From Synechococcus sp. WH 7805 (lineage in GTDB: Bacteria; Cyanobacteriota; Cyanobacteriia; PCC-6307; Cyanobiaceae): a DNA stretch of 64,000 nucleotides. Under the pieces are notes generated by a model. The model saw only the letters and a program-made list of their open reading frames with translations. It was not told the DNA's origin and ran no database searches. Of the stretch, positions 1-64,000 are shown piece by piece. The DNA lies in contig NZ_CH724168.1 in the NCBI RefSeq assembly GCF_000153285.1, positions 1,393,008-1,457,007 of the forward strand, given 5' to 3'. Position numbers and translations under genes: made by a program. Positions within the stretch are counted from its first letter, which is position 1; every line of letters starts with the position of its first letter.

Positions 1-763
1 TCTGCAGCAAGGTCAGAGCCTGCGGCCAGGGTTCCCGCTCCAGGAGCAGATCCAGCTCCATACGCAAGCGGGTCCCCAGGGCTGGAGGCACCTCATCCAC
101 AACATCGCCATGCCGCCAGGCCCAAGGCCAGCGCTCCAGCGTGGTCTTCAACTGCTGCAGGGATCCCGAATCGAGATCGAATCCAAGCCGGGCGCCATAA
201 CGGGCAGCGCGAATCACGCGCGTTGGGTCATCAGAAACGCTGGCCTCATGCAAAAACACCAACTGCCGTGAAGCCAGGTGGTCGAGACCACCATGGGGAT
301 CCAGCAGCTGCTGGCTGCCATCGCCATGCAACACCAACGCCATGGCATTCGCCGTGAAATCCCGGCGTGCCAGATCCTCTTCGAGCGGTCCCGGTTGAAC
401 GATTGGGTTCTCGCCCGGTAGGGGATACCGCTCCTCACGGGCACCGGCCAGATCGATCAGCACGCCATCCAGCATCAGTTCCGCCGTGCCGAAGCGCTCA
501 TGCAACTGCAGCCACGGCATCCGCTCAGCACCGAACCTTTGCTGGAGACCACGGGCCAGATCAGCGCAGGATCCTTCCAGCACCAGATCCAGATCCGGAA
601 GCCCTGTCCAGGAGGCCCCATAGCATTGATGGAGCAGGGCATCACGGACGGCACCACCGACCAGAGCCAACCGCCCAAGCCCCTGGAGTCGAACCTGCTC
701 GACGAGGGCCAACGTCAACTCCGGGGGAATGCCTGGCAGCTCAAGGCGTGAGATCGCCCCCAT
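1..763 (-). CDS. cca: CCA tRNA nucleotidyltransferase / poly(A) polymerase family (3' part outside window)
   Basis: Class II nucleotidyltransferase that adds or repairs the 3' CCA end of tRNA; in bacteria the same fold also serves as poly(A) polymerase. I translated it by hand from an ATG at 763, 2 bases outside the kdsB stop. Visible motifs in order are GGAVRD (residues 36-41), the metal-binding DLDLV (57-61), RRDFTANAMA (133-142) and DDPTRVIRAARYG (178-190), which together define the catalytic head and the ATP/CTP-recognition neck. About 254 codons are present and the frame stays open through base 2, so the C-terminal body and tail lie outside the window. It follows kdsB on the same strand and may be co-transcribed with it. 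Family assignment is firm; CCA-adding versus A-adding specificity cannot be decided from this part. Confidence 0.93.
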   Translation of the reverse strand, partial: MGAISRLELPGIPPELTLALVEQVRLQGLGRLALVGGAVRDALLHQCYGASWTGLPDLDLVLEGSCADLARGLQQRFGAERMPWLQLHERFGTAELMLDGVLIDLAGAREERYPLPGENPIVQPGPLEEDLARRDFTANAMALVLHGDGSQQLLDPHGGLDHLASRQLVFLHEASVSDDPTRVIRAARYGARLGFDLDSGSLQQLKTTLERWPWAWRHGDVVDEVPPALGTRLRMELDLLLEREPWPQALTLLQ

Positions 764-765
764 CC

Positions 766-1578
766 CTACGTGCGAGCCATCCGGCGGGCCTCCTCCAGCT
801 GCTCCGGTGTATCCACAGAGAGTGAGGTTCCCTCCACCCTGAAGGTGGCGACCGTATGCCCGGCTTCGATCAAGCGCAGCTGCTCCAGGCGCTCGAGATC
901 TTCAAGAGGAGAAGCCGGCAGTTGATCCCATTGGGCCAGCACATCCCCCCGGAAGCCATACATACCCACATGTCCCCAGTAAGGCGCATGCCGATGCCAG
1001 TCAGCGGGATCCACGTCACGGACATGGGGGATGGCGGAACGGGAGAAGTACAACGCCCGGCCATCGTGGGCCACCAGGGTTTTCACGACGGCTGGATTGT
1101 GGATGGTGTCCGCGGTCAAGCGGTAGATCGGTGTCACCACTGCGGGCACAGGCTCGCGCCGTCCGAATTCCTCAACCATCGCAGTTACGACAGCAGGGTC
1201 AAGAAAGGGCTGGTCACCCTGCACATTGATCACGGCCGTGGTGCGGAGCCGCTCGGCTCTCTGCGGTTCATCCCAACAATCAACCCGCTCGACCCAGGCC
1301 TTAGCCACCAGCTGGTCGGCCACGGAGGCGATGCGCTCGCTACCGGAGCTGCAAGAGTCCGAAGTCATCAGCACCGGAAAACCCCACCCCTGAGCCAGCT
1401 GCTGCAGCCGAGAACTGTCCGTGCAGAGCACCACTGCTGCAGGCCCAGCGGCATGGGCGCAGCGTTCCAGCACCCGCTGGATCATTGGCTTGCCGCCAAT
1501 CTCCGCCAATACTTTGTCGGGCAAGCGGGAGGACGCCAACCGGGCCGGCACCGCCACCACTGAACGCTGAATCGTCAT
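766..1578 (-). CDS. kdsB: 3-deoxy-manno-octulosonate cytidylyltransferase (CMP-Kdo synthetase)
   Basis: Activates Kdo with CTP to give CMP-Kdo, the donor for Kdo transfer to lipid A or to capsule linkers; cytosolic. The 270-residue protein has the expected length and family motifs: PARLASSRLPDK near residues 11-22, the SGSERIA segment near 78-84, NVQGDQPF (118-125) and YFSRSAIP in the second half. Its ATG overlaps the stop of the upstream GT8-like gene by one base (TGATG), so the two are probably translationally coupled. kdsA lies 0.8 kb away on the opposite strand, so the Kdo synthesis and activation steps are clustered. No Kdo transferase (waaA or kpsC/S) is visible in the window, so the acceptor glycan is unknown. 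Confidence 0.95.
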   Translation of the reverse strand: MTIQRSVVAVPARLASSRLPDKVLAEIGGKPMIQRVLERCAHAAGPAAVVLCTDSSRLQQLAQGWGFPVLMTSDSCSSGSERIASVADQLVAKAWVERVDCWDEPQRAERLRTTAVINVQGDQPFLDPAVVTAMVEEFGRREPVPAVVTPIYRLTADTIHNPAVVKTLVAHDGRALYFSRSAIPHVRDVDPADWHRHAPYWGHVGMYGFRGDVLAQWDQLPASPLEDLERLEQLRLIEAGHTVATFRVEGTSLSVDTPEQLEEARRMART

Positions 1579-2294
1579 CAGTCCCAGAGCTTCATGGCGT
1601 CATCACGGGCCGAGAACCATTCCGCCGCAAGCGGCCCACCCATCGTGCGCTGCTCCCTGAACCAGGGGCCGCCGAGGGTCCAGTGCAGCAAGCGCGGACC
1701 ACCTTCTTCCGCAGCCGCCGTGGGTGCGTCCTGCACATCCACGAGATGGTTCCAACCAGCATCCAAGGCACCGATCTCATGATCGCCCTCCAGCCAATGG
1801 AATCGGTGGAGTTCCAATCCTGTGGCCCTGTTCACATAGTCCACGGTCAACGCCGTGCAGCGGCTGCAGTTCAGCAACATCAGCGAGCTCCAGTTCTTCT
1901 TCGGGTAAGCGCTCTGCACTTCCCCCAGAAATTTCACCGTTTCGCCGGGCACATGCTCGTGCTGCACGCACATCGCTCCATAGCGATCATCCCGCTGGTC
2001 CCAGAGCTGCTTGATATCACCGCGGCAGAGCATGTCGCAGTCCATGAAAATCGCCCAGCCCTGATACCCCATCAAATGGGGCACCAGAAAGCGGGTGAAG
2101 GAAAACGCCGTGCTCTGCTTGGGATCCCGCTGGCGCCGGTACAGCCCCTGAGCCTCCAGTTGGGGGGTCACCAAGGGCGTGATCGCCAGTGGCGACGTGC
2201 TGTGCTGATACAGGCTGTCGATCAGCACATTGGTGGCAGCCCGCTCCCGCGGGTCGTAACCGATGAAGATCGGAATCGGAGCGAGGGTCGTCAC
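1578..2294 (-). CDS. GT8-like glycosyltransferase family protein
   Basis: A 238-residue protein with a nucleotide-sugar transferase fold. An N-terminal strand (PIFIGYDPRE) is followed by a hydrophobic strand ending in FMDCDMLC (residues 83-90), whose D85-x-D87 is the expected metal-binding DxD motif. A late HWTLGGPWF segment (about 205) resembles the C-terminal histidine/glycine motif of GT8-like enzymes. It overlaps kdsB by one base and reads toward it, so it probably acts on a Kdo-containing or neighbouring surface glycan. No signal peptide or membrane helix is apparent. Donor and acceptor cannot be predicted. Confidence 0.75.
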   Translation of the reverse strand: MTTLAPIPIFIGYDPRERAATNVLIDSLYQHSTSPLAITPLVTPQLEAQGLYRRQRDPKQSTAFSFTRFLVPHLMGYQGWAIFMDCDMLCRGDIKQLWDQRDDRYGAMCVQHEHVPGETVKFLGEVQSAYPKKNWSSLMLLNCSRCTALTVDYVNRATGLELHRFHWLEGDHEIGALDAGWNHLVDVQDAPTAAAEEGGPRLLHWTLGGPWFREQRTMGGPLAAEWFSARDDAMKLWD

Positions 2295-2346
2295 CGGCAG
2301 GCCTGGTCTGGGCGCAGATTACGGCCCGCTCCAGCACGAGGCCTAG

Positions 2347-4835
<2,489 letters not shown>

Positions 4836-4841
4836 GTTTGC

Positions 4842-6704
4842 ATGTCAATGCCGAAGATGATCCGGCGCTTTCAGCCCTGGATGCTGCTGAGCAGCGTCGC
4901 AGCGATCCTCTCCCTAGCCGGGATTGGCTCCTGGCTCTGGCTGCAGCAGGCGATGCGCTGGCTCCCTGACCCTCGCAGTGCGGCTGGGAAGCTCCTGCTT
5001 TACACCTACAACCGCACCTCTCACGACATCGCTCTGGCACTGCTGGCGATCGCCGTGCTGTCGCTGCTTTGGATCGGCCTGCGATCAGAGACGCCGCCTG
5101 AAGACGCAGACCAACCTCCCCTCAAACGGGGGAACTGGGCCAAACAACTGCTGACGTTTTCGAGGGAGCACCCCCTGGTGCTGCTGCTGTGGAGCGCCTA
5201 CACGGTGGCGATGGTGAACGGCACCAGCTGGCTGTTCCCGGAGCTCGTGGGCTGGTACGACGGCATCCTTGACCACCATCTGCTCGACAACTTCTCAATC
5301 CGCTACGACTTCATTGCGGAGACCATGCTCCGCAATGACTACCGCTTCTTCCCGCTCGCCCACCAGGACCTGCACGTTCTCAGCTGGTTCACGCCGTATG
5401 TGAAGGTGTGGATGGTGGTGAGTGCAGCAGAGGCCTTCACCATCGTGATCCTGGCCACCCGCATCGTGCGGGGTTTGGTGCACCCTCCCACTCCCAAGCA
5501 TCTGCTGTTGATGGTCAGCCTGCTGCTGCTGTTTGCGCCGGCTACTGGCTTCGCCTTCTTTCAGCTGATCTACGCGGAACGGATGCTCACGCTCTGCTTC
5601 GTTGCTTTTGCTTTTTTCTATCTGCACTACCAGAGCACGGGAGGCCGTCAGGCCTGGTGTTTCAGCCTTCTCTTCGCCCTGGTGGGGATGTTCTTCAAGG
5701 ACATCGGCTTGCTGCTGTTCGTGACACCCGCCGCGTTCACCCTGATGACCGGTGCGGCCGGGTTGATGGATCGTTACCCAGCCTTCCCAGCTCACAACCT
5801 GACCGTTAAGCGCCTGCGCAACTGGATGGGTGCTTACAGCCTGGAACTCTGGCTAATGAGCCTGATGGTCGTCTTCGCGCTCGCTTACACCTACCTGAGC
5901 TATCTGCCCAGCCTGTATCACGGCAAAGAGGCCTATGGCTCGGATGACGGGTTCCGATTCATCGGTGATTTGCGCAGCTGGATCTTGTTCATCTTCATCG
6001 GCCTGCGCATCGTTCTGATCAGCTGCAAGCGATCCTCAGCCAATCTTCTGGATGGACTCAATGCTGCGGCCCTCACTTACATGGGAGCCCTCTATGCCGT
6101 TATGGGCTACGAGGGCACCAGCTACATGAGCCTGCCGGTGCAGCTGGTGACGGTGCTTGATCTGAGCTTCGCCTGGTGTGCCTGGATCACGCCCACCCTC
6201 AGCCGGCGCATCCAGTCACCCATGGCACTGAGCGCCGCAGCCATCGTGACCAGCGGCGGCCTGCTCGGCCTGGAACATTTTCAGGAGGATGGCTTCATCG
6301 AACGGGTGAGTGCGGTCAAAGCCAAACAACACTCCTGGCTGACCACCTTCAACAAGATCGACGACCTCACCGTCAAGGCCAAGCGACGCGGGGAGGAAGT
6401 AAACCTCGTGTTCACCAAATCCTGGTTCCGGCGCAAACGCCACATCGATCGTTTCAAGGTGGATCGCCTGATCTTTCTCGATCCGTCCACCATGACCTAC
6501 ACCACAGTGGCAGGAATCGGACGCGGCGAGACCTACACCCCGAAAGCCGGCGACTTCCTGATGGACATCGACAAGGGCAATCTCAAGTTTCTCGGAGACG
6601 AACTAGACCGCTACGAACTGGTGTATCGCTACAGCCGCCACCGGGGCAACGGCCGCATCTACCGCTTTCGCGGACCGTCCGACTCCGCCAAGGCCTCGGA
6701 ATAA
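4842..6704 (+). CDS. Polytopic membrane protein of unknown family, paralogue 2
   Basis: A tandem duplicate of the preceding gene, six bases downstream, 620 residues. An extra N-terminal helix (about residues 13-35, ending GIGSWLWLQQ) precedes the region aligned with paralogue 1. Conserved blocks are FFPLAHQDLHVLSWFT, FFQLIYAERML, MFFKDIGLLLF, PVQLVTVLDLSFAW and the C-terminal VDRLIF and GETYTPKAGDFLMDIDK. I count 11-13 membrane segments, then a basic soluble tail. Its last 46 bases overlap the convergent sulfotransferase gene. No enzymatic motif can be named. A GT-C-like transferase, a ligase or a transporter are all possible. The family is real, since three divergent copies keep the same motifs. 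Confidence 0.87.
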   Translation: MSMPKMIRRFQPWMLLSSVAAILSLAGIGSWLWLQQAMRWLPDPRSAAGKLLLYTYNRTSHDIALALLAIAVLSLLWIGLRSETPPEDADQPPLKRGNWAKQLLTFSREHPLVLLLWSAYTVAMVNGTSWLFPELVGWYDGILDHHLLDNFSIRYDFIAETMLRNDYRFFPLAHQDLHVLSWFTPYVKVWMVVSAAEAFTIVILATRIVRGLVHPPTPKHLLLMVSLLLLFAPATGFAFFQLIYAERMLTLCFVAFAFFYLHYQSTGGRQAWCFSLLFALVGMFFKDIGLLLFVTPAAFTLMTGAAGLMDRYPAFPAHNLTVKRLRNWMGAYSLELWLMSLMVVFALAYTYLSYLPSLYHGKEAYGSDDGFRFIGDLRSWILFIFIGLRIVLISCKRSSANLLDGLNAAALTYMGALYAVMGYEGTSYMSLPVQLVTVLDLSFAWCAWITPTLSRRIQSPMALSAAAIVTSGGLLGLEHFQEDGFIERVSAVKAKQHSWLTTFNKIDDLTVKAKRRGEEVNLVFTKSWFRRKRHIDRFKVDRLIFLDPSTMTYTTVAGIGRGETYTPKAGDFLMDIDKGNLKFLGDELDRYELVYRYSRHRGNGRIYRFRGPSDSAKASE

Positions 6705-7531
6705 ACCAAACGGCGGTTGAGGGCCGCCACCCAGGGCAGGGCCAGAGCCAACTGGGCCAAACCAGCAGGGGCTGCCATCCAGCTGCCGTCGTAACGGATG
6801 GCACCGCTGCGTTCAGGGTCGAACCGCAGACGGTTGCCAGACAGCACATGGCTGCTGCTGTGGCAGGCAGGCTCCAACATGCGCGGATCGAAGGGGATCT
6901 CCAGCCAGGCACACAGACGACGCAGGCTGGGCTCCGGCTGCAAGGCCAACTCCTCATACCCCAGCCGGAACACCGGTTTCCCGCAGCGGCGCAACCATCG
7001 CTCGTGGCGGGCATTGATCCGGCACCAGCGCAGCAACGGTTTCACGCCGGGAAGCCACTGACCCCGCTGACGCCCATCCCTTGAGCGGGAATGCACCCAG
7101 GAACGCAGGTCGCGGGTGAGATGCAGGATGCGGATTTCCAGGTCGTCATCCTGATGAAAAGGCAACACGAAATCACCCTGATAAGAGTCCACCACCCAGC
7201 TGGGTGCGGCCTCTGAAGCAGCTTCAACCACCGTCAGAAGCATCCGCATCTTGTCGGCCAGGGGCTGGGCCTCATGGGCTGGCAGCCAGGTCAGCATCGG
7301 TCCCCAGACGGGACACTCGGCCGCAAGCGTCCCGCAGGTGCAACGCCGCTGAAAACGCAGATCACCGCGCAGCTGGGCCGGACCCCGGTGTTCTTCACCC
7401 ACGGCAGGACGGTCCAGGATCCTTGCGGCTTCCCCCAATCCCACCATCTGGGGATGGGCCCCCAAGGCCAGATCAAGAATGGTGGTGCCACTGTGACCGA
7501 GGCCGCGGATTAACAGAAGTCTGCGGGTCAT
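6659..7531 (-). CDS. Sulfotransferase family protein
   Basis: A 290-residue cytosolic-type sulfotransferase that would transfer sulfate from PAPS to a glycan. The 5'-phosphosulfate loop is at the N-terminus (RGLGHSGTT, residues 9-17), and the 3'-phosphate-binding region HLTRDLRSWVHSRSRDG sits near the middle. A CTCG and cysteine-rich stretch lies near residue 70. It is the last gene of the minus-strand chain starting at heme oxygenase and overlaps the upstream glycosyltransferase by 4 bases, so it probably sulfates the polysaccharide made by that cluster. Its 3' end overlaps the convergent membrane protein gene by 46 bases. The substrate is unknown. Confidence 0.85.
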   Translation of the reverse strand: MTRRLLLIRGLGHSGTTILDLALGAHPQMVGLGEAARILDRPAVGEEHRGPAQLRGDLRFQRRCTCGTLAAECPVWGPMLTWLPAHEAQPLADKMRMLLTVVEAASEAAPSWVVDSYQGDFVLPFHQDDDLEIRILHLTRDLRSWVHSRSRDGRQRGQWLPGVKPLLRWCRINARHERWLRRCGKPVFRLGYEELALQPEPSLRRLCAWLEIPFDPRMLEPACHSSSHVLSGNRLRFDPERSGAIRYDGSWMAAPAGLAQLALALPWVAALNRRLVYSEALAESDGPRKR

Positions 7532-8685
7532 CGCTCGTCATCCCCGATCACGGCAAGCAGGAAGGAGGAAAGCTGGTGGAGGTGGTGGTCGATCGTGAAC
7601 CCCTTCTGAATGCGGCGCCGGCCACCATCTCCCAGACGTGCCGCCAGGGCTGGATCGACCGCCAACCGCATCATCGCTTCAGCCATCCCCTGCACATCGC
7701 CCTCCCCCACAAGAAAACCGGTCTCTCCATCGAGCACCACCTCGGGAATACCCGCATGGCGCGTGGCCACCACAGGCAGACCACTCAACTGGGCTTCCAT
7801 CACGGCCACCGGATTCCCTTCACTATCACCATCGGCAGCCACGAGGGAGTGCTGTACGAATCCACGCACCTCACGCATCAGCTGCGCCACCTTCTCCTGG
7901 CCGCGAACGCCGAGGAAACGCACCCGCTCATTGAGATCCAGGCTGCGCACCAATGCGCGTGCATCGGCAAGCAAAGGACCCTCGCCCACCATCCAGAGCG
8001 CCAAGTCCGGCTGCTCAGGCCCCAGACCTTCGCAAACCTGGGAAAAAGCCCGGATGGTGTGAAGAGGCCCCTTCTTGGCCACGAAGCGCCCCACCGCCAG
8101 AAACACCACTGGAGCAGCAGCCGGATCACTGCCGTGAAAGAGCCTGGCATTGGCCCCCGAGGGACTGATCAGCAACCGCTCGGGGCGAGCACCGAGGGAT
8201 CGAAGGGTGTCGGCCATCGGACGTGACTTGACCACAACACCGGAGGCGATCGCGAACAGCCGCCGATAGCGCTTCCCCAGCAGCCCAAGCCGATCACGAG
8301 CGGACGCATCCGATCCTCGGAAATGCACCACCAAGGGAACGCCGCTCCAGGCACAGGCCTCCATCACTCGCACCGCCTCAAAGCCGAAATCCACCAGCAC
8401 CGCATCGGGACGCTCTCGCCGGATCTGCCACCAGACCACGCACGCAGCAGGCATCTCAGCCAAACGCAACCACCGCAACCGGGTCAGCACTTTGCTGAGC
8501 AGGATTGCCAGGCCATAGGCCAGAGCGACCGGCCGTCCCGGTGGCCGCTCATCGCCAAACAAGGCAGTGACGTCGAAAGGCAGCCCCTCGAGATTGGCGC
8601 GGATGAAGGTTTCGCTGACCGCACGACGGGTGGGCGCCAGCATCAGCAGACGATGGGTGAACCTGGTGGAGAGGCCCTCGGTCAC
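7528..8685 (-). CDS. GT4-family glycosyltransferase
   Basis: A GT-B fold retaining glycosyltransferase of 385 residues. The C-terminal half carries the classic donor-binding region: FLAVGRFVAKKG, then a GNPVAVMEAQLSGLPVVAT block with the E-x7-E pattern. I chose the GTG at 8685 because it overlaps the upstream gene's stop (GTGA), the same junction type seen along this chain; the longer ATG start at 8709 would overlap by 28 bases. It lies between another GT4 gene and the sulfotransferase in one co-directional unit. Donor sugar not predictable. Confidence 0.88.
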   Translation of the reverse strand: MTEGLSTRFTHRLLMLAPTRRAVSETFIRANLEGLPFDVTALFGDERPPGRPVALAYGLAILLSKVLTRLRWLRLAEMPAACVVWWQIRRERPDAVLVDFGFEAVRVMEACAWSGVPLVVHFRGSDASARDRLGLLGKRYRRLFAIASGVVVKSRPMADTLRSLGARPERLLISPSGANARLFHGSDPAAAPVVFLAVGRFVAKKGPLHTIRAFSQVCEGLGPEQPDLALWMVGEGPLLADARALVRSLDLNERVRFLGVRGQEKVAQLMREVRGFVQHSLVAADGDSEGNPVAVMEAQLSGLPVVATRHAGIPEVVLDGETGFLVGEGDVQGMAEAMMRLAVDPALAARLGDGGRRRIQKGFTIDHHLHQLSSFLLAVIGDDER

Positions 8686-9980
8686 GGCAGAGCCAGCACA
8701 GAGCGCCAATGGGGTTCCACTACCTCCCAGTCAAGGGCGCGCAGGGTGGTCCGTGCTTCCGCCCCCATGCGCTCACGCAGGGCCTGATCACCCATCAAGT
8801 GCTGCAAAGCTTCAGCAAACGCTTCTACATTTTCGTTGGGCACCACCAGGCCCTGGCAGCCATCGCACACCATCTCCAACGGACCAGGCGAGGCGTCGCT
8901 CACCACTGATGGCAAGCCGGCTGCCATCGCCTCCAGCAGGGCATTGGGCATGCCCTCAAAACGGGACGGCAGCGCAAAAATCGATGCGCGTTGCATGTAG
9001 CGCAGGGGATCCGACTGGAACCCCTCGAACACCACCTGAACGCTGATGCCGAGCTGCTGGGCCAGTGCTTGAAGGGCGTTGCGCTCCGGACCATCCCCCA
9101 CCAGCACAAGGCGCCAGCCGGCCCGCACCGGCTCTGGCAGGGAAGCGAAGGCCCGGATCAGCAGGTCGAGGCCCTTTTGAGGAACAAGCCGCGCCACTGC
9201 AAGAACCTCGAAATCGCGGGCTGCAGACCCCGATGAACCCTGCAGATTGAGGCCACCGGGGAGGGGATTGGGCAAGAGATCAAGGCGCTGCCAGGTGCCC
9301 ATTGCCTGCAGGGCTTCGAGCACACCCTCGGTATTGGCCGTCACCACATCAGCGCGGCGGTAATACACGCGGCGCAGTCGATTCCAAAGCCGATCCAGCC
9401 TCTGGCGACGGGGATCATTCCGCTCCGACACCACCAGATGAATCGGTAGATCCCACACCGCAGCACAGCAGAGGATGTTGGTTTTGGTGAGCAGAGCCAG
9501 AACCCGTTTCGGGCGCTGCTCCAGGAACAGCTGCCGCAGACGCCGGTAGCGATCTCCACCGATCCGGCGCATGCAGCGGTTCAGCAGACGCACGGCTGAT
9601 GCCTCAGAACCGGGTTGGATCCTCTGCTCGAAAAGGGGCCAGGTGAGCTGGACCCAGCGCAGCACCAGGGCCGTGACCACTCGAATTACGAAACGGCGCA
9701 GCTTGATCCACTGAGCCACGCAAAAACGCCGTCCGCGAGCCAGCAGCGATCGGTTCCAGACGTCCTGCAACCAAGGATGGACACTGAAGTCATCCTGATC
9801 AGGCCCGAGATCGAAAGCGGTCACGTTCTCAGGCAACCGGTGCTTGATCGGATGGTTGTGACGCAGCGACAGCACCCGAACCCTCAGGCCCTGGGCCGCG
9901 AAATGCTCTGCAGCCAAAAGGCCGACCTTCTGGGCACCACCGGCACCGAGGTGGGGGAGTACAACCCAGAGGTCATCCAT
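8682..9980 (-). CDS. GT4-family glycosyltransferase
   Basis: A 432-residue GT-B enzyme. The N-terminal VVLPHLGAGGAQKVGLLAA segment is the acceptor-side loop typical of GT4 proteins, and the C-terminal SRFEGMPNALLEAMAAGLP carries the donor-side E-x7-E motif. The open frame extends upstream to 10166, but that extension lies inside the preceding gene and has no family similarity. The ATG at 9980 gives a proper N-terminus and an 8-base overlap with the upstream stop at 9973. It has a long basic middle section (about residues 65-165) without clear motifs. It belongs to the ho1-to-sulfotransferase chain. Confidence 0.9.
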   Translation of the reverse strand: MDDLWVVLPHLGAGGAQKVGLLAAEHFAAQGLRVRVLSLRHNHPIKHRLPENVTAFDLGPDQDDFSVHPWLQDVWNRSLLARGRRFCVAQWIKLRRFVIRVVTALVLRWVQLTWPLFEQRIQPGSEASAVRLLNRCMRRIGGDRYRRLRQLFLEQRPKRVLALLTKTNILCCAAVWDLPIHLVVSERNDPRRQRLDRLWNRLRRVYYRRADVVTANTEGVLEALQAMGTWQRLDLLPNPLPGGLNLQGSSGSAARDFEVLAVARLVPQKGLDLLIRAFASLPEPVRAGWRLVLVGDGPERNALQALAQQLGISVQVVFEGFQSDPLRYMQRASIFALPSRFEGMPNALLEAMAAGLPSVVSDASPGPLEMVCDGCQGLVVPNENVEAFAEALQHLMGDQALRERMGAEARTTLRALDWEVVEPHWRSVLALP

Positions 9981-11121
9981 GGCGGGTCGAGCGCAGGGCC
10001 TCCAGACAATCACGGCGCAGGCAATCGGCGGAATAGCGCTCACGCACCTGGATCGCCCGCTCTCCCAGACGCCGACGACGCTCTGAATCAGCAAGCAGTG
10101 CGGCAACAGCCTCGATCCAGTCATTGGAGGTTGCCGAGGCGGGCAACAGCAGACCGTTGTCTCCATCGCGGATCAGATCCGATGGGCCCGTGAGGCAATC
10201 ACTGGCGATGCAGGCACACCCAGCAGCCATCGCCTCCAGAAGCACGTTGGGGAAGCCCTCATAGCGAGAGGGCAGCACAAACACCGTGGCCCTGCGATAC
10301 CAGCGGGTCATGCTGCCGCAAACCCCAGGCAACAACAGCCGGCGCTGCAGGTCGGAATCCGCCCCCAGCCGTTCGCGCAACCAAGCCTGCTGATCCTGCC
10401 CGTGATAAGTCCCTGAAGTCAGACCCAGCACAGCCAAGTGCAAACGGGAGTCCGCCAGGCCTAGCTCGGCAAACACAGGCATCAGGCGATCAAATCCCTT
10501 CTGCCGCGCCTTGGTTCCCGCGGCCAGGATCAAAGGCAGCTCCGGTGCCAACCAGTCTTCAGGCTCGATCAGTGGCTCACGATCCTGCAGCGGCCAGCTC
10601 ACTGCATTGGGCAGCAGCCGCTGACGACGCACACCACAATGCTGACGTAACCAAGCGCCGGTGATGCGGGTCTGCACCAGGTGCAGATCAGCCCAGGGAT
10701 AGGTGAGCTTGCGCAACCAGCGCCAGGGCAGAGCCGGGGGTTTAGCGGGCGGATAGTTGCGCTCTGACACCACAGTGCGCAGAGGCAGTCCGGCACAGGC
10801 CAGCAGCAACTTCACGGCCGGCAGGGTGGTCATGCCCACGGCCAGATCACACCGTTTCTGCATCAAGAGCCGGCGCAGTTGCCAGACGCGAAAGGGGAAG
10901 GCCAACCAGCCGAGCCGCTCAAGGGGAGCCGGCAACCCTGGTTCCTGGCATCGCTGCACACCATTCGGCACTGGATAGGCATCCCGGTCGGGCCCATGGC
11001 GGGTGATCACGAGCACCGACCAGCCTTCGTCCTTGCACCATTGAGCCCACTGGAGCAACACCCTTTCGGCTCCGCCCAGCTTGAGCGAGTCGATCGAGAA
11101 CGCGACACGCAGACCCCCCAT
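9973..11121 (-). CDS. GT4-family glycosyltransferase
   Basis: A 382-residue GT-B glycosyltransferase. The N-terminus has FSIDSLKLGGAERVLLQWA, the centre SERNYPP, and the C-terminal half PSRYEGFPNVLLEAMAAG followed by GPSDLIRDGDNGLLLP. This pattern resembles GT4 enzymes that add GalNAc or galactose to lipid-linked oligosaccharides, though the sugar is an inference I would not rely on. The ATG overlaps the stop of the 739-residue upstream gene by one base (TGATG), indicating coupling. No transmembrane segment is seen, so it probably acts at the cytosolic face of the membrane. Confidence 0.9.
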   Translation of the reverse strand: MGGLRVAFSIDSLKLGGAERVLLQWAQWCKDEGWSVLVITRHGPDRDAYPVPNGVQRCQEPGLPAPLERLGWLAFPFRVWQLRRLLMQKRCDLAVGMTTLPAVKLLLACAGLPLRTVVSERNYPPAKPPALPWRWLRKLTYPWADLHLVQTRITGAWLRQHCGVRRQRLLPNAVSWPLQDREPLIEPEDWLAPELPLILAAGTKARQKGFDRLMPVFAELGLADSRLHLAVLGLTSGTYHGQDQQAWLRERLGADSDLQRRLLLPGVCGSMTRWYRRATVFVLPSRYEGFPNVLLEAMAAGCACIASDCLTGPSDLIRDGDNGLLLPASATSNDWIEAVAALLADSERRRRLGERAIQVRERYSADCLRRDCLEALRSTRHG

Positions 11122-13340
11122 CAGGACTGAGCGACGGGCTGCAACGACTGCAGAAAACGACGCGCTTTCTCGGCCCGGTTGCGGCGCAGATCAGGGAAGT
11201 ACACCAACAGAACAGGGTCCACCAAGCACTCCAGCTCCGGCCGTTGGGAGGGGTCCGTCACCGACCAGCGACAGGCCGCCAACATCGCCACCACCGCATC
11301 GGCGAAACCACGGTGATCTTCCTGAGTTTTATTGGCAATCGGATCAAAGCGATCGGCATGACAGGCCTTGCGCAACCGCTCCATTTCGCCCAACACATCA
11401 GCAAAGCGCTGGGCTTCGGCTTTCTGCCAGGCCATCACCGCAGCAATGGTGAGGCTGCGCATGATGTTGCGCGTCATCCGCGTCGCTGTGTTGCGATCGA
11501 TCGCGAAGGGGTCGTAACGACGGGCACTCTCCAGCAGTTCCCGGGAGGCCTGAGCCAGAGCGGCCGTGTCCTGGAGAGCCATTAGCGCCCGCAGCCGCGT
11601 GAGCTGGGCGGAAATCAGCAGCTTGGCTCTGTTCTCGCGGTTGGGCTTGAGACAGCGATAGGTATCGGGATCACGCTCCAGCTCCAGAAGAATCGCTTCC
11701 AGACCCAAGACCCCCCGTCGCAGAGCGTTCGGATCTTTGGCATCGATGGCCCGGTAGGTGCGCACCACCCGGCAATAGCCGGCGTAATGCAGAGGTAGCG
11801 ATGGACTGGCGGCCAGCACATCGAAGAGGGCCAGCTGATCCACCTTGGATCCAGGCCTGGATCCACGCCGAAACAGCAATTGATGGAGAATTTCGGCCTC
11901 GCCGTCCTCCGCCCAGATCCGTTCGATCAACTCACAACCACCCAAGTTGTCCCCGACAGACAGACGTCTCTGCGCCAAAGCAGCCAAAAGGGTGACATTG
12001 CCCGGCTCTCGCCGAAGCCAGTAACGCAAACAAGCCTCAGCCGCCTGCACAAGACCCAGCGTCTCGAGGATTCTCACCGGCCCAAGGCGTCCCAGAGCTG
12101 AAAGGTGGGCCCGACTCCACTGACTACGCACATGGTGATAAGGAGGAGCCTGAGGAGCCAGCGGTTCCTCAGGCATCAGACCGTGCTGACGCAGGCACTG
12201 GAGCATGGCGGCCGTACGGCTGCGGTAGGTGTGACCCGCGGCCCATTCCAAGCGCTGGTTCTGGCTTGGCCCCTCTCCTGCCAGAGCCTTGCGGATCGCC
12301 TGCTCAAAGGCCATTGGTTCCGGCGGAACCAGCCAAGCCACATCCCCTTGATCCGCGAGCGATGGAATGTCCGTGGCCACCACGGGCAGGCCGGCGGCAA
12401 GGTACTCGAAGAACTTCATCGGATACATGTGGCGGGTGTAGTCGTTGATCTGCAGAGGCAGCAGGGCAACATCGGCCTGAGCCAGATAAGCCGGAAGGGT
12501 GGAGTAAGGCCGCGGCCCGAGCACATGCACGTTGGGCAAGCCTTCAAGAGACGAAATATCCGTTGTTGGATCCGTTTCTCCGACCGGACCGATGAAGACA
12601 TAAGTCCACTCAGGCGTGGATGGCGCCAAACGCTCGAGCATCGTCAGATCCAATTTGTAGGCATCGATCGCACCGATGAAGATCAGCACGGGCCCTTGAA
12701 TCGTTGGCCAGTCGACTGGGGCGTGCCGCTGAGGCTCAAGCGCTTGGCCGAAGTGGTCGGCATCCGCCACATTCCCGAAATAGTGACTCCCCGCATTCAG
12801 GGGTCCAAGCGACTGCAGCAGCTGAGGAGCCGTCGTGAACAAGGCATTGGCGGCTCCGCAGAGATCCCGTTCTGCCGCTTCCAGAGCGGCCACCGGCATC
12901 CCCGGCTGCGCCTGGATCCGATCAACACAGTGATAAATCACAGCGTGAAACTTGCCTAAGCGCAGGTAGGCACGGGTCTGGGGGTTGAACGTCCACAGCA
13001 GAGGACGTCGCAGGTCCAGAACCAGGTCTGCAGCGAACAGGCACAGATTCAAACTCCAGCGATTGAGTCGGCCAGCCACACCCTGCGTCTGCCCTGGGAT
13101 CACCAGGGGAGACACCACCCACACACCGGGACGGACCTGTCGTGGCAGGCGCAGCCCGCGCCGCAACCGCCGAAGAATCCGGCCGGAATCAGCGCGATCG
13201 ACCCGAGGGCCGCGCACACCAAGGGAGTCCACATACAGAACCCGATGGCCCAGCTCGGCCAGGGCACAGGCAACGTGCTGCTTATTGGTCCAGAGCGGAT
13301 GATCCCAGTCGGCCGTGGCCAGAAGAACAATGTCTGCCAT
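11121..13340 (-). CDS. Large glycosyltransferase with C-terminal helical extension
   Basis: A 739-residue protein with two parts. Residues 1 to about 380 form a GT-B glycosyltransferase: WTNKQHVACALAELGHRVLYVDS near the N-terminus, then the donor-side segment MYPMKFFEYLAAGLPVVATD. Residues about 390-739 are an all-helical, Ala/Leu/Arg-rich extension with no motif I recognise; it begins with short TPR-like helical pairs and could be a scaffold. It starts 5 bases after the ABC exporter's stop and overlaps the next glycosyltransferase by one base, so it belongs to the same polysaccharide unit. The extension is unusual for this enzyme family. Confidence 0.82.
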   Translation of the reverse strand: MADIVLLATADWDHPLWTNKQHVACALAELGHRVLYVDSLGVRGPRVDRADSGRILRRLRRGLRLPRQVRPGVWVVSPLVIPGQTQGVAGRLNRWSLNLCLFAADLVLDLRRPLLWTFNPQTRAYLRLGKFHAVIYHCVDRIQAQPGMPVAALEAAERDLCGAANALFTTAPQLLQSLGPLNAGSHYFGNVADADHFGQALEPQRHAPVDWPTIQGPVLIFIGAIDAYKLDLTMLERLAPSTPEWTYVFIGPVGETDPTTDISSLEGLPNVHVLGPRPYSTLPAYLAQADVALLPLQINDYTRHMYPMKFFEYLAAGLPVVATDIPSLADQGDVAWLVPPEPMAFEQAIRKALAGEGPSQNQRLEWAAGHTYRSRTAAMLQCLRQHGLMPEEPLAPQAPPYHHVRSQWSRAHLSALGRLGPVRILETLGLVQAAEACLRYWLRREPGNVTLLAALAQRRLSVGDNLGGCELIERIWAEDGEAEILHQLLFRRGSRPGSKVDQLALFDVLAASPSLPLHYAGYCRVVRTYRAIDAKDPNALRRGVLGLEAILLELERDPDTYRCLKPNRENRAKLLISAQLTRLRALMALQDTAALAQASRELLESARRYDPFAIDRNTATRMTRNIMRSLTIAAVMAWQKAEAQRFADVLGEMERLRKACHADRFDPIANKTQEDHRGFADAVVAMLAACRWSVTDPSQRPELECLVDPVLLVYFPDLRRNRAEKARRFLQSLQPVAQS

Positions 13341-13345
13341 GGCTT

Positions 13346-15163
13346 TCAGACCACATCCAGCATCGTCATTTCACGAAAACTAGGTGATGTGCGTGTCAAC
13401 GTTTCAAAATCACCGGAAGCGATGATTCGCCCTTGATCCACCTGGTAAATCCGGTCACATTTTTTGACGGTGGACAGACGATGAGCAATGACCACCATCG
13501 TGCAGCGGCGACCGATCAGATCAAGAGCCTGCATCACGTCATGCTCGGTCTTGTTATCAAGTGCGCTGGTGGCTTCATCAAGAACCATCAGCTTGGCGCG
13601 CCGGTAAAAAGCTCTGGCAAGTGATAGACGCTGCCGCTGACCGCCAGACAGCTTCATGCCATTTTCACCACACATAGTGAACAGGCCGTAGGGCATCTGA
13701 GCAACAAATTCGGAGAATTGTGCCGCTTCCAATGCAGCCCAGACCTGTTCATCATCAATGGCATCGGGTTGCTCACAGAACGCAACATTTTCGCGCACGC
13801 TCGCGTCGAGCAGACGAATGTTCTGGGGCACGAATGCACAATTGGCCTGCCATGCGGGCATCTCCTCATCAGACACTGGAACGCCATCCAGAAGAAGTTC
13901 TCCGGTGGTGGGTGTGTAGAGACCAAGCAGCACGTGAGCCAGGGTGGTCTTGCCGCTGCCGGTTTTCCCAACAAAGGCGATACGCGATCCCACCGGGATC
14001 GAGAGATGAATACCCTCCAGAACGGGACGCTCGCTCCCGAAGTAATTGAAGCTGACGTCATTGAGCTCAATCAGACGCCTGGGCATGACTCCATCTGGAG
14101 AGGGCACCCCGGGATCACCGAGCGAATATCGCTGCGGACGCATGCGCAGCAACTCAATGGCGTCTTTGACTTCGGGAAGACCGCCTCTGAGCTTATTGAT
14201 ACTGCGGAAGACAGACTGGAGTGGACCAGAAATCCGCAGCAGCACCACAAGGATCGTGGCGAGTTCGGGCAGAGCGTCACGAAGCCGGTCACCGTCTCCG
14301 GTGACGATTGCGGGAGCGAGTCCAACCGCGAACAGGATGGTGATGCCCGCAGGTTCGATCACGAAGCGCGGCACATTGGGAAGCAGGCTCGAGAGCCTGT
14401 CATTGCGCTTGGCCTGCACTCCTTCACGGGAGAAGCGATCAACAAAAAACCGATGCGAGGAATACATCTGCACATCACGCATCGATTTCAACGACTCTGA
14501 GAAGATGACATGAAGTCTTCGGGAATATCGATTTTTCTGACGAACGGCTAACCGCAGATAGGGGGTAATAATCTTTGAGGAGAGAGCATAAGCTGCCAGC
14601 AACAAAGTAAAAATCAGCAGGGATGAACTACCGAGAACAAAAATCACACCCACGATCAACGCCAACACGGAAAGCAAATTTCCTGCGATTGCAATCATTG
14701 GAGTGATCACAGCGCCGGTCACCCTGCTGAGGATGCGATTGAAGCGCTCTGACAACACTGATGTGCGCTTATGCATGAAAAACTCATAGCGCTGCAGCAT
14801 TAAATTGTTATATACCTTGTTAACAAGATCAGACCAGATCTCAGCCGTTAGGAGAGATTCGAGCAAAGCAACGCCGAAGCGGATTCCCGAAGCGAACCAG
14901 TACGCCGTGATCAGCAGAACCACGATCCAGCCAGCCTGATCGAGAAGCCCCCCGCCGAAAAAACGGATACCGGGAATCTGATCCCCAAGCTTCGCGCCCG
15001 CCAAGAGACCAACGAGACGAGCCAGGAGTCCGACCAAAAGGATGTCGACGATCCCCTGAAACAGAGACGCCAGCAGCACCACAGCTAAAAACCGCAGGCG
15101 TCTGGACGACAATTCCTGGAGCAACAGCTTCAGTTCATTCCAGGTCTGGCTCTTGAAGGGCAT
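13346..15163 (-). CDS. ABC transporter, fused permease and ATPase (glycan/lipid exporter type)
   Basis: A 605-residue half-transporter with MsbA/PglK architecture. Six membrane helices lie in about residues 25-310 and a nucleotide-binding domain follows from about 365. Walker A is GKTGSGKT (399-406), the signature is LSGGQ (505-509), Walker B is LMVLDE (525-530), and the H-loop is the IAHRLS segment. It would act as a homodimer. Placed among glycosyltransferases in a co-directional chain, it most likely flips a lipid-linked oligosaccharide across the plasma membrane. The N-terminal half is a little more AT-rich than its neighbours. Direction and substrate are inferred from context only. Confidence 0.92.
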   Translation of the reverse strand: MPFKSQTWNELKLLLQELSSRRLRFLAVVLLASLFQGIVDILLVGLLARLVGLLAGAKLGDQIPGIRFFGGGLLDQAGWIVVLLITAYWFASGIRFGVALLESLLTAEIWSDLVNKVYNNLMLQRYEFFMHKRTSVLSERFNRILSRVTGAVITPMIAIAGNLLSVLALIVGVIFVLGSSSLLIFTLLLAAYALSSKIITPYLRLAVRQKNRYSRRLHVIFSESLKSMRDVQMYSSHRFFVDRFSREGVQAKRNDRLSSLLPNVPRFVIEPAGITILFAVGLAPAIVTGDGDRLRDALPELATILVVLLRISGPLQSVFRSINKLRGGLPEVKDAIELLRMRPQRYSLGDPGVPSPDGVMPRRLIELNDVSFNYFGSERPVLEGIHLSIPVGSRIAFVGKTGSGKTTLAHVLLGLYTPTTGELLLDGVPVSDEEMPAWQANCAFVPQNIRLLDASVRENVAFCEQPDAIDDEQVWAALEAAQFSEFVAQMPYGLFTMCGENGMKLSGGQRQRLSLARAFYRRAKLMVLDEATSALDNKTEHDVMQALDLIGRRCTMVVIAHRLSTVKKCDRIYQVDQGRIIASGDFETLTRTSPSFREMTMLDVV

Positions 15164-15244
15164 GAACGAAGGTGCCGAAGACTCTGCCCGTATGGCAGAT
15201 GCCTGTTCTTGCAGAGCTTTATTAAAGACCGGGGGCCGGTCTGA

Positions 15245-16336
15245 TCAGCTCGGCCGCAGCCAGCCGGGCAACCGATTGACCACCTTGCTTCGCAGCCGAT
15301 CCCCACGCTGGCCCCAGCGCAGACGGCGGGTGGATGGACTGGTCAGAGATGCCGCAGGATCCAGGCCGAGGGCTTGGCGCTCGGCAAGAGCGTCCAACTG
15401 GCTGAGCGTGGCTCGCCAACGCTCAAGCCAACGGGCTTCAGTGACGTTCTCCAGCACAACAGCGAGGGACGAAGCATCGGGCCCCCAGCTCTCCGGATCA
15501 ACGGCAGCGGCACTGATGCGCAGGAGATCGTTGTCTAGAGACCCCTGACCGATCTGATGAGCGGTGACCCCCGGGGTGAGGCTGTCAGCCAACGCATGAT
15601 TGAAACTGCTGAACACTACGCAGCCACAAGCCAGGGCTTCCAACGGCGGCAGGCCAAAACCCTCGCTCACCCCGCGGCCTCGCCAATACTCAGCCGAGTC
15701 GTAGAGAACCACGCCAGCACTGTTGAACAAGCCAACAAGATCATCAACCCAGCCGCTTTGCACCTCCACCGTCAACCCCCGTGCACGCAGGGCAGGGACC
15801 AGCCGGTTGAGGACGTAAGGACTGCTTTTGCGCTTCTGCACCAGCACATCGATCGGGCGCCTGGATCGAACAGCTCCTAGCCCGATCGGACGCGCTCCAC
15901 GTTCCAACCACTGGGGCTCAAGGGCATTGGGAACGAGAAAGAGGGGATTGCGAGGCGCCCGATCACCCCAGTAGCCAAGGGTATTGCGGCTGACGGCGAC
16001 CACCGGGACTGCCGGCGGAAGACCAAAGCCATACCCGCTGCTGTGTGCCTGATAGACCGCAGGGCGTCCGCGGAGCTTTCTCAACAACCCAGGAACATCA
16101 AATCCCCAGCTCACCACCCAGAGACTGTCACCCGGTGCAGCCTCGCGCTTCAGTAGATCATCGAAAAAAGCGTGATCGTTCTCTCTCTCCCGGTAGGTCA
16201 CCACTTCTGTCGGGCGAAGGCCCGCCAGCAACCGGGCGGTCTGCAGGGCAACGCTCAATCCGCCGCAACGAAATCGGGCCCCGGTGCCTGGAACCAGAAC
16301 CCGAATGCGTAGCAAAGAAGCGGCGGATGGAATCAA
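15245..16336 (-). CDS. Glycosyltransferase, GT-B fold
   Basis: A 363-residue protein with a glycosyltransferase C-terminal half. YWRGRGVSEGFGLPPLEALACGCVVFSS holds the donor-binding glutamates, preceded by a DVLVQKRKSSPYVLNRL strand-helix. The N-terminus (RIRVLVPGTGARFRCGGL) resembles rhamnosyltransferase-type GT-B proteins. Its ATG overlaps the heme oxygenase stop (ATGA, 4 bases), so it is translationally coupled to ho1, a surprising partner. An 81-base gap separates it from the downstream ABC exporter. The sugar is unknown. Confidence 0.82.
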   Translation of the reverse strand: MIPSAASLLRIRVLVPGTGARFRCGGLSVALQTARLLAGLRPTEVVTYRERENDHAFFDDLLKREAAPGDSLWVVSWGFDVPGLLRKLRGRPAVYQAHSSGYGFGLPPAVPVVAVSRNTLGYWGDRAPRNPLFLVPNALEPQWLERGARPIGLGAVRSRRPIDVLVQKRKSSPYVLNRLVPALRARGLTVEVQSGWVDDLVGLFNSAGVVLYDSAEYWRGRGVSEGFGLPPLEALACGCVVFSSFNHALADSLTPGVTAHQIGQGSLDNDLLRISAAAVDPESWGPDASSLAVVLENVTEARWLERWRATLSQLDALAERQALGLDPAASLTSPSTRRLRWGQRGDRLRSKVVNRLPGWLRPS

Positions 16337-17046
16337 GCAGCCACAGCCTCGGTGCTGCCGGCGCGTTGACGGCGGGTGAGAAAGCCGAAGAGCACCTTGC
16401 CGATGGCAGCCACCAGGTTGCCTTCAAGCTCTTGGAACATCTTCATGTTGAGGTGGAAGGCATGGTTGGCCTCCTCCACCATGCGATCAGCCGTGGGCTG
16501 GTCAATCGGAAGCTGATCCATCGCAGCGCGATAGGTGGTTTTGAAGGCCTTTTCGTCGGCGATCGAAGGGAAGGAATAGAAGTGCAATCCATCGTTCTCA
16601 CCCAGGTTCATGGCCTTCTGGGCAATGTTCTTGAGGATCTGGCCACCGGAAAGGTCACCGAGATAACGGGTGTAGTGGTGGCCGACCAGCAGCTCAGGAG
16701 ACTCCTTAGCAACCTGGCGGATGCGTTCCACATAGACCTGAGCCGCAGGGGTTGCCTTGATCTGCTGAAGCCAATCTGCTCCGTAGTAATAAGCAAGGTC
16801 CTGCTCAAGAGCCTCACGGCGGTTCAGTTCAGCAAAGGCGATCGGAGCGATCACCGGATGATCGGCGAGACGCGCCATTTCTTCTTCCATGGCGGCATAG
16901 ACGAAATAAAGATCAGCCACCAGCGTGCGGTAGCTGCCCTTGTCCACCACACCTTTCAGGAAGCAGCTCACAAACCCGGTGTTTTCGGCCATGGTGTGGG
17001 ACTTTTTCGTGCCTTCACGGAGCTGGGAGGCGAGAGCGACGGGCAT
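16333..17046 (-). CDS. ho1: Heme oxygenase (biliverdin-forming)
   Basis: Opens heme to biliverdin IX-alpha using reduced ferredoxin, the first committed step toward phycobilin chromophores; soluble. The 237-residue length fits cyanobacterial HO1. The proximal heme ligand is H17 in REGTKKSHTMAENTGF. The distal helix glycine motif YLGDLSGGQIL and the RYLGDLSG surroundings are intact. It is the first gene of a minus-strand chain and overlaps the following glycosyltransferase by 4 bases. A 73-base gap separates it from the upstream hypothetical gene; I saw no clear regulatory site. Confidence 0.97.
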   Translation of the reverse strand: MPVALASQLREGTKKSHTMAENTGFVSCFLKGVVDKGSYRTLVADLYFVYAAMEEEMARLADHPVIAPIAFAELNRREALEQDLAYYYGADWLQQIKATPAAQVYVERIRQVAKESPELLVGHHYTRYLGDLSGGQILKNIAQKAMNLGENDGLHFYSFPSIADEKAFKTTYRAAMDQLPIDQPTADRMVEEANHAFHLNMKMFQELEGNLVAAIGKVLFGFLTRRQRAGSTEAVAA

Positions 17047-17119
17047 AGGGAAAGCGTCTGTTCAGTGTTTGCAACCATAAAAGCGATGTCCGAAAACACG
17101 GCTGGAGGGTTGCGAAGGG

Positions 17120-17572
17120 TTACGCCGCGGTGTCGGATGCAGCTGAATCGGCAAAGAGAGCGAAGAGATCACGACAAACCTGCTGCAACTGGAGCACCTG
17201 CTCACGCTGAGGCAGATGGGACCCTTCCGGCCTCCAGTCGCCCATGGTGGCCATGCGCCAGCGTTCACCATCGAAGGTCATGCCACGCATCAGCACACCG
17301 AGCAGCTCAGGGGAGGTGTGAGCCCCACCCCTAGCCGTGCGTTTCAAGCGCAGCTGTAAGAGGAGGCTCCGGCATTGCAACCGAGGACTCCAGCCAGGGA
17401 AATGAAAAGACAGATCCAGAGTCTCGTCTTCCTGCCAACGACGGGTCTGGGGGTCATCTCTCCAAGGGCTGAGGTTGGCCCGAGCGGCAGGAAAGTGCTG
17501 CTTCACAAGCGTGACCGCCGAGGCCAGGGCCTGGACCAGCGCCACGCTGTCAACGGCGTCTGCTGCGTTCAC
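17120..17572 (-). CDS. Conserved-looking hypothetical protein
   Basis: I do not recognise this 150-residue protein. It is rich in Arg, Trp and Leu and has no membrane segment or signal peptide. A central stretch (LDLSFHFPGWSPRLQCRSLL) is followed by a WRMATMGDWRPEG segment, suggesting a compact beta-rich domain, then a C-terminal helix. It lies just upstream of ho1 on the same strand (73-base gap) and is divergent from the GtrA-YdjC gene across fewer than 75 bases. Coding looks real because the frame has neighbour-like codon use and fills the gap neatly. A link to heme or bilin metabolism is possible only through position. Confidence 0.6.
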   Translation of the reverse strand: MNAADAVDSVALVQALASAVTLVKQHFPAARANLSPWRDDPQTRRWQEDETLDLSFHFPGWSPRLQCRSLLLQLRLKRTARGGAHTSPELLGVLMRGMTFDGERWRMATMGDWRPEGSHLPQREQVLQLQQVCRDLFALFADSAASDTAA

Positions 17573-17643
17573 TGGCCTCCGATCACTGTGCTTAGGGTGA
17601 ATGGTGATCAGTGCTGACGCCAGAAGCCGTTACGGTTGCGACC

Positions 17644-18948
17644 ATGATCTTGAGGACTCTCAGCACTCGGCTCAGCCTGTACAGCCTGGTGGGCGTCGGA
17701 GCCGCTGCTGTTCACGCCGGTGTGCTTCTGAGCCTGGGGCTTGTCATGCCCTGGTGGATCGCCAATCCACTGGCCTTCCTTGCCGCTTCCCTGGCGAGCT
17801 ATGTGGGCCATGCCCACGTCACGTTCCGCCCTGAAACAGGGGGTCAGCAGTTCGCCCGGCGCTGGTTCGCTCTGCAGTACGCCGTCAACCTCACCGTCAG
17901 CAGCGTTCTTCCGCTGGCCTTACCAGGCTGGCTTCCCACCTCGGCCGAGGTCGTCGTTCTGGTTTTCACTCCCACACTGCTGAATGCCCTGATCTGGTCA
18001 CAGGCCGCACAGTTCAGCCTGCGTCGACGCACGAATCGCACGTCACCTCCACGCCGGCATGCCGATGATCTCGGCTTGAGCCACGCCACCAATCAGGCCA
18101 TCCTCACGCTGGCAGAGGAAGGACTGCTGGAGGGAACCAGCCTGCTGGTCAATGGTCCAGTCGCAACTGAAGGGGCAAAAGCCTGGAGCGTGCTGGCGGC
18201 AGACCGACCGACACTGCAACTCTGCCTGCATCTTTGTCTCACAGAGGGGCCGTCGAGTGCTCCGCCCGATTTAATTCCTGATCTGGTGGATCACCAAGGA
18301 CATCTGCATCGGTCCTTTGGACACTGGCTGCTCCTGTCACTGCTGCCGCCTCGACATCCCAGGCGGGCAAGGCTTGTGAAACAGCTGGGACATGAAATTG
18401 ACGCGCAGGTCAGACAATTTCAAGCCATGCGAGGCGAGGGGCCCATCGCACTGGACGGCCATCAGCACATCCATCTGGTTCCTGTGGTGCTCGATGCCGT
18501 GCTCGCCCGTTCCAGCAGGTTTGGCATCACTTGGCTGCGAAGCACGGATGAACCTCTGCCCACTGGACTTCCACTGAGATGCTGGTTGCAATCCTGCCGC
18601 GACGCAGGGCTGATCAAATGGCTTGTTCTTCAGTTGTTGAGCCGCCGCGCCAGGGGAGCCTTCCGGCAGCACGGAATCACCAGCAACGGAGGGTTCGCCG
18701 GAGTCTTGTTCACAGGACGGATGACCGGTGCTCCGCTTCGGGCTGCCTGGAGTGAGCTCGCCAGCCTGCGCTCTCCAGACCACTGCACCCCCTCGCTTCT
18801 GCTGGCCCATCCTGGAGCCCCACTGGAACAAAACATCGCCCAGGAGGGGTTCACGGTTTCACAGCCATTTGCGGCGTCTCCCTGGAGGCAAAAGGAATGG
18901 CGTGCTCTTCAAGCGCTCAGCGTCACGCCTGATGAATGCTGCGGATGA
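17644..18948 (+). CDS. GtrA-like flippase fused to YdjC-family deacetylase
   Basis: A two-domain protein of 434 residues from the ATG at 17644 (a GTG at 17611 would add 11). Residues about 5-125 form four membrane helices of the GtrA family, which helps move undecaprenyl-phosphate sugars across the membrane. Residues about 138-434 match YdjC/ChbG carbohydrate deacetylases: ADDLGLS (A140, D141, D142), LHLCLTEG with H196, and the HQHIH motif (H273, H275, H277), so the usual metal ligands and catalytic Asp are present. With GtrA topology the deacetylase would face the cytosol. The gene converges on a GtrB/ArnC-like glycosyltransferase, overlapping by 26 bases. This suggests N-deacetylation of a lipid-linked amino sugar before or during flipping, comparable to NaxD in Francisella. 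The pairing is clear; the chemistry is inferred. Confidence 0.85.
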   Translation: MILRTLSTRLSLYSLVGVGAAAVHAGVLLSLGLVMPWWIANPLAFLAASLASYVGHAHVTFRPETGGQQFARRWFALQYAVNLTVSSVLPLALPGWLPTSAEVVVLVFTPTLLNALIWSQAAQFSLRRRTNRTSPPRRHADDLGLSHATNQAILTLAEEGLLEGTSLLVNGPVATEGAKAWSVLAADRPTLQLCLHLCLTEGPSSAPPDLIPDLVDHQGHLHRSFGHWLLLSLLPPRHPRRARLVKQLGHEIDAQVRQFQAMRGEGPIALDGHQHIHLVPVVLDAVLARSSRFGITWLRSTDEPLPTGLPLRCWLQSCRDAGLIKWLVLQLLSRRARGAFRQHGITSNGGFAGVLFTGRMTGAPLRAAWSELASLRSPDHCTPSLLLAHPGAPLEQNIAQEGFTVSQPFAASPWRQKEWRALQALSVTPDECCG

Positions 18949-19873
18949 AGTAATGGGGTCTGGCCTTGGCCTCCACATAAATCCGCCCGATGTAATCACC
19001 CAGCACACCGATCCCGATCAACTGAATGCCACCAAGGAACAGCATGGCCACCATCAAGGAGGCGTACCCGGGCACATCTCTGCCCACAAGAACCGTCCGC
19101 AGCGCAATCACCAAGGCATAGAAAAGACTGAAACTCGACACGAGAACACCAAGACCTGTCCACACCTTCAAGGGAAGAACAGAGAAAGAGAAAATCCCGT
19201 CGAAGGCATAACTGAAGAGCTTGAGCGGGCTCCACGACGTGGTGCCACCCGCCCTGGTCACCCGCTGATAAGGAAGCTCCGCGCTGCGATATCCCGTCCA
19301 AGGCAGTAGCCCTTTGGAAAACCGGCTCGACTCCCGCAATTGGGTGAATGCCTCCACCACCTGAGCATCAAGCAAACGGAAATCCCCAGCCCCCTCCTGC
19401 AGCTGGATGGAATCCACCACTTTGTTGAACACCCGGTAAAACCAAGAAGCGCTCAACACCTTCAGTCGCGATTCCTGGTCGCGGTCATCGCGCACGGCAG
19501 TGACGACTTCGGCCCCTGCACGCCACTCCATCACCATCGCTTCAATTAATTCCGGTGGATGCTGCAGATCGGAATCGATCAACACAGCAGCAGCACATCG
19601 TCCGCGAACGTGATCAAGACCGGCCAGCATCGCCGCCTCCTTGCCGAAGTTGCGGGTGAGCTCCAACAGCGTGACCGGAACCGGTTCGCCCAGGCAGCGG
19701 CGATCGGCCAGGAAACCACGAATCTGATCCACGGTTGCATCCTTAGAACCATCGTCGATCAGCACCAGCTGGTCCACCCCAGGCACGGCCAGCACCCGCT
19801 CGATGAAGCGGCTGATCACGGCTTCTTCGTTGAAACAGGCCGCCACCACCCACACACCATCACGGTTCGTCAT
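18923..19873 (-). CDS. GtrB/ArnC-like GT2 glycosyltransferase (polyprenyl-phosphate sugar synthase)
   Basis: A 316-residue GT2 enzyme with two C-terminal membrane helices (about 222-250 and 262-290), the architecture of dolichol-phosphate mannose synthase, GtrB and ArnC. Motifs are VVAACFNEE (9-17), LIDDGSKDAT (38-47), LTRNFGKEAAMLAGLDH, the catalytic DSDLQHPPE (100-108), and the late IGRIYVEAKARPHYFI. It would transfer a sugar from a nucleotide donor to undecaprenyl phosphate on the cytosolic face. I chose the ATG at 19873; a TTG at 19888 would add five residues. Its partner flippase (GtrA) and a deacetylase are fused in the convergent neighbouring gene. Confidence 0.92.
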   Translation of the reverse strand: MTNRDGVWVVAACFNEEAVISRFIERVLAVPGVDQLVLIDDGSKDATVDQIRGFLADRRCLGEPVPVTLLELTRNFGKEAAMLAGLDHVRGRCAAAVLIDSDLQHPPELIEAMVMEWRAGAEVVTAVRDDRDQESRLKVLSASWFYRVFNKVVDSIQLQEGAGDFRLLDAQVVEAFTQLRESSRFSKGLLPWTGYRSAELPYQRVTRAGGTTSWSPLKLFSYAFDGIFSFSVLPLKVWTGLGVLVSSFSLFYALVIALRTVLVGRDVPGYASLMVAMLFLGGIQLIGIGVLGDYIGRIYVEAKARPHYFIRSIHQA

Positions 19874-19966
19874 CGGACTGGCGGCCAAATCTCAAATGAA
19901 CTGTAGGGATCGCACTTTGAGTCATAGGCTCGCCACAACGTGATGCCGCGAGGCGGCGAATCATCC

Positions 19967-21391
19967 ATGGCCCAGTTTGAGAAGCTCACCGCCCCCAGCC
20001 AGGGCACGCCGATCCGCTTCGAGAACGGCCAACCCGTGGTGGCCGACAACCCGATCATCCCTTTCATCCGGGGCGATGGCACTGGCGTGGACATCTGGCC
20101 CGCCACCCAGAAGGTGCTGGATGCAGCCGTAGCCAAGGCTTACGGCGGAACCAAAACCATCGAATGGTTCAAGGTCTACGCCGGTGATGAAGCCTGCGAG
20201 CTCTACGGCACTTATCAGTACCTGCCCGAAGACACCCTTGAAGCAATCCGCAGCTACGGCGTGGCCATCAAAGGGCCCCTCACCACACCGGTGGGCGGCG
20301 GCATTCGTTCGCTGAACGTGGCCCTGCGCCAGATCTTTGATCTCTATTCCTGCGTTCGCCCTTGCCGGTACTACGAAGGCACACCCAGCCCCCACAAACG
20401 TCCCCAAGATCTGGACGTGATCGTGTATCGGGAGAACACCGAAGACATCTATATGGGCGTTGAATGGGAAGCCGATGACGCCGTCGGCCAGGAGCTGCGC
20501 AGGCACCTCAACGAGGTCGTGATCCCCGCTAACGGAAAGTTGGGCAAACGCCAGATCCCGGAAGGCTCAGGCATCGGCATCAAGCCGGTGAGCAAGCACG
20601 GCAGCCAACGCCACATCCGCAAGGCGATTCAGCACGCCCTGCGCCTGGAGGGCAACAAGCGCCACGTGACTCTGGTGCACAAGGGCAACATCATGAAGTT
20701 CACCGAAGGCGCCTTTCGCGACTGGGGCTATGAATTGGCCACGACTGAATTTCGCGATGTCTGCATCACGGAGCGCGAGAGCTGGATCCTCGGCAACCTC
20801 GAGACGGATTCAGCCCTGAGCGTGCAAGCCAACGCCCGCATGATCGAGCCCGGCTACGACAGCCTCACCCCCGAGAAAAAGGCTGACATTGATGCGGAAG
20901 TGCAGGCCGTGATCGATGCCATCGGTTCCAGCCATGGCGGCGGCAAGTGGAAAGAGATGGTGCTGGTCGACGACCGCATCGCCGACAGCATCTTCCAACA
21001 GATCCAGACCCGGCCTCAGGAGTATTCGATTCTGGCCACCCTCAACCTCAACGGCGACTACATTTCCGATGCTGCGGCCGCGATGGTGGGCGGTCTGGGC
21101 ATGGCCCCCGGCGCCAACATCGGCGAAACCGCCGCGATCTTTGAAGCCACCCACGGCACGGCACCGAAACACGCCGGACTTGATCGCATCAACCCCGGGT
21201 CTGTGATCCTAAGCGGCGTGATGATGCTGGAGTTCCTTGGTTGGCAAGAGGCTGCTGACCTGGTGACCCAAGGTTTGAGTGCAGCGATTGCCGACAAACA
21301 GGTCACCTATGACCTCGCTCGCTTGATGGAACCGAAGGTGGATCCGGTGAGCTGCAGCGGCTTCGCCGAAGCGATCATCGAGCGGTTCTAA
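19967..21391 (+). CDS. icd: NADP-dependent isocitrate dehydrogenase
   Basis: Oxidatively decarboxylates isocitrate to 2-oxoglutarate, the carbon skeleton for ammonium assimilation in cyanobacteria. It is 474 residues from the ATG at 19967, which matches usual family starts (MAQFEKLTAPSQG); an ATG at 19940 would add nine. Visible motifs are IPFIRGDGTGVDIW, the substrate loop GGGIRSLNVALRQ, CVRPCRYY, VYRENTEDIYMGVEWE, HKGNIMKFTEG, LNGDYISDAAA and the cofactor region EATHGTAPKHAG. Cyanobacterial enzymes carry an insertion relative to E. coli, consistent with the length. The third unknown membrane paralogue begins 15 bases downstream on the same strand and may be co-transcribed. Confidence 0.97.
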   Translation: MAQFEKLTAPSQGTPIRFENGQPVVADNPIIPFIRGDGTGVDIWPATQKVLDAAVAKAYGGTKTIEWFKVYAGDEACELYGTYQYLPEDTLEAIRSYGVAIKGPLTTPVGGGIRSLNVALRQIFDLYSCVRPCRYYEGTPSPHKRPQDLDVIVYRENTEDIYMGVEWEADDAVGQELRRHLNEVVIPANGKLGKRQIPEGSGIGIKPVSKHGSQRHIRKAIQHALRLEGNKRHVTLVHKGNIMKFTEGAFRDWGYELATTEFRDVCITERESWILGNLETDSALSVQANARMIEPGYDSLTPEKKADIDAEVQAVIDAIGSSHGGGKWKEMVLVDDRIADSIFQQIQTRPQEYSILATLNLNGDYISDAAAAMVGGLGMAPGANIGETAAIFEATHGTAPKHAGLDRINPGSVILSGVMMLEFLGWQEAADLVTQGLSAAIADKQVTYDLARLMEPKVDPVSCSGFAEAIIERF

Positions 21392-21406
21392 GCAAGGCCA
21401 GGGATC

Positions 21407-23278
21407 TTGAACGGGCGAGAGAAACATTGGCTGTTGCGTCTGGCGACGGCGTGGATCGCCCTGAGCGCAGCCGGGATTGGCTTGTGGGTCTGGGTTCGGC
21501 AGCGTCCTCAAGCACTCCCCCCTCCGAATTCCAAGTCAGGCCAAGATCTCCTACTTGGTTACCAGGAGATCACACACAACATCTGGCTGATCGCTCTTGC
21601 CCTGGTCATCATTTGTTTGGTCCAGCGTATTTATGTCAATCGCAAGCGCGAGACGCTGAGATCCGAGCACCAATCCAAACAGCCCATCGAATCGCTGCTG
21701 CGTTTCATCAAAAAGAATCCAATTTCAAGTGCACTCTTCATCGCTTACGGCGTCGCGATGATGTCCGGCATTACTTACCTGCACAAAGACATGCTCGGCT
21801 GGTATCCAGAGCTCGTCAAAGGACACTTTCTCGATAACTTCTCAATCCGACAATCCTTCGTTAGCGAAACAATGCGACGAACCGATTATCGCTTTTTCCC
21901 ACTCGCTCACCAGGACCTTCACATTCTGAGCTGGTTCACCATCCACATCAAAACCTGGATCCTGGTGAGCGTGGCCGAACTGATCAGCATCGTTTTATTG
22001 AGCATCAAGTTCCTCAACGACTTGACATCAAGCAAGCTCGCGAAACAGTCGACCATCCTCTTGCTGACACTCCTCTTTTTAATCCACCCATCAACAGGAA
22101 CCGCCTTCTTTCATGTGATCTACTGCGAGCGGCTGTTGTGCCTTGTTTTCATGCTTTATATCACCACCTATGCATTCTATCGAAAAACATCACATGCATC
22201 TTACTTTTACCTCACTTTTCTTTGGGCACTGCTTGGCATTTACATCAAAGACATTGCCGTCATTCTCTTCATCACACCGGCTGCCTCTTTATGGATAGCG
22301 GACTCGATCACAAACCAATCAAAAGACAAGCCAAATCATCGCCTTGAACATTGGCTTTGCAGCCTGAGCCTTGTCTTTATCGCAAGCTATATCTTTTTAG
22401 CGCTGATCCCCAGCAGCTTTGCCGGAGGGAGTGCCTACAACAACAACGCTCCAGGAGGGTTGGTTCTCGACATTCGCTGCTATCTCTTTGGCGCTGTCGC
22501 CCTGACCAGGGCTGGAGCAATCCTCAGGAGGCGCCTCACATTCACGATCCTGGACTCCATCAACATCACCGCTTTTGCCTACGCCACCGCATTAGCTCTC
22601 ACCTATGCGTTCGACGCCAACAGCTACTTGGCATTACCGGTTCAATTGATCGCAACAATCAACATCGGCTGGGCATGGATGCAACTTATTGAACCCAAGC
22701 AGCGACGCCACCATCAACAAAGCGTCAAGATCATGGCGGCGGCAGCATCAGCAAGCTTGATCATCGGAGCCGATCACACACTGATGGACAAAACCTTCGC
22801 CAAAACGATCGCCGAACAGAAATTCGACCAGGCTTCCACACAAGCAACCTACGAAAAGCTCGATCGAATTTGCAAAAAAGTCCGCGAGTCAGGGGCCAAC
22901 GTGCATCTCATCATCAGCCAGGATTCATGGCTTTCATCCAAACGCCACCTTAATCGCATTCACTACAGATCCCTGATCGAATACGAGCCAGTAAGCAAGG
23001 CGTTCATCGTTAAAGACGGAGCCAACAAAGGCATGCGTTACACACCAGCGCCCGGAGATCTCATTGCCAATGTCGACAAAAACATCAATGTCTTGAATCC
23101 AATCCTGAACGGACTAGAAACTGAGCTCATCTACCGACACAATCCGAGCGAACGCAGCGGAATGATTCTCAGGATCACAGGCATCAAGCAGATGGATCAC
23201 GATCAGTCATCACTGAACGACAGAGTCCCAGACAGTTCCGACAGCATCGGTTCTGCTGCAATCACAATGGATCCATGA
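21407..23278 (+). CDS. Polytopic membrane protein of unknown family, paralogue 3
   Basis: A 623-residue homologue of the two proteins encoded at 3219-6704. It starts with TTG at 21407, and an N-terminal helix (AGIGLWVWVRQR) aligns with that of paralogue 2, supporting the start. Shared blocks are FFPLAHQDLHILSWFT, FFHVIYCERLL, IYIKDIAVILF, PVQLIATINIGWAW and the C-terminal RSLIEY and MRYTPAPGDLI. It differs from its neighbours in being visibly more AT-rich (about half G+C) with different codon choice, suggesting separate acquisition or relaxed selection. It sits between icd and glcF, overlapping glcF by 4 bases (ATGA). Function unknown, with 11-13 predicted helices and a soluble C-terminal domain. 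Confidence 0.86.
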   Translation: MNGREKHWLLRLATAWIALSAAGIGLWVWVRQRPQALPPPNSKSGQDLLLGYQEITHNIWLIALALVIICLVQRIYVNRKRETLRSEHQSKQPIESLLRFIKKNPISSALFIAYGVAMMSGITYLHKDMLGWYPELVKGHFLDNFSIRQSFVSETMRRTDYRFFPLAHQDLHILSWFTIHIKTWILVSVAELISIVLLSIKFLNDLTSSKLAKQSTILLLTLLFLIHPSTGTAFFHVIYCERLLCLVFMLYITTYAFYRKTSHASYFYLTFLWALLGIYIKDIAVILFITPAASLWIADSITNQSKDKPNHRLEHWLCSLSLVFIASYIFLALIPSSFAGGSAYNNNAPGGLVLDIRCYLFGAVALTRAGAILRRRLTFTILDSINITAFAYATALALTYAFDANSYLALPVQLIATINIGWAWMQLIEPKQRRHHQQSVKIMAAAASASLIIGADHTLMDKTFAKTIAEQKFDQASTQATYEKLDRICKKVRESGANVHLIISQDSWLSSKRHLNRIHYRSLIEYEPVSKAFIVKDGANKGMRYTPAPGDLIANVDKNINVLNPILNGLETELIYRHNPSERSGMILRITGIKQMDHDQSSLNDRVPDSSDSIGSAAITMDP

Positions 23279-24588
23279 GCTCGCCGCCCGGTCCTACGCC
23301 TCAAACGCAGAGCTTTGCCGGCCTTCCGGAGAGTGCAACCGACCCCTGCGTGCACTGTGGCTTCTGCCTGCCCACCTGCGCCAGCTACCGGGTGCTGGGC
23401 ACAGAGATGGATTCCCCCCGTGGCCGCATCCACAGCCTCAAGGCGATTGAAGCGGGTGAGCTCGAGCTCGATGCCACCGTGGCCTCCCATTTCGACAGTT
23501 GCCTGGGGTGCTTCGCCTGTGTGAGTGCCTGCCCCTCCGGCGTGCGCTACGACCAGCTGATCGAAGCAACCCGGCCGAAACTGAACACAGCGGAGCTGCG
23601 CAGCCCCTGGCAACAGACCTTCCGGCAGCTCCTACTGGCAGTACTGCCCTATCCCAGCCGCCTACGGGCTTTGCTCACCCCCCTGCGGGCCTATGCGGGA
23701 GGTCCGCTTCAGACCCTGGTCAGGCGAAGCGGTCTTTCCCGCCTACTCGGGCCTCAACTCGAAGCCATGGAAGCGCTGCTGCCGCCGCTGGCGCCGGAAG
23801 GCTTCGCCGATCGGTTCCCGCTGCTAACACCCGCCAGAGGCGAACGGCGCGGCCGGGTGGGCCTGCTGTTGGGCTGCGTGCAACGCTGCTTTGACCCCCA
23901 GGTGAATGCAGCCACCCTGGCCGTTCTTCAGGCCAATGGCTTCGAGGTGGTGATCCCCGTCGACCAGGGCTGCTGTGGTGCGGTCAGTCATCACCAGGGA
24001 CAGATGGAGCAGACCCGCTCCCTGGCCAGCAATCTGGTGCGCAGCTTCGAGGAAGCCGCAGGACCTGAGGGCCTCGACGCCCTGCTGGTGGCTGCATCCG
24101 GCTGCGGCCACACGATGAAGGCCTATGGCGAACTCCTCAGTGACGAGCAAAGCAGCTTTTCCTGCCCCGTGCTCGACGTGCATGAATTTCTGGCAGAACG
24201 AGGCCTGTCGGAACCATTCCGCGCCTCCCTGCAACCCCTACCGATCACCGTGGCGTATCACGATGCTTGCCACATGATTCACGGGCAGGGCATCAGCAGC
24301 GAGCCGCGAGAGTTACTGCGCATGATCCCCGAACTGCAGCTGCGTGAGGCCACGGAAGCTGGTGTGTGCTGCGGCAGTGCCGGGATTTACAACCTGGTGC
24401 AGCCGCAAGAAGCGGCCGAACTGGGACAACTCAAGGTGGAGGATCTGAGCCGCACCGGGGCCAGCGTGATCGCCAGCGCCAACATCGGCTGCACCCTGCA
24501 ACTGCGTCGCCATCTGCAACAGGACGGACCGAAGGTGCTGCATCCGATGGAGCTGCTGGCCCGCGCCGCCGACCTGACCATCGCTTGA
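23275..24588 (+). CDS. glcF: Glycolate dehydrogenase iron-sulfur subunit GlcF
   Basis: Electron-transfer subunit of the membrane-associated glycolate dehydrogenase, which oxidises photorespiratory glycolate to glyoxylate. The 437 residues include two [4Fe-4S] clusters, C25-x2-C28-x2-C31-x3-C35 (CVHCGFCLPTC) and C76-x2-C79-x2-C82-x3-C86 (CLGCFACVSAC). Two later CCG domains follow (GCCGAVSHHQG and VCCGSAGIYN), as in the heterodisulfide-reductase-like family. It overlaps the upstream membrane gene by 4 bases. glcE lies 1.4 kb downstream on the same strand, separated by an opposing kinase gene. The catalytic glcD is not in this window. Confidence 0.93.
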   Translation: MSSPPGPTPQTQSFAGLPESATDPCVHCGFCLPTCASYRVLGTEMDSPRGRIHSLKAIEAGELELDATVASHFDSCLGCFACVSACPSGVRYDQLIEATRPKLNTAELRSPWQQTFRQLLLAVLPYPSRLRALLTPLRAYAGGPLQTLVRRSGLSRLLGPQLEAMEALLPPLAPEGFADRFPLLTPARGERRGRVGLLLGCVQRCFDPQVNAATLAVLQANGFEVVIPVDQGCCGAVSHHQGQMEQTRSLASNLVRSFEEAAGPEGLDALLVAASGCGHTMKAYGELLSDEQSSFSCPVLDVHEFLAERGLSEPFRASLQPLPITVAYHDACHMIHGQGISSEPRELLRMIPELQLREATEAGVCCGSAGIYNLVQPQEAAELGQLKVEDLSRTGASVIASANIGCTLQLRRHLQQDGPKVLHPMELLARAADLTIA

Positions 24589-24609
24589 AAGACTTAGGCC
24601 GCTGTTGAC

Positions 24610-26013
24610 TCAGCCTGACTCCATCAGCCGCCAAGCCTCCGCCAAGGTGCTTGCATCCCCCAGGTTCCCAGGGAAGGTCACGATCGGCAGCCCATCCCAA
24701 GGCAACCCTCGAGGCACCAAAGGACGCACCAGTGACAGGCCCGTCAGCAACTGCCCTTCGAGCTGCACGGCCTCCAGGTCCAGCCCCTCCGCCAGCAGGG
24801 TGCCGGTGGTGATGCCGCCTTTGCTGATCACGTAGCCCAGCTGAGGTGCCCGTGCCGCCACCAGCCTGGCTGTGAGCTGGGCCAGCTCCAAGCCGAACTG
24901 CAGGCGCCGCCTCTGGGACGAAGCACCGTCGCCGAACGTGAGCTCTCCGCGGCTGGTGAACAGCACCGGTGTGCGCCTCCTGGCCAGACATGCCTGCAGA
25001 TGCTCCCCCCACTCGCGCTCGAGATCAGCCAGCAGCAGGTCGGGCGTCCCTCCCTCCAGCACCCGCGCAATCCGCGCCACCGGCAGTTCCAGGCCGGCAC
25101 AACGGTCATCCGTTAGCAGCTCCGCCAATTGCACATCGGCCAGGGGCACATGGGAGCCCACCAGCACTAATCCGGGCAAGGCCACCCCCATTGAATCCCG
25201 ACGACGCAGGCTGGCCAGACCTGCTGCAGAGAGGGGTTGGGGCCCTAAAGGAGTCTTGCCAGCGTTCACCAGACCATTGATCAGACTCGCGGCGGCGCGA
25301 AACAGAAAGCGCTTGCGCCCCTCCAACCGGTGCACAGCAACCCCGAGGGCATCGAGTTGCGCCGGACACTCGGCATCTACCACCACCGGCGCATTGCCCC
25401 GCAAAGCCAACAGCCAGTCCAGCAGAGCTTCTCCGCCCTCAGGGACCTCGTCGACCGCACGATCGAGCAGGTCTCGTCCCAGGCGCAGCACCGAGTGCGC
25501 CGGAATTGTTCCAGCACTCTTTTCTTCAAGCCAGGCATCGAGAGCACTGGTGCTGAAACCAAACAGCCGATCCTGGGCAAACGGCGTGGTGTGCACCGGT
25601 TCGCCGTGTAGCAGATGCACCCCATCCACGGTGGTGCGCCCCCCAGGCAGAAAGGCCGGCACATGCAAGGTGGCATCCACAGGCCCAAAACGAGCTTCCA
25701 GCTCCTCAGCGAGAACGGCCGGTTCGAGCACACCGTGGCCGCGCAACGTGGAATCGCCCCGACTCACCAGCAGGAGTTCGGACTCGGGGATGGCCTCGGC
25801 CTCCAAAGCCTGTTGGAGTGCATCCACGATCTCCCGGTTGCGCTGAGCGGCTTCCTCGGGGGGAAGCGCACGGGTGTTGGCCAGCACAAACAGAAGCGAT
25901 GAACGATGGCGCAGGCCCCGGCGCAGACTGTCCACATCCCAGCGAAGCAACAACGGACAGCTGTGCACCGTCTGGGACCCGGTGGGATCGTCGTCGATCA
26001 CGACAATGGTCAT
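24610..26013 (-). CDS. Four-carbon acid sugar kinase family protein (DUF1537 type)
   Basis: A 467-residue member of the kinase family that phosphorylates four-carbon aldonates such as threonate or erythronate. It starts at ATG 26013, giving the typical N-terminus MTIVVIDDDPTGSQTVHSCP with the DDDPTGS substrate loop; a longer frame to 26049 is unlikely. The middle has SRGDSTLRGHG, and the C-terminal nucleotide-binding region has the glycine-rich YVISKGGITTGTLL and LPIVTFPGNLGD. It stands head to head with glcE, the two start codons sharing bases. The physiological substrate is uncertain; proximity to glycolate genes suggests a role in clearing sugar acids. Confidence 0.85.
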   Translation of the reverse strand: MTIVVIDDDPTGSQTVHSCPLLLRWDVDSLRRGLRHRSSLLFVLANTRALPPEEAAQRNREIVDALQQALEAEAIPESELLLVSRGDSTLRGHGVLEPAVLAEELEARFGPVDATLHVPAFLPGGRTTVDGVHLLHGEPVHTTPFAQDRLFGFSTSALDAWLEEKSAGTIPAHSVLRLGRDLLDRAVDEVPEGGEALLDWLLALRGNAPVVVDAECPAQLDALGVAVHRLEGRKRFLFRAAASLINGLVNAGKTPLGPQPLSAAGLASLRRRDSMGVALPGLVLVGSHVPLADVQLAELLTDDRCAGLELPVARIARVLEGGTPDLLLADLEREWGEHLQACLARRRTPVLFTSRGELTFGDGASSQRRRLQFGLELAQLTARLVAARAPQLGYVISKGGITTGTLLAEGLDLEAVQLEGQLLTGLSLVRPLVPRGLPWDGLPIVTFPGNLGDASTLAEAWRLMESG

Positions 26014-27265
26014 GGCACGATCATCTCGCGCGTTCAGTCCCACCATCACTGAGGCCTTCTCCGAGACGCTGCTGCAGCCGCACAGCGAAGCTGAGCTCAG
26101 CGCGCTGGTGCGCGACCTGCATGGCAGTGGCCGTCCCTGGACGCCTGCAGGGCTGGGAAGTCGCCTGCACTGGGGGCCGCCGCTTCAGCAGGCAGGCCCA
26201 GCCGTGAGCACCCGCCGATTCAACCGGATCATCGACCACGCCGTGGATGACCTCACCATCACCGTGGAGGCCGGGCTGCCCCTGGCCGATCTGCAGAACG
26301 CCCTGGCCGAACACCATCAGTGGCTACCGGTGGACTGGCCCTGGGGCACCGCGAGGGAGCTCGGGAGCAGCGCCGGCACAGTGGGAGGGCTGGTGGCCCG
26401 AGGGCTCTCCGGCAGCCTCCGCCAGCGGCATCTGGGGGTGCGTGATCAACTGATCGGCATCGGCCTGATGCGCAGTGATGGCGTTACCGCCAAGGCCGGC
26501 GGGCGGGTCGTGAAAAACGTGGCCGGCTACGACCTGATGCGGCTGCTCTGCGGCAGCTGGGGCAGCTTGGCCCTGATCACGGAAGTCACCCTGCGGGTGC
26601 AGCCCATCCGCAAGGCCCGTCGCCTGCTGCTGGTGCGCGGAGAGCCGTCCGGCCTGGAGCCCCTTCGCCAAGCGGTGATCCGCGGCGGTTTCACCCCAGA
26701 CTGGATCAACTGGGAAACGACACCCGACCAGGGCTGCACCCTCAGGCTGGGGGTGGCCAGCATCAGCGATGCCGCCGTAGACGCACAGCTGAGTCAAATC
26801 GAAGCCCTGGCCGATGACCTGCGACTGAAGACGGAACGGCAGGCATGGAGCCATCCACTCCCAGCCCCAATCCCTCAAGCGTCAGACCCAGCCTGGTTGC
26901 TACGCCTGAGCCTGCCGCCGGCACGCGGTATCGACCTGCTGAACGACGAAACCTTCCAGCGATTGCAAGGCTGGAGCTGTCAACTGGCCGCAGGAACAGG
27001 CAGCGGCGATGCCTGGCAGGCACAGGGCCCGGCAACCCCCACCTATGCGATTGCAGCATTGCGCCGACAGGTGGTGCGCCTGGGAGGTGAGGTCACGGTG
27101 CTGACTCAACCGTCAGAACCGGACAACAAGCAGGCGCTGGACGCCTGGTTGGATGCTCCCTCCAGGCCCCTGATCGAAGCGGTGAAGCGTCAGTTCGACC
27201 CGAGGCTTCAACTCTCCCGGGGCCGACTGCCTGGGGTCGCTTCCTGGGTAGTCGCAAGTGATTGA
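26006..27265 (+). CDS. glcE: Glycolate dehydrogenase FAD-binding subunit GlcE
   Basis: FAD-linked subunit that works with GlcD and GlcF in glycolate oxidation. It is 419 residues from ATG 26006 (ATG 26012 is equally possible; the frame is open further upstream but inside the divergent kinase gene). The PCMH-type FAD domain is clear: RIIDHAVDDLTITVEAGLPL, LPVDWPWGTARELGSSAGTVGG and KAGGRVVKNVAGYDLMRLLCGSWG. The C-terminal half is less conserved, as is usual for GlcE. Its 3' end overlaps the convergent sulfotransferase gene by 58 bases. Assignment follows from the FAD motifs and the nearby glcF. Confidence 0.88.
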   Translation: MVMARSSRAFSPTITEAFSETLLQPHSEAELSALVRDLHGSGRPWTPAGLGSRLHWGPPLQQAGPAVSTRRFNRIIDHAVDDLTITVEAGLPLADLQNALAEHHQWLPVDWPWGTARELGSSAGTVGGLVARGLSGSLRQRHLGVRDQLIGIGLMRSDGVTAKAGGRVVKNVAGYDLMRLLCGSWGSLALITEVTLRVQPIRKARRLLLVRGEPSGLEPLRQAVIRGGFTPDWINWETTPDQGCTLRLGVASISDAAVDAQLSQIEALADDLRLKTERQAWSHPLPAPIPQASDPAWLLRLSLPPARGIDLLNDETFQRLQGWSCQLAAGTGSGDAWQAQGPATPTYAIAALRRQVVRLGGEVTVLTQPSEPDNKQALDAWLDAPSRPLIEAVKRQFDPRLQLSRGRLPGVASWVVASD

Positions 27266-28293
27266 AGGTGGAGCTCTCGGTAAGCAATGGTGATCACCTT
27301 GGCGTACTTCGCCAGATCAAAGCTGTGGACTTGCATCTGAGGATGTTCATACTCGCGGTCTTGATAGGCATCGGAAGACCACCAACGCGGGTCTTGCTTG
27401 AAATCTGCAGCATCCTGCTCTGACATCCAAGCCGTCAGAGCCTGACTGCTGGTTTTTGTTTGCGTGAGGATCTGCTGAATCAGTTCCCTGTTGATCACCC
27501 ATGGAGCCCGTCGAAAAGCAGTCGAATGGTCATTCAGTGCACGAAGGATTGAAAAATCGATTCCAGAGGCATGCGGCCCCGGACGCAGTTCAGGGAAAGC
27601 TTGGTAAAGCCTTAGAACAACCGCAGGAAGCGAGGAATTGGCAACACTGCCAACAGAAGCAAATGCCGTTGCCTCCAACCCACACAGCATTGCGATGTCC
27701 GTCAGAAGGGTGGGCTTGAGGGGCAACACTCGTAGATCAACCTTAGGGAATCGCTCCTTCACGATGTTCAGTTTGTAATGCCATTGAAGTGATTTCAACA
27801 TCACTGGAAACCAGCGCTCAAAGTTGGGCTCCGATTGCCAGGCACCCCATTGCCACCATGCGGAGTTGATCCATTCCACCGGAGGACGGACCACAACAAT
27901 CATCGTGGTCTTAATCGGAGAGCAGACCTCAATCAGGTCGTTGATCTCCTCACAAAACCCTGGGAGAGAAAAAGCTTGTGCCCAGCCCTCATTCGAGAGA
28001 AACAGAGACGCGCCTGACTGCTCCTTAAAGAATCGGGAGGCCTGTTGTTTTGAACGTTGTGGACGACAGACAAGGATTTCAGCTGCGGCACTTGATGTGT
28101 AACCAAACGCGTTTCTTTGGGCCCGCTCCTTGACGAGCTCGGGACTCAGAACCCTTCCCTTCATCATCGCAATGTAACGAAGGGGATCACCGTCTTTGTC
28201 CACATGCTCTGGACAAAGAGAAAACGCTGACTGAATCGAACTGCTACCGCACTTAGGAAGGCCAAGATGAAGAAAAAGATTCTTGACCCTCAT
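27208..28293 (-). CDS. Sulfotransferase-like protein
   Basis: A 361-residue protein with an N-terminal P-loop-like LFLHLGLPKCGSSSIQS segment, the PAPS 5'-phosphosulfate loop of bacterial sulfotransferase-like proteins. A second conserved block (VVVRPPVEWINSAWW) near the middle is the likely 3'-phosphate site. It is more AT-rich than the metabolic genes around it, so lateral acquisition is plausible. It overlaps the end of glcE by 58 bases, which may mean that its C-terminus is recent or ragged. No glycosyltransferase is adjacent, so the substrate cannot be inferred from context. Confidence 0.75.
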   Translation of the reverse strand: MRVKNLFLHLGLPKCGSSSIQSAFSLCPEHVDKDGDPLRYIAMMKGRVLSPELVKERAQRNAFGYTSSAAAEILVCRPQRSKQQASRFFKEQSGASLFLSNEGWAQAFSLPGFCEEINDLIEVCSPIKTTMIVVVRPPVEWINSAWWQWGAWQSEPNFERWFPVMLKSLQWHYKLNIVKERFPKVDLRVLPLKPTLLTDIAMLCGLEATAFASVGSVANSSLPAVVLRLYQAFPELRPGPHASGIDFSILRALNDHSTAFRRAPWVINRELIQQILTQTKTSSQALTAWMSEQDAADFKQDPRWWSSDAYQDREYEHPQMQVHSFDLAKYAKVITIAYRELHLQSLATTQEATPGSRPRES

Positions 28294-28316
28294 TCGCTCA
28301 GCGCAGGAAATGGCAC

Positions 28317-29183
28317 TTAATCACAATCGCTCACCTCATAGCGGCAGGTGAGGGTGGTGCTCTGGCCGGCGCTCAGTTCCAGCTTGCGATCGCCACTGAC
28401 CAACGATTGCCGCGGCCCCGTCCAGGGTTCAAGGCACACCATCGGGCGAGGGGGCTCGGTCCAGACCACCGTGAGGTCCATGGGTTCTTGGTGCTGCAGC
28501 TGCAGACGGGTGCCAGCCGCTGTGTCAACCAGAGTCACCGGTCCGGACGGACGGGTGAGGAAGTCCACGCCATCGGGTAGACGACCCAACTGTGAGGCCG
28601 TCTCAGCGTCCGCCATCTCAAGGTGATTGAGGCAGCGGGGGGCGAGACCCTCGAGCTGGGTCTGGGCCAGATCGGTCACGTTGAAGTAGGGGTGCAAGCC
28701 GAAGCTGAACGGCATGGCCTCGCCACCGGCCTCGGAGGTGTTGGAAACCGTGGTCACAATCTCCAGAGCGGACGCAACAGGGCGAATCTCCATCTGCACA
28801 TGGAAGGCGAAGGGATAAGCCGCCCGAGTTTCGGCCGTGTCAACGAGGCAGAGCCGCACACCGCTCTGATCCTCGAGCAGTTCGACCGTCCAAGGGAGAT
28901 TGCGAGCGAAACCGTGTTGCTTCAGGGTGTAGGTGCCGCTAGCCAGGGGCAGGCTGTCGTTCGGCAGGTTGCCGCAGATGGGAAACAGCACGGGAATGCC
29001 GCCGCGGATGCTCTTGGCAGGATCGGAGTAGCGCTCCTGATCGAAGTAGAGCACTTCGCGCCCATTGCAGAGCCATTCGCTCACCAGACCACCGCGCTCG
29101 GGCACGACCCTCAGGCGATCACCGCTGCTGGGATGCACATATTCCCAGTGGGCGTAGGGAGCGGACTGCTGGCGGAAGGTCAT
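28317..29183 (-). CDS. Aldose 1-epimerase / glucose-6-phosphate 1-epimerase family protein
   Basis: A 288-residue galactose-mutarotase-fold protein starting at ATG 29183; a GTG at 29189 is an alternative. Motifs include RGGIPVLFPICGN near residue 60, KQHGFARNLPW (substrate-binding His) and PFSFGLHPYFNV (catalytic His), with a late CLEPWTGPR carrying the likely catalytic Glu. The RGG(I)PV.FP pattern is closer to YeaD-type hexose-6-phosphate epimerases than to GalM. It would interconvert anomers of a sugar or sugar phosphate in the cytosol. It is downstream of the hydrolase gene on the same strand with a 36-base gap. Confidence 0.85.
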   Translation of the reverse strand: MTFRQQSAPYAHWEYVHPSSGDRLRVVPERGGLVSEWLCNGREVLYFDQERYSDPAKSIRGGIPVLFPICGNLPNDSLPLASGTYTLKQHGFARNLPWTVELLEDQSGVRLCLVDTAETRAAYPFAFHVQMEIRPVASALEIVTTVSNTSEAGGEAMPFSFGLHPYFNVTDLAQTQLEGLAPRCLNHLEMADAETASQLGRLPDGVDFLTRPSGPVTLVDTAAGTRLQLQHQEPMDLTVVWTEPPRPMVCLEPWTGPRQSLVSGDRKLELSAGQSTTLTCRYEVSDCD

Positions 29184-29219
29184 AGCCACAGGACTTGGAC
29201 ACCCAAGATTGGCCGGAAA

Positions 29220-30188
29220 TTACCGGGCTGGCTGCGAATCCGAGGTGTTCCTGCAAACACGCGCGTCCAACCAGTCCAGCAAGGCCCGGTTCACCTGATC
29301 GGGAACCTCATCGTGGGGGCAGTGGCCGGCGTCGAGCACCACTTCGGTGGTGTTCTCGGGAGCATGGCGCTGAAAGCTGGATCGCCGTCCAGCGGCATTG
29401 ATCCAGGGATCGCGGATCCCCCACAGCAGCAGCAACGGCGCCCGCAGATGGGCAAACAGCTCATCCAGGGGTTGACCGCTCGGGATATCGAACACAGTGC
29501 GGAACACACCGAAGGCTCCCGGGTCCAGCGACGGACGTCTGATCGACTCCACGAGCTGGTCATCGACATTCGTCTTGTCGATGTACACCTGCCGCAGCGT
29601 GCGACGGATGGTGGCGGGCCTTCGCAGGTTCTCAAACAGCAACCGCTGCAGCACCGGGCTTTTGAGCAGAGCGCTGCCGATGGTGCGCCGGGTGATGGCT
29701 CCCCACCCCCCTGGGCTGGCGGACTGTTCATCACTGAAGGGACCCGCGGCATTGAGCAGCACCACCCCAGCCGCTTGTGTCCCAAGAGCAGCACCTGCGG
29801 CCAAGGCAGCGAATCCACCCAAGGAATTGCCGGCAATCACTGTGGGACGGCCAATCCGTTCCTGCACGTAGGCAACCAGCTGATCACGCCAGAGCGCGCC
29901 TCCATAGGTGAGACCTGCGGGCTTGGCGCTGCGACCGAAGCCGAGGAGATCCACGGCATGCACCTCATGGGTCTGGGCCAGCACGGGGATGTTGTGCCGC
30001 CAGTGATCTGTGGAGGCTCCGAACCCATGAACGAGCAGGAGTGCCGGGCGCTCCAGTACTTGGGGGTTCTGGTCCAGCTCTGACCCTGCGCACAGACCGT
30101 GCACGGCATGGCCATTGAACTGCCACCACGCTGCCTGGTCGTTGCTCACCACACCCACTGCTTTGGCCCGCGATGCTAGGCGTCCCAT
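29220..30188 (-). CDS. Alpha/beta hydrolase
   Basis: A 322-residue alpha/beta-hydrolase-fold protein. LLLVHGFGASTDHWRHN gives the oxyanion-hole HGFG, VHAVDLLGFGRSAKP the next strand, GNSLGG the nucleophile elbow with catalytic Ser, LWGIRDPWI the acid strand and DAGHCPHDE the catalytic His. It resembles the plant and cyanobacterial family containing pheophytinase-like and epoxide-hydrolase-like members, but the substrate is not predictable. No signal peptide is seen. The downstream epimerase is likely in the same transcript. Confidence 0.85.
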   Translation of the reverse strand: MGRLASRAKAVGVVSNDQAAWWQFNGHAVHGLCAGSELDQNPQVLERPALLLVHGFGASTDHWRHNIPVLAQTHEVHAVDLLGFGRSAKPAGLTYGGALWRDQLVAYVQERIGRPTVIAGNSLGGFAALAAGAALGTQAAGVVLLNAAGPFSDEQSASPGGWGAITRRTIGSALLKSPVLQRLLFENLRRPATIRRTLRQVYIDKTNVDDQLVESIRRPSLDPGAFGVFRTVFDIPSGQPLDELFAHLRAPLLLLWGIRDPWINAAGRRSSFQRHAPENTTEVVLDAGHCPHDEVPDQVNRALLDWLDARVCRNTSDSQPAR

Positions 30189-30222
30189 TCCTCAGGTGGT
30201 CCACCGGACCGCCGACACCGCG

Positions 30223-30528
30223 ATGTTCGACGACAGCGTCAGCCCATTGCTTCAGGGAGCCACCCTCAGCGGAGGACTGTTCTGGGCGTTGGCCCTCTAC
30301 ATACCGCTCAGCGGACCCTTGAGCCGGTTTGAAGCGAGCCTGGAAAGCGGCCCGCTGAATGAGTCGTGGCGTCAGGCCGCCCTGGTGATCAGCAGCCTGC
30401 TTTTGGCGTTGGCCGTGGGGGTGGTGATGCAGCTGATCCTGGGATGGGCCCTCGGTCCAGGCTGGGCCTCGAGCCTGGCCCTGATCACCATCGGCTGGGG
30501 TCTGTTTCTAAGTCTGGCCCGGCGTTAA
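30223..30528 (+). CDS. Small membrane protein, hypothetical
   Basis: 101 residues starting at ATG 30223 (MFDDSVSPLLQGATL); the frame is open upstream to 30115 but that part overlaps the divergent hydrolase gene. Three hydrophobic segments are visible (about 15-30, 49-75 and 80-96), so it should be an inner or thylakoid membrane protein. I do not recognise the family. Its stop overlaps the convergent antiporter stop by 4 bases. Confidence 0.65.
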   Translation: MFDDSVSPLLQGATLSGGLFWALALYIPLSGPLSRFEASLESGPLNESWRQAALVISSLLLALAVGVVMQLILGWALGPGWASSLALITIGWGLFLSLARR

Positions 30529-31907
30529 AGCAGGCCCACCGGTTCTGCTGCCACGTCGTCGCTGACGCTGTCGCCGTCATCGGGCTTGTTGCCCCCAAGC
30601 ACGAGGCGCAGCAGCACAGGAGCCAGGAAGGTGGTGCCGATCACCATCAACAGGATGGCGGCCTCAAGTGAGGGCGACAGCAGCTTGGCGCTGGTGCCGA
30701 GGCCCAGGAAGATCAGACCAACCTCTCCGCGGGGCATCATCCCCAGACCCACCACCAACCGGCGGGTGGGCTGCTTGCTGACAAAGGCCCAGCCGGCGGC
30801 GATTTTGCCGATGATGGCGACCACCAGAAGGAAGCCGGCCACCACAAGCGCCGTGCGGCTGGAGGGATCGGAAGGATTGATCACCGAAAGATCCATACCG
30901 GCGCCCACCAGCACGAAGAAGATGGTGGCGAACAGGGTCACGATCGGCAGGACCGCCTGCTGAATGGCGTGGTTGTGCTTTGAACTGCTGAGGATCAGGC
31001 CGGCCGCGAAGGCTCCGAGAGCAGCTTCAAGGCCGATGGCTGTGGCGGTGAAGCAGCTCAGGGCCAAGATCACGAAGGAGCCCACCAAGACTTCTCCCGG
31101 TGCCTTCAGCTTGTCGATCATCCAGTCGAAGGCCGGAGCGGCAGTGCGGCTGAGACCGATCGCCGCCACCACAAACACGGCGGCCGCCACCACCAACTTC
31201 ACGATCGGACCGATCTCCAGGGAGCCGCCGGACGCCAGCGCCACTACCACCGCCAGGATCACGATGCCGAGGATGTCATCGAGAACGGCCGCACCGATCA
31301 CGATCTGCCCTTCCCGGGTTTTGAGGAAACCGAGTTCACCGAACACGCTGGCCGTGATGCCGATGCTCGTGGCCGTCATCGAGGCACCGGCAAAGATCGC
31401 CGGGATGGCATCCACATGAAAGATGGCCATCAGTCCCCAGGTACCCAGGGCGAAGGGAAGCACCACTCCGGCCACGGCCACGGTGAACGCCTGGGCGCCA
31501 ACGGCGATCAGTTCTTCGAGTTCACTCTCGAGACCGGTAAGGAACAGCAGGGCATAGAGCCCGAGCTCCGCTACCGATTCCAACGAAGGGAAGCTCTCGT
31601 TGTAAATGTCCGGCACGGCCTCCGGGGGAACATTCACCAGGCCACTCACCAGGCTGATCACCCCATTACTGAGCTCCACCTGCGTTTCCGGAGGCACCAG
31701 CAGGTGCAGGCCAGAGGCACCGATCAACACACCAGCGAGCAGTTCTCCGAGGATGGTGGGCAGTTGAAGGCGCACCAGCACCTCAGCAAGCAGTCGCGCG
31801 GCCACGAAGATCAAGGCGAAACGCGCCACCCCGATCAGGGTTTCGGCCATTTCAAGGTCGTGGGCTGAGATCTCCGCCAGCAGGGGCGGCATCGCTGCAG
31901 CGAGCAT
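30525..31907 (-). CDS. Na+/H+ antiporter, CPA2 family (NhaS3-like)
   Basis: A 460-residue antiporter from ATG 31907; the frame extends to 31973 without family similarity. About 12 membrane helices are visible. The ion-binding region is LDDILGI, with the conserved Asp pair in helix 5 preceded by GAAV. LPTILGELLAGVLIG near the N-terminus, LGAFAAGLILS and GMMPRGEVGLIFLG near the C-terminus are CPA2 hallmarks. No RCK domain follows. Cyanobacterial relatives such as NhaS3 support sodium or pH homeostasis, some in thylakoids. It is divergent from the phosphoketolase gene across a 173-base gap. Confidence 0.9.
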   Translation of the reverse strand: MLAAAMPPLLAEISAHDLEMAETLIGVARFALIFVAARLLAEVLVRLQLPTILGELLAGVLIGASGLHLLVPPETQVELSNGVISLVSGLVNVPPEAVPDIYNESFPSLESVAELGLYALLFLTGLESELEELIAVGAQAFTVAVAGVVLPFALGTWGLMAIFHVDAIPAIFAGASMTATSIGITASVFGELGFLKTREGQIVIGAAVLDDILGIVILAVVVALASGGSLEIGPIVKLVVAAAVFVVAAIGLSRTAAPAFDWMIDKLKAPGEVLVGSFVILALSCFTATAIGLEAALGAFAAGLILSSSKHNHAIQQAVLPIVTLFATIFFVLVGAGMDLSVINPSDPSSRTALVVAGFLLVVAIIGKIAAGWAFVSKQPTRRLVVGLGMMPRGEVGLIFLGLGTSAKLLSPSLEAAILLMVIGTTFLAPVLLRLVLGGNKPDDGDSVSDDVAAEPVGLL

Positions 31908-32080
31908 CGGAATCGTTAAAGCCTCTCCCGCGGACCTTATCTGCAAATGGGTTTTTGCACCGCATGCACCCATGCCGAAACGGCGTGGGCCAGGCCACGA
32001 TGAGGATGTGCGGTTCTTAACGAGCGCCCCCGGTTGAGCTGGCTACCTTCCGCTTACCCAGCAAACACTTCGCGGTTCGC

Positions 32081-34516
32081 ATGACGGTTACACCCTTCCT
32101 GCATGTCTCAGGCGCGGACAACCTCCAGGCGCCCTCGGATCACGAACTGCAGCGCCTTGATGCCTACTGGCGGGCCGCCAACTACCTGGCGGTGGGAATG
32201 ATTTATCTGCAAGACAATCCGCTGCTGCGGGAGCCGCTCCGGCCCGAGCACATCAAGAACCGTCTTCTGGGCCACTGGGGCTCCAGCCCAGGCCAGGCCT
32301 TCATCTGGACCCACGCCAACCGGCTGATCAACACCTACGACCTGGACATGATCTACATGTCCGGTCCTGGCCATGGGGCCCCTGGCGCCCGCGGGCCGGT
32401 GTACATCGACGGCAGCTACACCGAGCGCTATCCCGACAAGTCGCTGGATGAAGACGGCCTGAAGAAGTTCTTCAAGATGTTTTCCTTCCCAGGACACATC
32501 GGCAGCCACTGCACTGCGGAGATGCCCGGTTCGATTCACGAGGGTGGTGAACTCGGCTACGTGCTCTCCCATGCGGCTGGATCGGTGTTCGACAACCCGG
32601 AGCTGATCACGGTCGCCTGCGTGGGTGATGGGGAAGCGGAGACCGGGCCTCTGGCCACCAGCTGGCACATCAACAAATTCATCAACCCGATCAAAGACGG
32701 TGCCGTGCTGCCAGTGCTGCACCTCAACGGTTACAAGATCGCCAACCCCACGATCCTCAGCCGCATCGATCACGACGAGCTGGAAAGCCTGTTCCGCGGG
32801 CTGGGCTGGACGCCGATCTTCGTGGAAGGCTCCGATCCAATGGAGATGCACCGCAAGATGGCCGTGGCCATGGAGCAGGCCGTGCTCGAAATTCGGGCGA
32901 TCCAGGAGGAGGCCCGCGGCAGTGGTGAAGCCTTCCGCCCCCGCTGGCCGATGGTCGTGCTGCGCTCCCCCAAGGGATGGACCGGTCCGCAGGAACTTGA
33001 TGGCAAGAAGATCGAGAACTTCTGGCGCGCTCACCAGGTGCCGATCGGTGATGTGAAAGCCAACCCAGATCACCTGCGCCTGCTCGAGGACTGGATGAAG
33101 AGCTATCGCCCCTGGGAGCTCTTCGATGACAACGGCGCCGTGCGCGAGGAGATCAGGGCGCTGTCTCCCACGGGTGATCGCCGCATGGGCTCCAACCCGC
33201 ACACCAACGGTGGGGTGCTGCGCAAAGATCTGCGCTTCCCGGAGCTGCGCAACTACGAAGTCCCGGTCGAGAGCCCCGGTACCACCGAAAAGGAGAACAC
33301 TTACCCCCTTGGGGAACTGATCCGCGATTTGATCAACCACAACCCCGGTGCCTATCGCCTCTTCGGCCCAGACGAAACGGCCTCCAACCGCCTCCAGGCT
33401 GTCTATGAGACGACCAAGAAGGCCTGGATGGCGAATTTCCTGCCCGAAGACCTCAACGGCAGCGAATTAGCCCGCGACGGCGCCGTGGTGGAGATGCTCT
33501 CTGAGCACACCCTGGTGGGGATGATGGATGGCTATCTGCTCACCGGCAGGAACGCTTTCTTCCACACCTACGAGGCCTTCGCCCACGTCGTGGCCTCGAT
33601 GTACAACCAGCACTGCAAGTGGCTGGAGCACTGCGAAGAGATCCCCTGGAGAGCGCCGATCGGTCCTTGGAACTGCTTGATCTCATCCACCGTGTGGCGG
33701 CAGGATCACAACGGCTTCACCCACCAGGACCCCGGTTTCATCGACCTGGCGGGGAACAAGAAGGGAAGCATCACCCGGGTGTATCTGCCGGCTGACGCCA
33801 ACAGTTTGCTGGCGGTGTCTGAAAAGGCCCTCACCGAAACCGATGTGGCCAACATCATTGTGTCGGACAAGCAGAAGCACCTGCAGTACCTCACCCTTGA
33901 CGAGGCTCGCCGCCACGTTGCCAAAGGCGCCGGCATCTGGGAGTGGGCCTGCAACGACAACTGCGGTGTTGATCCTGATGAACCCGATGTGGTGCTGGCC
34001 TCCGCTGGAGACATCCCCACCAAGGAATGCCTCGCAGCGATCGAAATTCTGCGTTCACAAACTCCCCATCTCAAGATCCGCTACGTGAACGTGGTGAAGC
34101 TGTTCTCCCTGGGTAACCCCAAAGACCATCCCCATGGCCTCAGCGACAGGGACTTCGAAAGCCTGTTCACTCCAGACAAACCGGTGATTTTCAACTTCCA
34201 CGGCTATCCCTGGCTGATCCACCGCCTCACCTACAACCGCCCGAACCACAGCAACTTCCACGTGCGCGGTTACAAGGAACAAGGCAACATCAATACGCCT
34301 CTAGAACTGGCCATCTGCAACCAGATCGACCGCTTCAACCTGGTGATCGATGTAATCGACCGCGTGGACTCTCTCGGCTCCCGGGCCGCCCACGTGAAAG
34401 AACAGATGAAGGACGAAATCCACAAGCACCGCGCTTACGCCTATGAGCACGGCACCGATGCACCTGAGATCAACAACTGGCGCTGGAGCCTGGGCCGCAG
34501 CTCCTGTGCTGTCTGA
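32081..34516 (+). CDS. xfp: Phosphoketolase (xylulose-5-P / fructose-6-P)
   Basis: A thiamine-diphosphate enzyme that splits xylulose 5-phosphate or fructose 6-phosphate to acetyl phosphate plus an aldose phosphate. The 811-residue length is typical. Signatures are GHWGSSPGQAFIWTHANRLI near the N-terminus, YMSGPGHGAPG, the SFPGHIGSH block, the ThDP-binding VGDGEAETGPLATSWH continuing to LHLNGYKIANPT, and GRNAFFHTYEAF in the pyrimidine domain. Glycogen phosphorylase follows after 60 bases and acetate kinase follows that, so acetyl phosphate from this enzyme can be turned into ATP and acetate. Confidence 0.97.
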   Translation: MTVTPFLHVSGADNLQAPSDHELQRLDAYWRAANYLAVGMIYLQDNPLLREPLRPEHIKNRLLGHWGSSPGQAFIWTHANRLINTYDLDMIYMSGPGHGAPGARGPVYIDGSYTERYPDKSLDEDGLKKFFKMFSFPGHIGSHCTAEMPGSIHEGGELGYVLSHAAGSVFDNPELITVACVGDGEAETGPLATSWHINKFINPIKDGAVLPVLHLNGYKIANPTILSRIDHDELESLFRGLGWTPIFVEGSDPMEMHRKMAVAMEQAVLEIRAIQEEARGSGEAFRPRWPMVVLRSPKGWTGPQELDGKKIENFWRAHQVPIGDVKANPDHLRLLEDWMKSYRPWELFDDNGAVREEIRALSPTGDRRMGSNPHTNGGVLRKDLRFPELRNYEVPVESPGTTEKENTYPLGELIRDLINHNPGAYRLFGPDETASNRLQAVYETTKKAWMANFLPEDLNGSELARDGAVVEMLSEHTLVGMMDGYLLTGRNAFFHTYEAFAHVVASMYNQHCKWLEHCEEIPWRAPIGPWNCLISSTVWRQDHNGFTHQDPGFIDLAGNKKGSITRVYLPADANSLLAVSEKALTETDVANIIVSDKQKHLQYLTLDEARRHVAKGAGIWEWACNDNCGVDPDEPDVVLASAGDIPTKECLAAIEILRSQTPHLKIRYVNVVKLFSLGNPKDHPHGLSDRDFESLFTPDKPVIFNFHGYPWLIHRLTYNRPNHSNFHVRGYKEQGNINTPLELAICNQIDRFNLVIDVIDRVDSLGSRAAHVKEQMKDEIHKHRAYAYEHGTDAPEINNWRWSLGRSSCAV

Positions 34517-34576
34517 ACCACAGCGCTGATCCAGACCTCTCTTTCAACGTTTCCAAGCCCCTTTGCCAACCCTCCC

Positions 34577-37099
<2,523 letters not shown>

Positions 37100-37109
37100 G
37101 TCACCCCGA

Positions 37110-38168
37110 ATGCAGGACCTGGCGCTGGTGATCAATCTCGGCAGCTCCAGCCTGAAGGCGGCCCTGGTGGACTCCACCGGGGCCACTCCCTGGCACAGCG
37201 GGCGCAGCCTGCAGCCTGAAGACAACCTCGATGGAGTGCTGAACAGCTGGCTGGCACCAGAGCTTGAGCCCTATCGCGAGAGCATCACCCTGGTGGGTCA
37301 CCGGGTGGTGCATGGCGGCGAACACTTCACTGCCCCCACCCGCATCGATGCCCAAGTGGAAACCACCCTGCAGGAGCTGGTGCCCCTGGCGCCTCTGCAC
37401 AATCCTCCAGCCCTGAAGGGTCTGGCCTGGGCCCGTGGCTGGGCGCCGGATCTGCCCCAATGGGCCTGTTTTGATACTGCCTTCCACAGCACCCTGCCGG
37501 CAGCAGCCAGCACCTACGCCCTGCCGCTGGAACTGAGACAAAAGGGTTTCCGGCGCTTCGGCTTCCATGGCATCAACCACCAGCATGTGGCTGAAACCAT
37601 GGCGGCTCAATGGCAGCAACAGGGCCGGGATCCTGAGCAGCTGCGGCTGATCAGCGCCCACCTGGGAGCCGGGGCATCGCTGGCCGCAATCAAAGGAGGC
37701 GTCTGCATCGACACCACCATGGGCTACACGCCGCTGGAGGGGCTGGTGATGGCCAGCCGCTGCGGCAGCATTGATCCAGGCTTGCTGCTGGAGCTGATGC
37801 GTGAGGGCATGGGCGAAGCCGAGCTGTCGAATCTGCTGCAGAAACAAGCAGGCCTGAAGGGGTTATCTGGCCTGAGCGGCGACATGCGCGACATCCGCGA
37901 GCAAGCGGCCGCAGGCCACCAGGGAGCACTGCTAGCGCTGGATGTGTTCCGGCAGCGTTTGCTGCAGCTGATCGGGGCGATGGCCACCAGCCTGCAGGGC
38001 GTGGATGTGCTGGCGCTCACCGGCGGAATCGGGGAACACGATCAATCACTGCGCGGAGAACTTGACGAAGCCCTGGCCTGGCTTCCCAATCTGGAGCTGG
38101 TGATCGTGCCAGCTGATGAAGAGGGCATGATCGCCAGGCTCTGCCGGCGATCAACCGCGGTCGGGTAG
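37110..38168 (+). CDS. ackA: Acetate kinase (short form)
   Basis: Interconverts acetyl phosphate + ADP and acetate + ATP. It is 352 residues, shorter than the usual 395-400. Motifs are the N-terminal NLGSSSLKAAL, GHRVVHGG, FDTAFHST, RRFGFHGINHQHV, SAHLGAGASLAA, CGSIDPGLL and TGGIGEHDQSLR. Two positions differ from common sequences: GSIDP where GDIDP or GDLDP is frequent, and GIGEH where GIGEN is usual; the catalytic arginine and histidine segments look intact. Ten bases separate it from glgP. The end overlaps a convergent hypothetical gene by 18 bases. Confidence 0.93.
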   Translation: MQDLALVINLGSSSLKAALVDSTGATPWHSGRSLQPEDNLDGVLNSWLAPELEPYRESITLVGHRVVHGGEHFTAPTRIDAQVETTLQELVPLAPLHNPPALKGLAWARGWAPDLPQWACFDTAFHSTLPAAASTYALPLELRQKGFRRFGFHGINHQHVAETMAAQWQQQGRDPEQLRLISAHLGAGASLAAIKGGVCIDTTMGYTPLEGLVMASRCGSIDPGLLLELMREGMGEAELSNLLQKQAGLKGLSGLSGDMRDIREQAAAGHQGALLALDVFRQRLLQLIGAMATSLQGVDVLALTGGIGEHDQSLRGELDEALAWLPNLELVIVPADEEGMIARLCRRSTAVG

Positions 38169-38624
38169 ATCCGGGGTTTGGTGCAACAGGCGGTTCAGGC
38201 GCAGACGATCGGCATTCAACGGATCGGGGGCCAGCTCACCAGCCAGTTCGCGGAATTTCTGCTCGATATCGTCTGGCACACGCACATCAAAAATGCGTTC
38301 CATCAACGCCTCAATCGAGAAGAGATGGGCGTTGATGTTCTCCAAATCGGCCATGGCCTGTTGAAGCGCATCAGTGGGCTCATCCACACCACCTACTGGC
38401 GTGGCATGCACCTGACCCTCATTAGTGCGAGGCCCGTGTTGCTTCTGGAGATCCTCAAGCACACGCCCTGACAGGGTTCTGAACGACTGGAGAGCCGCCC
38501 AGCTCAGCTCCTGCTGTTGACGCAGGGTTGGATTCTCCCGGATCAGCCGGTCATGCTCCCGGTAGAAACGTTGACAATCCGGGCATTGACAGGGCTCTTC
38601 TGGCACCGACGACCCACAGCTCAA
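38151..38624 (-). CDS. Hypothetical protein with N-terminal cysteine cluster
   Basis: 157 residues from a TTG at 38624, or 151 from the GTG at 38606; no in-frame ATG is near. I do not recognise it. The N-terminus has C-x-C-x2-C (CQCPDCQRFY) plus an earlier Cys, possibly a metal site, followed by helical charged segments (NPTLRQQQELSWAALQSF and LENINAHLFSIEALMERI). It follows the 107-residue gene by 19 bases on the same strand, so the two probably form an operon. Confidence 0.6.
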   Translation of the reverse strand: MSCGSSVPEEPCQCPDCQRFYREHDRLIRENPTLRQQQELSWAALQSFRTLSGRVLEDLQKQHGPRTNEGQVHATPVGGVDEPTDALQQAMADLENINAHLFSIEALMERIFDVRVPDDIEQKFRELAGELAPDPLNADRLRLNRLLHQTPDLPDRG

Positions 38625-38643
38625 CTCACATCATGGCACCTGA

Positions 38644-38967
38644 TCAGGCGGCAAGCGGTGGTTCCGAGGAAAATCCGCTGTCATCACCATCCACCACAGC
38701 AGGCAGGGGAATCTCAATCGATGTCACCACGTGGATCACATCACGCAAGCGCATGGAATCCGCAAACCAGCCCATCGCCTGCTCGGTATCACCACGGCGC
38801 TCTGCATCGCTGGCCTGGTCCTCATGGGCTTCAGCCAACAGGGCCAGCCAACAGAGACAGCGGGCCTGAACCACCGACAGATCAAGGTCAGCAGGTTGGG
38901 AGTCGGCAATGCGCTCACTTTCCTGCTGAACAAGAAGCCTTAACCGCAGATCGTGAAGCTGGGTCAT
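38644..38967 (-). CDS. Hypothetical small helical protein
   Basis: 107 residues, ATG at 38967. No recognised family. It is predicted almost entirely helical with many acidic residues and a Cys-x-Cys (RCLCWLALLAEA) in the middle; the C-terminus (DGDDSGFSSEPPLAA) is acidic and disordered-looking. It is probably co-transcribed with the downstream cysteine-cluster gene. Confidence 0.55.
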   Translation of the reverse strand: MTQLHDLRLRLLVQQESERIADSQPADLDLSVVQARCLCWLALLAEAHEDQASDAERRGDTEQAMGWFADSMRLRDVIHVVTSIEIPLPAVVDGDDSGFSSEPPLAA

Positions 38968-39062
38968 GGATCCGGTTTCGTTGCAGCAACGCTAGCGGGA
39001 GCGTGACGTATGACCACCCCACCAAATGTAGTAGTGACTACCGGTGTCAGTCTTTGTCATCA

Positions 39063-39136
<74 letters not shown>

Positions 39137-39145
39137 ATCACGCTT

Positions 39146-39152
39146 CATTATG
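39146..39152. promoter_or_regulatory. Possible shared -10 element of divergent rnpB and tRNA-Arg promoters
   Basis: The 22-base gap between the tRNA and rnpB contains CATTATG. Read forward it gives CATTAT about 8 bases before the rnpB 5' end; read on the minus strand it gives CATAAT about 10 bases before the tRNA 5' end. Both are one or two changes from TATAAT. I found no convincing -35 box on either side, so this is a tentative call. Confidence 0.3.
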
Positions 39153-39158
39153 GGGTTT

Positions 39159-39552
39159 GAAAGCAGGCGAGGTGATCGCGACCGCACCTGAGCCTTGTGC
39201 CTAGGTGCAGTTGAGGAAAGTCCGGGCTCCCCGATGGCCAGGCTTGCTGGGTAACGCCCAGTGCGGGTGACCGTGAGGAGAGTGCCACAGAAACACACCG
39301 CCGATGGCCCCATGGGAGCAATCCCTTTGGCACAGGCAAGGGTGCAAAGGTGCGGTAAGAGCGCACCAGCAGCATCGAGAGGTGCTGGCTCGGTAAACCC
39401 CGGCCGGGAGCAAGGCCCAGGAACGTTGGCTGGCCATTGGCCCCGTTCCGCCTTTGTGAGCCGCTCGAGGTCGTCGGTAACGGCGATCCCAGATAGATGA
39501 TCACCCCCCTTCTGCGGAAGGGAGAACAGAACCCGGCTTATGTCCTGCTTTC
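39159..39552 (+). ncRNA. rnpB: RNase P RNA (bacterial type A)
   Basis: Catalytic RNA that trims tRNA 5' leaders. The conserved CR-I region GAGGAAAGTCCGGGCTCC lies near 39211, AGAGTGCCACAGAAA near 39281, and the 3' conserved AGATAGATGATCACC and GAACAGAACCCGGCTTA near 39491-39540. I set the ends by the P1 helix: GAAAGCAGG at 39159-39167 pairs with CCTGCTTTC at 39544-39552. Mature ends may differ by a few bases. rnc begins 31 bases downstream, so transcription may read through. Confidence 0.96.
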
Positions 39553-39583
39553 ACCCCTTTCAAGGCGCAGGAACAACACTGTG

Positions 39584-40306
39584 ATGCAGGAAGCAAACCG
39601 CGATCCACAACTGCGTTCGCTGTGGAACGAACTGGGAAACCATCCTGAGCGGCTACAGCGCGAAGAGCTCGACTGCCTGAATGAAGCCCTCACCCACACC
39701 TCCAGCGGTCTGCATCCCCACCACGAGCAGCTGGAGTTTCTCGGCGATGCGGTGTTGCGCCTGGCAGCGAGTGAATTCATCGCTGTGGCCTATCCCCAGA
39801 TGCCGGTGGGGGAGCGTTCGAGTCTGCGGGCCCAGCTGGTGAGTGATCGCTGGCTCACGCAGCTCGGAGAAGCCATCACGATCGAGGAGTGGTGGCGCAT
39901 CGGCCCGAAGGCCAGCGGTGATCCCACCGCAGCGGCCACGATCCGCGCCGAGCTCAGTGAAGCGCTGATCGGTGCGATGTACCGGATTGCCGGGCTGCAA
40001 GCGGTGCAGACCTGGCTGACGCCCCATTGGCAGAGGAGCGCCGAGGCGGTGCTCGCCGATCCCCACCGGGGCAACAGCAAATCAGCCCTGCAGGAATGGA
40101 GCCAAGGCCGGGGCTTGGGTCTGCCCCGCTACGCCTGCAGCGAAGTGAGCCAGCGCCATGGCGACCCGAAACGCTTTCAGGCCTCAGTGACCCTGCCGCC
40201 GGATCTTGCTGCCGACGGCTGGGGCGGATCACGGCGTGAAGCCGAACAACAGGCAGCGGAGGCGTTGATGGCGCAGCTCAAAGACTCCAGTTCGGGTCGC
40301 GCTTAG
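39584..40306 (+). CDS. rnc: Ribonuclease III
   Basis: Double-stranded-RNA endonuclease for rRNA and mRNA processing. 240 residues from ATG 39584; the frame is open upstream to 39497 but that part lies inside rnpB. The RNase III domain has the signature EQLEFLGDAVL (E48, E51, D55) and ELSEALIGAMY (E123, E126). A C-terminal dsRNA-binding domain follows (NSKSALQEWSQGRGLGLPRY to SRREAEQQAAEALMAQL). The residue equivalent to the catalytic Asp114 of E. coli is Glu (E123), which may weaken or alter metal binding. Length and order are normal. Confidence 0.93.
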   Translation: MQEANRDPQLRSLWNELGNHPERLQREELDCLNEALTHTSSGLHPHHEQLEFLGDAVLRLAASEFIAVAYPQMPVGERSSLRAQLVSDRWLTQLGEAITIEEWWRIGPKASGDPTAAATIRAELSEALIGAMYRIAGLQAVQTWLTPHWQRSAEAVLADPHRGNSKSALQEWSQGRGLGLPRYACSEVSQRHGDPKRFQASVTLPPDLAADGWGGSRREAEQQAAEALMAQLKDSSSGRA

Positions 40307-40308
40307 GC

Positions 40309-41124
40309 CTATCCAGCCACAACGGGCAACGGCGCCCCGCAGCGATCGCAGTGCAAGGCTTCGCGGCGGTGATCGGCATGGCCGCAATGGGTGCAGACCC
40401 GCGTGTCCTTGCGGATTTGCTGCATTGTTTCCGCAGTGACGATGCCGGTGGGGATGGCAATGATCCCGAAACCGAGCAGCATCACCACCGCCGCCAGCAC
40501 CTGACCCAACACGGTCTGGGGCACAAAATCGCCGTAGCCAACCGTGGTCATGGTCACGATCGCCCAATACACCCCCTGGCCCACGGTCTGGAACTGGGTG
40601 TTGGGGTGACCACTTTCAAACACCACCATCAGATAGCCCAACACCACCTGGGCCATCACCACAAAAAACAAAAACACGCCAATGCGGCGGGCACTGGCCT
40701 TGAGTGCCCGCCCTAACAACTGAGCCTCATCCATGAAGCGCAGCAGCTTGAACACCCGCAGCACGCGGCCGAATTTGAAAATCCAGAGGATCAGGCCGCT
40801 GCTGATCTGCGGCACAAAGAAGAACAACACCGCCGAAAGGTCGATCAGCCCGAAGAAGCTGCGGGCATAGGCCAGTGGCTTCGGGGAGACCCAGAGGTGC
40901 AGCAGGTAATCGGCCATGAACACCAACAGGCAGCCCCGTTCGAGCTCATCCACCCAGGCAGGGATCTCACCGGGTGCAGCCACACGCATCGGATGCGGCT
41001 CCACCAGCAAGCCAGCCACACTGAGCAGGATCGTGCCGAAAATCACCAGGTTGTAGATCCGGCCTGCGCGGGTGTCGGAATCGAGCACAACCCGCCGAAG
41101 CCGCTGGCGCAGGGCACGCTCCAT
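40309..41124 (-). CDS. Voltage-gated-type potassium channel with C-terminal zinc ribbon
   Basis: A 271-residue six-helix channel subunit. S1-S4 occupy about residues 22-130, with S4 FKFGRVLRVFKLLRF carrying R120, R123, K126 and R129 at every third position. S5 is 148-170, the pore has the filter TVGYGD (194-199) and S6 is about 205-228. The cytosolic tail is a zinc ribbon with C244-x2-C247 and C259-x2-C262. It would form tetramers that conduct K+ across the plasma or thylakoid membrane. Its stop is 2 bases from the rnc stop (convergent). A zinc-ribbon tail is uncommon and may sense metal or redox state. Confidence 0.92.
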   Translation of the reverse strand: MERALRQRLRRVVLDSDTRAGRIYNLVIFGTILLSVAGLLVEPHPMRVAAPGEIPAWVDELERGCLLVFMADYLLHLWVSPKPLAYARSFFGLIDLSAVLFFFVPQISSGLILWIFKFGRVLRVFKLLRFMDEAQLLGRALKASARRIGVFLFFVVMAQVVLGYLMVVFESGHPNTQFQTVGQGVYWAIVTMTTVGYGDFVPQTVLGQVLAAVVMLLGFGIIAIPTGIVTAETMQQIRKDTRVCTHCGHADHRREALHCDRCGAPLPVVAG

Positions 41125-41129
41125 GGGAG

Positions 41130-41318
41130 TCAGTCGGCGCTGAGATTGCGGAGTGGCATCGTCACCAGCTTGTCCCAGTTGCCGCCTTCAAAAAGCACGG
41201 CAGCCCGGTCACCACTGATCCGCTGCACAAAGCCGGTGTAACCGTTGTAAATCGAACGCTGATCCACCACCGTCACCGTGGCGCCGGGAAGGATCGGAGC
41301 AGCGGAAGCCATGGCCAT
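41130..41318 (-). CDS. ndhS: NAD(P)H-quinone oxidoreductase subunit S
   Basis: A small SH3-like subunit of photosynthetic NDH-1, near the ferredoxin-binding site of the complex on the cytosolic side of thylakoids. 62 residues from ATG 41318; the frame runs to 41447 but the upstream 43 residues lack family similarity. The conserved core is PGATVTVV...YNGYTGFVQRISGDRAAVLFEGGNWDKLVTMPLRNL (described here in parts), especially VLFEGGNWDKLVT. It lies 5 bases upstream of the potassium channel gene on the same strand. Confidence 0.82.
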   Translation of the reverse strand: MAMASAAPILPGATVTVVDQRSIYNGYTGFVQRISGDRAAVLFEGGNWDKLVTMPLRNLSAD

Positions 41319-41456
41319 GGGATCGATCAGACCTCCAGTATCGCTCCGACAGCCCACGCGCTGTCGTGTCCTAAGTAAGTCTGCGCTGGAATCAACCATC
41401 ACCTTCGTGATGGCATCAAACCGCCTCTGGCGTGAAGCCATGATCAATTAACGATC

Positions 41457-42029
41457 GTGAACGCTTCAGTGGTAATCCCAGCCTTTCCACCCAGTGACGT
41501 CCAAGAGGAAGACCACTGGCTTCCTGTAGGGAAAGTCGTTGGCGCCCAGGGGCTGCGGGGCGAACTGCGCGTCAACCCGGCCAGCGACTTCCCCGAACGC
41601 TTCACCCAACCAGGTCCCCGCTGGCTGCAGACCCAAGGATCCCCCCCTCGGGAAATCGAGCTCACCAGCGGCCGCCAGCAACCAGGCAAAAGCCTGTTCA
41701 TCGTGCGTTTCAAGGGCATCGACAACCGCAGTTCCGCCGAAGCACTGGTGGGACAGACGCTGCTAGTGCGGGCGGATGATCGGCCTCAGCTTGAGGAAGG
41801 GGAGTTCCATCTGCTCGACCTCGTGGGCCTGGAAGCACGGTTGAGCCGTGAGGCCGAGGCGATCGGCACCGTGACGGATCTGATCAGCGGCGGCAATGAC
41901 CTCCTGGAAATCACCCGGCCCGACGGCCGCAAGCTACTGGTGCCCTTTGTGGAGGCGATCGTGCCGGAAGTGAATCTCCAGGACGGCTGGATCCTGCTCA
42001 CGCCACCACCGGGACTGCTGGAGCTTTAG
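41457..42029 (+). CDS. rimM: 16S rRNA processing protein RimM
   Basis: Assembly factor for the 30S head domain that binds ribosomal protein S19. 190 residues from GTG 41457. The N-terminal RimM domain has [18 protein letters not shown], the middle [23 protein letters not shown], and the C-terminal PRC-barrel has [16 protein letters not shown] and [15 protein letters not shown]. It is divergent from ndhS. I see no trmD next to it; the neighbour is a convergent transporter gene. Confidence 0.95.
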
Positions 42030-42053
42030 GCCCTGCCGACTCGGTAGCAACGC

Positions 42054-43802
42054 TCACCACAGCAGCAAAGCCGGCACCAGCAGGGAATAGCTCAACGACA
42101 GGGGCCAGCCAAAACGGAAGAAGTCGAGAAAGCGGTAACGCCCGGGGGAAAACACCATCAAGTTGGTTTGATAGCCGATCGGTGAGAGGAAGCTTTGGCT
42201 GGCGGCGAACACCACGGCGATGGCGAAGGTCATCGGCGACAGATTCAGGCCTTCAGCCACCGCGCCGGCGATCGGCAGCAGCAGAGCAACCGCGGCGGCA
42301 TTGCTCAACAATTCCGTGGCCACGAGCGTGACCACGTAGATCACCACCAAGCCCACGTAGGCGGACCGGCCCTGCAGCGCCTGGAGCAAGGCATCGGCCA
42401 CCTGCGCGGCGAGACCGGTTTTCTGCAGCGCCACACTGAAGCTGTAGATGCCCCCAAGCAAGAGATAAAGATCCCAGCGGATCGATCGCAGGGCCGTACC
42501 GGCATCGAGGCAGTTGCCGATCACCAGCACCCCAACCCCCAGGAGCACAGCCGCCACCAGCGGAATCAGCTGGAAACCCGCCAGCAGCAGCACCAACACC
42601 ATCACCGTCACCGCCAATCCCTTGCGGTGGGTGCTGGGCAGGTCGTCATCCAGCTGATCGAGCACAACCAGATCACTGGTCTGCTGCAAACCACGCAAGG
42701 CATCCAACGGTGCCTGGAGCAGCAGCATGTCGCCTTCCCGCAACACGAGCCGGCCGAGGCGGTCCCTGAGAGTGCTGCTGGCGCGGTTCACTGCCAGCAC
42801 GGTGGCATTGAAGCGTTGGCGGAAGCGCAATTCCCGCAGGGTGGCGCCAGCGAGCAGGGAGCCTGAAGGCACCAGCACTTCGGCATGGCGCAGCTGATCC
42901 AAACCATCGGCCAGCAAGGTTCCGGCCAGATCCACCATGCGATCCTGCTGAAGGCGCAACAGTTCCTGGCGATTGCAGCGAAGCAGTAGGCGATCACCGG
43001 CCTGCAGACGCAACTGAGCCAACGGTGGCTGCAGTCGCTGGCCCTGACGGTGCACGTCCAGCACATCCACATCAAAGCGGCGCTGCAATCGGCTGCTGCG
43101 CAGGGTCACACCGCAGAGGGGGGAGACCGCCGGCAGCACCACTTCCGTGAGATAGCCGTCCTGACTGAGGGACCTGAGGTTTTCAGCCTCCGGCTGACCA
43201 TGGTCGGGAAGCCAGCGGCTGCCGAGCACGAGGTACCCAGCCCCGAGCAGCCAAACGGGGACGCCGATGGTGGTGAAACTGAGCAATTCCAGGCGGCCAT
43301 AGCCAAGGCTGGTGACCAGATCACTGGCCAGCAGGCTGGTGGAGGTACCGATCAGCGTGAGCGTGCCACCAATCAAGGTGGCGAACGAAAGGGGCATCAA
43401 AATGCGCGAAGGGCTCACCCCCCGGCGCTGGCACCAGCCCTGAAGCACGGGCATCAGGATCGCCACAATCGGTGTGTTGGGGATCAACCCGGAGATCGGT
43501 GCCACCACAAAGCCGAGCACCGCCATCAGCTGGGTGGGGGTGCGGATGCGCGGGGACGCCAGAAGCTCACGCAGACGATCCAAGGCGCCGCTGTGCAACA
43601 GCCCGTTCGCGAGTACAAACAGACCCAACAAGGTGATGAGAGCCGGACTGCCAAAACCAGCCAGGGCCTCTGAAGGCGTGAGCACGCCGGTAGCAATCAG
43701 CAGGGCGGCGGCCGTCAAGGCCACGAGTTCTGGTGCTAACCAGCCACCGATGAAGGTGACGATGGCCAGCACAAGCAGAACAGCGGTGATCGCAGCACTC
43801 AA
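42054..43802 (-). CDS. SLC13/DASS-type anion transporter with two TrkA-C domains
   Basis: A 582-residue permease in two membrane halves (about 1-200 and 395-582), with two RCK-C (TrkA-C) domains between them at about 215-375 (each has the LRLQAGDRLLLR or LVLREGDMLLLQ strand). Transporter motifs are SGLIPNTPIVAILMP and LLSNAAAVALLLPIA, the two pseudo-symmetric SNT-like hairpins. Relatives move sulfate, dicarboxylates or bicarbonate with sodium; the substrate cannot be decided here. Sulfate would suit the three sulfotransferases in the window. The start overlaps the stop of the upstream HU-fold gene (ATGA). Confidence 0.88.
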   Translation of the reverse strand: MSAAITAVLLVLAIVTFIGGWLAPELVALTAAALLIATGVLTPSEALAGFGSPALITLLGLFVLANGLLHSGALDRLRELLASPRIRTPTQLMAVLGFVVAPISGLIPNTPIVAILMPVLQGWCQRRGVSPSRILMPLSFATLIGGTLTLIGTSTSLLASDLVTSLGYGRLELLSFTTIGVPVWLLGAGYLVLGSRWLPDHGQPEAENLRSLSQDGYLTEVVLPAVSPLCGVTLRSSRLQRRFDVDVLDVHRQGQRLQPPLAQLRLQAGDRLLLRCNRQELLRLQQDRMVDLAGTLLADGLDQLRHAEVLVPSGSLLAGATLRELRFRQRFNATVLAVNRASSTLRDRLGRLVLREGDMLLLQAPLDALRGLQQTSDLVVLDQLDDDLPSTHRKGLAVTVMVLVLLLAGFQLIPLVAAVLLGVGVLVIGNCLDAGTALRSIRWDLYLLLGGIYSFSVALQKTGLAAQVADALLQALQGRSAYVGLVVIYVVTLVATELLSNAAAVALLLPIAGAVAEGLNLSPMTFAIAVVFAASQSFLSPIGYQTNLMVFSPGRYRFLDFFRFGWPLSLSYSLLVPALLLW

Positions 43803-44437
43803 GAGCGGGACACGCGGGAGAAAAAGCCGGTGAACTTGTTGTTGTTGCTGAACGAGCAGCTATGGAAGCGCAACGGTCCGAGCTTGAACGAATCGCCAGC
43901 ATCAATGCGCTGCTGGATCTCGGAGGCGAGCGCCTTGGCGACACTCTTCACGGCCTTGGCCTCAAAGCCACTGGACTCGCTGACGTCCTTCACCCAGTCG
44001 CGGAAAGCGGTGGCAGGGATCTTCTCGCTTTCAGACGGTGCAGAGCCAGAATCACTCTCGTCAGGGTCTTCAATTAATAGGGGCTCATCACTGGTTTCCG
44101 TGTTGTCACTGAAGCCGTCCAGCAAGGGAACAAGCTTTTGGGCTTCCTGCAGTGAAAGACGCTGATCCAGGGGCAGCAGATTGGGATACGAACGGAACAC
44201 CTGATCCCATGGGCAATTGCGCAGCCAACCATCGGGAAGTTCCGAGGGTGAACCAAACAACGCCACCTGCATTTTGCCGTCGGCAAGGAAGCATTTCAGA
44301 TCGCGGATGGTTTCGATAACCTCCAGAGAAACAGAGTCACCCCCTTTATCAGATGGTCCGGATTCCCAGAGGGGCTGTGGAGCCACGTTCTGATCAGATG
44401 AACCTTTGCCGAAAAAATTAGAAAGATTTTTTAACAT
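43799..44437 (-). CDS. Unknown N-terminal domain with C-terminal HU-like helical domain
   Basis: 212 residues from ATG 44437 (a TTG at 44458 is possible). The N-terminal ~130 residues are unrecognised, ending in an acidic linker (EDPDESDSGSAPSESE). The last ~75 (PATAFRDWVKDVSESSGFEA to KLGPLRFHSCSF) follow the hydrophobic pattern of the helical half of HU/IHF proteins and align with the neighbouring 89-residue gene, but the DNA-binding beta arm is missing. The gene is coupled to the SLC13 transporter by a 4-base overlap. DNA binding is doubtful; a dimerisation module derived from HU is more likely. Similarity judged by eye. Confidence 0.65.
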   Translation of the reverse strand: MLKNLSNFFGKGSSDQNVAPQPLWESGPSDKGGDSVSLEVIETIRDLKCFLADGKMQVALFGSPSELPDGWLRNCPWDQVFRSYPNLLPLDQRLSLQEAQKLVPLLDGFSDNTETSDEPLLIEDPDESDSGSAPSESEKIPATAFRDWVKDVSESSGFEAKAVKSVAKALASEIQQRIDAGDSFKLGPLRFHSCSFSNNNKFTGFFSRVSRS

Positions 44438-44569
44438 AGTAAAAATCCATAAGGTCAATCAAATCAAGCTTTTAGAGAAAAAAATCCGCGACGAGGTTGA
44501 AGCATTTCCCACGCCGCGGATAGAAGCAATTCCCTTTGGTCACATCCAGTGGATGCAACAGCAATTCAA

Positions 44570-44839
44570 TCAGCCCACCTCCTCTGTCGCGCTGTCTTCT
44601 TTCACCGTGCGGCGGCGAAGCGTTGCTGTCTTGCGCTCAGGGCGAGCAGGCTTATCGCCTTCTGCTTCCCGAGCGGGCTGCGTGCGAGGAGTGAATACAA
44701 GCCCCGGGAGTTGGAGCTTTTCGCCATTGTCAATGGCTTCACCGATGCGCTCAAGAAGCGCTTTAGTGATCTTGCGCACTTTTCCTGCCGGAATTTTTTC
44801 CGCTTCAGAAATAGACGCTGTGATGTCTTTGATGCTCAT
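44570..44839 (-). CDS. HU-like small protein lacking the DNA-binding arm
   Basis: 89 residues, ATG at 44839. Residues 1-55 match the helical dimerisation half of HU: a first helix SIKDITASISE, then IPAGKVRKITKALLERIGEAI, then NGEKLQLPGLVF as the beta turn. Where HU continues into its beta arm this protein switches to a charged tail (REAEGDKPARPERKTATLRRR) ending acidic. Basic residues in the tail might contact nucleic acid. It lies upstream of the larger HU-like fusion on the same strand; homologous domains in adjacent genes suggest heterodimers. Local DNA is more AT-rich than the surroundings. Confidence 0.72.
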   Translation of the reverse strand: MSIKDITASISEAEKIPAGKVRKITKALLERIGEAIDNGEKLQLPGLVFTPRTQPAREAEGDKPARPERKTATLRRRTVKEDSATEEVG

Positions 44840-44965
44840 CAGCTACCTCATCGAGGTGAGAGTGAAAGGGTTATTCGTCGCTATCCGCGACCCCTTGTTC
44901 TTATTTATAGCCGATCGTTCATCACTTGAGCTCGCTTCAATCCAGATTCCAAACAGCACACTGAG

Positions 44966-46078
44966 TCACGCCCCCAAAGCCAACACCCGGCGATACAGCT
45001 GCTCAGGCGACTGAGTGGGCTGCAGATCACCGCGGTCGTCCAGGTTGCTCAAGCTCGGATACGTGCCGAAGAACGGCCCTGGGATGCGATCACCCATCAG
45101 CAAAGCCACCGAAGCACTGCCGTGATCGGTGCCGCCCGACCCGTTTTCCTGCAGCCTGCGTCCGAACTCACTCACCGCCAACAGCGTCAGCGCCGGCCGC
45201 TGCTTCATGGCCTGCAAGCCAGCATCCAATCCCGCCAAAGCCAGGGCCAGCTGGTTGAGCACCCGCTGATGGCGGCGGCCCTGGTTGTTATGGGTGTCAT
45301 AACCACCCTGGGCCAGAGCCAGCACCGGCGGGCACTGGCCACTGCCAATCAGGCGCAGGGCCAGCGCCACCTGCCGGCCCAAGCTGCCCGCCGGTAAGTC
45401 CAACCCCACCGGCGGTGGGGCCAGCACGCCACGTAACCGTTCCAGCTCCCTGGCACCGGCCGATTCCAAAGCGATCATCTGACGCAACACCGGGCTGGCC
45501 TCCACCACCAGCGGGCTGGGTGCCTGCAAGGATCGGCCGCTTAATTGCGCAGGCCCCAGCTGGAGTGCCAGCGGCGTACCACCTTCCGTGGCGGCGCAAC
45601 CAGACGCATCCAAAGCCACCAGTGGACCGACCTGAGCCCTGGTGCCGTAGGCCCGGGCCAGCCAGCCGGCACCCTCACCGGAGGCATCACCCACGGCCCA
45701 TTGATCCGCCGCCTTGAAATGGCTGCGCTTGGGGCTGGACCAGCCCACACCGAGGGCAAAGCCCAGGCGTCCACGCCGCCAGAGAGGTGCCAATGGCGCC
45801 AGGGCCGGGTGCAGAGCCAATCCATCAGCAAGAGCAATGGCGTCATCGCCGAGGGCCAGGGTGGGCCGGGCCCGGCGGTAGGCAGGATCACGGATCGGCG
45901 CCAGGGTATTGAGGCCGTCGTTACCGCCGCGCAGCTCCAACAGCACCAACACGTGCGACGACGACGAAGCCCCGCGGCCGGAAGCAAAGGCCTGCGCCAG
46001 CGCCCCCAAGCCGCCGGTGGCGGCAGCTGCGGCCACACCGGTGAGCAGGGTGCGGCGAGAGAGATGAAGCTCTGACAT
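44966..46078 (-). CDS. DUF1501 family protein, Tat-exported
   Basis: 370 residues from ATG 46078, which overlaps the DUF1800 stop by one base (TGATG). The N-terminus is a twin-arginine signal (LSRRTLLTGVAAAAATGG), so it should be folded before export to the periplasm. The body has the DUF1501 pattern: LVLLELRGGNDGLNTLAP near residue 45, a central GYDTHNNQGRRH, and VSEFGRRLQENGSGGTDHG, resembling metal-binding residues of the alkaline-phosphatase/sulfatase superfamily. Biochemical function is unknown. DUF1501 and DUF1800 genes commonly occur as a pair. Confidence 0.88.
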   Translation of the reverse strand: MSELHLSRRTLLTGVAAAAATGGLGALAQAFASGRGASSSSHVLVLLELRGGNDGLNTLAPIRDPAYRRARPTLALGDDAIALADGLALHPALAPLAPLWRRGRLGFALGVGWSSPKRSHFKAADQWAVGDASGEGAGWLARAYGTRAQVGPLVALDASGCAATEGGTPLALQLGPAQLSGRSLQAPSPLVVEASPVLRQMIALESAGARELERLRGVLAPPPVGLDLPAGSLGRQVALALRLIGSGQCPPVLALAQGGYDTHNNQGRRHQRVLNQLALALAGLDAGLQAMKQRPALTLLAVSEFGRRLQENGSGGTDHGSASVALLMGDRIPGPFFGTYPSLSNLDDRGDLQPTQSPEQLYRRVLALGA

Positions 46079-47244
46079 CAGCGCAAGGCAGGCGATAGAC
46101 CCAGCTGCCACACCGGATCAGCAAACAGGGCAGCGACGCTGTCACGATCGGCGGCGGCCGGCAAAGCCAGAGCCAACGGCGGCAGATCGGTGAGATTGGC
46201 GGCCAAGGTGGATGGCAGTTGACGCGTGTCCCAAACCTCCTCATCGGCCAGCAACTGCTGCAGGGTGCGGCGGCGGGCCTGCAACCAGCGCAGGTTCAAC
46301 CATTCCTCATTCACTGGCCACCCCTTCACCGAGGGTGGTTCAAACGGTGCCTGCCCCATGGCGCGCAGCCCGCGCAGGCTGATCGCAATCGCATCGGGGT
46401 GGTCACTGCCCAGCAGCTGCAGGCTGCGCACCACCAGCTCCAGAGGATCGCGCAGACGCAGGCCCTGGCGCTGACTCTGCTCAGCCTCCGGCGAGGAGGC
46501 CAAGGTTTGCATCAGCCAAGGCAGGGATAGATCCTGCGCCCGCCAGCCGGTGGCCACGGCCTGCAGTCGTGCCGGGGAGGGGTCGGTGCCAATGCAACGC
46601 CGCCACACCCGGCGCGCGATATGACTCGCGGTGGCTGGCTGCTCAGCCAACCAGGCCGCCAAGCTGGGGGCATCAAAGGCCTCGGTACGCCCGAGGATGG
46701 TGTGGGGCCCGGAATCATGGCGGCGGGGCATGAGCTCCATCTGGCCATCCGCTTTCAGGCGATAGCCGGTGAGGGCCCGGGCAGCTTCCTTCACATCGGT
46801 TTCGCTGTAGTTGCCTTCGCCTAGCGAAAACAGCTCCAGTAGCTCCCTCGCCAGATTTTCATTGGGATTGCGGCGGTGATTGGCCGGCCCATTGAGGGAA
46901 ATCTGCAGGGCGGGATCCAGCAGCATCGCCTCTAGCAATTGGCCGTAGCTGCTGTTCAAGTGCTCCCGAATCGTGGACACACTGGCGTTCAACAGTCCTG
47001 GTCGGCCCAACTGCCGGCGGTTCACCGGAAACAATCCGAGCCAGAGCTGCACCTGCCAGGCCTCACGACCTACTGACCCAGATGCCTGTAGATCCTCCAA
47101 CCAACCCTGCTGCAAATCCTTGGACTGCTGGCGCTTGCAGCTGCGCCGCTCATCCCGCGACAGAGCCTTGCAATTGGGAACTGAAGTAACCAAGCAGCGC
47201 CCGGGAATGTGGTGTAAGGAATTTAGTGCCGGCGGCCGATCCAT
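46078..47244 (-). CDS. DUF1800 family protein
   Basis: 388 residues from ATG 47244 (open frame continues to 47340). Family features are SYGQLLEAMLLDPALQISLNG, RRNPNENLARELLELFSLGEGNYSETDVKEAARALTG and the late SVKGWPVNEEWL segment. No clear signal peptide precedes it. The function of DUF1800 is not established; it is usually encoded with DUF1501, here in the same order with a one-base overlap. It is divergent from gmd across 162 bases, which should carry both promoters. Confidence 0.87.
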   Translation of the reverse strand: MDRPPALNSLHHIPGRCLVTSVPNCKALSRDERRSCKRQQSKDLQQGWLEDLQASGSVGREAWQVQLWLGLFPVNRRQLGRPGLLNASVSTIREHLNSSYGQLLEAMLLDPALQISLNGPANHRRNPNENLARELLELFSLGEGNYSETDVKEAARALTGYRLKADGQMELMPRRHDSGPHTILGRTEAFDAPSLAAWLAEQPATASHIARRVWRRCIGTDPSPARLQAVATGWRAQDLSLPWLMQTLASSPEAEQSQRQGLRLRDPLELVVRSLQLLGSDHPDAIAISLRGLRAMGQAPFEPPSVKGWPVNEEWLNLRWLQARRRTLQQLLADEEVWDTRQLPSTLAANLTDLPPLALALPAAADRDSVAALFADPVWQLGLSPALR

Positions 47245-47406
47245 TCGGCGGCAGTGGCATCTCGAAGCACCTTTGATCAACTTGTGAAGGGAGCAGATCT
47301 CCCAAGCGACACACAAGTCCCTGCGATCCCTGGAGGGCACGCGGGCTTTTGATGCTGGAGTCGCTGTGGGAAAGTATTGAAAATTTCAGCACCCTGCTAA
47401 GGACTG

Positions 47407-48546
47407 ATGATAAAAAAAGCCTTAATTACCGGTATCACCGGTCAAGACGGCAGCTACTTAGCGGAGCTCCTCCTGGAGAAAGGTTACGAGGTGCACGGCA
47501 TCAAGCGACGGACTAGCAGCTTCAACACCAATCGGATTGATCACCTATATCAGGATCCCCATGAAGAAGATCCAAGGTTGATCCTCCACTACGGCGATCT
47601 CACCGACAGCACCAACCTGATTCGGATCGTCCAGCAGGTGCAGCCGGATGAGATTTACAACCTTGGGGCCCAAAGCCATGTGGCGGTGAGCTTCGAAGCG
47701 CCGGAGTACACCGCCAACAGCGATGCTCTCGGCACCCTCAGGATCCTGGAGGCTGTGCGGATTCTGGGGTTATCAGACACAACCCGGATTTATCAGGCCA
47801 GTACCAGTGAGCTGTATGGCCTGGTGCAAGAGGTGCCACAGAAAGAGAGCACGCCTTTCTATCCGAGAAGTCCCTATGGCGTGGCCAAGCTCTACGGCTA
47901 CTGGATCACGGTGAACTACCGCGAGGCCTACGGCATGTATGCCTGCAACGGCATCCTGTTCAATCACGAGAGCCCCAGGCGCGGTGAAACCTTCGTGACC
48001 CGCAAAATCACACGAGGCTTAGCGCGGATCAATGAAGGGCTTGAGGATTGCCTATTTATGGGCAATCTCGATTCCCTGCGGGACTGGGGTCATGCCCGGG
48101 ATTACGTGGAGATGCAGTGGCGGATGCTGCAGCAGGAGGGGCCACCAGAAGACTTCGTGATTGCCACTGGCCGGCAGGAGAGCGTGCGGCGCTTCATCGA
48201 GCTCACCGCAGATGCACTGGGATGGGGTGCGCTGGAATGGGTAGGCCAGGGGCTGGATGAAGTGGGTCGCCGCAGCACCGGCGAAGTGGTGGTGCGGATT
48301 GATCCGCGCTATTTCCGCCCAGCGGAGGTGGAGACGTTGCTGGGTGATCCCAGCAAGGCCCATGAGAAACTGGGTTGGACACCTACCACCACTCTTGAAG
48401 AGCTGGTTGCTGACATGGTGAAAGCCGATAGAGAGGAAGCACGCAAAGAGGCGATCCTGAGGTTGAAAGGATTCAATGTGGTGGGATCAATGGAGAACCC
48501 ACCGACGAATCCAGCTGCAATTCGGGGCAAGCGGAGCCAAGGCTGA
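47407..48546 (+). CDS. gmd: GDP-mannose 4,6-dehydratase
   Basis: Converts GDP-mannose to GDP-4-keto-6-deoxymannose, the branch point to GDP-L-fucose, GDP-perosamine and GDP-rhamnose. 379 residues; short-chain dehydrogenase fold with GITGQDG (9-15), catalytic T133 and E135 in ASTSELYG, and Y157-x3-K161 in [24 protein letters not shown] is the substrate loop. The stop overlaps the fcl start by one base (TGATG). It opens the surface-polysaccharide island and has normal high G+C, unlike the genes from fcl's second half onward. Confidence 0.97.
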
Positions 48547-49502
48547 TGGAAAAGCTGATCCACAAAGACGACTGCTTTTTTGTGGCCGGCCATCGCGGCA
48601 TGGCGGGCAGCGCGATCTGCCGGGCCTTAAAACGCAGTGGTTACGAGAACCTGCTCACAGCAAGCCGAGATGAGTTGGACTTGCTTGATACCCAGGCCGT
48701 GCAGCGTTGGTTTGCAAACAACAAGCCGTCTGTTGTTGTACTTGCGGCAGCCAAGGTGGGCGGTATTCATGCCAATGACACCTATCCAGCTGATTTCTTA
48801 TTGGAGAACCTCAAGATTCAAACTAATGTCATTGAAACAGCATGGTGCAATGGAGTTAGGCGCTTGCTGTTTTTGGGAAGCAGCTGCATTTACCCGAAGT
48901 TTGCTGAACAGCCGATCAAAGAAGAATCGTTATTGACTGGCGCCTTGGAACCGACGAATGAGTGGTATGCGATAGCCAAGATTGCGGGGATTAAATTGTG
49001 TGAGTCATTGAGGAGGCAACATGGTTTTGACGCGATTAGTTTGATGCCTACGAATTTGTATGGGCCTGGAGATAACTATCATCCTGAGAATAGCCATGTG
49101 TTGCCTGCTTTGATCCGACGTTTTTATGAGGCAAAAGAATCAGGAGCGGAGACTGTGACCTGTTGGGGGACAGGGTCGCCGATGCGTGAGTTCTTGCATG
49201 TGGATGACCTCGCGGAAGCCTGCGTTTATGCGCTAGAAAAATGGAATCCATATTCTGAAGAAAATAAATTTTTAAATGTTGGCACAGGAGTTGACATAAC
49301 TATTCGAGAGCTCGCCAAATTAGTTGCAAATGCAATCGGCTATGAAGGCTCTGTTATCTGGGATAGTGCAAAACCTGACGGCACTCCGAAAAAACAGCTG
49401 GACGTCTCTAATATCAATAAACTTGGCTGGAGCGCTAAAATCAAATTGAACCAAGGAATAAAAAGAACTGTCATAGATTTCATCTCGGAACAAGCCGGAT
49501 AA
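48546..49502 (+). CDS. fcl: GDP-L-fucose synthase
   Basis: Epimerase-reductase that makes GDP-L-fucose from the Gmd product using NADPH. 318 residues with the nucleotide loop GHRGMAGSA (15-23), the SSCIYP segment, catalytic EWYAIAK (Tyr-x3-Lys), and NLYGPGDNY followed by REFLHVDDLA. The gene is compositionally split: the first half is near 50-55% G+C and the last third is near 35%, as in the following AT-rich block. The protein looks intact, so any recombination junction preserved the frame. Confidence 0.95.
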   Translation: MEKLIHKDDCFFVAGHRGMAGSAICRALKRSGYENLLTASRDELDLLDTQAVQRWFANNKPSVVVLAAAKVGGIHANDTYPADFLLENLKIQTNVIETAWCNGVRRLLFLGSSCIYPKFAEQPIKEESLLTGALEPTNEWYAIAKIAGIKLCESLRRQHGFDAISLMPTNLYGPGDNYHPENSHVLPALIRRFYEAKESGAETVTCWGTGSPMREFLHVDDLAEACVYALEKWNPYSEENKFLNVGTGVDITIRELAKLVANAIGYEGSVIWDSAKPDGTPKKQLDVSNINKLGWSAKIKLNQGIKRTVIDFISEQAG

Positions 49503-49588
49503 AATAATTTCAAACCTCGATTACACTTCGCAAATAAACACTAATTTCTTTTTTTCAGAACCTTTTAATCATCCTCACACCTAAGCAC

Positions 49589-50686
49589 ATGACTTCACCA
49601 ATTCCTCTTTACAAGCCCTGGCTAACCGACAAAGAAGAAAAATATGTTTCTGAATGCATGAAATCTACTTGGATTTCATCCAAGGGTAAATTTGTTGAAG
49701 AGTTTGAGAGATGTTTTTCTGAATATGTAGGCTCGCCATATGCAACAACAATTTGCAATGGTACCGCAGCTCTACATCTTGCCTTGTTGAGCTTAGGCTT
49801 GAAAGCTGGTGATGAAGTGATCGTACCAACACTTACATATATCGCTAGTGTAAATGCGATAACTTACGTTGGAGCCACTCCAGTATTTTGCGAAATTGAT
49901 AAGAACACTTGGCAATTAGACCCTAAAGATGTTGAAAAGAGAATTTCTAGCAAAACGAAGGCTATATTAGCAGTCCATTTATACGGTCACCCATGCGACA
50001 TGGATAAGCTTGTAGCCGTGTCACAAAAAAATAACATTTTTCTTATTGAAGATTGCGCTGAAGCCATTGGCTCTAAGTTCAATAACAAGCATGTAGGAAA
50101 TTTTGGACACGTTTCTACATTTAGTTTTTATGGTAATAAAACGATAACTACCGGTGAAGGTGGCATGGTTACTACATCTGATCCGCATATTTACCACTTC
50201 ATCAAAAAAGCCAAAGGCCAAGGGCTTTCTGAGACTAGAGAATACTGGCATGATTCCATTGGTTACAATTACCGAATGACTAATATTTGTTGTGCCATTG
50301 GTCTTGCTCAACTAGAGAAAATAAATGAAATACTCAAGAAAAAAAGAGAGATTGCACATCGTTATGCCTATAACTTCAAGAATTATCCTATTACTTTTCA
50401 CGAAGAATCCAGCTCATCAGTTCATTCCTATTGGATTTGCTCAATCCTGTTACCATCTCCTCAAGAATGCGTAAATGCTAGATTATTACTTAAGGATAAT
50501 AGTGTTGAAACTCGTCCACTCTTCCCTCCAATTCACTTAATGCCTATTTACGAAGGCAGTAGCGGTGATTATGTCATTTCTGAAGATATATCGGAAAGAG
50601 GCTTTAATCTTCCAAGTTACCCAGAGCTTACTTTTGATCAGGTAGACTATATCTCTAATCTCGTCATTCAAGCACTTAAAAAGTAA
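49589..50686 (+). CDS. DegT/DnrJ/EryC1 aminotransferase, GDP-perosamine-synthase-like
   Basis: A PLP-dependent sugar aminotransferase, 365 residues. The N-terminal IPLYKPWLTDKEEKYV...STWISSKGKFVEEFE and CNGTAALHLAL match GDP-perosamine synthases (Per/RfbE), which aminate GDP-4-keto-6-deoxymannose, the product of the nearby gmd. The PLP lysine is K184 in FYGNKTITTGEGG; EDCAEAIGS binds cofactor. TPTLTYIASVNAITYVGATP is conserved. It is AT-rich. Perosamine is the best call from sequence and context, but other 4-amino sugars are possible. Confidence 0.85.
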   Translation: MTSPIPLYKPWLTDKEEKYVSECMKSTWISSKGKFVEEFERCFSEYVGSPYATTICNGTAALHLALLSLGLKAGDEVIVPTLTYIASVNAITYVGATPVFCEIDKNTWQLDPKDVEKRISSKTKAILAVHLYGHPCDMDKLVAVSQKNNIFLIEDCAEAIGSKFNNKHVGNFGHVSTFSFYGNKTITTGEGGMVTTSDPHIYHFIKKAKGQGLSETREYWHDSIGYNYRMTNICCAIGLAQLEKINEILKKKREIAHRYAYNFKNYPITFHEESSSSVHSYWICSILLPSPQECVNARLLLKDNSVETRPLFPPIHLMPIYEGSSGDYVISEDISERGFNLPSYPELTFDQVDYISNLVIQALKK

Positions 50687-50687
50687 A

Positions 50688-52730
50688 ATGAGAATTGCAA
50701 TATCTACACTTAATTTTCTTCATCTACCAGGGGCTGCAGATTTTTTACGCAACTTCATAAGGGGAGTAAAAAACATTCCTCAAACTAAATTATATATTTT
50801 ACTTAATACTGGAAATGTTCATTTTTATTCTGAAGAAGATGCAGACTATTTATTGTATAAAAAATCTGGTCTAACACTTTTACGTTATCATCTGAACTCA
50901 AAATTGGGCGAGGATATAATGAAGGATATTAAGATTTTACCTTATTCGCCAAAAAAAGATGAAATAGCAAGTATTGACAGGATATGTATTGAACACGATA
51001 TAGATGTAGTTTTGCCTGCAGTGTACTACGGGACAAATACTCCCTCAGTAGCATATTTGTATGATTGCCAGCACCTCCACATTCCTGAGAATTTTTGCGT
51101 TGAAGAGCGAAACGCTCGCGATATATATTTCAAAAATATCATAGAAAACTGCAAATCAACAATAGTAAACTCAAATTTTGTAAAAGAAGATTTAGTGAGA
51201 TTTTTTAATGCAAACCCTGCAAATATATTCGCCTTGCCTTTTACACCGCAAATCAATAAAACCACAATCTCAAAGGATTTTAATGCACGAACCTTTTACG
51301 GTTTGCCTAAAAAGTATTTTTTAATTTCGAATCAGTTCTGGGTGCATAAATCGCTCGAAACCCCAATACAGGCCTTGAAAAATTTTATTGAGACATATCG
51401 TGATGGCTATATAGTATTTACTGGAAAAATGGAGGATTCTCGGTTTCCTAATTATATTAGTGATTTAATGTCTTTAGTCGATTCACTAAAGTTAAAAGAA
51501 AATCTGACTTTTTTGGGCTACATTCCAAAAAGTCATCAAATTGACATTATGAAAAACTGTGTATCCGTAATCCAACCGACACTATTTGAAGGTGGACCGG
51601 GTGGTGGTTCAATATATGATTCAGAAGCTTTAGGGGTAAGATCAATTATTTCAGATATTCAAGTCAATAAAGAAATACCCTCAAATCCAAGAGTTAAGTA
51701 CTTTAAAGCAAGAGATCCCGTTGATTTATGCAAAAAAATGGAACAAGTATGGCAAGAGTCTTATCAATTACCTTCCGAAGAGCAATTGGTTAATGCGGCT
51801 TCTCTGCAAATGGACAAATATGTCCAGAGTATTAACGAAGCAATTCAATGGGCTACAGGCGATACGCGAATATGCAATACCACAAAATTACCAAAGTTAT
51901 CCATTATCACCGTCGTAAAAAATGCCGAAAAAACCATAGAAGCAACTATTAATAGTGTCATGCAACAAACCTACGATTTTATTGAACATATAATTGTCGA
52001 TGGCTTAAGTTCTGATTCAACATTAAATAAGATAAAAGCAAGTGGCGCAAACATAAAGATCATTTCTGAAGCAGATAGCGGAATCTATGATGCAATGAAT
52101 ACTGGCTTGAAACATTCTTCCGGGGAATTTATTTATTTTCTTAATTCAGGAGATGTACTTGTAGATAATCATGTAGTGTTTGACGTCATGTCGGAAATTA
52201 ATAAATCTAAATACGATGAATTTTCGATGTTTTATGGTAATATGAAAATTGTCGATAATAAGGGTGCTGTCAAGCGAAGTATTGAGTATAAGAATTTTTT
52301 CACACATCAATATGCAAACAATACCCCCTGCCATCAGGTCTGTTTTTATAGACACAAATTATTTAGTAGTTATGGTAACTTTGATTTGAATTATAGGATA
52401 TATGGAGATCAAGAGTTTAATGCTCGAATTATAGTTAAGCACAAAAAAAAATCGTTTCACCTGAGCCGCTTCATTGTTAACTACTTAGAAGGTGGATTTT
52501 CGGAAAAAATGTTAGCCACAGATCGTCCACAGATAGAAAAGTCGATGATCAGAAATAGGTATTTTTCTGATGTACCCACTGATTTATTATCGCTGCTTAC
52601 TAATTCAGACCTTTATGAAGATGGCTTAACAATACTCCATTCATCTTGTTTTGAAGGAGTCCCGGCGTGGTTCTATGATACTTTTTACCAAGAACTCAAA
52701 AAATTTAAATTCATAACAGACGATGTCTAA
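50688..52730 (+). CDS. Two-domain glycosyltransferase (GT4-like + GT2)
   Basis: 680 residues with two fused transferases. The N-terminal ~400 residues form a GT-B domain (ISTLNFLHLPGAADFLRNFI at the start; KSLETPIQALKNFIE, then QPTLFEGGPGGGSIYDSEALG as the donor-side Glu motif). Residues about 405-680 form a GT-A GT2 domain: SIITVVKNAEKTIEATINS, HIIVDGLSSDST, EADSGIYDAMNTGLKHSSG, FLNSGD and a basic QVCFYRHKLF. It begins one base after the aminotransferase stop and overlaps the GNAT gene by 8 bases. Such fusions usually add two consecutive sugars. AT-rich. Confidence 0.9.
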   Translation: MRIAISTLNFLHLPGAADFLRNFIRGVKNIPQTKLYILLNTGNVHFYSEEDADYLLYKKSGLTLLRYHLNSKLGEDIMKDIKILPYSPKKDEIASIDRICIEHDIDVVLPAVYYGTNTPSVAYLYDCQHLHIPENFCVEERNARDIYFKNIIENCKSTIVNSNFVKEDLVRFFNANPANIFALPFTPQINKTTISKDFNARTFYGLPKKYFLISNQFWVHKSLETPIQALKNFIETYRDGYIVFTGKMEDSRFPNYISDLMSLVDSLKLKENLTFLGYIPKSHQIDIMKNCVSVIQPTLFEGGPGGGSIYDSEALGVRSIISDIQVNKEIPSNPRVKYFKARDPVDLCKKMEQVWQESYQLPSEEQLVNAASLQMDKYVQSINEAIQWATGDTRICNTTKLPKLSIITVVKNAEKTIEATINSVMQQTYDFIEHIIVDGLSSDSTLNKIKASGANIKIISEADSGIYDAMNTGLKHSSGEFIYFLNSGDVLVDNHVVFDVMSEINKSKYDEFSMFYGNMKIVDNKGAVKRSIEYKNFFTHQYANNTPCHQVCFYRHKLFSSYGNFDLNYRIYGDQEFNARIIVKHKKKSFHLSRFIVNYLEGGFSEKMLATDRPQIEKSMIRNRYFSDVPTDLLSLLTNSDLYEDGLTILHSSCFEGVPAWFYDTFYQELKKFKFITDDV

Positions 52731-53199
52731 CTTATTAAAGACTGGAGATCGCTCAGATTTATTTTACATAAGAAAAATTGAATGCTCTGAGGTTGATTTA
52801 ATTGAGCAATTTATTGCTAATCTAGGCAATGCTTCGAATACTTTTAGATATTTTAATACTCGTTCACATGATATAATTAGTAATCATATTATTACATGTC
52901 TTGCATTTGATACATTTGAAAATCCGGTTGCCTACGGGCATTTAGACCCTCACGAAGGATCTAATTGGTTAGGTGTTTGTGTTCAAGAAGCATTTTATGG
53001 CAAGGGTCTTGGGAAACGAATGGTCAATTATCTTTTACAATATGCAAAAAACAAAAATATACCTGAAGTTTGTCTGACCGTAGATGTTCAAAATATTGCA
53101 GCATTGAGCTTATATAAAAAATCTGGCTTTATTGAAACGACTAGAAATGAAAAAATTATTCATATGAGAATATTAATTCCGAATTATACTAAAATTTAA
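52723..53199 (+). CDS. GNAT-family N-acetyltransferase
   Basis: 158 residues. Fold marks are the central strand WLGVCVQEAFYGKGLGKRMVN with the acetyl-CoA loop (Q/R-x2-G-x-G/A as GKGLGK) and the final NIAALSLYKKSGFIE helix-strand, which is standard for GNAT. In this context it could acetylate the 4-amino sugar made by the aminotransferase (for example perosamine), but GNAT proteins have varied substrates. It overlaps the two-domain glycosyltransferase by 8 bases. Confidence 0.85.
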   Translation: MSNLLKTGDRSDLFYIRKIECSEVDLIEQFIANLGNASNTFRYFNTRSHDIISNHIITCLAFDTFENPVAYGHLDPHEGSNWLGVCVQEAFYGKGLGKRMVNYLLQYAKNKNIPEVCLTVDVQNIAALSLYKKSGFIETTRNEKIIHMRILIPNYTKI

Positions 53200-53335
53200 T
53201 CAAATTTTGAATAGTGCATTTGCTTAGGTGTAATATGATGGATACATAAGAAAGATATTATTGATTTCATTTTGTAACCAGCATGTAAGTATAAACATGG
53301 TCAAATGATATCATAATTGTTTGTTTATAATTTTC

Positions 53336-54235
53336 ATGAAAGTATCGGTAATAACAGTTGTACTCAACTGTGCGGATACAATATCTTTGACACTAGACAG
53401 CGTAAAGAGTCAAGACTATCCAGATGTGGAGCATATAATAATAGATGGAGGATCTAAAGATGGGACCGTAGATATAATTAAAAAAAGTAATGTTGCCCAC
53501 TTAACAAGTGAACCTGATAACGGCATCTACGCAGCCATGGAGAAGGGAGTCAGTTTGGCGCTAGGAGATAAACTTATATTTCTCAATAGTGGAGACACAT
53601 TCTTTTCACCAAGCACGTGTAGAGAGTTAGCTGTCTTTAATAAAAAAACAAAAGCTGATATAATATTTGGTGATTTTATGCCTTATGTTATTAATGAATC
53701 AGACACATATGATCACCCATCTTTTGTCCCAGGCAGGATTTGTAGCAATGAGTCGGTGCATAATAAAAGTTGCCTCAAGAATCGAAATATTCACCACCAG
53801 GCATTGTTATACGATCGCAAAGTATTTAACAATTGTTCTTTTTTTGTTGATGAATTTCCTTTTGGAAGTGATTACATCTTTAATGTACAAGCATTGGTCC
53901 AACACAAGTTCTCAGCCAAGTATTTTCCAGGCGTGATCAGTAAGTTTGCACTTGGTGGACTAAGTACATCTAGTTTCGACGATGAGAGCAAGCAACTCAA
54001 TAAACTTATCAAGTATATACAGGCTAACTTCTTTAATAAACCTTTGGAATACGATGAAAAAGAATATGTATTTAATTACAATGAGACTAGATCAAACAAT
54101 GATCATTATATCGAGCAATCTATCATTGAGATAATGAGAAGGACTGACGATATTTATAACTTGTGCTATCAACAAATATCAGAATTAAAGTCAGAAATTC
54201 ATGAATTGAAGAAAGATTTGCAAAATAGATCATGA
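53336..54235 (+). CDS. GT2-family glycosyltransferase with C-terminal coiled coil
   Basis: 299 residues from ATG 53336 (a TTG at 53321 would add five). GT-A motifs are SVITVVLNCADTISLTLDSV, HIIIDGGSKDGT, EPDNGIYAAMEKG and FLNSGD, close to the GT2 half of the 50688 gene, so the two may be related duplicates. The last ~25 residues (ISELKSEIHELKKDLQ) form a heptad coiled coil. A 136-base AT-rich gap precedes it. Substrate unknown. Confidence 0.85.
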   Translation: MKVSVITVVLNCADTISLTLDSVKSQDYPDVEHIIIDGGSKDGTVDIIKKSNVAHLTSEPDNGIYAAMEKGVSLALGDKLIFLNSGDTFFSPSTCRELAVFNKKTKADIIFGDFMPYVINESDTYDHPSFVPGRICSNESVHNKSCLKNRNIHHQALLYDRKVFNNCSFFVDEFPFGSDYIFNVQALVQHKFSAKYFPGVISKFALGGLSTSSFDDESKQLNKLIKYIQANFFNKPLEYDEKEYVFNYNETRSNNDHYIEQSIIEIMRRTDDIYNLCYQQISELKSEIHELKKDLQNRS

Positions 54236-54983
54236 TTAAGCAGAGTTATATTTCCTATTAATTGATACCTGTAAATGTATCAATCGAAGCCAATTAAGAA
54301 TGTTGCTTTTATGGTGGATTTAGGGGTTATGATAAACGAGGACTATTGCTCTTTCAAGGATTATTATATTGGCTTTTAAAAGAAATATTCATTAGTATAT
54401 AAGGATATATTTCAACACAAGTTTCCAATAGATTGACGCAATATGAGTGCTTTTGTAGGGATAAGTTGCTATATTAAGCACCTAGCAGGAGAGATATAAA
54501 AGTGTTTATCTTTACTCGGAGAGCTTTATTTAACAATTTTCTGCACATTGGACGATATTAGAGCTCACACAATACAATCTAATCATAAAAGCAAATGAGT
54601 AAAGTTTACCTTACCAATTCGTATGCAACTATTCATTTAAGTAATATGTGAGTGCTTGTTGATAGCCTATATGAATTCAATGATAGTGTGAACTACTTGA
54701 ATTTAATTTTTGTTGGCTACACCATATCAAATGCATAGAGAAGTAACTATTTTAGATACTTGTTACAGTTTTATGTTTTTAAAGCTAAAAAGTATACTAA
54801 AACCTTGTTCTGATTAATTTAGTGAAATAATTTAATTCTTCAAACGATAAAAAGGAGCAAGTGGTAGAGGGATTTTCAAACGTGGCTCTTTCTTAAATTT
54901 TAATTTGATTATTATTTACATCAAGCCGGAGAGCAGCCTGGCCTAAGTTAGGTTATGATAAAAACTAAATTTGGCAATTTATT
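54236..54983. other. AT-rich intergenic region, no supported gene
   Basis: About 750 bases at roughly 30-35% G+C. All frames on both strands are short; the longest in-frame stretches are around 20-30 codons and show no family similarity. Fragments such as a forward stretch near 54310-54380 might be remnants of a decayed gene, but I cannot align them to anything. I saw no RNA fold or clear terminator. Confidence 0.5.
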
Positions 54984-55859
54984 TTGGAAACTTTGTTGTG
55001 TGCTGGATTTCCTAAGAGTGGGAATACTTTGCTCGGAGAATCATTACTTTATGCAGGAAATATAATTGAGTCCCCTTTCGATATTTACGTTATTAAGAAA
55101 AATAAAGAAAAGCCGATAGCAAATCCTTTGTTTGATTCTGAGATTTATACAATCAAGACACACGACCACTTCTCTCGATTCGCCAATCTTGATGAGATTT
55201 ACTTTGGGGAAGTGAAAAAAGTAATTGTAATAAATAGAAATCCGTTTGATACATTGCTAAGTGCAATTAATTTTTTTCGAGTAGAGTATTTTAATTATGG
55301 CAACAATCTCCAACCACATCACATAAGGGCAATTACGGCTTTGATGCCACGTTTTGATTTTAACTTTAAAAATGATTTCTTGGACGTGTTTTCACTTGAG
55401 AAATTGAGAGATGAAGGCATGTTGGATGACGCTCTTGATAACTTTAGTAAAAATGGCACTGTAATTTTGAATTTCTATTCAATGTCAGGTCCTTGGGCGG
55501 AATTTGCATCGTCTTATGACTATTCAAATCTAGAAGTTTTAAAAATTTTATTTTCAGATCTATTAAATATTTCTGCATCTTCCTGTTCTGCAACTGAAAA
55601 ATATTGCCCAGCGATTCTAAAATTATCAGACTTTCTTGATATAAGTGCTTCTAAGCTTGCTTCCGGTTTTCGACAGCAGGCTGAAGCCACTCTTAAGCGG
55701 CACAACGATAAGAAGTTTGGTGAAGCTAAATTCTTCAATAAAATGACCGACGGATACTGGAAAGATTATTTATCAGGCGAGCAATGCAGGAAATTCGTTG
55801 ATAAGCACTATGCATCAATGATACGAAATGGATTCGAAGAAATTGTCTCAGAGTTTTGA
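54984..55859 (+). CDS. Sulfotransferase
   Basis: 291 residues, TTG start at 54984; an in-frame stop at 54966 leaves little room for an alternative. The 5'-phosphosulfate loop CAGFPKSGNTLLGE is right at the N-terminus and the 3'-phosphate site is VINRNPFDTLLSAINFF near residue 80-97. The C-terminus (WKDYLSGEQCRKFVDKHYASMI) ends like Sulfotransferase_1 family proteins. Strongly AT-rich, in the glycan cassette, so it likely sulfates that polysaccharide. Confidence 0.82.
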   Translation: METLLCAGFPKSGNTLLGESLLYAGNIIESPFDIYVIKKNKEKPIANPLFDSEIYTIKTHDHFSRFANLDEIYFGEVKKVIVINRNPFDTLLSAINFFRVEYFNYGNNLQPHHIRAITALMPRFDFNFKNDFLDVFSLEKLRDEGMLDDALDNFSKNGTVILNFYSMSGPWAEFASSYDYSNLEVLKILFSDLLNISASSCSATEKYCPAILKLSDFLDISASKLASGFRQQAEATLKRHNDKKFGEAKFFNKMTDGYWKDYLSGEQCRKFVDKHYASMIRNGFEEIVSEF

Positions 55860-56097
55860 ATTTAAATTAATTTATTTTTATTGCTATATTCTATGTTTTT
55901 CATGCTCTATTGGAAATGTTCCCATTGTAAAATTTGCAAGGCATAAATTAATCTCCTTTGGCTTCTAAGGCTTTTACTTTGCTGAATTCCCTTAAAAGCG
56001 TCGTCTTATTTGTTTGTATTTTTAAATACTGACTTTAATTTCTAAGCTTAATAGGTTCATGTATTTATGAATGTTAAGTGCCTGATGCATTAGTCCA

Positions 56098-56783
56098 GTG
56101 GTTATAGGAGTAAGACGTCTGCTTGTTGAGGTGCTAAAGGCGGCGGGAGCGCTTAATGCGCGAGCGAAAGAGAAAATGAAAGCTCTGCAGACGGTTGCGG
56201 AGATGGAGCAACAGCTCAAGGCTTTTGATGAAGAAACAAACGATGCTCGTAAAGAAGCCGAGCTCACCTTGATTCATCTCCATCAAGTTCAAGTAGAGCT
56301 GGGGCAAGCCTTCTTAGGCGATCAAACTAGGCAAGAATAAATCAAAAGCTTTGAGGGATAACTAAAAGGCACTCAAGATGCGCTCAAAAGTTTGGCAACC
56401 GAACGCGATGCGCAAGAGCAGGACAAAGAAAAATCGCAGCGGCAGTTGATCAAGCTCAAGCAGAACCTAGAAGTCAAAGAAGAAAGGCTGCAGAAGCTGG
56501 CCACTAAGCGGGATGCGCTTGTAAAGGAGAAAAACGAAAACAGAAGCAGTGAGCAGCGCTCAAAAAGCAACTGGAAGCCAAAGAAGCTAAGTTGCATAAG
56601 GTGTCTCGCGACCTTCATGCACGAAATAAGGTAAAAGCCTCTGCGCAACAGCAAAACGAAGCTAAGTCAAGAGAATTATTAGCCACTCAGAATGAACTAA
56701 CTGCAAAAACCGCGGAACTACAGGAGCTGGAAGACGAATTCCATAAGCTGAGGCTTCGCCATCTCCGTCAAAGAGCCAGATAA
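56098..56783 (+). pseudogene. Decayed coiled-coil protein gene
   Basis: Three open pieces are fragments of one coiled-coil gene. 56098-56340 and 56392-56634 are in the same frame, interrupted by two TAA stops (56338-56340 and about 56359-56361); the reading then shifts frame near 56570-56592 to continue as AKLHKVSRDLHARN to 56783. The first piece contains NDARKEAELTLIHLHQVQVEL, matching the tandem repeat of the intact gene at 59211, and starts with VVIG as in that gene's membrane anchor. G+C is higher than in the AT-rich block just before it. The 240 bases upstream (55860-56097) hold no supported gene. Confidence 0.75.
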
Positions 56784-56884
56784 AAAGGCAGAACTAAGTC
56801 AATCTGCTTCCTAGTTTTTTTTCAATCAAAGGCTTGACCAGACAAGCTAATATTACAAAGAAGAAAAATTTTTAAAGATATCGT

Positions 56885-59098
56885 TTGTCCGGCAAACACT
56901 CTATTTCCGTGCTGATGCCCTGCCGCAATGCCGGGCCTTTCTTGCAGGCAGCGGTTCAATCAGTGCTTTCCCAACCGGAATGCCTCGAACTGCTCGCGGC
57001 CGATGGAGGTTCCACCGATGGCAGCCTGGAAGCGCTGGAAACTATGGCAAGTGCCGATCCACGCCTTCGCATCATCAGCCGCTCTGACGCTGGTCCGGCA
57101 GAGGCCCTCAACAAAGCCTTCAGAGCCGCTCGCGGCACCCTGATCGGATGGCTCAATGCCGACGACTTATCACCTCCAGGGGCTTTTGCGCGTGCAGTTA
57201 ATGCCTTGGCTGAGAACCCTGAATGGTTGATGGTCTACGGGGAAGGTGAGGAATTCAACGAGGAGAGCGGCCTGGTTCAGCGCTATCCCACTCTTCCTCC
57301 ATCCGTAAGTCTCAGTGGCTTTCAATCCCATTGCTTCATCTGCCAGCCCGCCGTGGTCTTCCGCCGTTCCATGGGTGTGCTTCTGGGCTCTTTTAACGAA
57401 AAATGTCGTACCGCCTTCGATTTCGACTACTGGCTCAGGGCCTTCGCTGCCTTTCCCCATCGCATTGGCTACATCCCTCATCTGCAAGGGCGCACTCGCC
57501 TGCACAGTGGCACGATCACCTCAAAGCAACGCGCCCAGGTGGCCTTGGAAGCCACAAAGCTTCTGGCCAGGCAGTTCGGATCCGCTGACGCAACCCGCCT
57601 CCACAACTACGCCCTGGAACTGCAACTCGGTCTCGCTGAGCTCCCAGAGCAAGACAACCTTCAAGCCCACCTGCATGATCTGTTTGCACAAGCTCAACCC
57701 TCCCTAAGCCCTAACGCTGCAACGCAGTTGCAAAGCACCTGGCTCACCGGTGATCCACCTCCTCATCCGCAAAGTGAGCACTGCTCCTGGCAACCCAATG
57801 GCCATCAACCATCTACAAAAACCATCACACCCTTTCAAGAGCGTCCCTATGGGGTGAATCTGATTGGCCATGCCTTTGAGATGTTTGGCATTGGAGAAGA
57901 CATCCGCATGGCCGCTCAAGCCTTGCAAGTCGCTGGTGTGCCCTGCTGCGTCATCCACCACCCTGCCGCCAACGGTGCGGCCTGCAGTGACCGCACCCTC
58001 GAGCCATTGATCTGCACGGACCCCGCAGGTGGCCCCTATGCCTTCAATTGGGTGTGTATGGCTGCACCGATTCAGGCGCGCTGGTTGCGCCAAGTCGGCA
58101 GTGATCCCCTGCGTGAGCGCTACACCATCGCGAGTTGGCCATGGGAAACACAACAGTGGCCCAACGCCTGGTTGCCATTGCTGGATGTGGCTGATGAGCT
58201 CTGGCCTTCCAGTCACTTCACAGCGGCAGCCTTGGCGGGTCCAGCAGCAGAAGCTGGTAGGCCAATGCAGGTGATGCCGATGGCGGCAGAGATCACAGAC
58301 CCTGATCGCTTCTGTAACGCCGCAGCCCGCATTGCCACGCGTCAGCGCCATGGCCTGCCGACCGAGGCGGTGCTGTTCAGCTACGGCTTTGATCTCAACT
58401 CCACCGCCATTCGAAAAAACCCGATGGGAGCACTCGAGGTGTTTCAAAGGGCCTTCCCCCTGCCCCATCTACCCGCCACATTCGGCCGCGATTGCCCCAG
58501 CCATCCATTGGCTGAGCAAGTTTCCCTGATGATCAAAACATTTCCCCCCCGGCGTTTCAGCGCTGAATGGGAGTGGCTGCAGGCCCGTGCCGCAGAAGAT
58601 TCCAGAATTGTTTTGATTGCCGAGAGTCTGCCGCGGGATGAGCTGCTGTCGCTCTACGGCTGCTGTGATGTATTCCTCTCTCTACACCGCTCCGAAGGTT
58701 TTGGGCGCGGTATGGCAGAAGCTCTACAGCTGGGGGTAGATGTGATTACGACTGATTTCGGTGGAAACACTGATTTCTGCAAAGGCCCCCTTGCCCATCC
58801 TGTGCGCTGGCGGAAAGCACCGATCCCTCGGGGTAGTTATCCGAACGCTGATGGCCACAGTTGGGCTGAACCGGATTTGGGTCATGCCGCAGACCTTTGT
58901 CAGCGAGTCGCTGAACGCAGACATGCGATCGCGACCAACCCAGAAGCGGCTGATCCCAGTCGCGATGCAATGGTGCTTGCTGACTATCGCAAGCGGTTTT
59001 CGTTTGAAGCCGCCGGGGCCAGATATCTCAAGCGCCTGGAAGAACTCTGGGCCCAACGTGGAACCACAGCCGCCCGGTTGCTCTGGCGTAAAAATTGA
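56885..59098 (+). CDS. Two-domain glycosyltransferase (GT2 + GT4-like)
   Basis: 737 residues from a TTG at 56885. Residues 1-250 are a GT2 domain: SVLMPCRNAGPFLQAAVQSV, AADGGSTDGSLEAL, RSDAGPAEALNKAF, WLNADD and FDFDYWLRAFA. After a proline- and glutamine-rich linker (about 285-320), residues 325-737 form a GT-B domain starting YGVNLIGHAFEMFGIGEDIRM and ending with HRSEGFGRGMAEALQLGVDVITTDFGG as the donor site. The order of domains is reversed relative to the 50688 protein. Normal high G+C, so it belongs to the resident genome rather than the AT-rich block. Role: probably assembly of the same surface glycan. Confidence 0.88.
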   Translation: MSGKHSISVLMPCRNAGPFLQAAVQSVLSQPECLELLAADGGSTDGSLEALETMASADPRLRIISRSDAGPAEALNKAFRAARGTLIGWLNADDLSPPGAFARAVNALAENPEWLMVYGEGEEFNEESGLVQRYPTLPPSVSLSGFQSHCFICQPAVVFRRSMGVLLGSFNEKCRTAFDFDYWLRAFAAFPHRIGYIPHLQGRTRLHSGTITSKQRAQVALEATKLLARQFGSADATRLHNYALELQLGLAELPEQDNLQAHLHDLFAQAQPSLSPNAATQLQSTWLTGDPPPHPQSEHCSWQPNGHQPSTKTITPFQERPYGVNLIGHAFEMFGIGEDIRMAAQALQVAGVPCCVIHHPAANGAACSDRTLEPLICTDPAGGPYAFNWVCMAAPIQARWLRQVGSDPLRERYTIASWPWETQQWPNAWLPLLDVADELWPSSHFTAAALAGPAAEAGRPMQVMPMAAEITDPDRFCNAAARIATRQRHGLPTEAVLFSYGFDLNSTAIRKNPMGALEVFQRAFPLPHLPATFGRDCPSHPLAEQVSLMIKTFPPRRFSAEWEWLQARAAEDSRIVLIAESLPRDELLSLYGCCDVFLSLHRSEGFGRGMAEALQLGVDVITTDFGGNTDFCKGPLAHPVRWRKAPIPRGSYPNADGHSWAEPDLGHAADLCQRVAERRHAIATNPEAADPSRDAMVLADYRKRFSFEAAGARYLKRLEELWAQRGTTAARLLWRKN

Positions 59099-59210
59099 CA
59101 ATGACATGAGAACTCTGCACCCGTCAGCAGGGACAGTGACTTCTTTATGCCCTGATGGCTTGGGCAATGAGTCCATTACTGCAACAATAACTTCAGACCA
59201 AGCTTCTCTG

Positions 59211-59708
59211 ATGCCCACCAGCCTGGATGCCCTCACAGCCCTCGATCTCACACTGATCGCAGCCGTTGCCATCCTTAGCGTAGTAATCGGCGGTCTCGCC
59301 TTGCGGTTGCAAGCCAGCCCCCAGGCATCACCACCAGAGGACAGCCAGGATCTCAGCGACACGCTGAACGCGCTTCAAGAACAACTCAAAGCCGCGCAAG
59401 CGGAAACAAAAGACGCTCGTGAAGAAGCCGAACTCACTCTGCTCCAGCTCCATCAACTACAGGAAGAACTTGAACACAATTTCTTGGATTCACGATCCAA
59501 GGAAGAATTACTCCAGCAATACAATCAACAAACCAACGACGCTCGTGAAGAAGCCGAACTCACTCTGCTGCAGCTCCATCAGGTACAGGAAGAACTTGAA
59601 CACTATTTCTTGGATTCACGATCCAAGGAAGAATTACTCCAGCAATACAATCAACAAGCCAACGACATGAAAAAGGTGATTTCAAGAATCAGTCGATCGA
59701 AAACATAA
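59211..59708 (+). CDS. Membrane-anchored coiled-coil protein with 42-residue tandem repeat
   Basis: 165 residues from ATG 59211 (ATG 59106 would add 35 residues; the frame further upstream lies inside the glycosyltransferase gene). A short N-terminus is followed by one membrane helix (LTLIAAVAILSVVIGGLAL) and then a long coiled coil. The coil contains a tandem repeat of 42 residues (EEAELTLLQLHQ...EELEH.FLDSRSKEELLQQYNQQ), nearly identical at the DNA level. I know no function. The same motif occurs in the pseudogene 2.5 kb upstream. It could tether glycan enzymes at the membrane. Confidence 0.7.
   Translation: MPTSLDALTALDLTLIAAVAILSVVIGGLALRLQASPQASPPEDSQDLSDTLNALQEQLKAAQAETKDAREEAELTLLQLHQLQEELEHNFLDSRSKEELLQQYNQQTNDAREEAELTLLQLHQVQEELEHYFLDSRSKEELLQQYNQQANDMKKVISRISRSKT
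59412..59663 (+). repeat. Two 126-bp tandem repeat units
   Basis: The unit beginning GACGCTCGTGAAGAAGCC at 59412 recurs at 59538, so the period is 126 bases (42 codons); copies differ at only a few bases. Confidence 0.85.
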
Positions 59709-59733
59709 GGCCATGTCAAATCACTCCCAAGCA

Positions 59734-62652
59734 TTAATCGCCGCTATCAGACAACTTCAACTTTCTCTGAATTTCCATTAGAAAAGCACTGTTAATATCC
59801 AGCTGGTCTGAGTATTGTGCTGTTTGAAAAGCATCAGACTCTTCAACGTCACCAGAACGACGCTTACGCATGTAGCCAGCGAGTGCAGCATTGAGCATCT
59901 CGTTATCGGGATAATCCACCAAAGCTTGAACCAAAACGTTAATAGCAAGCTCTAAGTTTCCGCTTCGTTCTGCATCGGCTGCATTCGCCAGTACGCGGTG
60001 ATGCTTCACTTCATCAAGACAACGTTGAACTTGCTCGCTAAAGCCTTTGATCCTATGAACAGAAAGATCAGTCCAAATACGAAGAGCAGCATCAAATTTA
60101 CTCAGGTCCCTTAGAGCCAAAGCCTTGTAGTGGAACAGCCAGAGTGAGTCAAAATTATGCTCGATCGCTATCTCCAAAAGATCAATCGACAACTGCGCTT
60201 GGCCATCTCTGCGCGCTTCAAATGCTTCTTTTAAAATTAACTTCACTAGATCCAGATCTTCTGTGTCTGCATCACGAACGGGCAAATGCAGCGCTGATCG
60301 CTTGGCCTGATCCAAACGCACATGCAGAGCAATTAACACTGCACCCGCTTGCCGTCGAGGCTGCTCAGCAAGTAGCTCCTGCGTTGCTTGCAGTTGTTCA
60401 TTCACTTGCTCGGTGAATTCTGGAAGTCCATCGAGATCTGCAAGGTCACTCCACACCGCAATTGCTCCAGCCAGATCGCCCATCTGCCGCAAAGCCAACG
60501 CCTTGTTGTGCACAAGCCAAAGCGAATCAAACCCATGCTCGATCGCTGTCTCCAGCAGATCAAGTGACAGTTGCAATTGCTGATCATTCCGCGCTGCAAT
60601 CGCCTCTTTTAAAATCAACGTCTGCAGATTCAATCCTTCTGTGTCTGCATCACGAACGGGCAAATGCAGCGCTGATCGCTTGGCCTGATCCAAAAGCCCA
60701 TGCAGCGCTGTCAATACAGCTCCCGCTTGCTCTCGTTGCTGCCCAGCAAGTAGCTCCTGCGTTGCCTCGAGTTGCCCTTTCACTTTCTCGGTGAATTCTG
60801 GAAGTCCATCGAGATCTGCAAGGTCACTCCACACCGCAATTGCTCCAGCCAGATCGCCCATCTGCCGCAAAGCCAACGCCTTGTTGTGCACAAGCCAAAG
60901 CGAATCAAACCCATGCTCGATCGCTGTCTCCAGCAGATCAAGTGACAGTTGCAATTGCTGATCATTCCGCGCTGCAATCGCCTCTTTTAAAATCAACGTC
61001 TGCAGATTCAATCCTTCTGTGTCTGCATCACGAATGGGCAAATGCAGCGCTGATCGCTTGGCCTGATCCAAAAGCCCATGCAGCGCTGTCAATACAGCTC
61101 CCGCTTGCTCTCGTTGCTGCCCAGCAAGTAGCTCCTGCGTTGCCTCGAGTTGCCCTTTCACTTTCTCGGTGAATTCTGGGAGTCCATCGAGATTGGCAAG
61201 GTCACTCCACACCGCGATTGCTCCAGCCAGATCGCCCATCTGCCGCAAAGCCAACGCCTTGTTGTGCACAAGCCAAAGCGAATCAAACCCATGCTCGATC
61301 GCTGTCTCCAGCAGATCAAGTGACAGTTGCAATTGCTGATCATTCCGCGCTGCAATCGCCTCTTTTAAAATCAACGTCTGCAGATTCAATCCTTCTGTGT
61401 CTGCATCACGAATGGGCAAATGCAGCGCTGATCGCTTGGCCTGATCCAAAAGCCCATGCAGCGCTGTCAATACAGCTCCCGCTTGCTCTCGTTGCTGCCC
61501 AGCAAGTAGCTCCTGCGTTGCCTCGAGTTGCCCTTTCACTTTCTCGGTGAATTCTGGGAGTCCATCGAGATTGGCAAGATCACTCCACACCGTGATCGCT
61601 CCGGCCAAATCACCCATCTCCCGCAAGGCCAACGCCTTGTTGTGCACAAGCCAGAGCGAATCAAACCCATGCTCGATCGCTGTCTCCAGCAGATCAAGTG
61701 ACAGTTGCGCTTGCTGATCATTCCGCGCTGAAATCGCCTCTTTTAAAATCAACGTCTGCAGATTCAATCCTTCTGTATCTGCATCACGAACTGGCAAGTG
61801 CAGCGCTGATCGCTTGGCCTGATCCAAAAGCCCATGCAACACTGTCAACACAGCTCCCGCTTGCTCTCGTTGCTGCCCAGCGAGTAGCTCCTGCGTTGCC
61901 TCGAGTTGCCCTTTTACTTTCTCGGTGAAACCTGAAAGTTCGTCGAGATTGGCAAGGTCACTCCACACCGCGATCGCACCAGCCAGATCTCCCATCTGCC
62001 GCAAGGCCAACGCCTTGTTGTTCAACATCCAGCACGAATCAAACCCATGCTCGATCGCTGTCTCCAGCAGATCAAGCGACAGTTGCGCTTGTTGATCATT
62101 CCGTGCTGCGATCGCTTCTTTTAAAATCAACGTCTGCAGATCCAGATCGTCTGCATCTGCACCACGCACGGGCAAGTGCAGCGCTGATCGCTTGGCCTGA
62201 TCCAAAAGCCCATGCAGCGCTGTCAACACAGCTCCCGATTGCTCTCGTTGCTGCTCAACCAGTTGCTCCTGCGCTGCCTCGAGTTGCCCTTTTACTTTCT
62301 CGGTGAAATCAAGCGGTCCATCGAGATCTGCAAGGTCACTCCAAACCGCAATCGCACCGGCCAGATCTCCCATCTGCCGCAAGGCCAACGCCTTGTTGTT
62401 CAACATCCAGCACGAATCAAACCCATGCTCGATCGCTGTCTCGAGCAGATCAAGCGACAGTTGCGCTTGCTGATCATTCCGCGCTGCAATCGCTTCTTTT
62501 AAAATTAACGTCTGCAGATCTAGACCTTCTATAGCTTCATCACTCTCTGGTAGATGCAAAGCACTCCGCCCGCAAGAAAGAATGAAATAGTGAAGAGATT
62601 TGAGAAGCACGAGATCAGACTGAGAACCTCGCCGCCCTTCGCCTACATTCAT
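59734..62652 (-). CDS. Protein of seven 126-residue TPR-like repeats
   Basis: 972 residues, ATG at 62652. After a 28-residue N-terminus, seven tandem units of 126 residues begin at about residues 29, 155, 281, 407, 533, 659 and 785 (each starts RSALHLP). A unit contains LNLQTLILKEAIAARNDQQ, LSLDLLETAIEHGFDS, NKALALRQMGDLAGAIAVW and a FTEKVKGQLEATQELLAGQQ linker, so it looks like two TPR-like helix pairs plus a coiled segment. The central four copies are almost identical; the first, second and last are more diverged, and the final ~60 residues are unique with their own TPR-like LAINVLVQALVDYPDNEML. No signal peptide or enzyme motif. Function unknown; a protein-binding scaffold is the simplest reading. 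It lies between glycan genes and is convergent with the coiled-coil gene. Confidence 0.82.
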   Translation of the reverse strand: MNVGEGRRGSQSDLVLLKSLHYFILSCGRSALHLPESDEAIEGLDLQTLILKEAIAARNDQQAQLSLDLLETAIEHGFDSCWMLNNKALALRQMGDLAGAIAVWSDLADLDGPLDFTEKVKGQLEAAQEQLVEQQREQSGAVLTALHGLLDQAKRSALHLPVRGADADDLDLQTLILKEAIAARNDQQAQLSLDLLETAIEHGFDSCWMLNNKALALRQMGDLAGAIAVWSDLANLDELSGFTEKVKGQLEATQELLAGQQREQAGAVLTVLHGLLDQAKRSALHLPVRDADTEGLNLQTLILKEAISARNDQQAQLSLDLLETAIEHGFDSLWLVHNKALALREMGDLAGAITVWSDLANLDGLPEFTEKVKGQLEATQELLAGQQREQAGAVLTALHGLLDQAKRSALHLPIRDADTEGLNLQTLILKEAIAARNDQQLQLSLDLLETAIEHGFDSLWLVHNKALALRQMGDLAGAIAVWSDLANLDGLPEFTEKVKGQLEATQELLAGQQREQAGAVLTALHGLLDQAKRSALHLPIRDADTEGLNLQTLILKEAIAARNDQQLQLSLDLLETAIEHGFDSLWLVHNKALALRQMGDLAGAIAVWSDLADLDGLPEFTEKVKGQLEATQELLAGQQREQAGAVLTALHGLLDQAKRSALHLPVRDADTEGLNLQTLILKEAIAARNDQQLQLSLDLLETAIEHGFDSLWLVHNKALALRQMGDLAGAIAVWSDLADLDGLPEFTEQVNEQLQATQELLAEQPRRQAGAVLIALHVRLDQAKRSALHLPVRDADTEDLDLVKLILKEAFEARRDGQAQLSIDLLEIAIEHNFDSLWLFHYKALALRDLSKFDAALRIWTDLSVHRIKGFSEQVQRCLDEVKHHRVLANAADAERSGNLELAINVLVQALVDYPDNEMLNAALAGYMRKRRSGDVEESDAFQTAQYSDQLDINSAFLMEIQRKLKLSDSGD
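59923..62568 (-). repeat. Seven 378-bp tandem repeat units
   Basis: Identical blocks such as AATCAACGTCTGCAGATTCA recur every 378 bases (126 codons); shadow reading frames repeat with the same period at 60402, 60780, 61158 and 61536. The inner copies are near identical in DNA, indicating recent duplication or gene conversion. Confidence 0.9.
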
Positions 62653-63073
62653 GTTTCTTAGACGAACTTAATTTTTATTTAATCTAATACTAGCACAGCC
62701 CTTCCCGCCAAATCAACACCACAGCCAATCACCGCAAATCCTCTCGATCCGCAAAAGACACAGATCTCCAACACTTTTTTGCTAACCAAATATCGACTCG
62801 CCTATTTTTTCAAAAAAGATTGCTCAAAACCCGACCACTGTCAACAGCCCGCGAACACCATCGTCGGCACTACACGTAAAAACAAAACAAGCTAAACAGA
62901 AATCTAATCAACTTCAATTCAGCTTTCTGTAAAAGAAAAGAGATCGAAGGCCATAGCAAACACCAAAGAATCTTCAACAAAGCAAACAGATCTTCGCCTG
63001 CTGGCGCAAAACGCGCCGTGCTTCCCAAGCGGCTGGATGTTGTGCTATTTAGACAAAACTTCCAAATCCTCCG
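62653..63073. other. Intergenic region between divergent genes
   Basis: About 420 bases between the divergent repeat-protein and rfbA genes, more AT-rich near the repeat gene. Both promoters should lie here. The TTTTTTCAAAAAA stretch near 62803 is the only symmetrical motif I noticed. I saw no supported gene or RNA. Confidence 0.5.
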
Positions 63074-64000
63074 ATGGCGTCGAAGCAAGTGTCGAGGCGT
63101 GGAATTATCTTGGCCGGCGGCAGTGGTACGCGCCTGCATCCCATCACCCAGGCGGTGAGCAAGCAGCTCCTTCCGGTGTACGACAAACCGATGATCTTTT
63201 ACCCGCTCAGCACGCTGATGCTGGCCGGGATCCGTGAGGTGTTGATCATCACCACGCCCCACGACCGCGATGCTTTTGAGCGCCTGCTGGGCGACGGCAG
63301 CCGCTGGGGAATGACAATCGACTACGCCGTGCAACCCAGCCCCGACGGCCTAGCCCAAGCTTTCCTTATCGGCGCTGACTTCTTGGATGGAGCACCCGCT
63401 GCACTGGTGCTGGGCGACAACCTCTTCCACGGCCACGACCTCATCCCCCAGCTCAAAAGCTGCAACGAGCAGGAGCGCGGTGCCACGGTGTTTGCCTATC
63501 CGGTCAGCGATCCAGAGCGTTATGGCGTTGCTGAATTCGATGCCGAAGGCCGCGTGCTCAGCCTGGAGGAAAAGCCGGCCCAACCCAAAAGCCGCTACGC
63601 GGTCACGGGTCTGTATTTCTATGACGCATCAGTGGTGGAACGCGCCCGCCAGGTGAAACCCTCCGCCCGCGGGGAGCTGGAAATCACCGACCTTAATTTG
63701 ATGTATCTCAAGGATGAGGCATTGAGAGTCGAGCTAATGGGCCGGGGCATGGCCTGGCTCGACACCGGCACCTGCGACTCCTTGCACGAGGCCTGTGGCT
63801 ACATCCGCACCCTCGAGCATCGCCAGGGACTGAAGGTGGGCTGCCCTGAGGAGGTGGCCTGGCGCCAGGGTTGGATCAACGATGAGCAACTGGAACGCCT
63901 GGCCCAGCCCCTCAAAAAAAGCGGCTACGGCACCTACCTTCTCCAGGTGCTTGGAGAAAGCACTGGAGACCACGCCGCTCTGCAGCGCTCATTGGAGATC
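63074..64000 (+). CDS. rfbA: Glucose-1-phosphate thymidylyltransferase (3' end at window edge)
   Basis: Makes dTDP-glucose from dTTP and glucose 1-phosphate, the first step of dTDP-rhamnose synthesis. I translated it from ATG 63074. Motifs: [16 protein letters not shown] (nucleotide loop), [27 protein letters not shown] with the metal-binding Asp, [20 protein letters not shown], and [16 protein letters not shown]. 309 codons are present and the frame is open at base 64000, close to the usual family length, so only a few residues are probably missing. Other rfb genes are expected downstream. Confidence 0.95.

Follow-up and report, generated by a model that had tools for sequence, protein, structure and literature searches.

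A single intact gene in Synechococcus sp. WH 7805 joins a GtrA-type membrane domain to a YdjC-family domain, and a second, convergent gene encodes a probable GtrB-type glycosyltransferase of family GT2 (Table 1; coordinates refer to the window, the whole 64,000-nucleotide stretch that was analysed). What is new here is the union of a deacetylase and a flippase-type domain in one protein, the two being known as separate genes in other bacteria; a search of open-access papers for one that pairs the names "GtrA" and "YdjC", and those two names only, found none. We think it fairly probable that the two genes work as one module whose product is a free amino sugar, made on a lipid and destined for export, and that this sugar passes from the GT2 to the YdjC half and on to the GtrA half.

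Table 1. The two convergent genes with the domains and motifs of the fusion protein
Feature	Position	Strand	Remarks
GtrA-YdjC fusion gene	17644..18948	+	434 aa; frame, Pfam, relatives
GtrA_DPMS_TM domain	17680..17958	+	residues 13-105; Pfam and model helices
YdjC deacetylase domain (putative)	18058..18915	+	residues 139-424; Pfam, fold match
HADD motif: H139, D141, D142	18058..18069	+	all three identical in 20/20 fusions
H196 in LHLCLTEG stretch	18229..18231	+	identical in 20/20 fusions
DGHQHIH motif: D271, H273, H275, H277	18454..18474	+	D271, H273 and H277 in 20/20; H275 in 19/20
GtrB-type GT2 gene (probable)	18923..19873	-	316 aa; convergent with fusion gene

The fusion gene and its two halves

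The fusion frame is free of stops from the ATG at 17644 to the stop at 18948, with an in-frame GTG at 17611 as a possible alternative start, and its 3′ end shares 26 bp (18923–18948) with that of the GT2 gene. A frame artefact is excluded because the fusion recurs in 24 of 31 genomes of the genus and 86 of 400 of the family. The marine laboratory strain Synechococcus WH7803 also has it. The exceptions within the 86 are a copy with internal stops (G156), one split across two frames (G323) and a partial one covering residues 104–426 (G274); many rows of the genome search also show one TGA, and in the rows inspected the alignment extends beyond the gene's own stop. The genome of WH 7805 has a single GtrA and a single YdjC domain among those found, both within the fusion gene.

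Both halves score above their Pfam cut-offs, in agreement with the original prediction of GtrA helices fused to a YdjC domain: GtrA_DPMS_TM (PF04138) with E 8.3e-10 and 39.3 bits against 26.1, over profile positions 2–97 of 117, and YdjC (PF04794) with E 5.7e-44 and 151.4 bits against 29.7. The ADD, LHL and HQHIH residues that it had named are likewise kept in the aligned fusions, as is H389 (identical in 20/20), and the individual Asp and His residues of these motifs presumably have metal-binding or catalytic roles. A fold search with the whole-protein model, informative for the YdjC half only, matched this half to the TIM-barrels 2i5i (Z 23.7) and 7vi8 (Z 23.1). As modelled, the half folds as a ChbG-type deacetylase, and its fold and residues make it a putative deacetylase. 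Its best NCBIfam models, HpnK (TIGR03473, 99.1 bits against a cut-off of 232.6) and chitin disaccharide deacetylase (NF002559, 62.1 against 227 bits), both fall far under their cut-offs, and neither assignment was accepted.

The GtrA half, which was folded and searched alone, is predicted to form four long helices (residues 2–32, 37–60, 72–92 and 99–130). Its model matches the membrane domain of dolichol-phosphate-mannose synthase (DPMS, PDB 5mm1) with Z 12.0 and an rmsd of 3.1 over 123 residues; the DPMS matches together span Z 11.0–12.0 over 123–124 residues and the next row lies at Z 6.0, with the caveat that a helical bundle scoring below about Z 13 may reflect a common arrangement only. 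A Foldseek search with this half alone gave no match below E 0.001. Averaged over 20 sequences, the net charge is +1.75 at the N-terminus, +3.4 in the TM2–3 loop and +4.05 after TM4, as against 0.2 and 0.1 in the two other loops. Read with the positive-inside rule, and in line with the model, these charges would place both ends of the four helices inside and the YdjC half in the cytoplasm, so that deacetylation should come before membrane crossing, which amends, as to the order of events, the earlier proposal of a fusion that couples the two.

The neighbouring glycosyltransferase and the recurrence of the pair

The GT2 is probably a polyprenyl-phosphate glycosyltransferase of the GtrB type, judging by its sequence. 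It matches Pfam Glycos_transf_2 (E 2.6e-25) and the PHROG GtrB family (phrog_841, E 5.3e-94), and has hydrophobic segments at its C-terminal end (residues 226–296). A profile of this protein and its relatives matches GtrB sll0501, the nearest solved GT2 structure, over its full length with 351 bits and ArnC with 183 bits; of the predicted GtrB/ArnC type, the pairing with a polyprenyl-phosphate GT2 therefore stands, whereas the protein is nearer to GtrB than to ArnC. Its best NCBIfam model, PgfS (NF047588, 246.3 against 500 bits), falls far under the cut-off and was rejected as an equivalog, as was ArnC (NF007986, 124.2 against 529 bits). In a GT2 tree that does not include sll0501, 22 other cyanobacterial GT2s, whose scores resemble that of sll0501, form a clade of their own; the GT2s of the fusion loci fall outside it and are closer to 43 of 44 YdjC-linked GT2s from elsewhere than to this clade.

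The GT2 and the YdjC deacetylase are kept and lost together. The GtrB partner expected in relatives is found as a GT2 ortholog in 83 of the 86 fusion genomes, convergent in all 83 and at most 100 bp away in 79. Among six of the seven genus genomes that lack the fusion, none has either gene intact at the same site and three retain remnants of one gene or the other. One genome (G166) has kept GtrA and a GT2 with an altered motif and has lost YdjC. Spread by phages or plasmids was rejected: the phage and the plasmid collection each contain a single weak match, confined to the YdjC half.

The same parts also occur at other loci. Neighbouring unfused genes for a GT-C, a GT2, GtrA and YdjC are found in Chromobacterium (L132) and at a locus of the same phylum (L276). 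A GT2 of this kind lies no more than 5 kb away at 44 of 57 other YdjC loci, and at least 18 of the 57 have both a GT2 and GtrA, the GtrA counts being lower bounds because the profile used misses genuine GtrA genes, such as that of L276, which Pfam detects. In bacteria these parts are fused in three different orders: GtrA-YdjC, GT2-YdjC (L109 and L136) and YdjC-GtrA. The last was seen at L100 only, where both halves fall in a single match in G787 and in no other of 60 genomes (G787 and 59 more), and as a single observation it may be a product of faulty assembly or binning.

A putative route to a surface amino sugar

The domains, the motifs, the GtrB match, the co-inheritance, the unfused sets and the precedent of NaxD, whose substrate is reported to be GalNAc on undecaprenyl phosphate (PMC11279074), together lead us to favour the lipid-linked amino sugar as the product. 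On the cytoplasmic side, the GT2 would use a nucleotide sugar to load polyprenyl phosphate with an N-acetylhexosamine, and the YdjC half would strip the acetyl group at its TIM-barrel site; the GtrA half would then bind the lipid-linked amino sugar and move it to the outer leaflet, where an unlinked GT-C might transfer the cationic sugar to LPS core, O-chain, exopolysaccharide or protein. With the two halves joined, the deacetylase would stay at the lipid carrier, and sugar that has lost its acetyl group would be exported preferentially. Against this reading we count the convergent genes, which cannot share one transcript, the absence of a GT-C among the neighbours scanned and the lack of co-distribution of the GT-C genes examined, the reported dispensability of Bordetella lgmD, the likeness of the GtrA half to the DPMS membrane domain, the PgfS model as the best NCBIfam match of the GT2, and the loss of YdjC in G166, whose GT2, though, has an altered motif. 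Many picocyanobacteria carry the pair, and they probably use it to assemble, on a lipid carrier, an amino sugar with a positive charge that is destined for the cell surface. More tentatively, the fusion could be a one-piece deacetylating flippase, in which the GtrA half receives from the YdjC half, on the cytoplasmic side, nothing but sugar-lipid that is already deacetylated and cationic, deacetylation gates crossing, and the result in picocyanobacteria is a positively charged surface sugar in an envelope reported to be without lipid A phosphate.

Flipping by the GtrA half is suggested by its family, and a DPMS-like fold need not flip. The half might instead be an anchor or a substrate-presenting scaffold, maybe as in DPMS, that keeps YdjC, and possibly also the GT2, beside the lipid-linked sugar while another protein does the flipping. 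The DPMS match, subject to the same caveat on helical bundles, agrees with such a role, as does the pooling of GtrA and DPMS membrane domains by Pfam in one family, and a further case is Bordetella lgmD, which we take to be the GtrA-type gene of the lgm locus. That gene is reported to be non-essential (PMC4993483); against a scaffold, however, G166 retains its GtrA domain beside the GT2 despite the loss of YdjC, and GtcA, a GtrA-family protein in which certain residues were found important, is reported to be required for decorating LTA with sugar outside the cell (PMC7389260). On this evidence we regard a scaffold as rather unlikely. It is improbable that the YdjC half serves to recycle or trim some different N-acetyl sugar, be it chitobiose or, following the annotation of HpnK, a hopanoid precursor, beside an ordinary GtrB glucosyltransferase: its top NCBIfam models and the nearness of sll0501 to the GT2 point that way, but those cut-offs are missed by far, the fusion and the GT2 are retained and lost together, a GT2 adjoining YdjC recurs in other groups, and the tree sets the fusion GT2s apart from the 22-member clade (sll0501 itself being absent from it). 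Deacetylation after crossing, at the periplasmic face, has a precedent in the order proposed for HexD within the glycosyltransferase, flippase and deacetylase set of Clostridioides difficile (PMC11898633), yet the loop charges put both ends of the helices inside and make it very improbable here.

With the lipid-linked amino sugar as the favoured product, its acceptor must be considered. The original prediction drew on a Francisella trio that acts on lipid A. Marine Synechococcus is unlikely to use a lipid A phosphate for this purpose: the lipid A of WH8102 and CC9311 is reported to have no phosphate and one GalA (PMC4515613). There is also no ArnT-like gene that is linked to the fusion or distributed with it. 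A scan of seven neighbours (11124–24585) found no ArnT-like GT-C, and Pfam assigns no family at E 0.01 to the 623-aa protein at 21407–23278. PMT_2 genes are present in 31/31 genus genomes at E 0.001 (30/31 over the cut-off) irrespective of the fusion, and were rejected as partners by co-distribution. A candidate GT-C of 518 aa (L204:6296-7849), detected at E 1e-15 in 188 of the 400 genomes of the family, was also rejected, being present in genomes without the fusion (for example G023 and G040) and missed in some that have it (for example G335 and G058). As neither is co-distributed with the fusion, neither can be put forward as the acceptor transferase, and there is no other candidate.

Marine Synechococcus and Prochlorococcus meet phages, grazers and metals at their envelope, for which many glycan genes are without an assigned role. 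With some close relatives having this compact module and others cleanly lacking it, it offers a testable source of differences in surface charge. In addition, because GtrA is joined here to an enzyme of defined product, the fusion gives a handle on GtrA function, that is, on whether it is a transporter and for which lipid-linked sugar.

Comparison with known systems

The closest known systems are Francisella FlmF2/NaxD/FlmK and the Bordetella lgm locus. A Francisella endosymbiont locus (L153), whose genes we take to be the FlmF2, NaxD and FlmK counterparts, has a GT2 (36% identity to that of the window over 319 columns), a YdjC (32% over 166) and a PMT_2 gene; its 12.5 kb hold no GtrA by profile and no GtrA-sized hydrophobic ORF outside the large genes. 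The likeness to a Francisella trio that had been proposed thus stands for the FlmF2/NaxD-type chemistry, whereas the Chromobacterium and Alcaligenaceae sets, with their GtrA gene, are closer to the window than L153. NaxD is described as a YdjC-superfamily deacetylase (PMC11279074), and the Francisella system works without a fusion and with lipid A as acceptor.

The Bordetella lgm locus, which places glucosamine on lipid A phosphates, consists of four separate genes, whereas here GtrA and YdjC form one protein, the GT2 is convergent and the GT-C unlinked. The related Alcaligenaceae locus L104, with a GT2, an ArnT-like GT-C, GtrA and YdjC, presumably carries the equivalents of lgmA-D. Deletion of lgmA-D is reported to abolish the GlcN modification of Bordetella (PMC11895810), for which lgmA, lgmB and lgmC are reported to be required and lgmD not essential (PMC4993483). 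The lipid A phosphates modified there contrast with the reportedly phosphate-free lipid A of marine Synechococcus (PMC4515613).

HexSDF of C. difficile is likewise a proposed set of glycosyltransferase, deacetylase and flippase for an amino-sugar lipid (PMC11898633); it differs in its lipid and in the proposed order of steps, and is likened here by description rather than by family comparison. The GtrA/GtrB/Gtr(X) systems, and GtcA with CsbB/YfhO, also combine a GtrB-type GT2 with a GtrA-type membrane domain, but here a deacetylase is joined to GtrA, and the third, acceptor-specific gene of GtrA/GtrB/Gtr(X) was not found at the locus. GtrB sll0501 of Synechocystis (PDB 5ekp) matches the GT2 profile over its full length, whereas the GT2 of the window probably belongs to another clade, separate from the 22 similar-scoring cyanobacterial GT2s (sll0501 itself being unplaced). 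Finally, DPMS, whose membrane-domain fold the GtrA half shares in its model, is a precedent for a GtrA-type domain joined to an enzyme: there the membrane domain is fused to a GT2, and here to a putative deacetylase.

Domains, fold and orientation of the gene pair

From the Pfam searches, it is clear that the GtrA and YdjC halves are joined in one gene, as the original prediction had held, since both lie above their cut-offs (see table); the window's own genome (G000) has one GtrA and one YdjC domain in all, both inside this fusion. The neighbouring GT2 had been predicted to be of the GtrB/ArnC type. Its GtrB-like character stood, since a profile of the window GT2 and 15 others gave 351 bits with GtrB sll0501 of Synechocystis, and the window GT2 had a match (5.3e-94) to 'GtrB-like O-antigen conversion' in PHROG. 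ArnC, however, is more distant (183 bits), and as second NCBIfam model (124.2 bits) it missed its cut-off of 529; the top NCBIfam model, PgfS (246.3 bits), missed its cut-off of 500.

Coordinates of the gene pair, variant loci and neighbouring features
Feature	Location	Strand	Remarks
GtrA-YdjC fusion gene	window 17644-18948	+	434 codons, no internal stop
GtrA_DPMS_TM domain	fusion residues 13-105		Pfam 39.3 bits, cut-off 26.1
YdjC domain	fusion residues 139-424		Pfam 151.4 bits, cut-off 29.7
GT2 gene	window 18923-19873	-	tail to tail with fusion, 26 bp overlap
GtrA-only gene (G166)	L064:4029-5375
Fusion beside another GT2 (G090)	L045:5001-7226
GT2-YdjC fusion	L109:1649-3442		Deltaproteobacteria bin
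GT2-YdjC fusion	L136:5278-6891		second Deltaproteobacteria bin
YdjC-GtrA fusion, reversed order	L100:6016-7269		GT2 adjoining; small bin (about 0.8 Mb)
623-aa protein	window 21407-23278	+	downstream of icd
GT1-superfamily genes and ABC transporter	window 11121-16336	-	beyond heme oxygenase gene
Tandem porin-type genes	L204:9950-13430		window's genome

An AlphaFold2 model made with 20 fusions had a mean pLDDT of 91.6 and a pTM of 0.82. Its YdjC half superimposes on 2i5i (Z 23.7, rmsd 2.6, 243 residues) and on ChbG 7vi8 (Z 23.1, rmsd 2.7, 237 residues). The GtrA half, folded alone (pLDDT 87.0), matched the membrane domain of dolichol-phosphate-mannose synthase with a Z of 12.0 (rmsd 3.1, 123 residues; next unrelated Z 6.0), although, for helical bundles, a Z below about 13 may reflect a common arrangement only; Foldseek gave no significant match for this half. 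Mean net charge over 20 sequences was 1.75 at the N-terminus, 3.4 in the TM2-3 loop and 4.05 after TM4, with 0.2 and 0.1 in the other loops. These charges suggest that the first three stretches are inside, and the deacetylase half should therefore lie on the cytoplasmic side, the expected site of GT2 action.

Conserved pairing and joint loss

Among 400 genomes of the window's family, the fusion protein found matches in 103 at E 0.001 or better, of which 86 are carriers and the remaining 17 hold one half or fragments only. Three carriers are damaged or partial: G156 has stops, G323 lies in two frames and G274 retains residues 104-426 only. With such an uninterrupted frame and so many carriers, the fusion is no frame artefact. 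The GT2 matched 111 of the 400 at 1e-60; 84 were counted as orthologs at 1e-100 or better, and the 27 weaker matches were left out. Both genes occur in 83 genomes and neither in 313. The fusion stands alone in three (G005, 58% complete; G309, 68% complete; G090) and the GT2 in one (G166). The predicted GtrB partner is thus present in relatives, and the pair is convergent in 83/83, with a median gap of 3 bp and at most 100 bp between the genes in 79.

An intact fusion is missing from seven of the 31 genus genomes. Six of these still have the flanking icd, 150-aa ORF and heme oxygenase genes next to one another, with no intact copy of either pair gene, and the pair is therefore dispensable and lost together; in G014 (63% complete), the remaining one, heme oxygenase was not matched. 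Remnants at the site comprise a piece resembling the first 32 residues of GtrA (G286), the first 48 residues of the GT2 (G023) and a disrupted segment of the GT2 covering residues 5-104 (G007). Genome-wide Pfam searches of these six found neither GtrA nor YdjC in G023, G007, G013 and G020, and a GtrA match elsewhere with no YdjC in G259 and G286.

The G166 gene stops after its GtrA domain and lacks the YdjC domain, ending in a short tail similar to the YdjC end of its relatives, and its GT2 (82% identity to the window's) has an altered GDFRL motif; this may be a decaying system, or one now exporting the acetylated sugar. In G090 the fusion is retained, but the convergent position of its partner is occupied by another GT2, with 28-29% identity to the window's, possibly a swap of sugar. 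G166, G090 and G259 also encode ORFs of 336-368 aa (L241, L242 and L244) with a GtrA match and a GT2-like start, by eye DPMS-type fusions.

Around the window pair, the 623-aa protein appears multi-membrane by eye and has no Pfam match at E 0.01. On the other side, two genes of Glycos_transf_1 type, the second match under its cut-off, flank an ABC transporter and possibly form a further glycan cluster.

Related loci and the GT2 tree

A scan of named genomes yielded 531 confirmed relatives. The best 80 of these divide into 23 fusions (L074-L096) and 57 other loci. The fusions come from picocyanobacteria, among them Synechococcus (with WH7803 and RCC307), Prochlorococcus, Cyanobium and Vulcanococcus. 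The 57 others are top-scoring relatives, some near contig ends, so that the following shares are no fair sample. A GT2 of the window type lies within 5 kb in 44 of the 57 (profile E below 1e-20), a GtrA match in 19 (E below 0.01; one being the fused domain of L100) and an ArnT-like GT-C glycosyltransferase in 10 (E below 1e-10). GT2 and GtrA coincide in 18 and all three in eight. In Chromobacterium (L132), GT-C, GT2, GtrA and YdjC genes are consecutive. Neither GT2 nor GtrA was found at these cut-offs in 12, two of which, L109 and L136, are the GT2-YdjC fusions with a different kind of GT2. The reversed fusion of L100 recurred in 0 of 59 relatives. The same parts are fused in three orders, one known from a single case and another from two, which argues that they may act on one substrate.

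Across 386 phylum genomes, every stop-free match over both halves, among the matches listed, came from the window's own family. Within the phylum, four loci of the f40 group were also taken up. One was selected as top-scoring, the others because they had odd matches that crossed stops. All four have a GT2 near YdjC, and L276 holds a complete unfused set, with GtrA and PMT_2 confirmed by Pfam.

In a 94-row tree, 21 GT2s of this locus form one clade (100/100), including the one beside the GtrA-only gene of G166. Next come two GT2s of the window's family, L069, with an adjoining GtrA match, and L070 (96/93), and then 43 of 44 GT2s near YdjC from other bacteria (95/87); the YdjC-linked GT2 of L133 is placed elsewhere, and 22 further cyanobacterial GT2s group apart in a clade of their own (97/90). 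The tree gives only a hint that the fusion GT2s are nearer to YdjC-linked than to other cyanobacterial ones, because its outside rows were drawn from YdjC loci, it is midpoint-rooted and it has several long branches.

Proposed route and known systems

Onto the observed domains, fold, residues, pairing, joint loss and recurrence with the same partners, a route may be placed in which the GT2 would handle an N-acetylhexosamine, its product would be the substrate of the YdjC half, the GtrA half would carry the lipid-linked sugar across the membrane and a GT-C enzyme would then use it. PMT_2 genes of the GT-C type occur in all 31 genus genomes, so no single acceptor transferase is singled out. Several GT-C-like genes adjoin the two very similar tandem genes at L204, presumably SLH-type porins.

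As to the acceptor, according to a review the LPS of Synechococcus WH8102 and CC9311 contains 4-linked glucose together with smaller amounts of glucosamine and galacturonic acid, and their lipid A carries no phosphate (PMC4515613); the glucosamine may simply be lipid A backbone.

The fusion with its fixed convergent partner in picocyanobacteria appears undescribed in the open-access papers searched, none of which names GtrA and YdjC together under those two names. We take lgmD to be the GtrA-type gene of the Bordetella lgm locus. It is reported not to be essential there (PMC4993483), and if our assignment is right the flippase step is therefore weakened. For Acinetobacter, one group found naxD overexpression insufficient for colistin resistance (PMC6635527), and a resistance effect of such a sugar is therefore not to be assumed. 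The pathway type itself is known already: NaxD is reported to act on GalNAc on undecaprenyl phosphate (PMC11279074) and lgmA-C to be required for the lipid A glucosamine of Bordetella (PMC4993483), the results that anchor the proposed mechanism in experiment.
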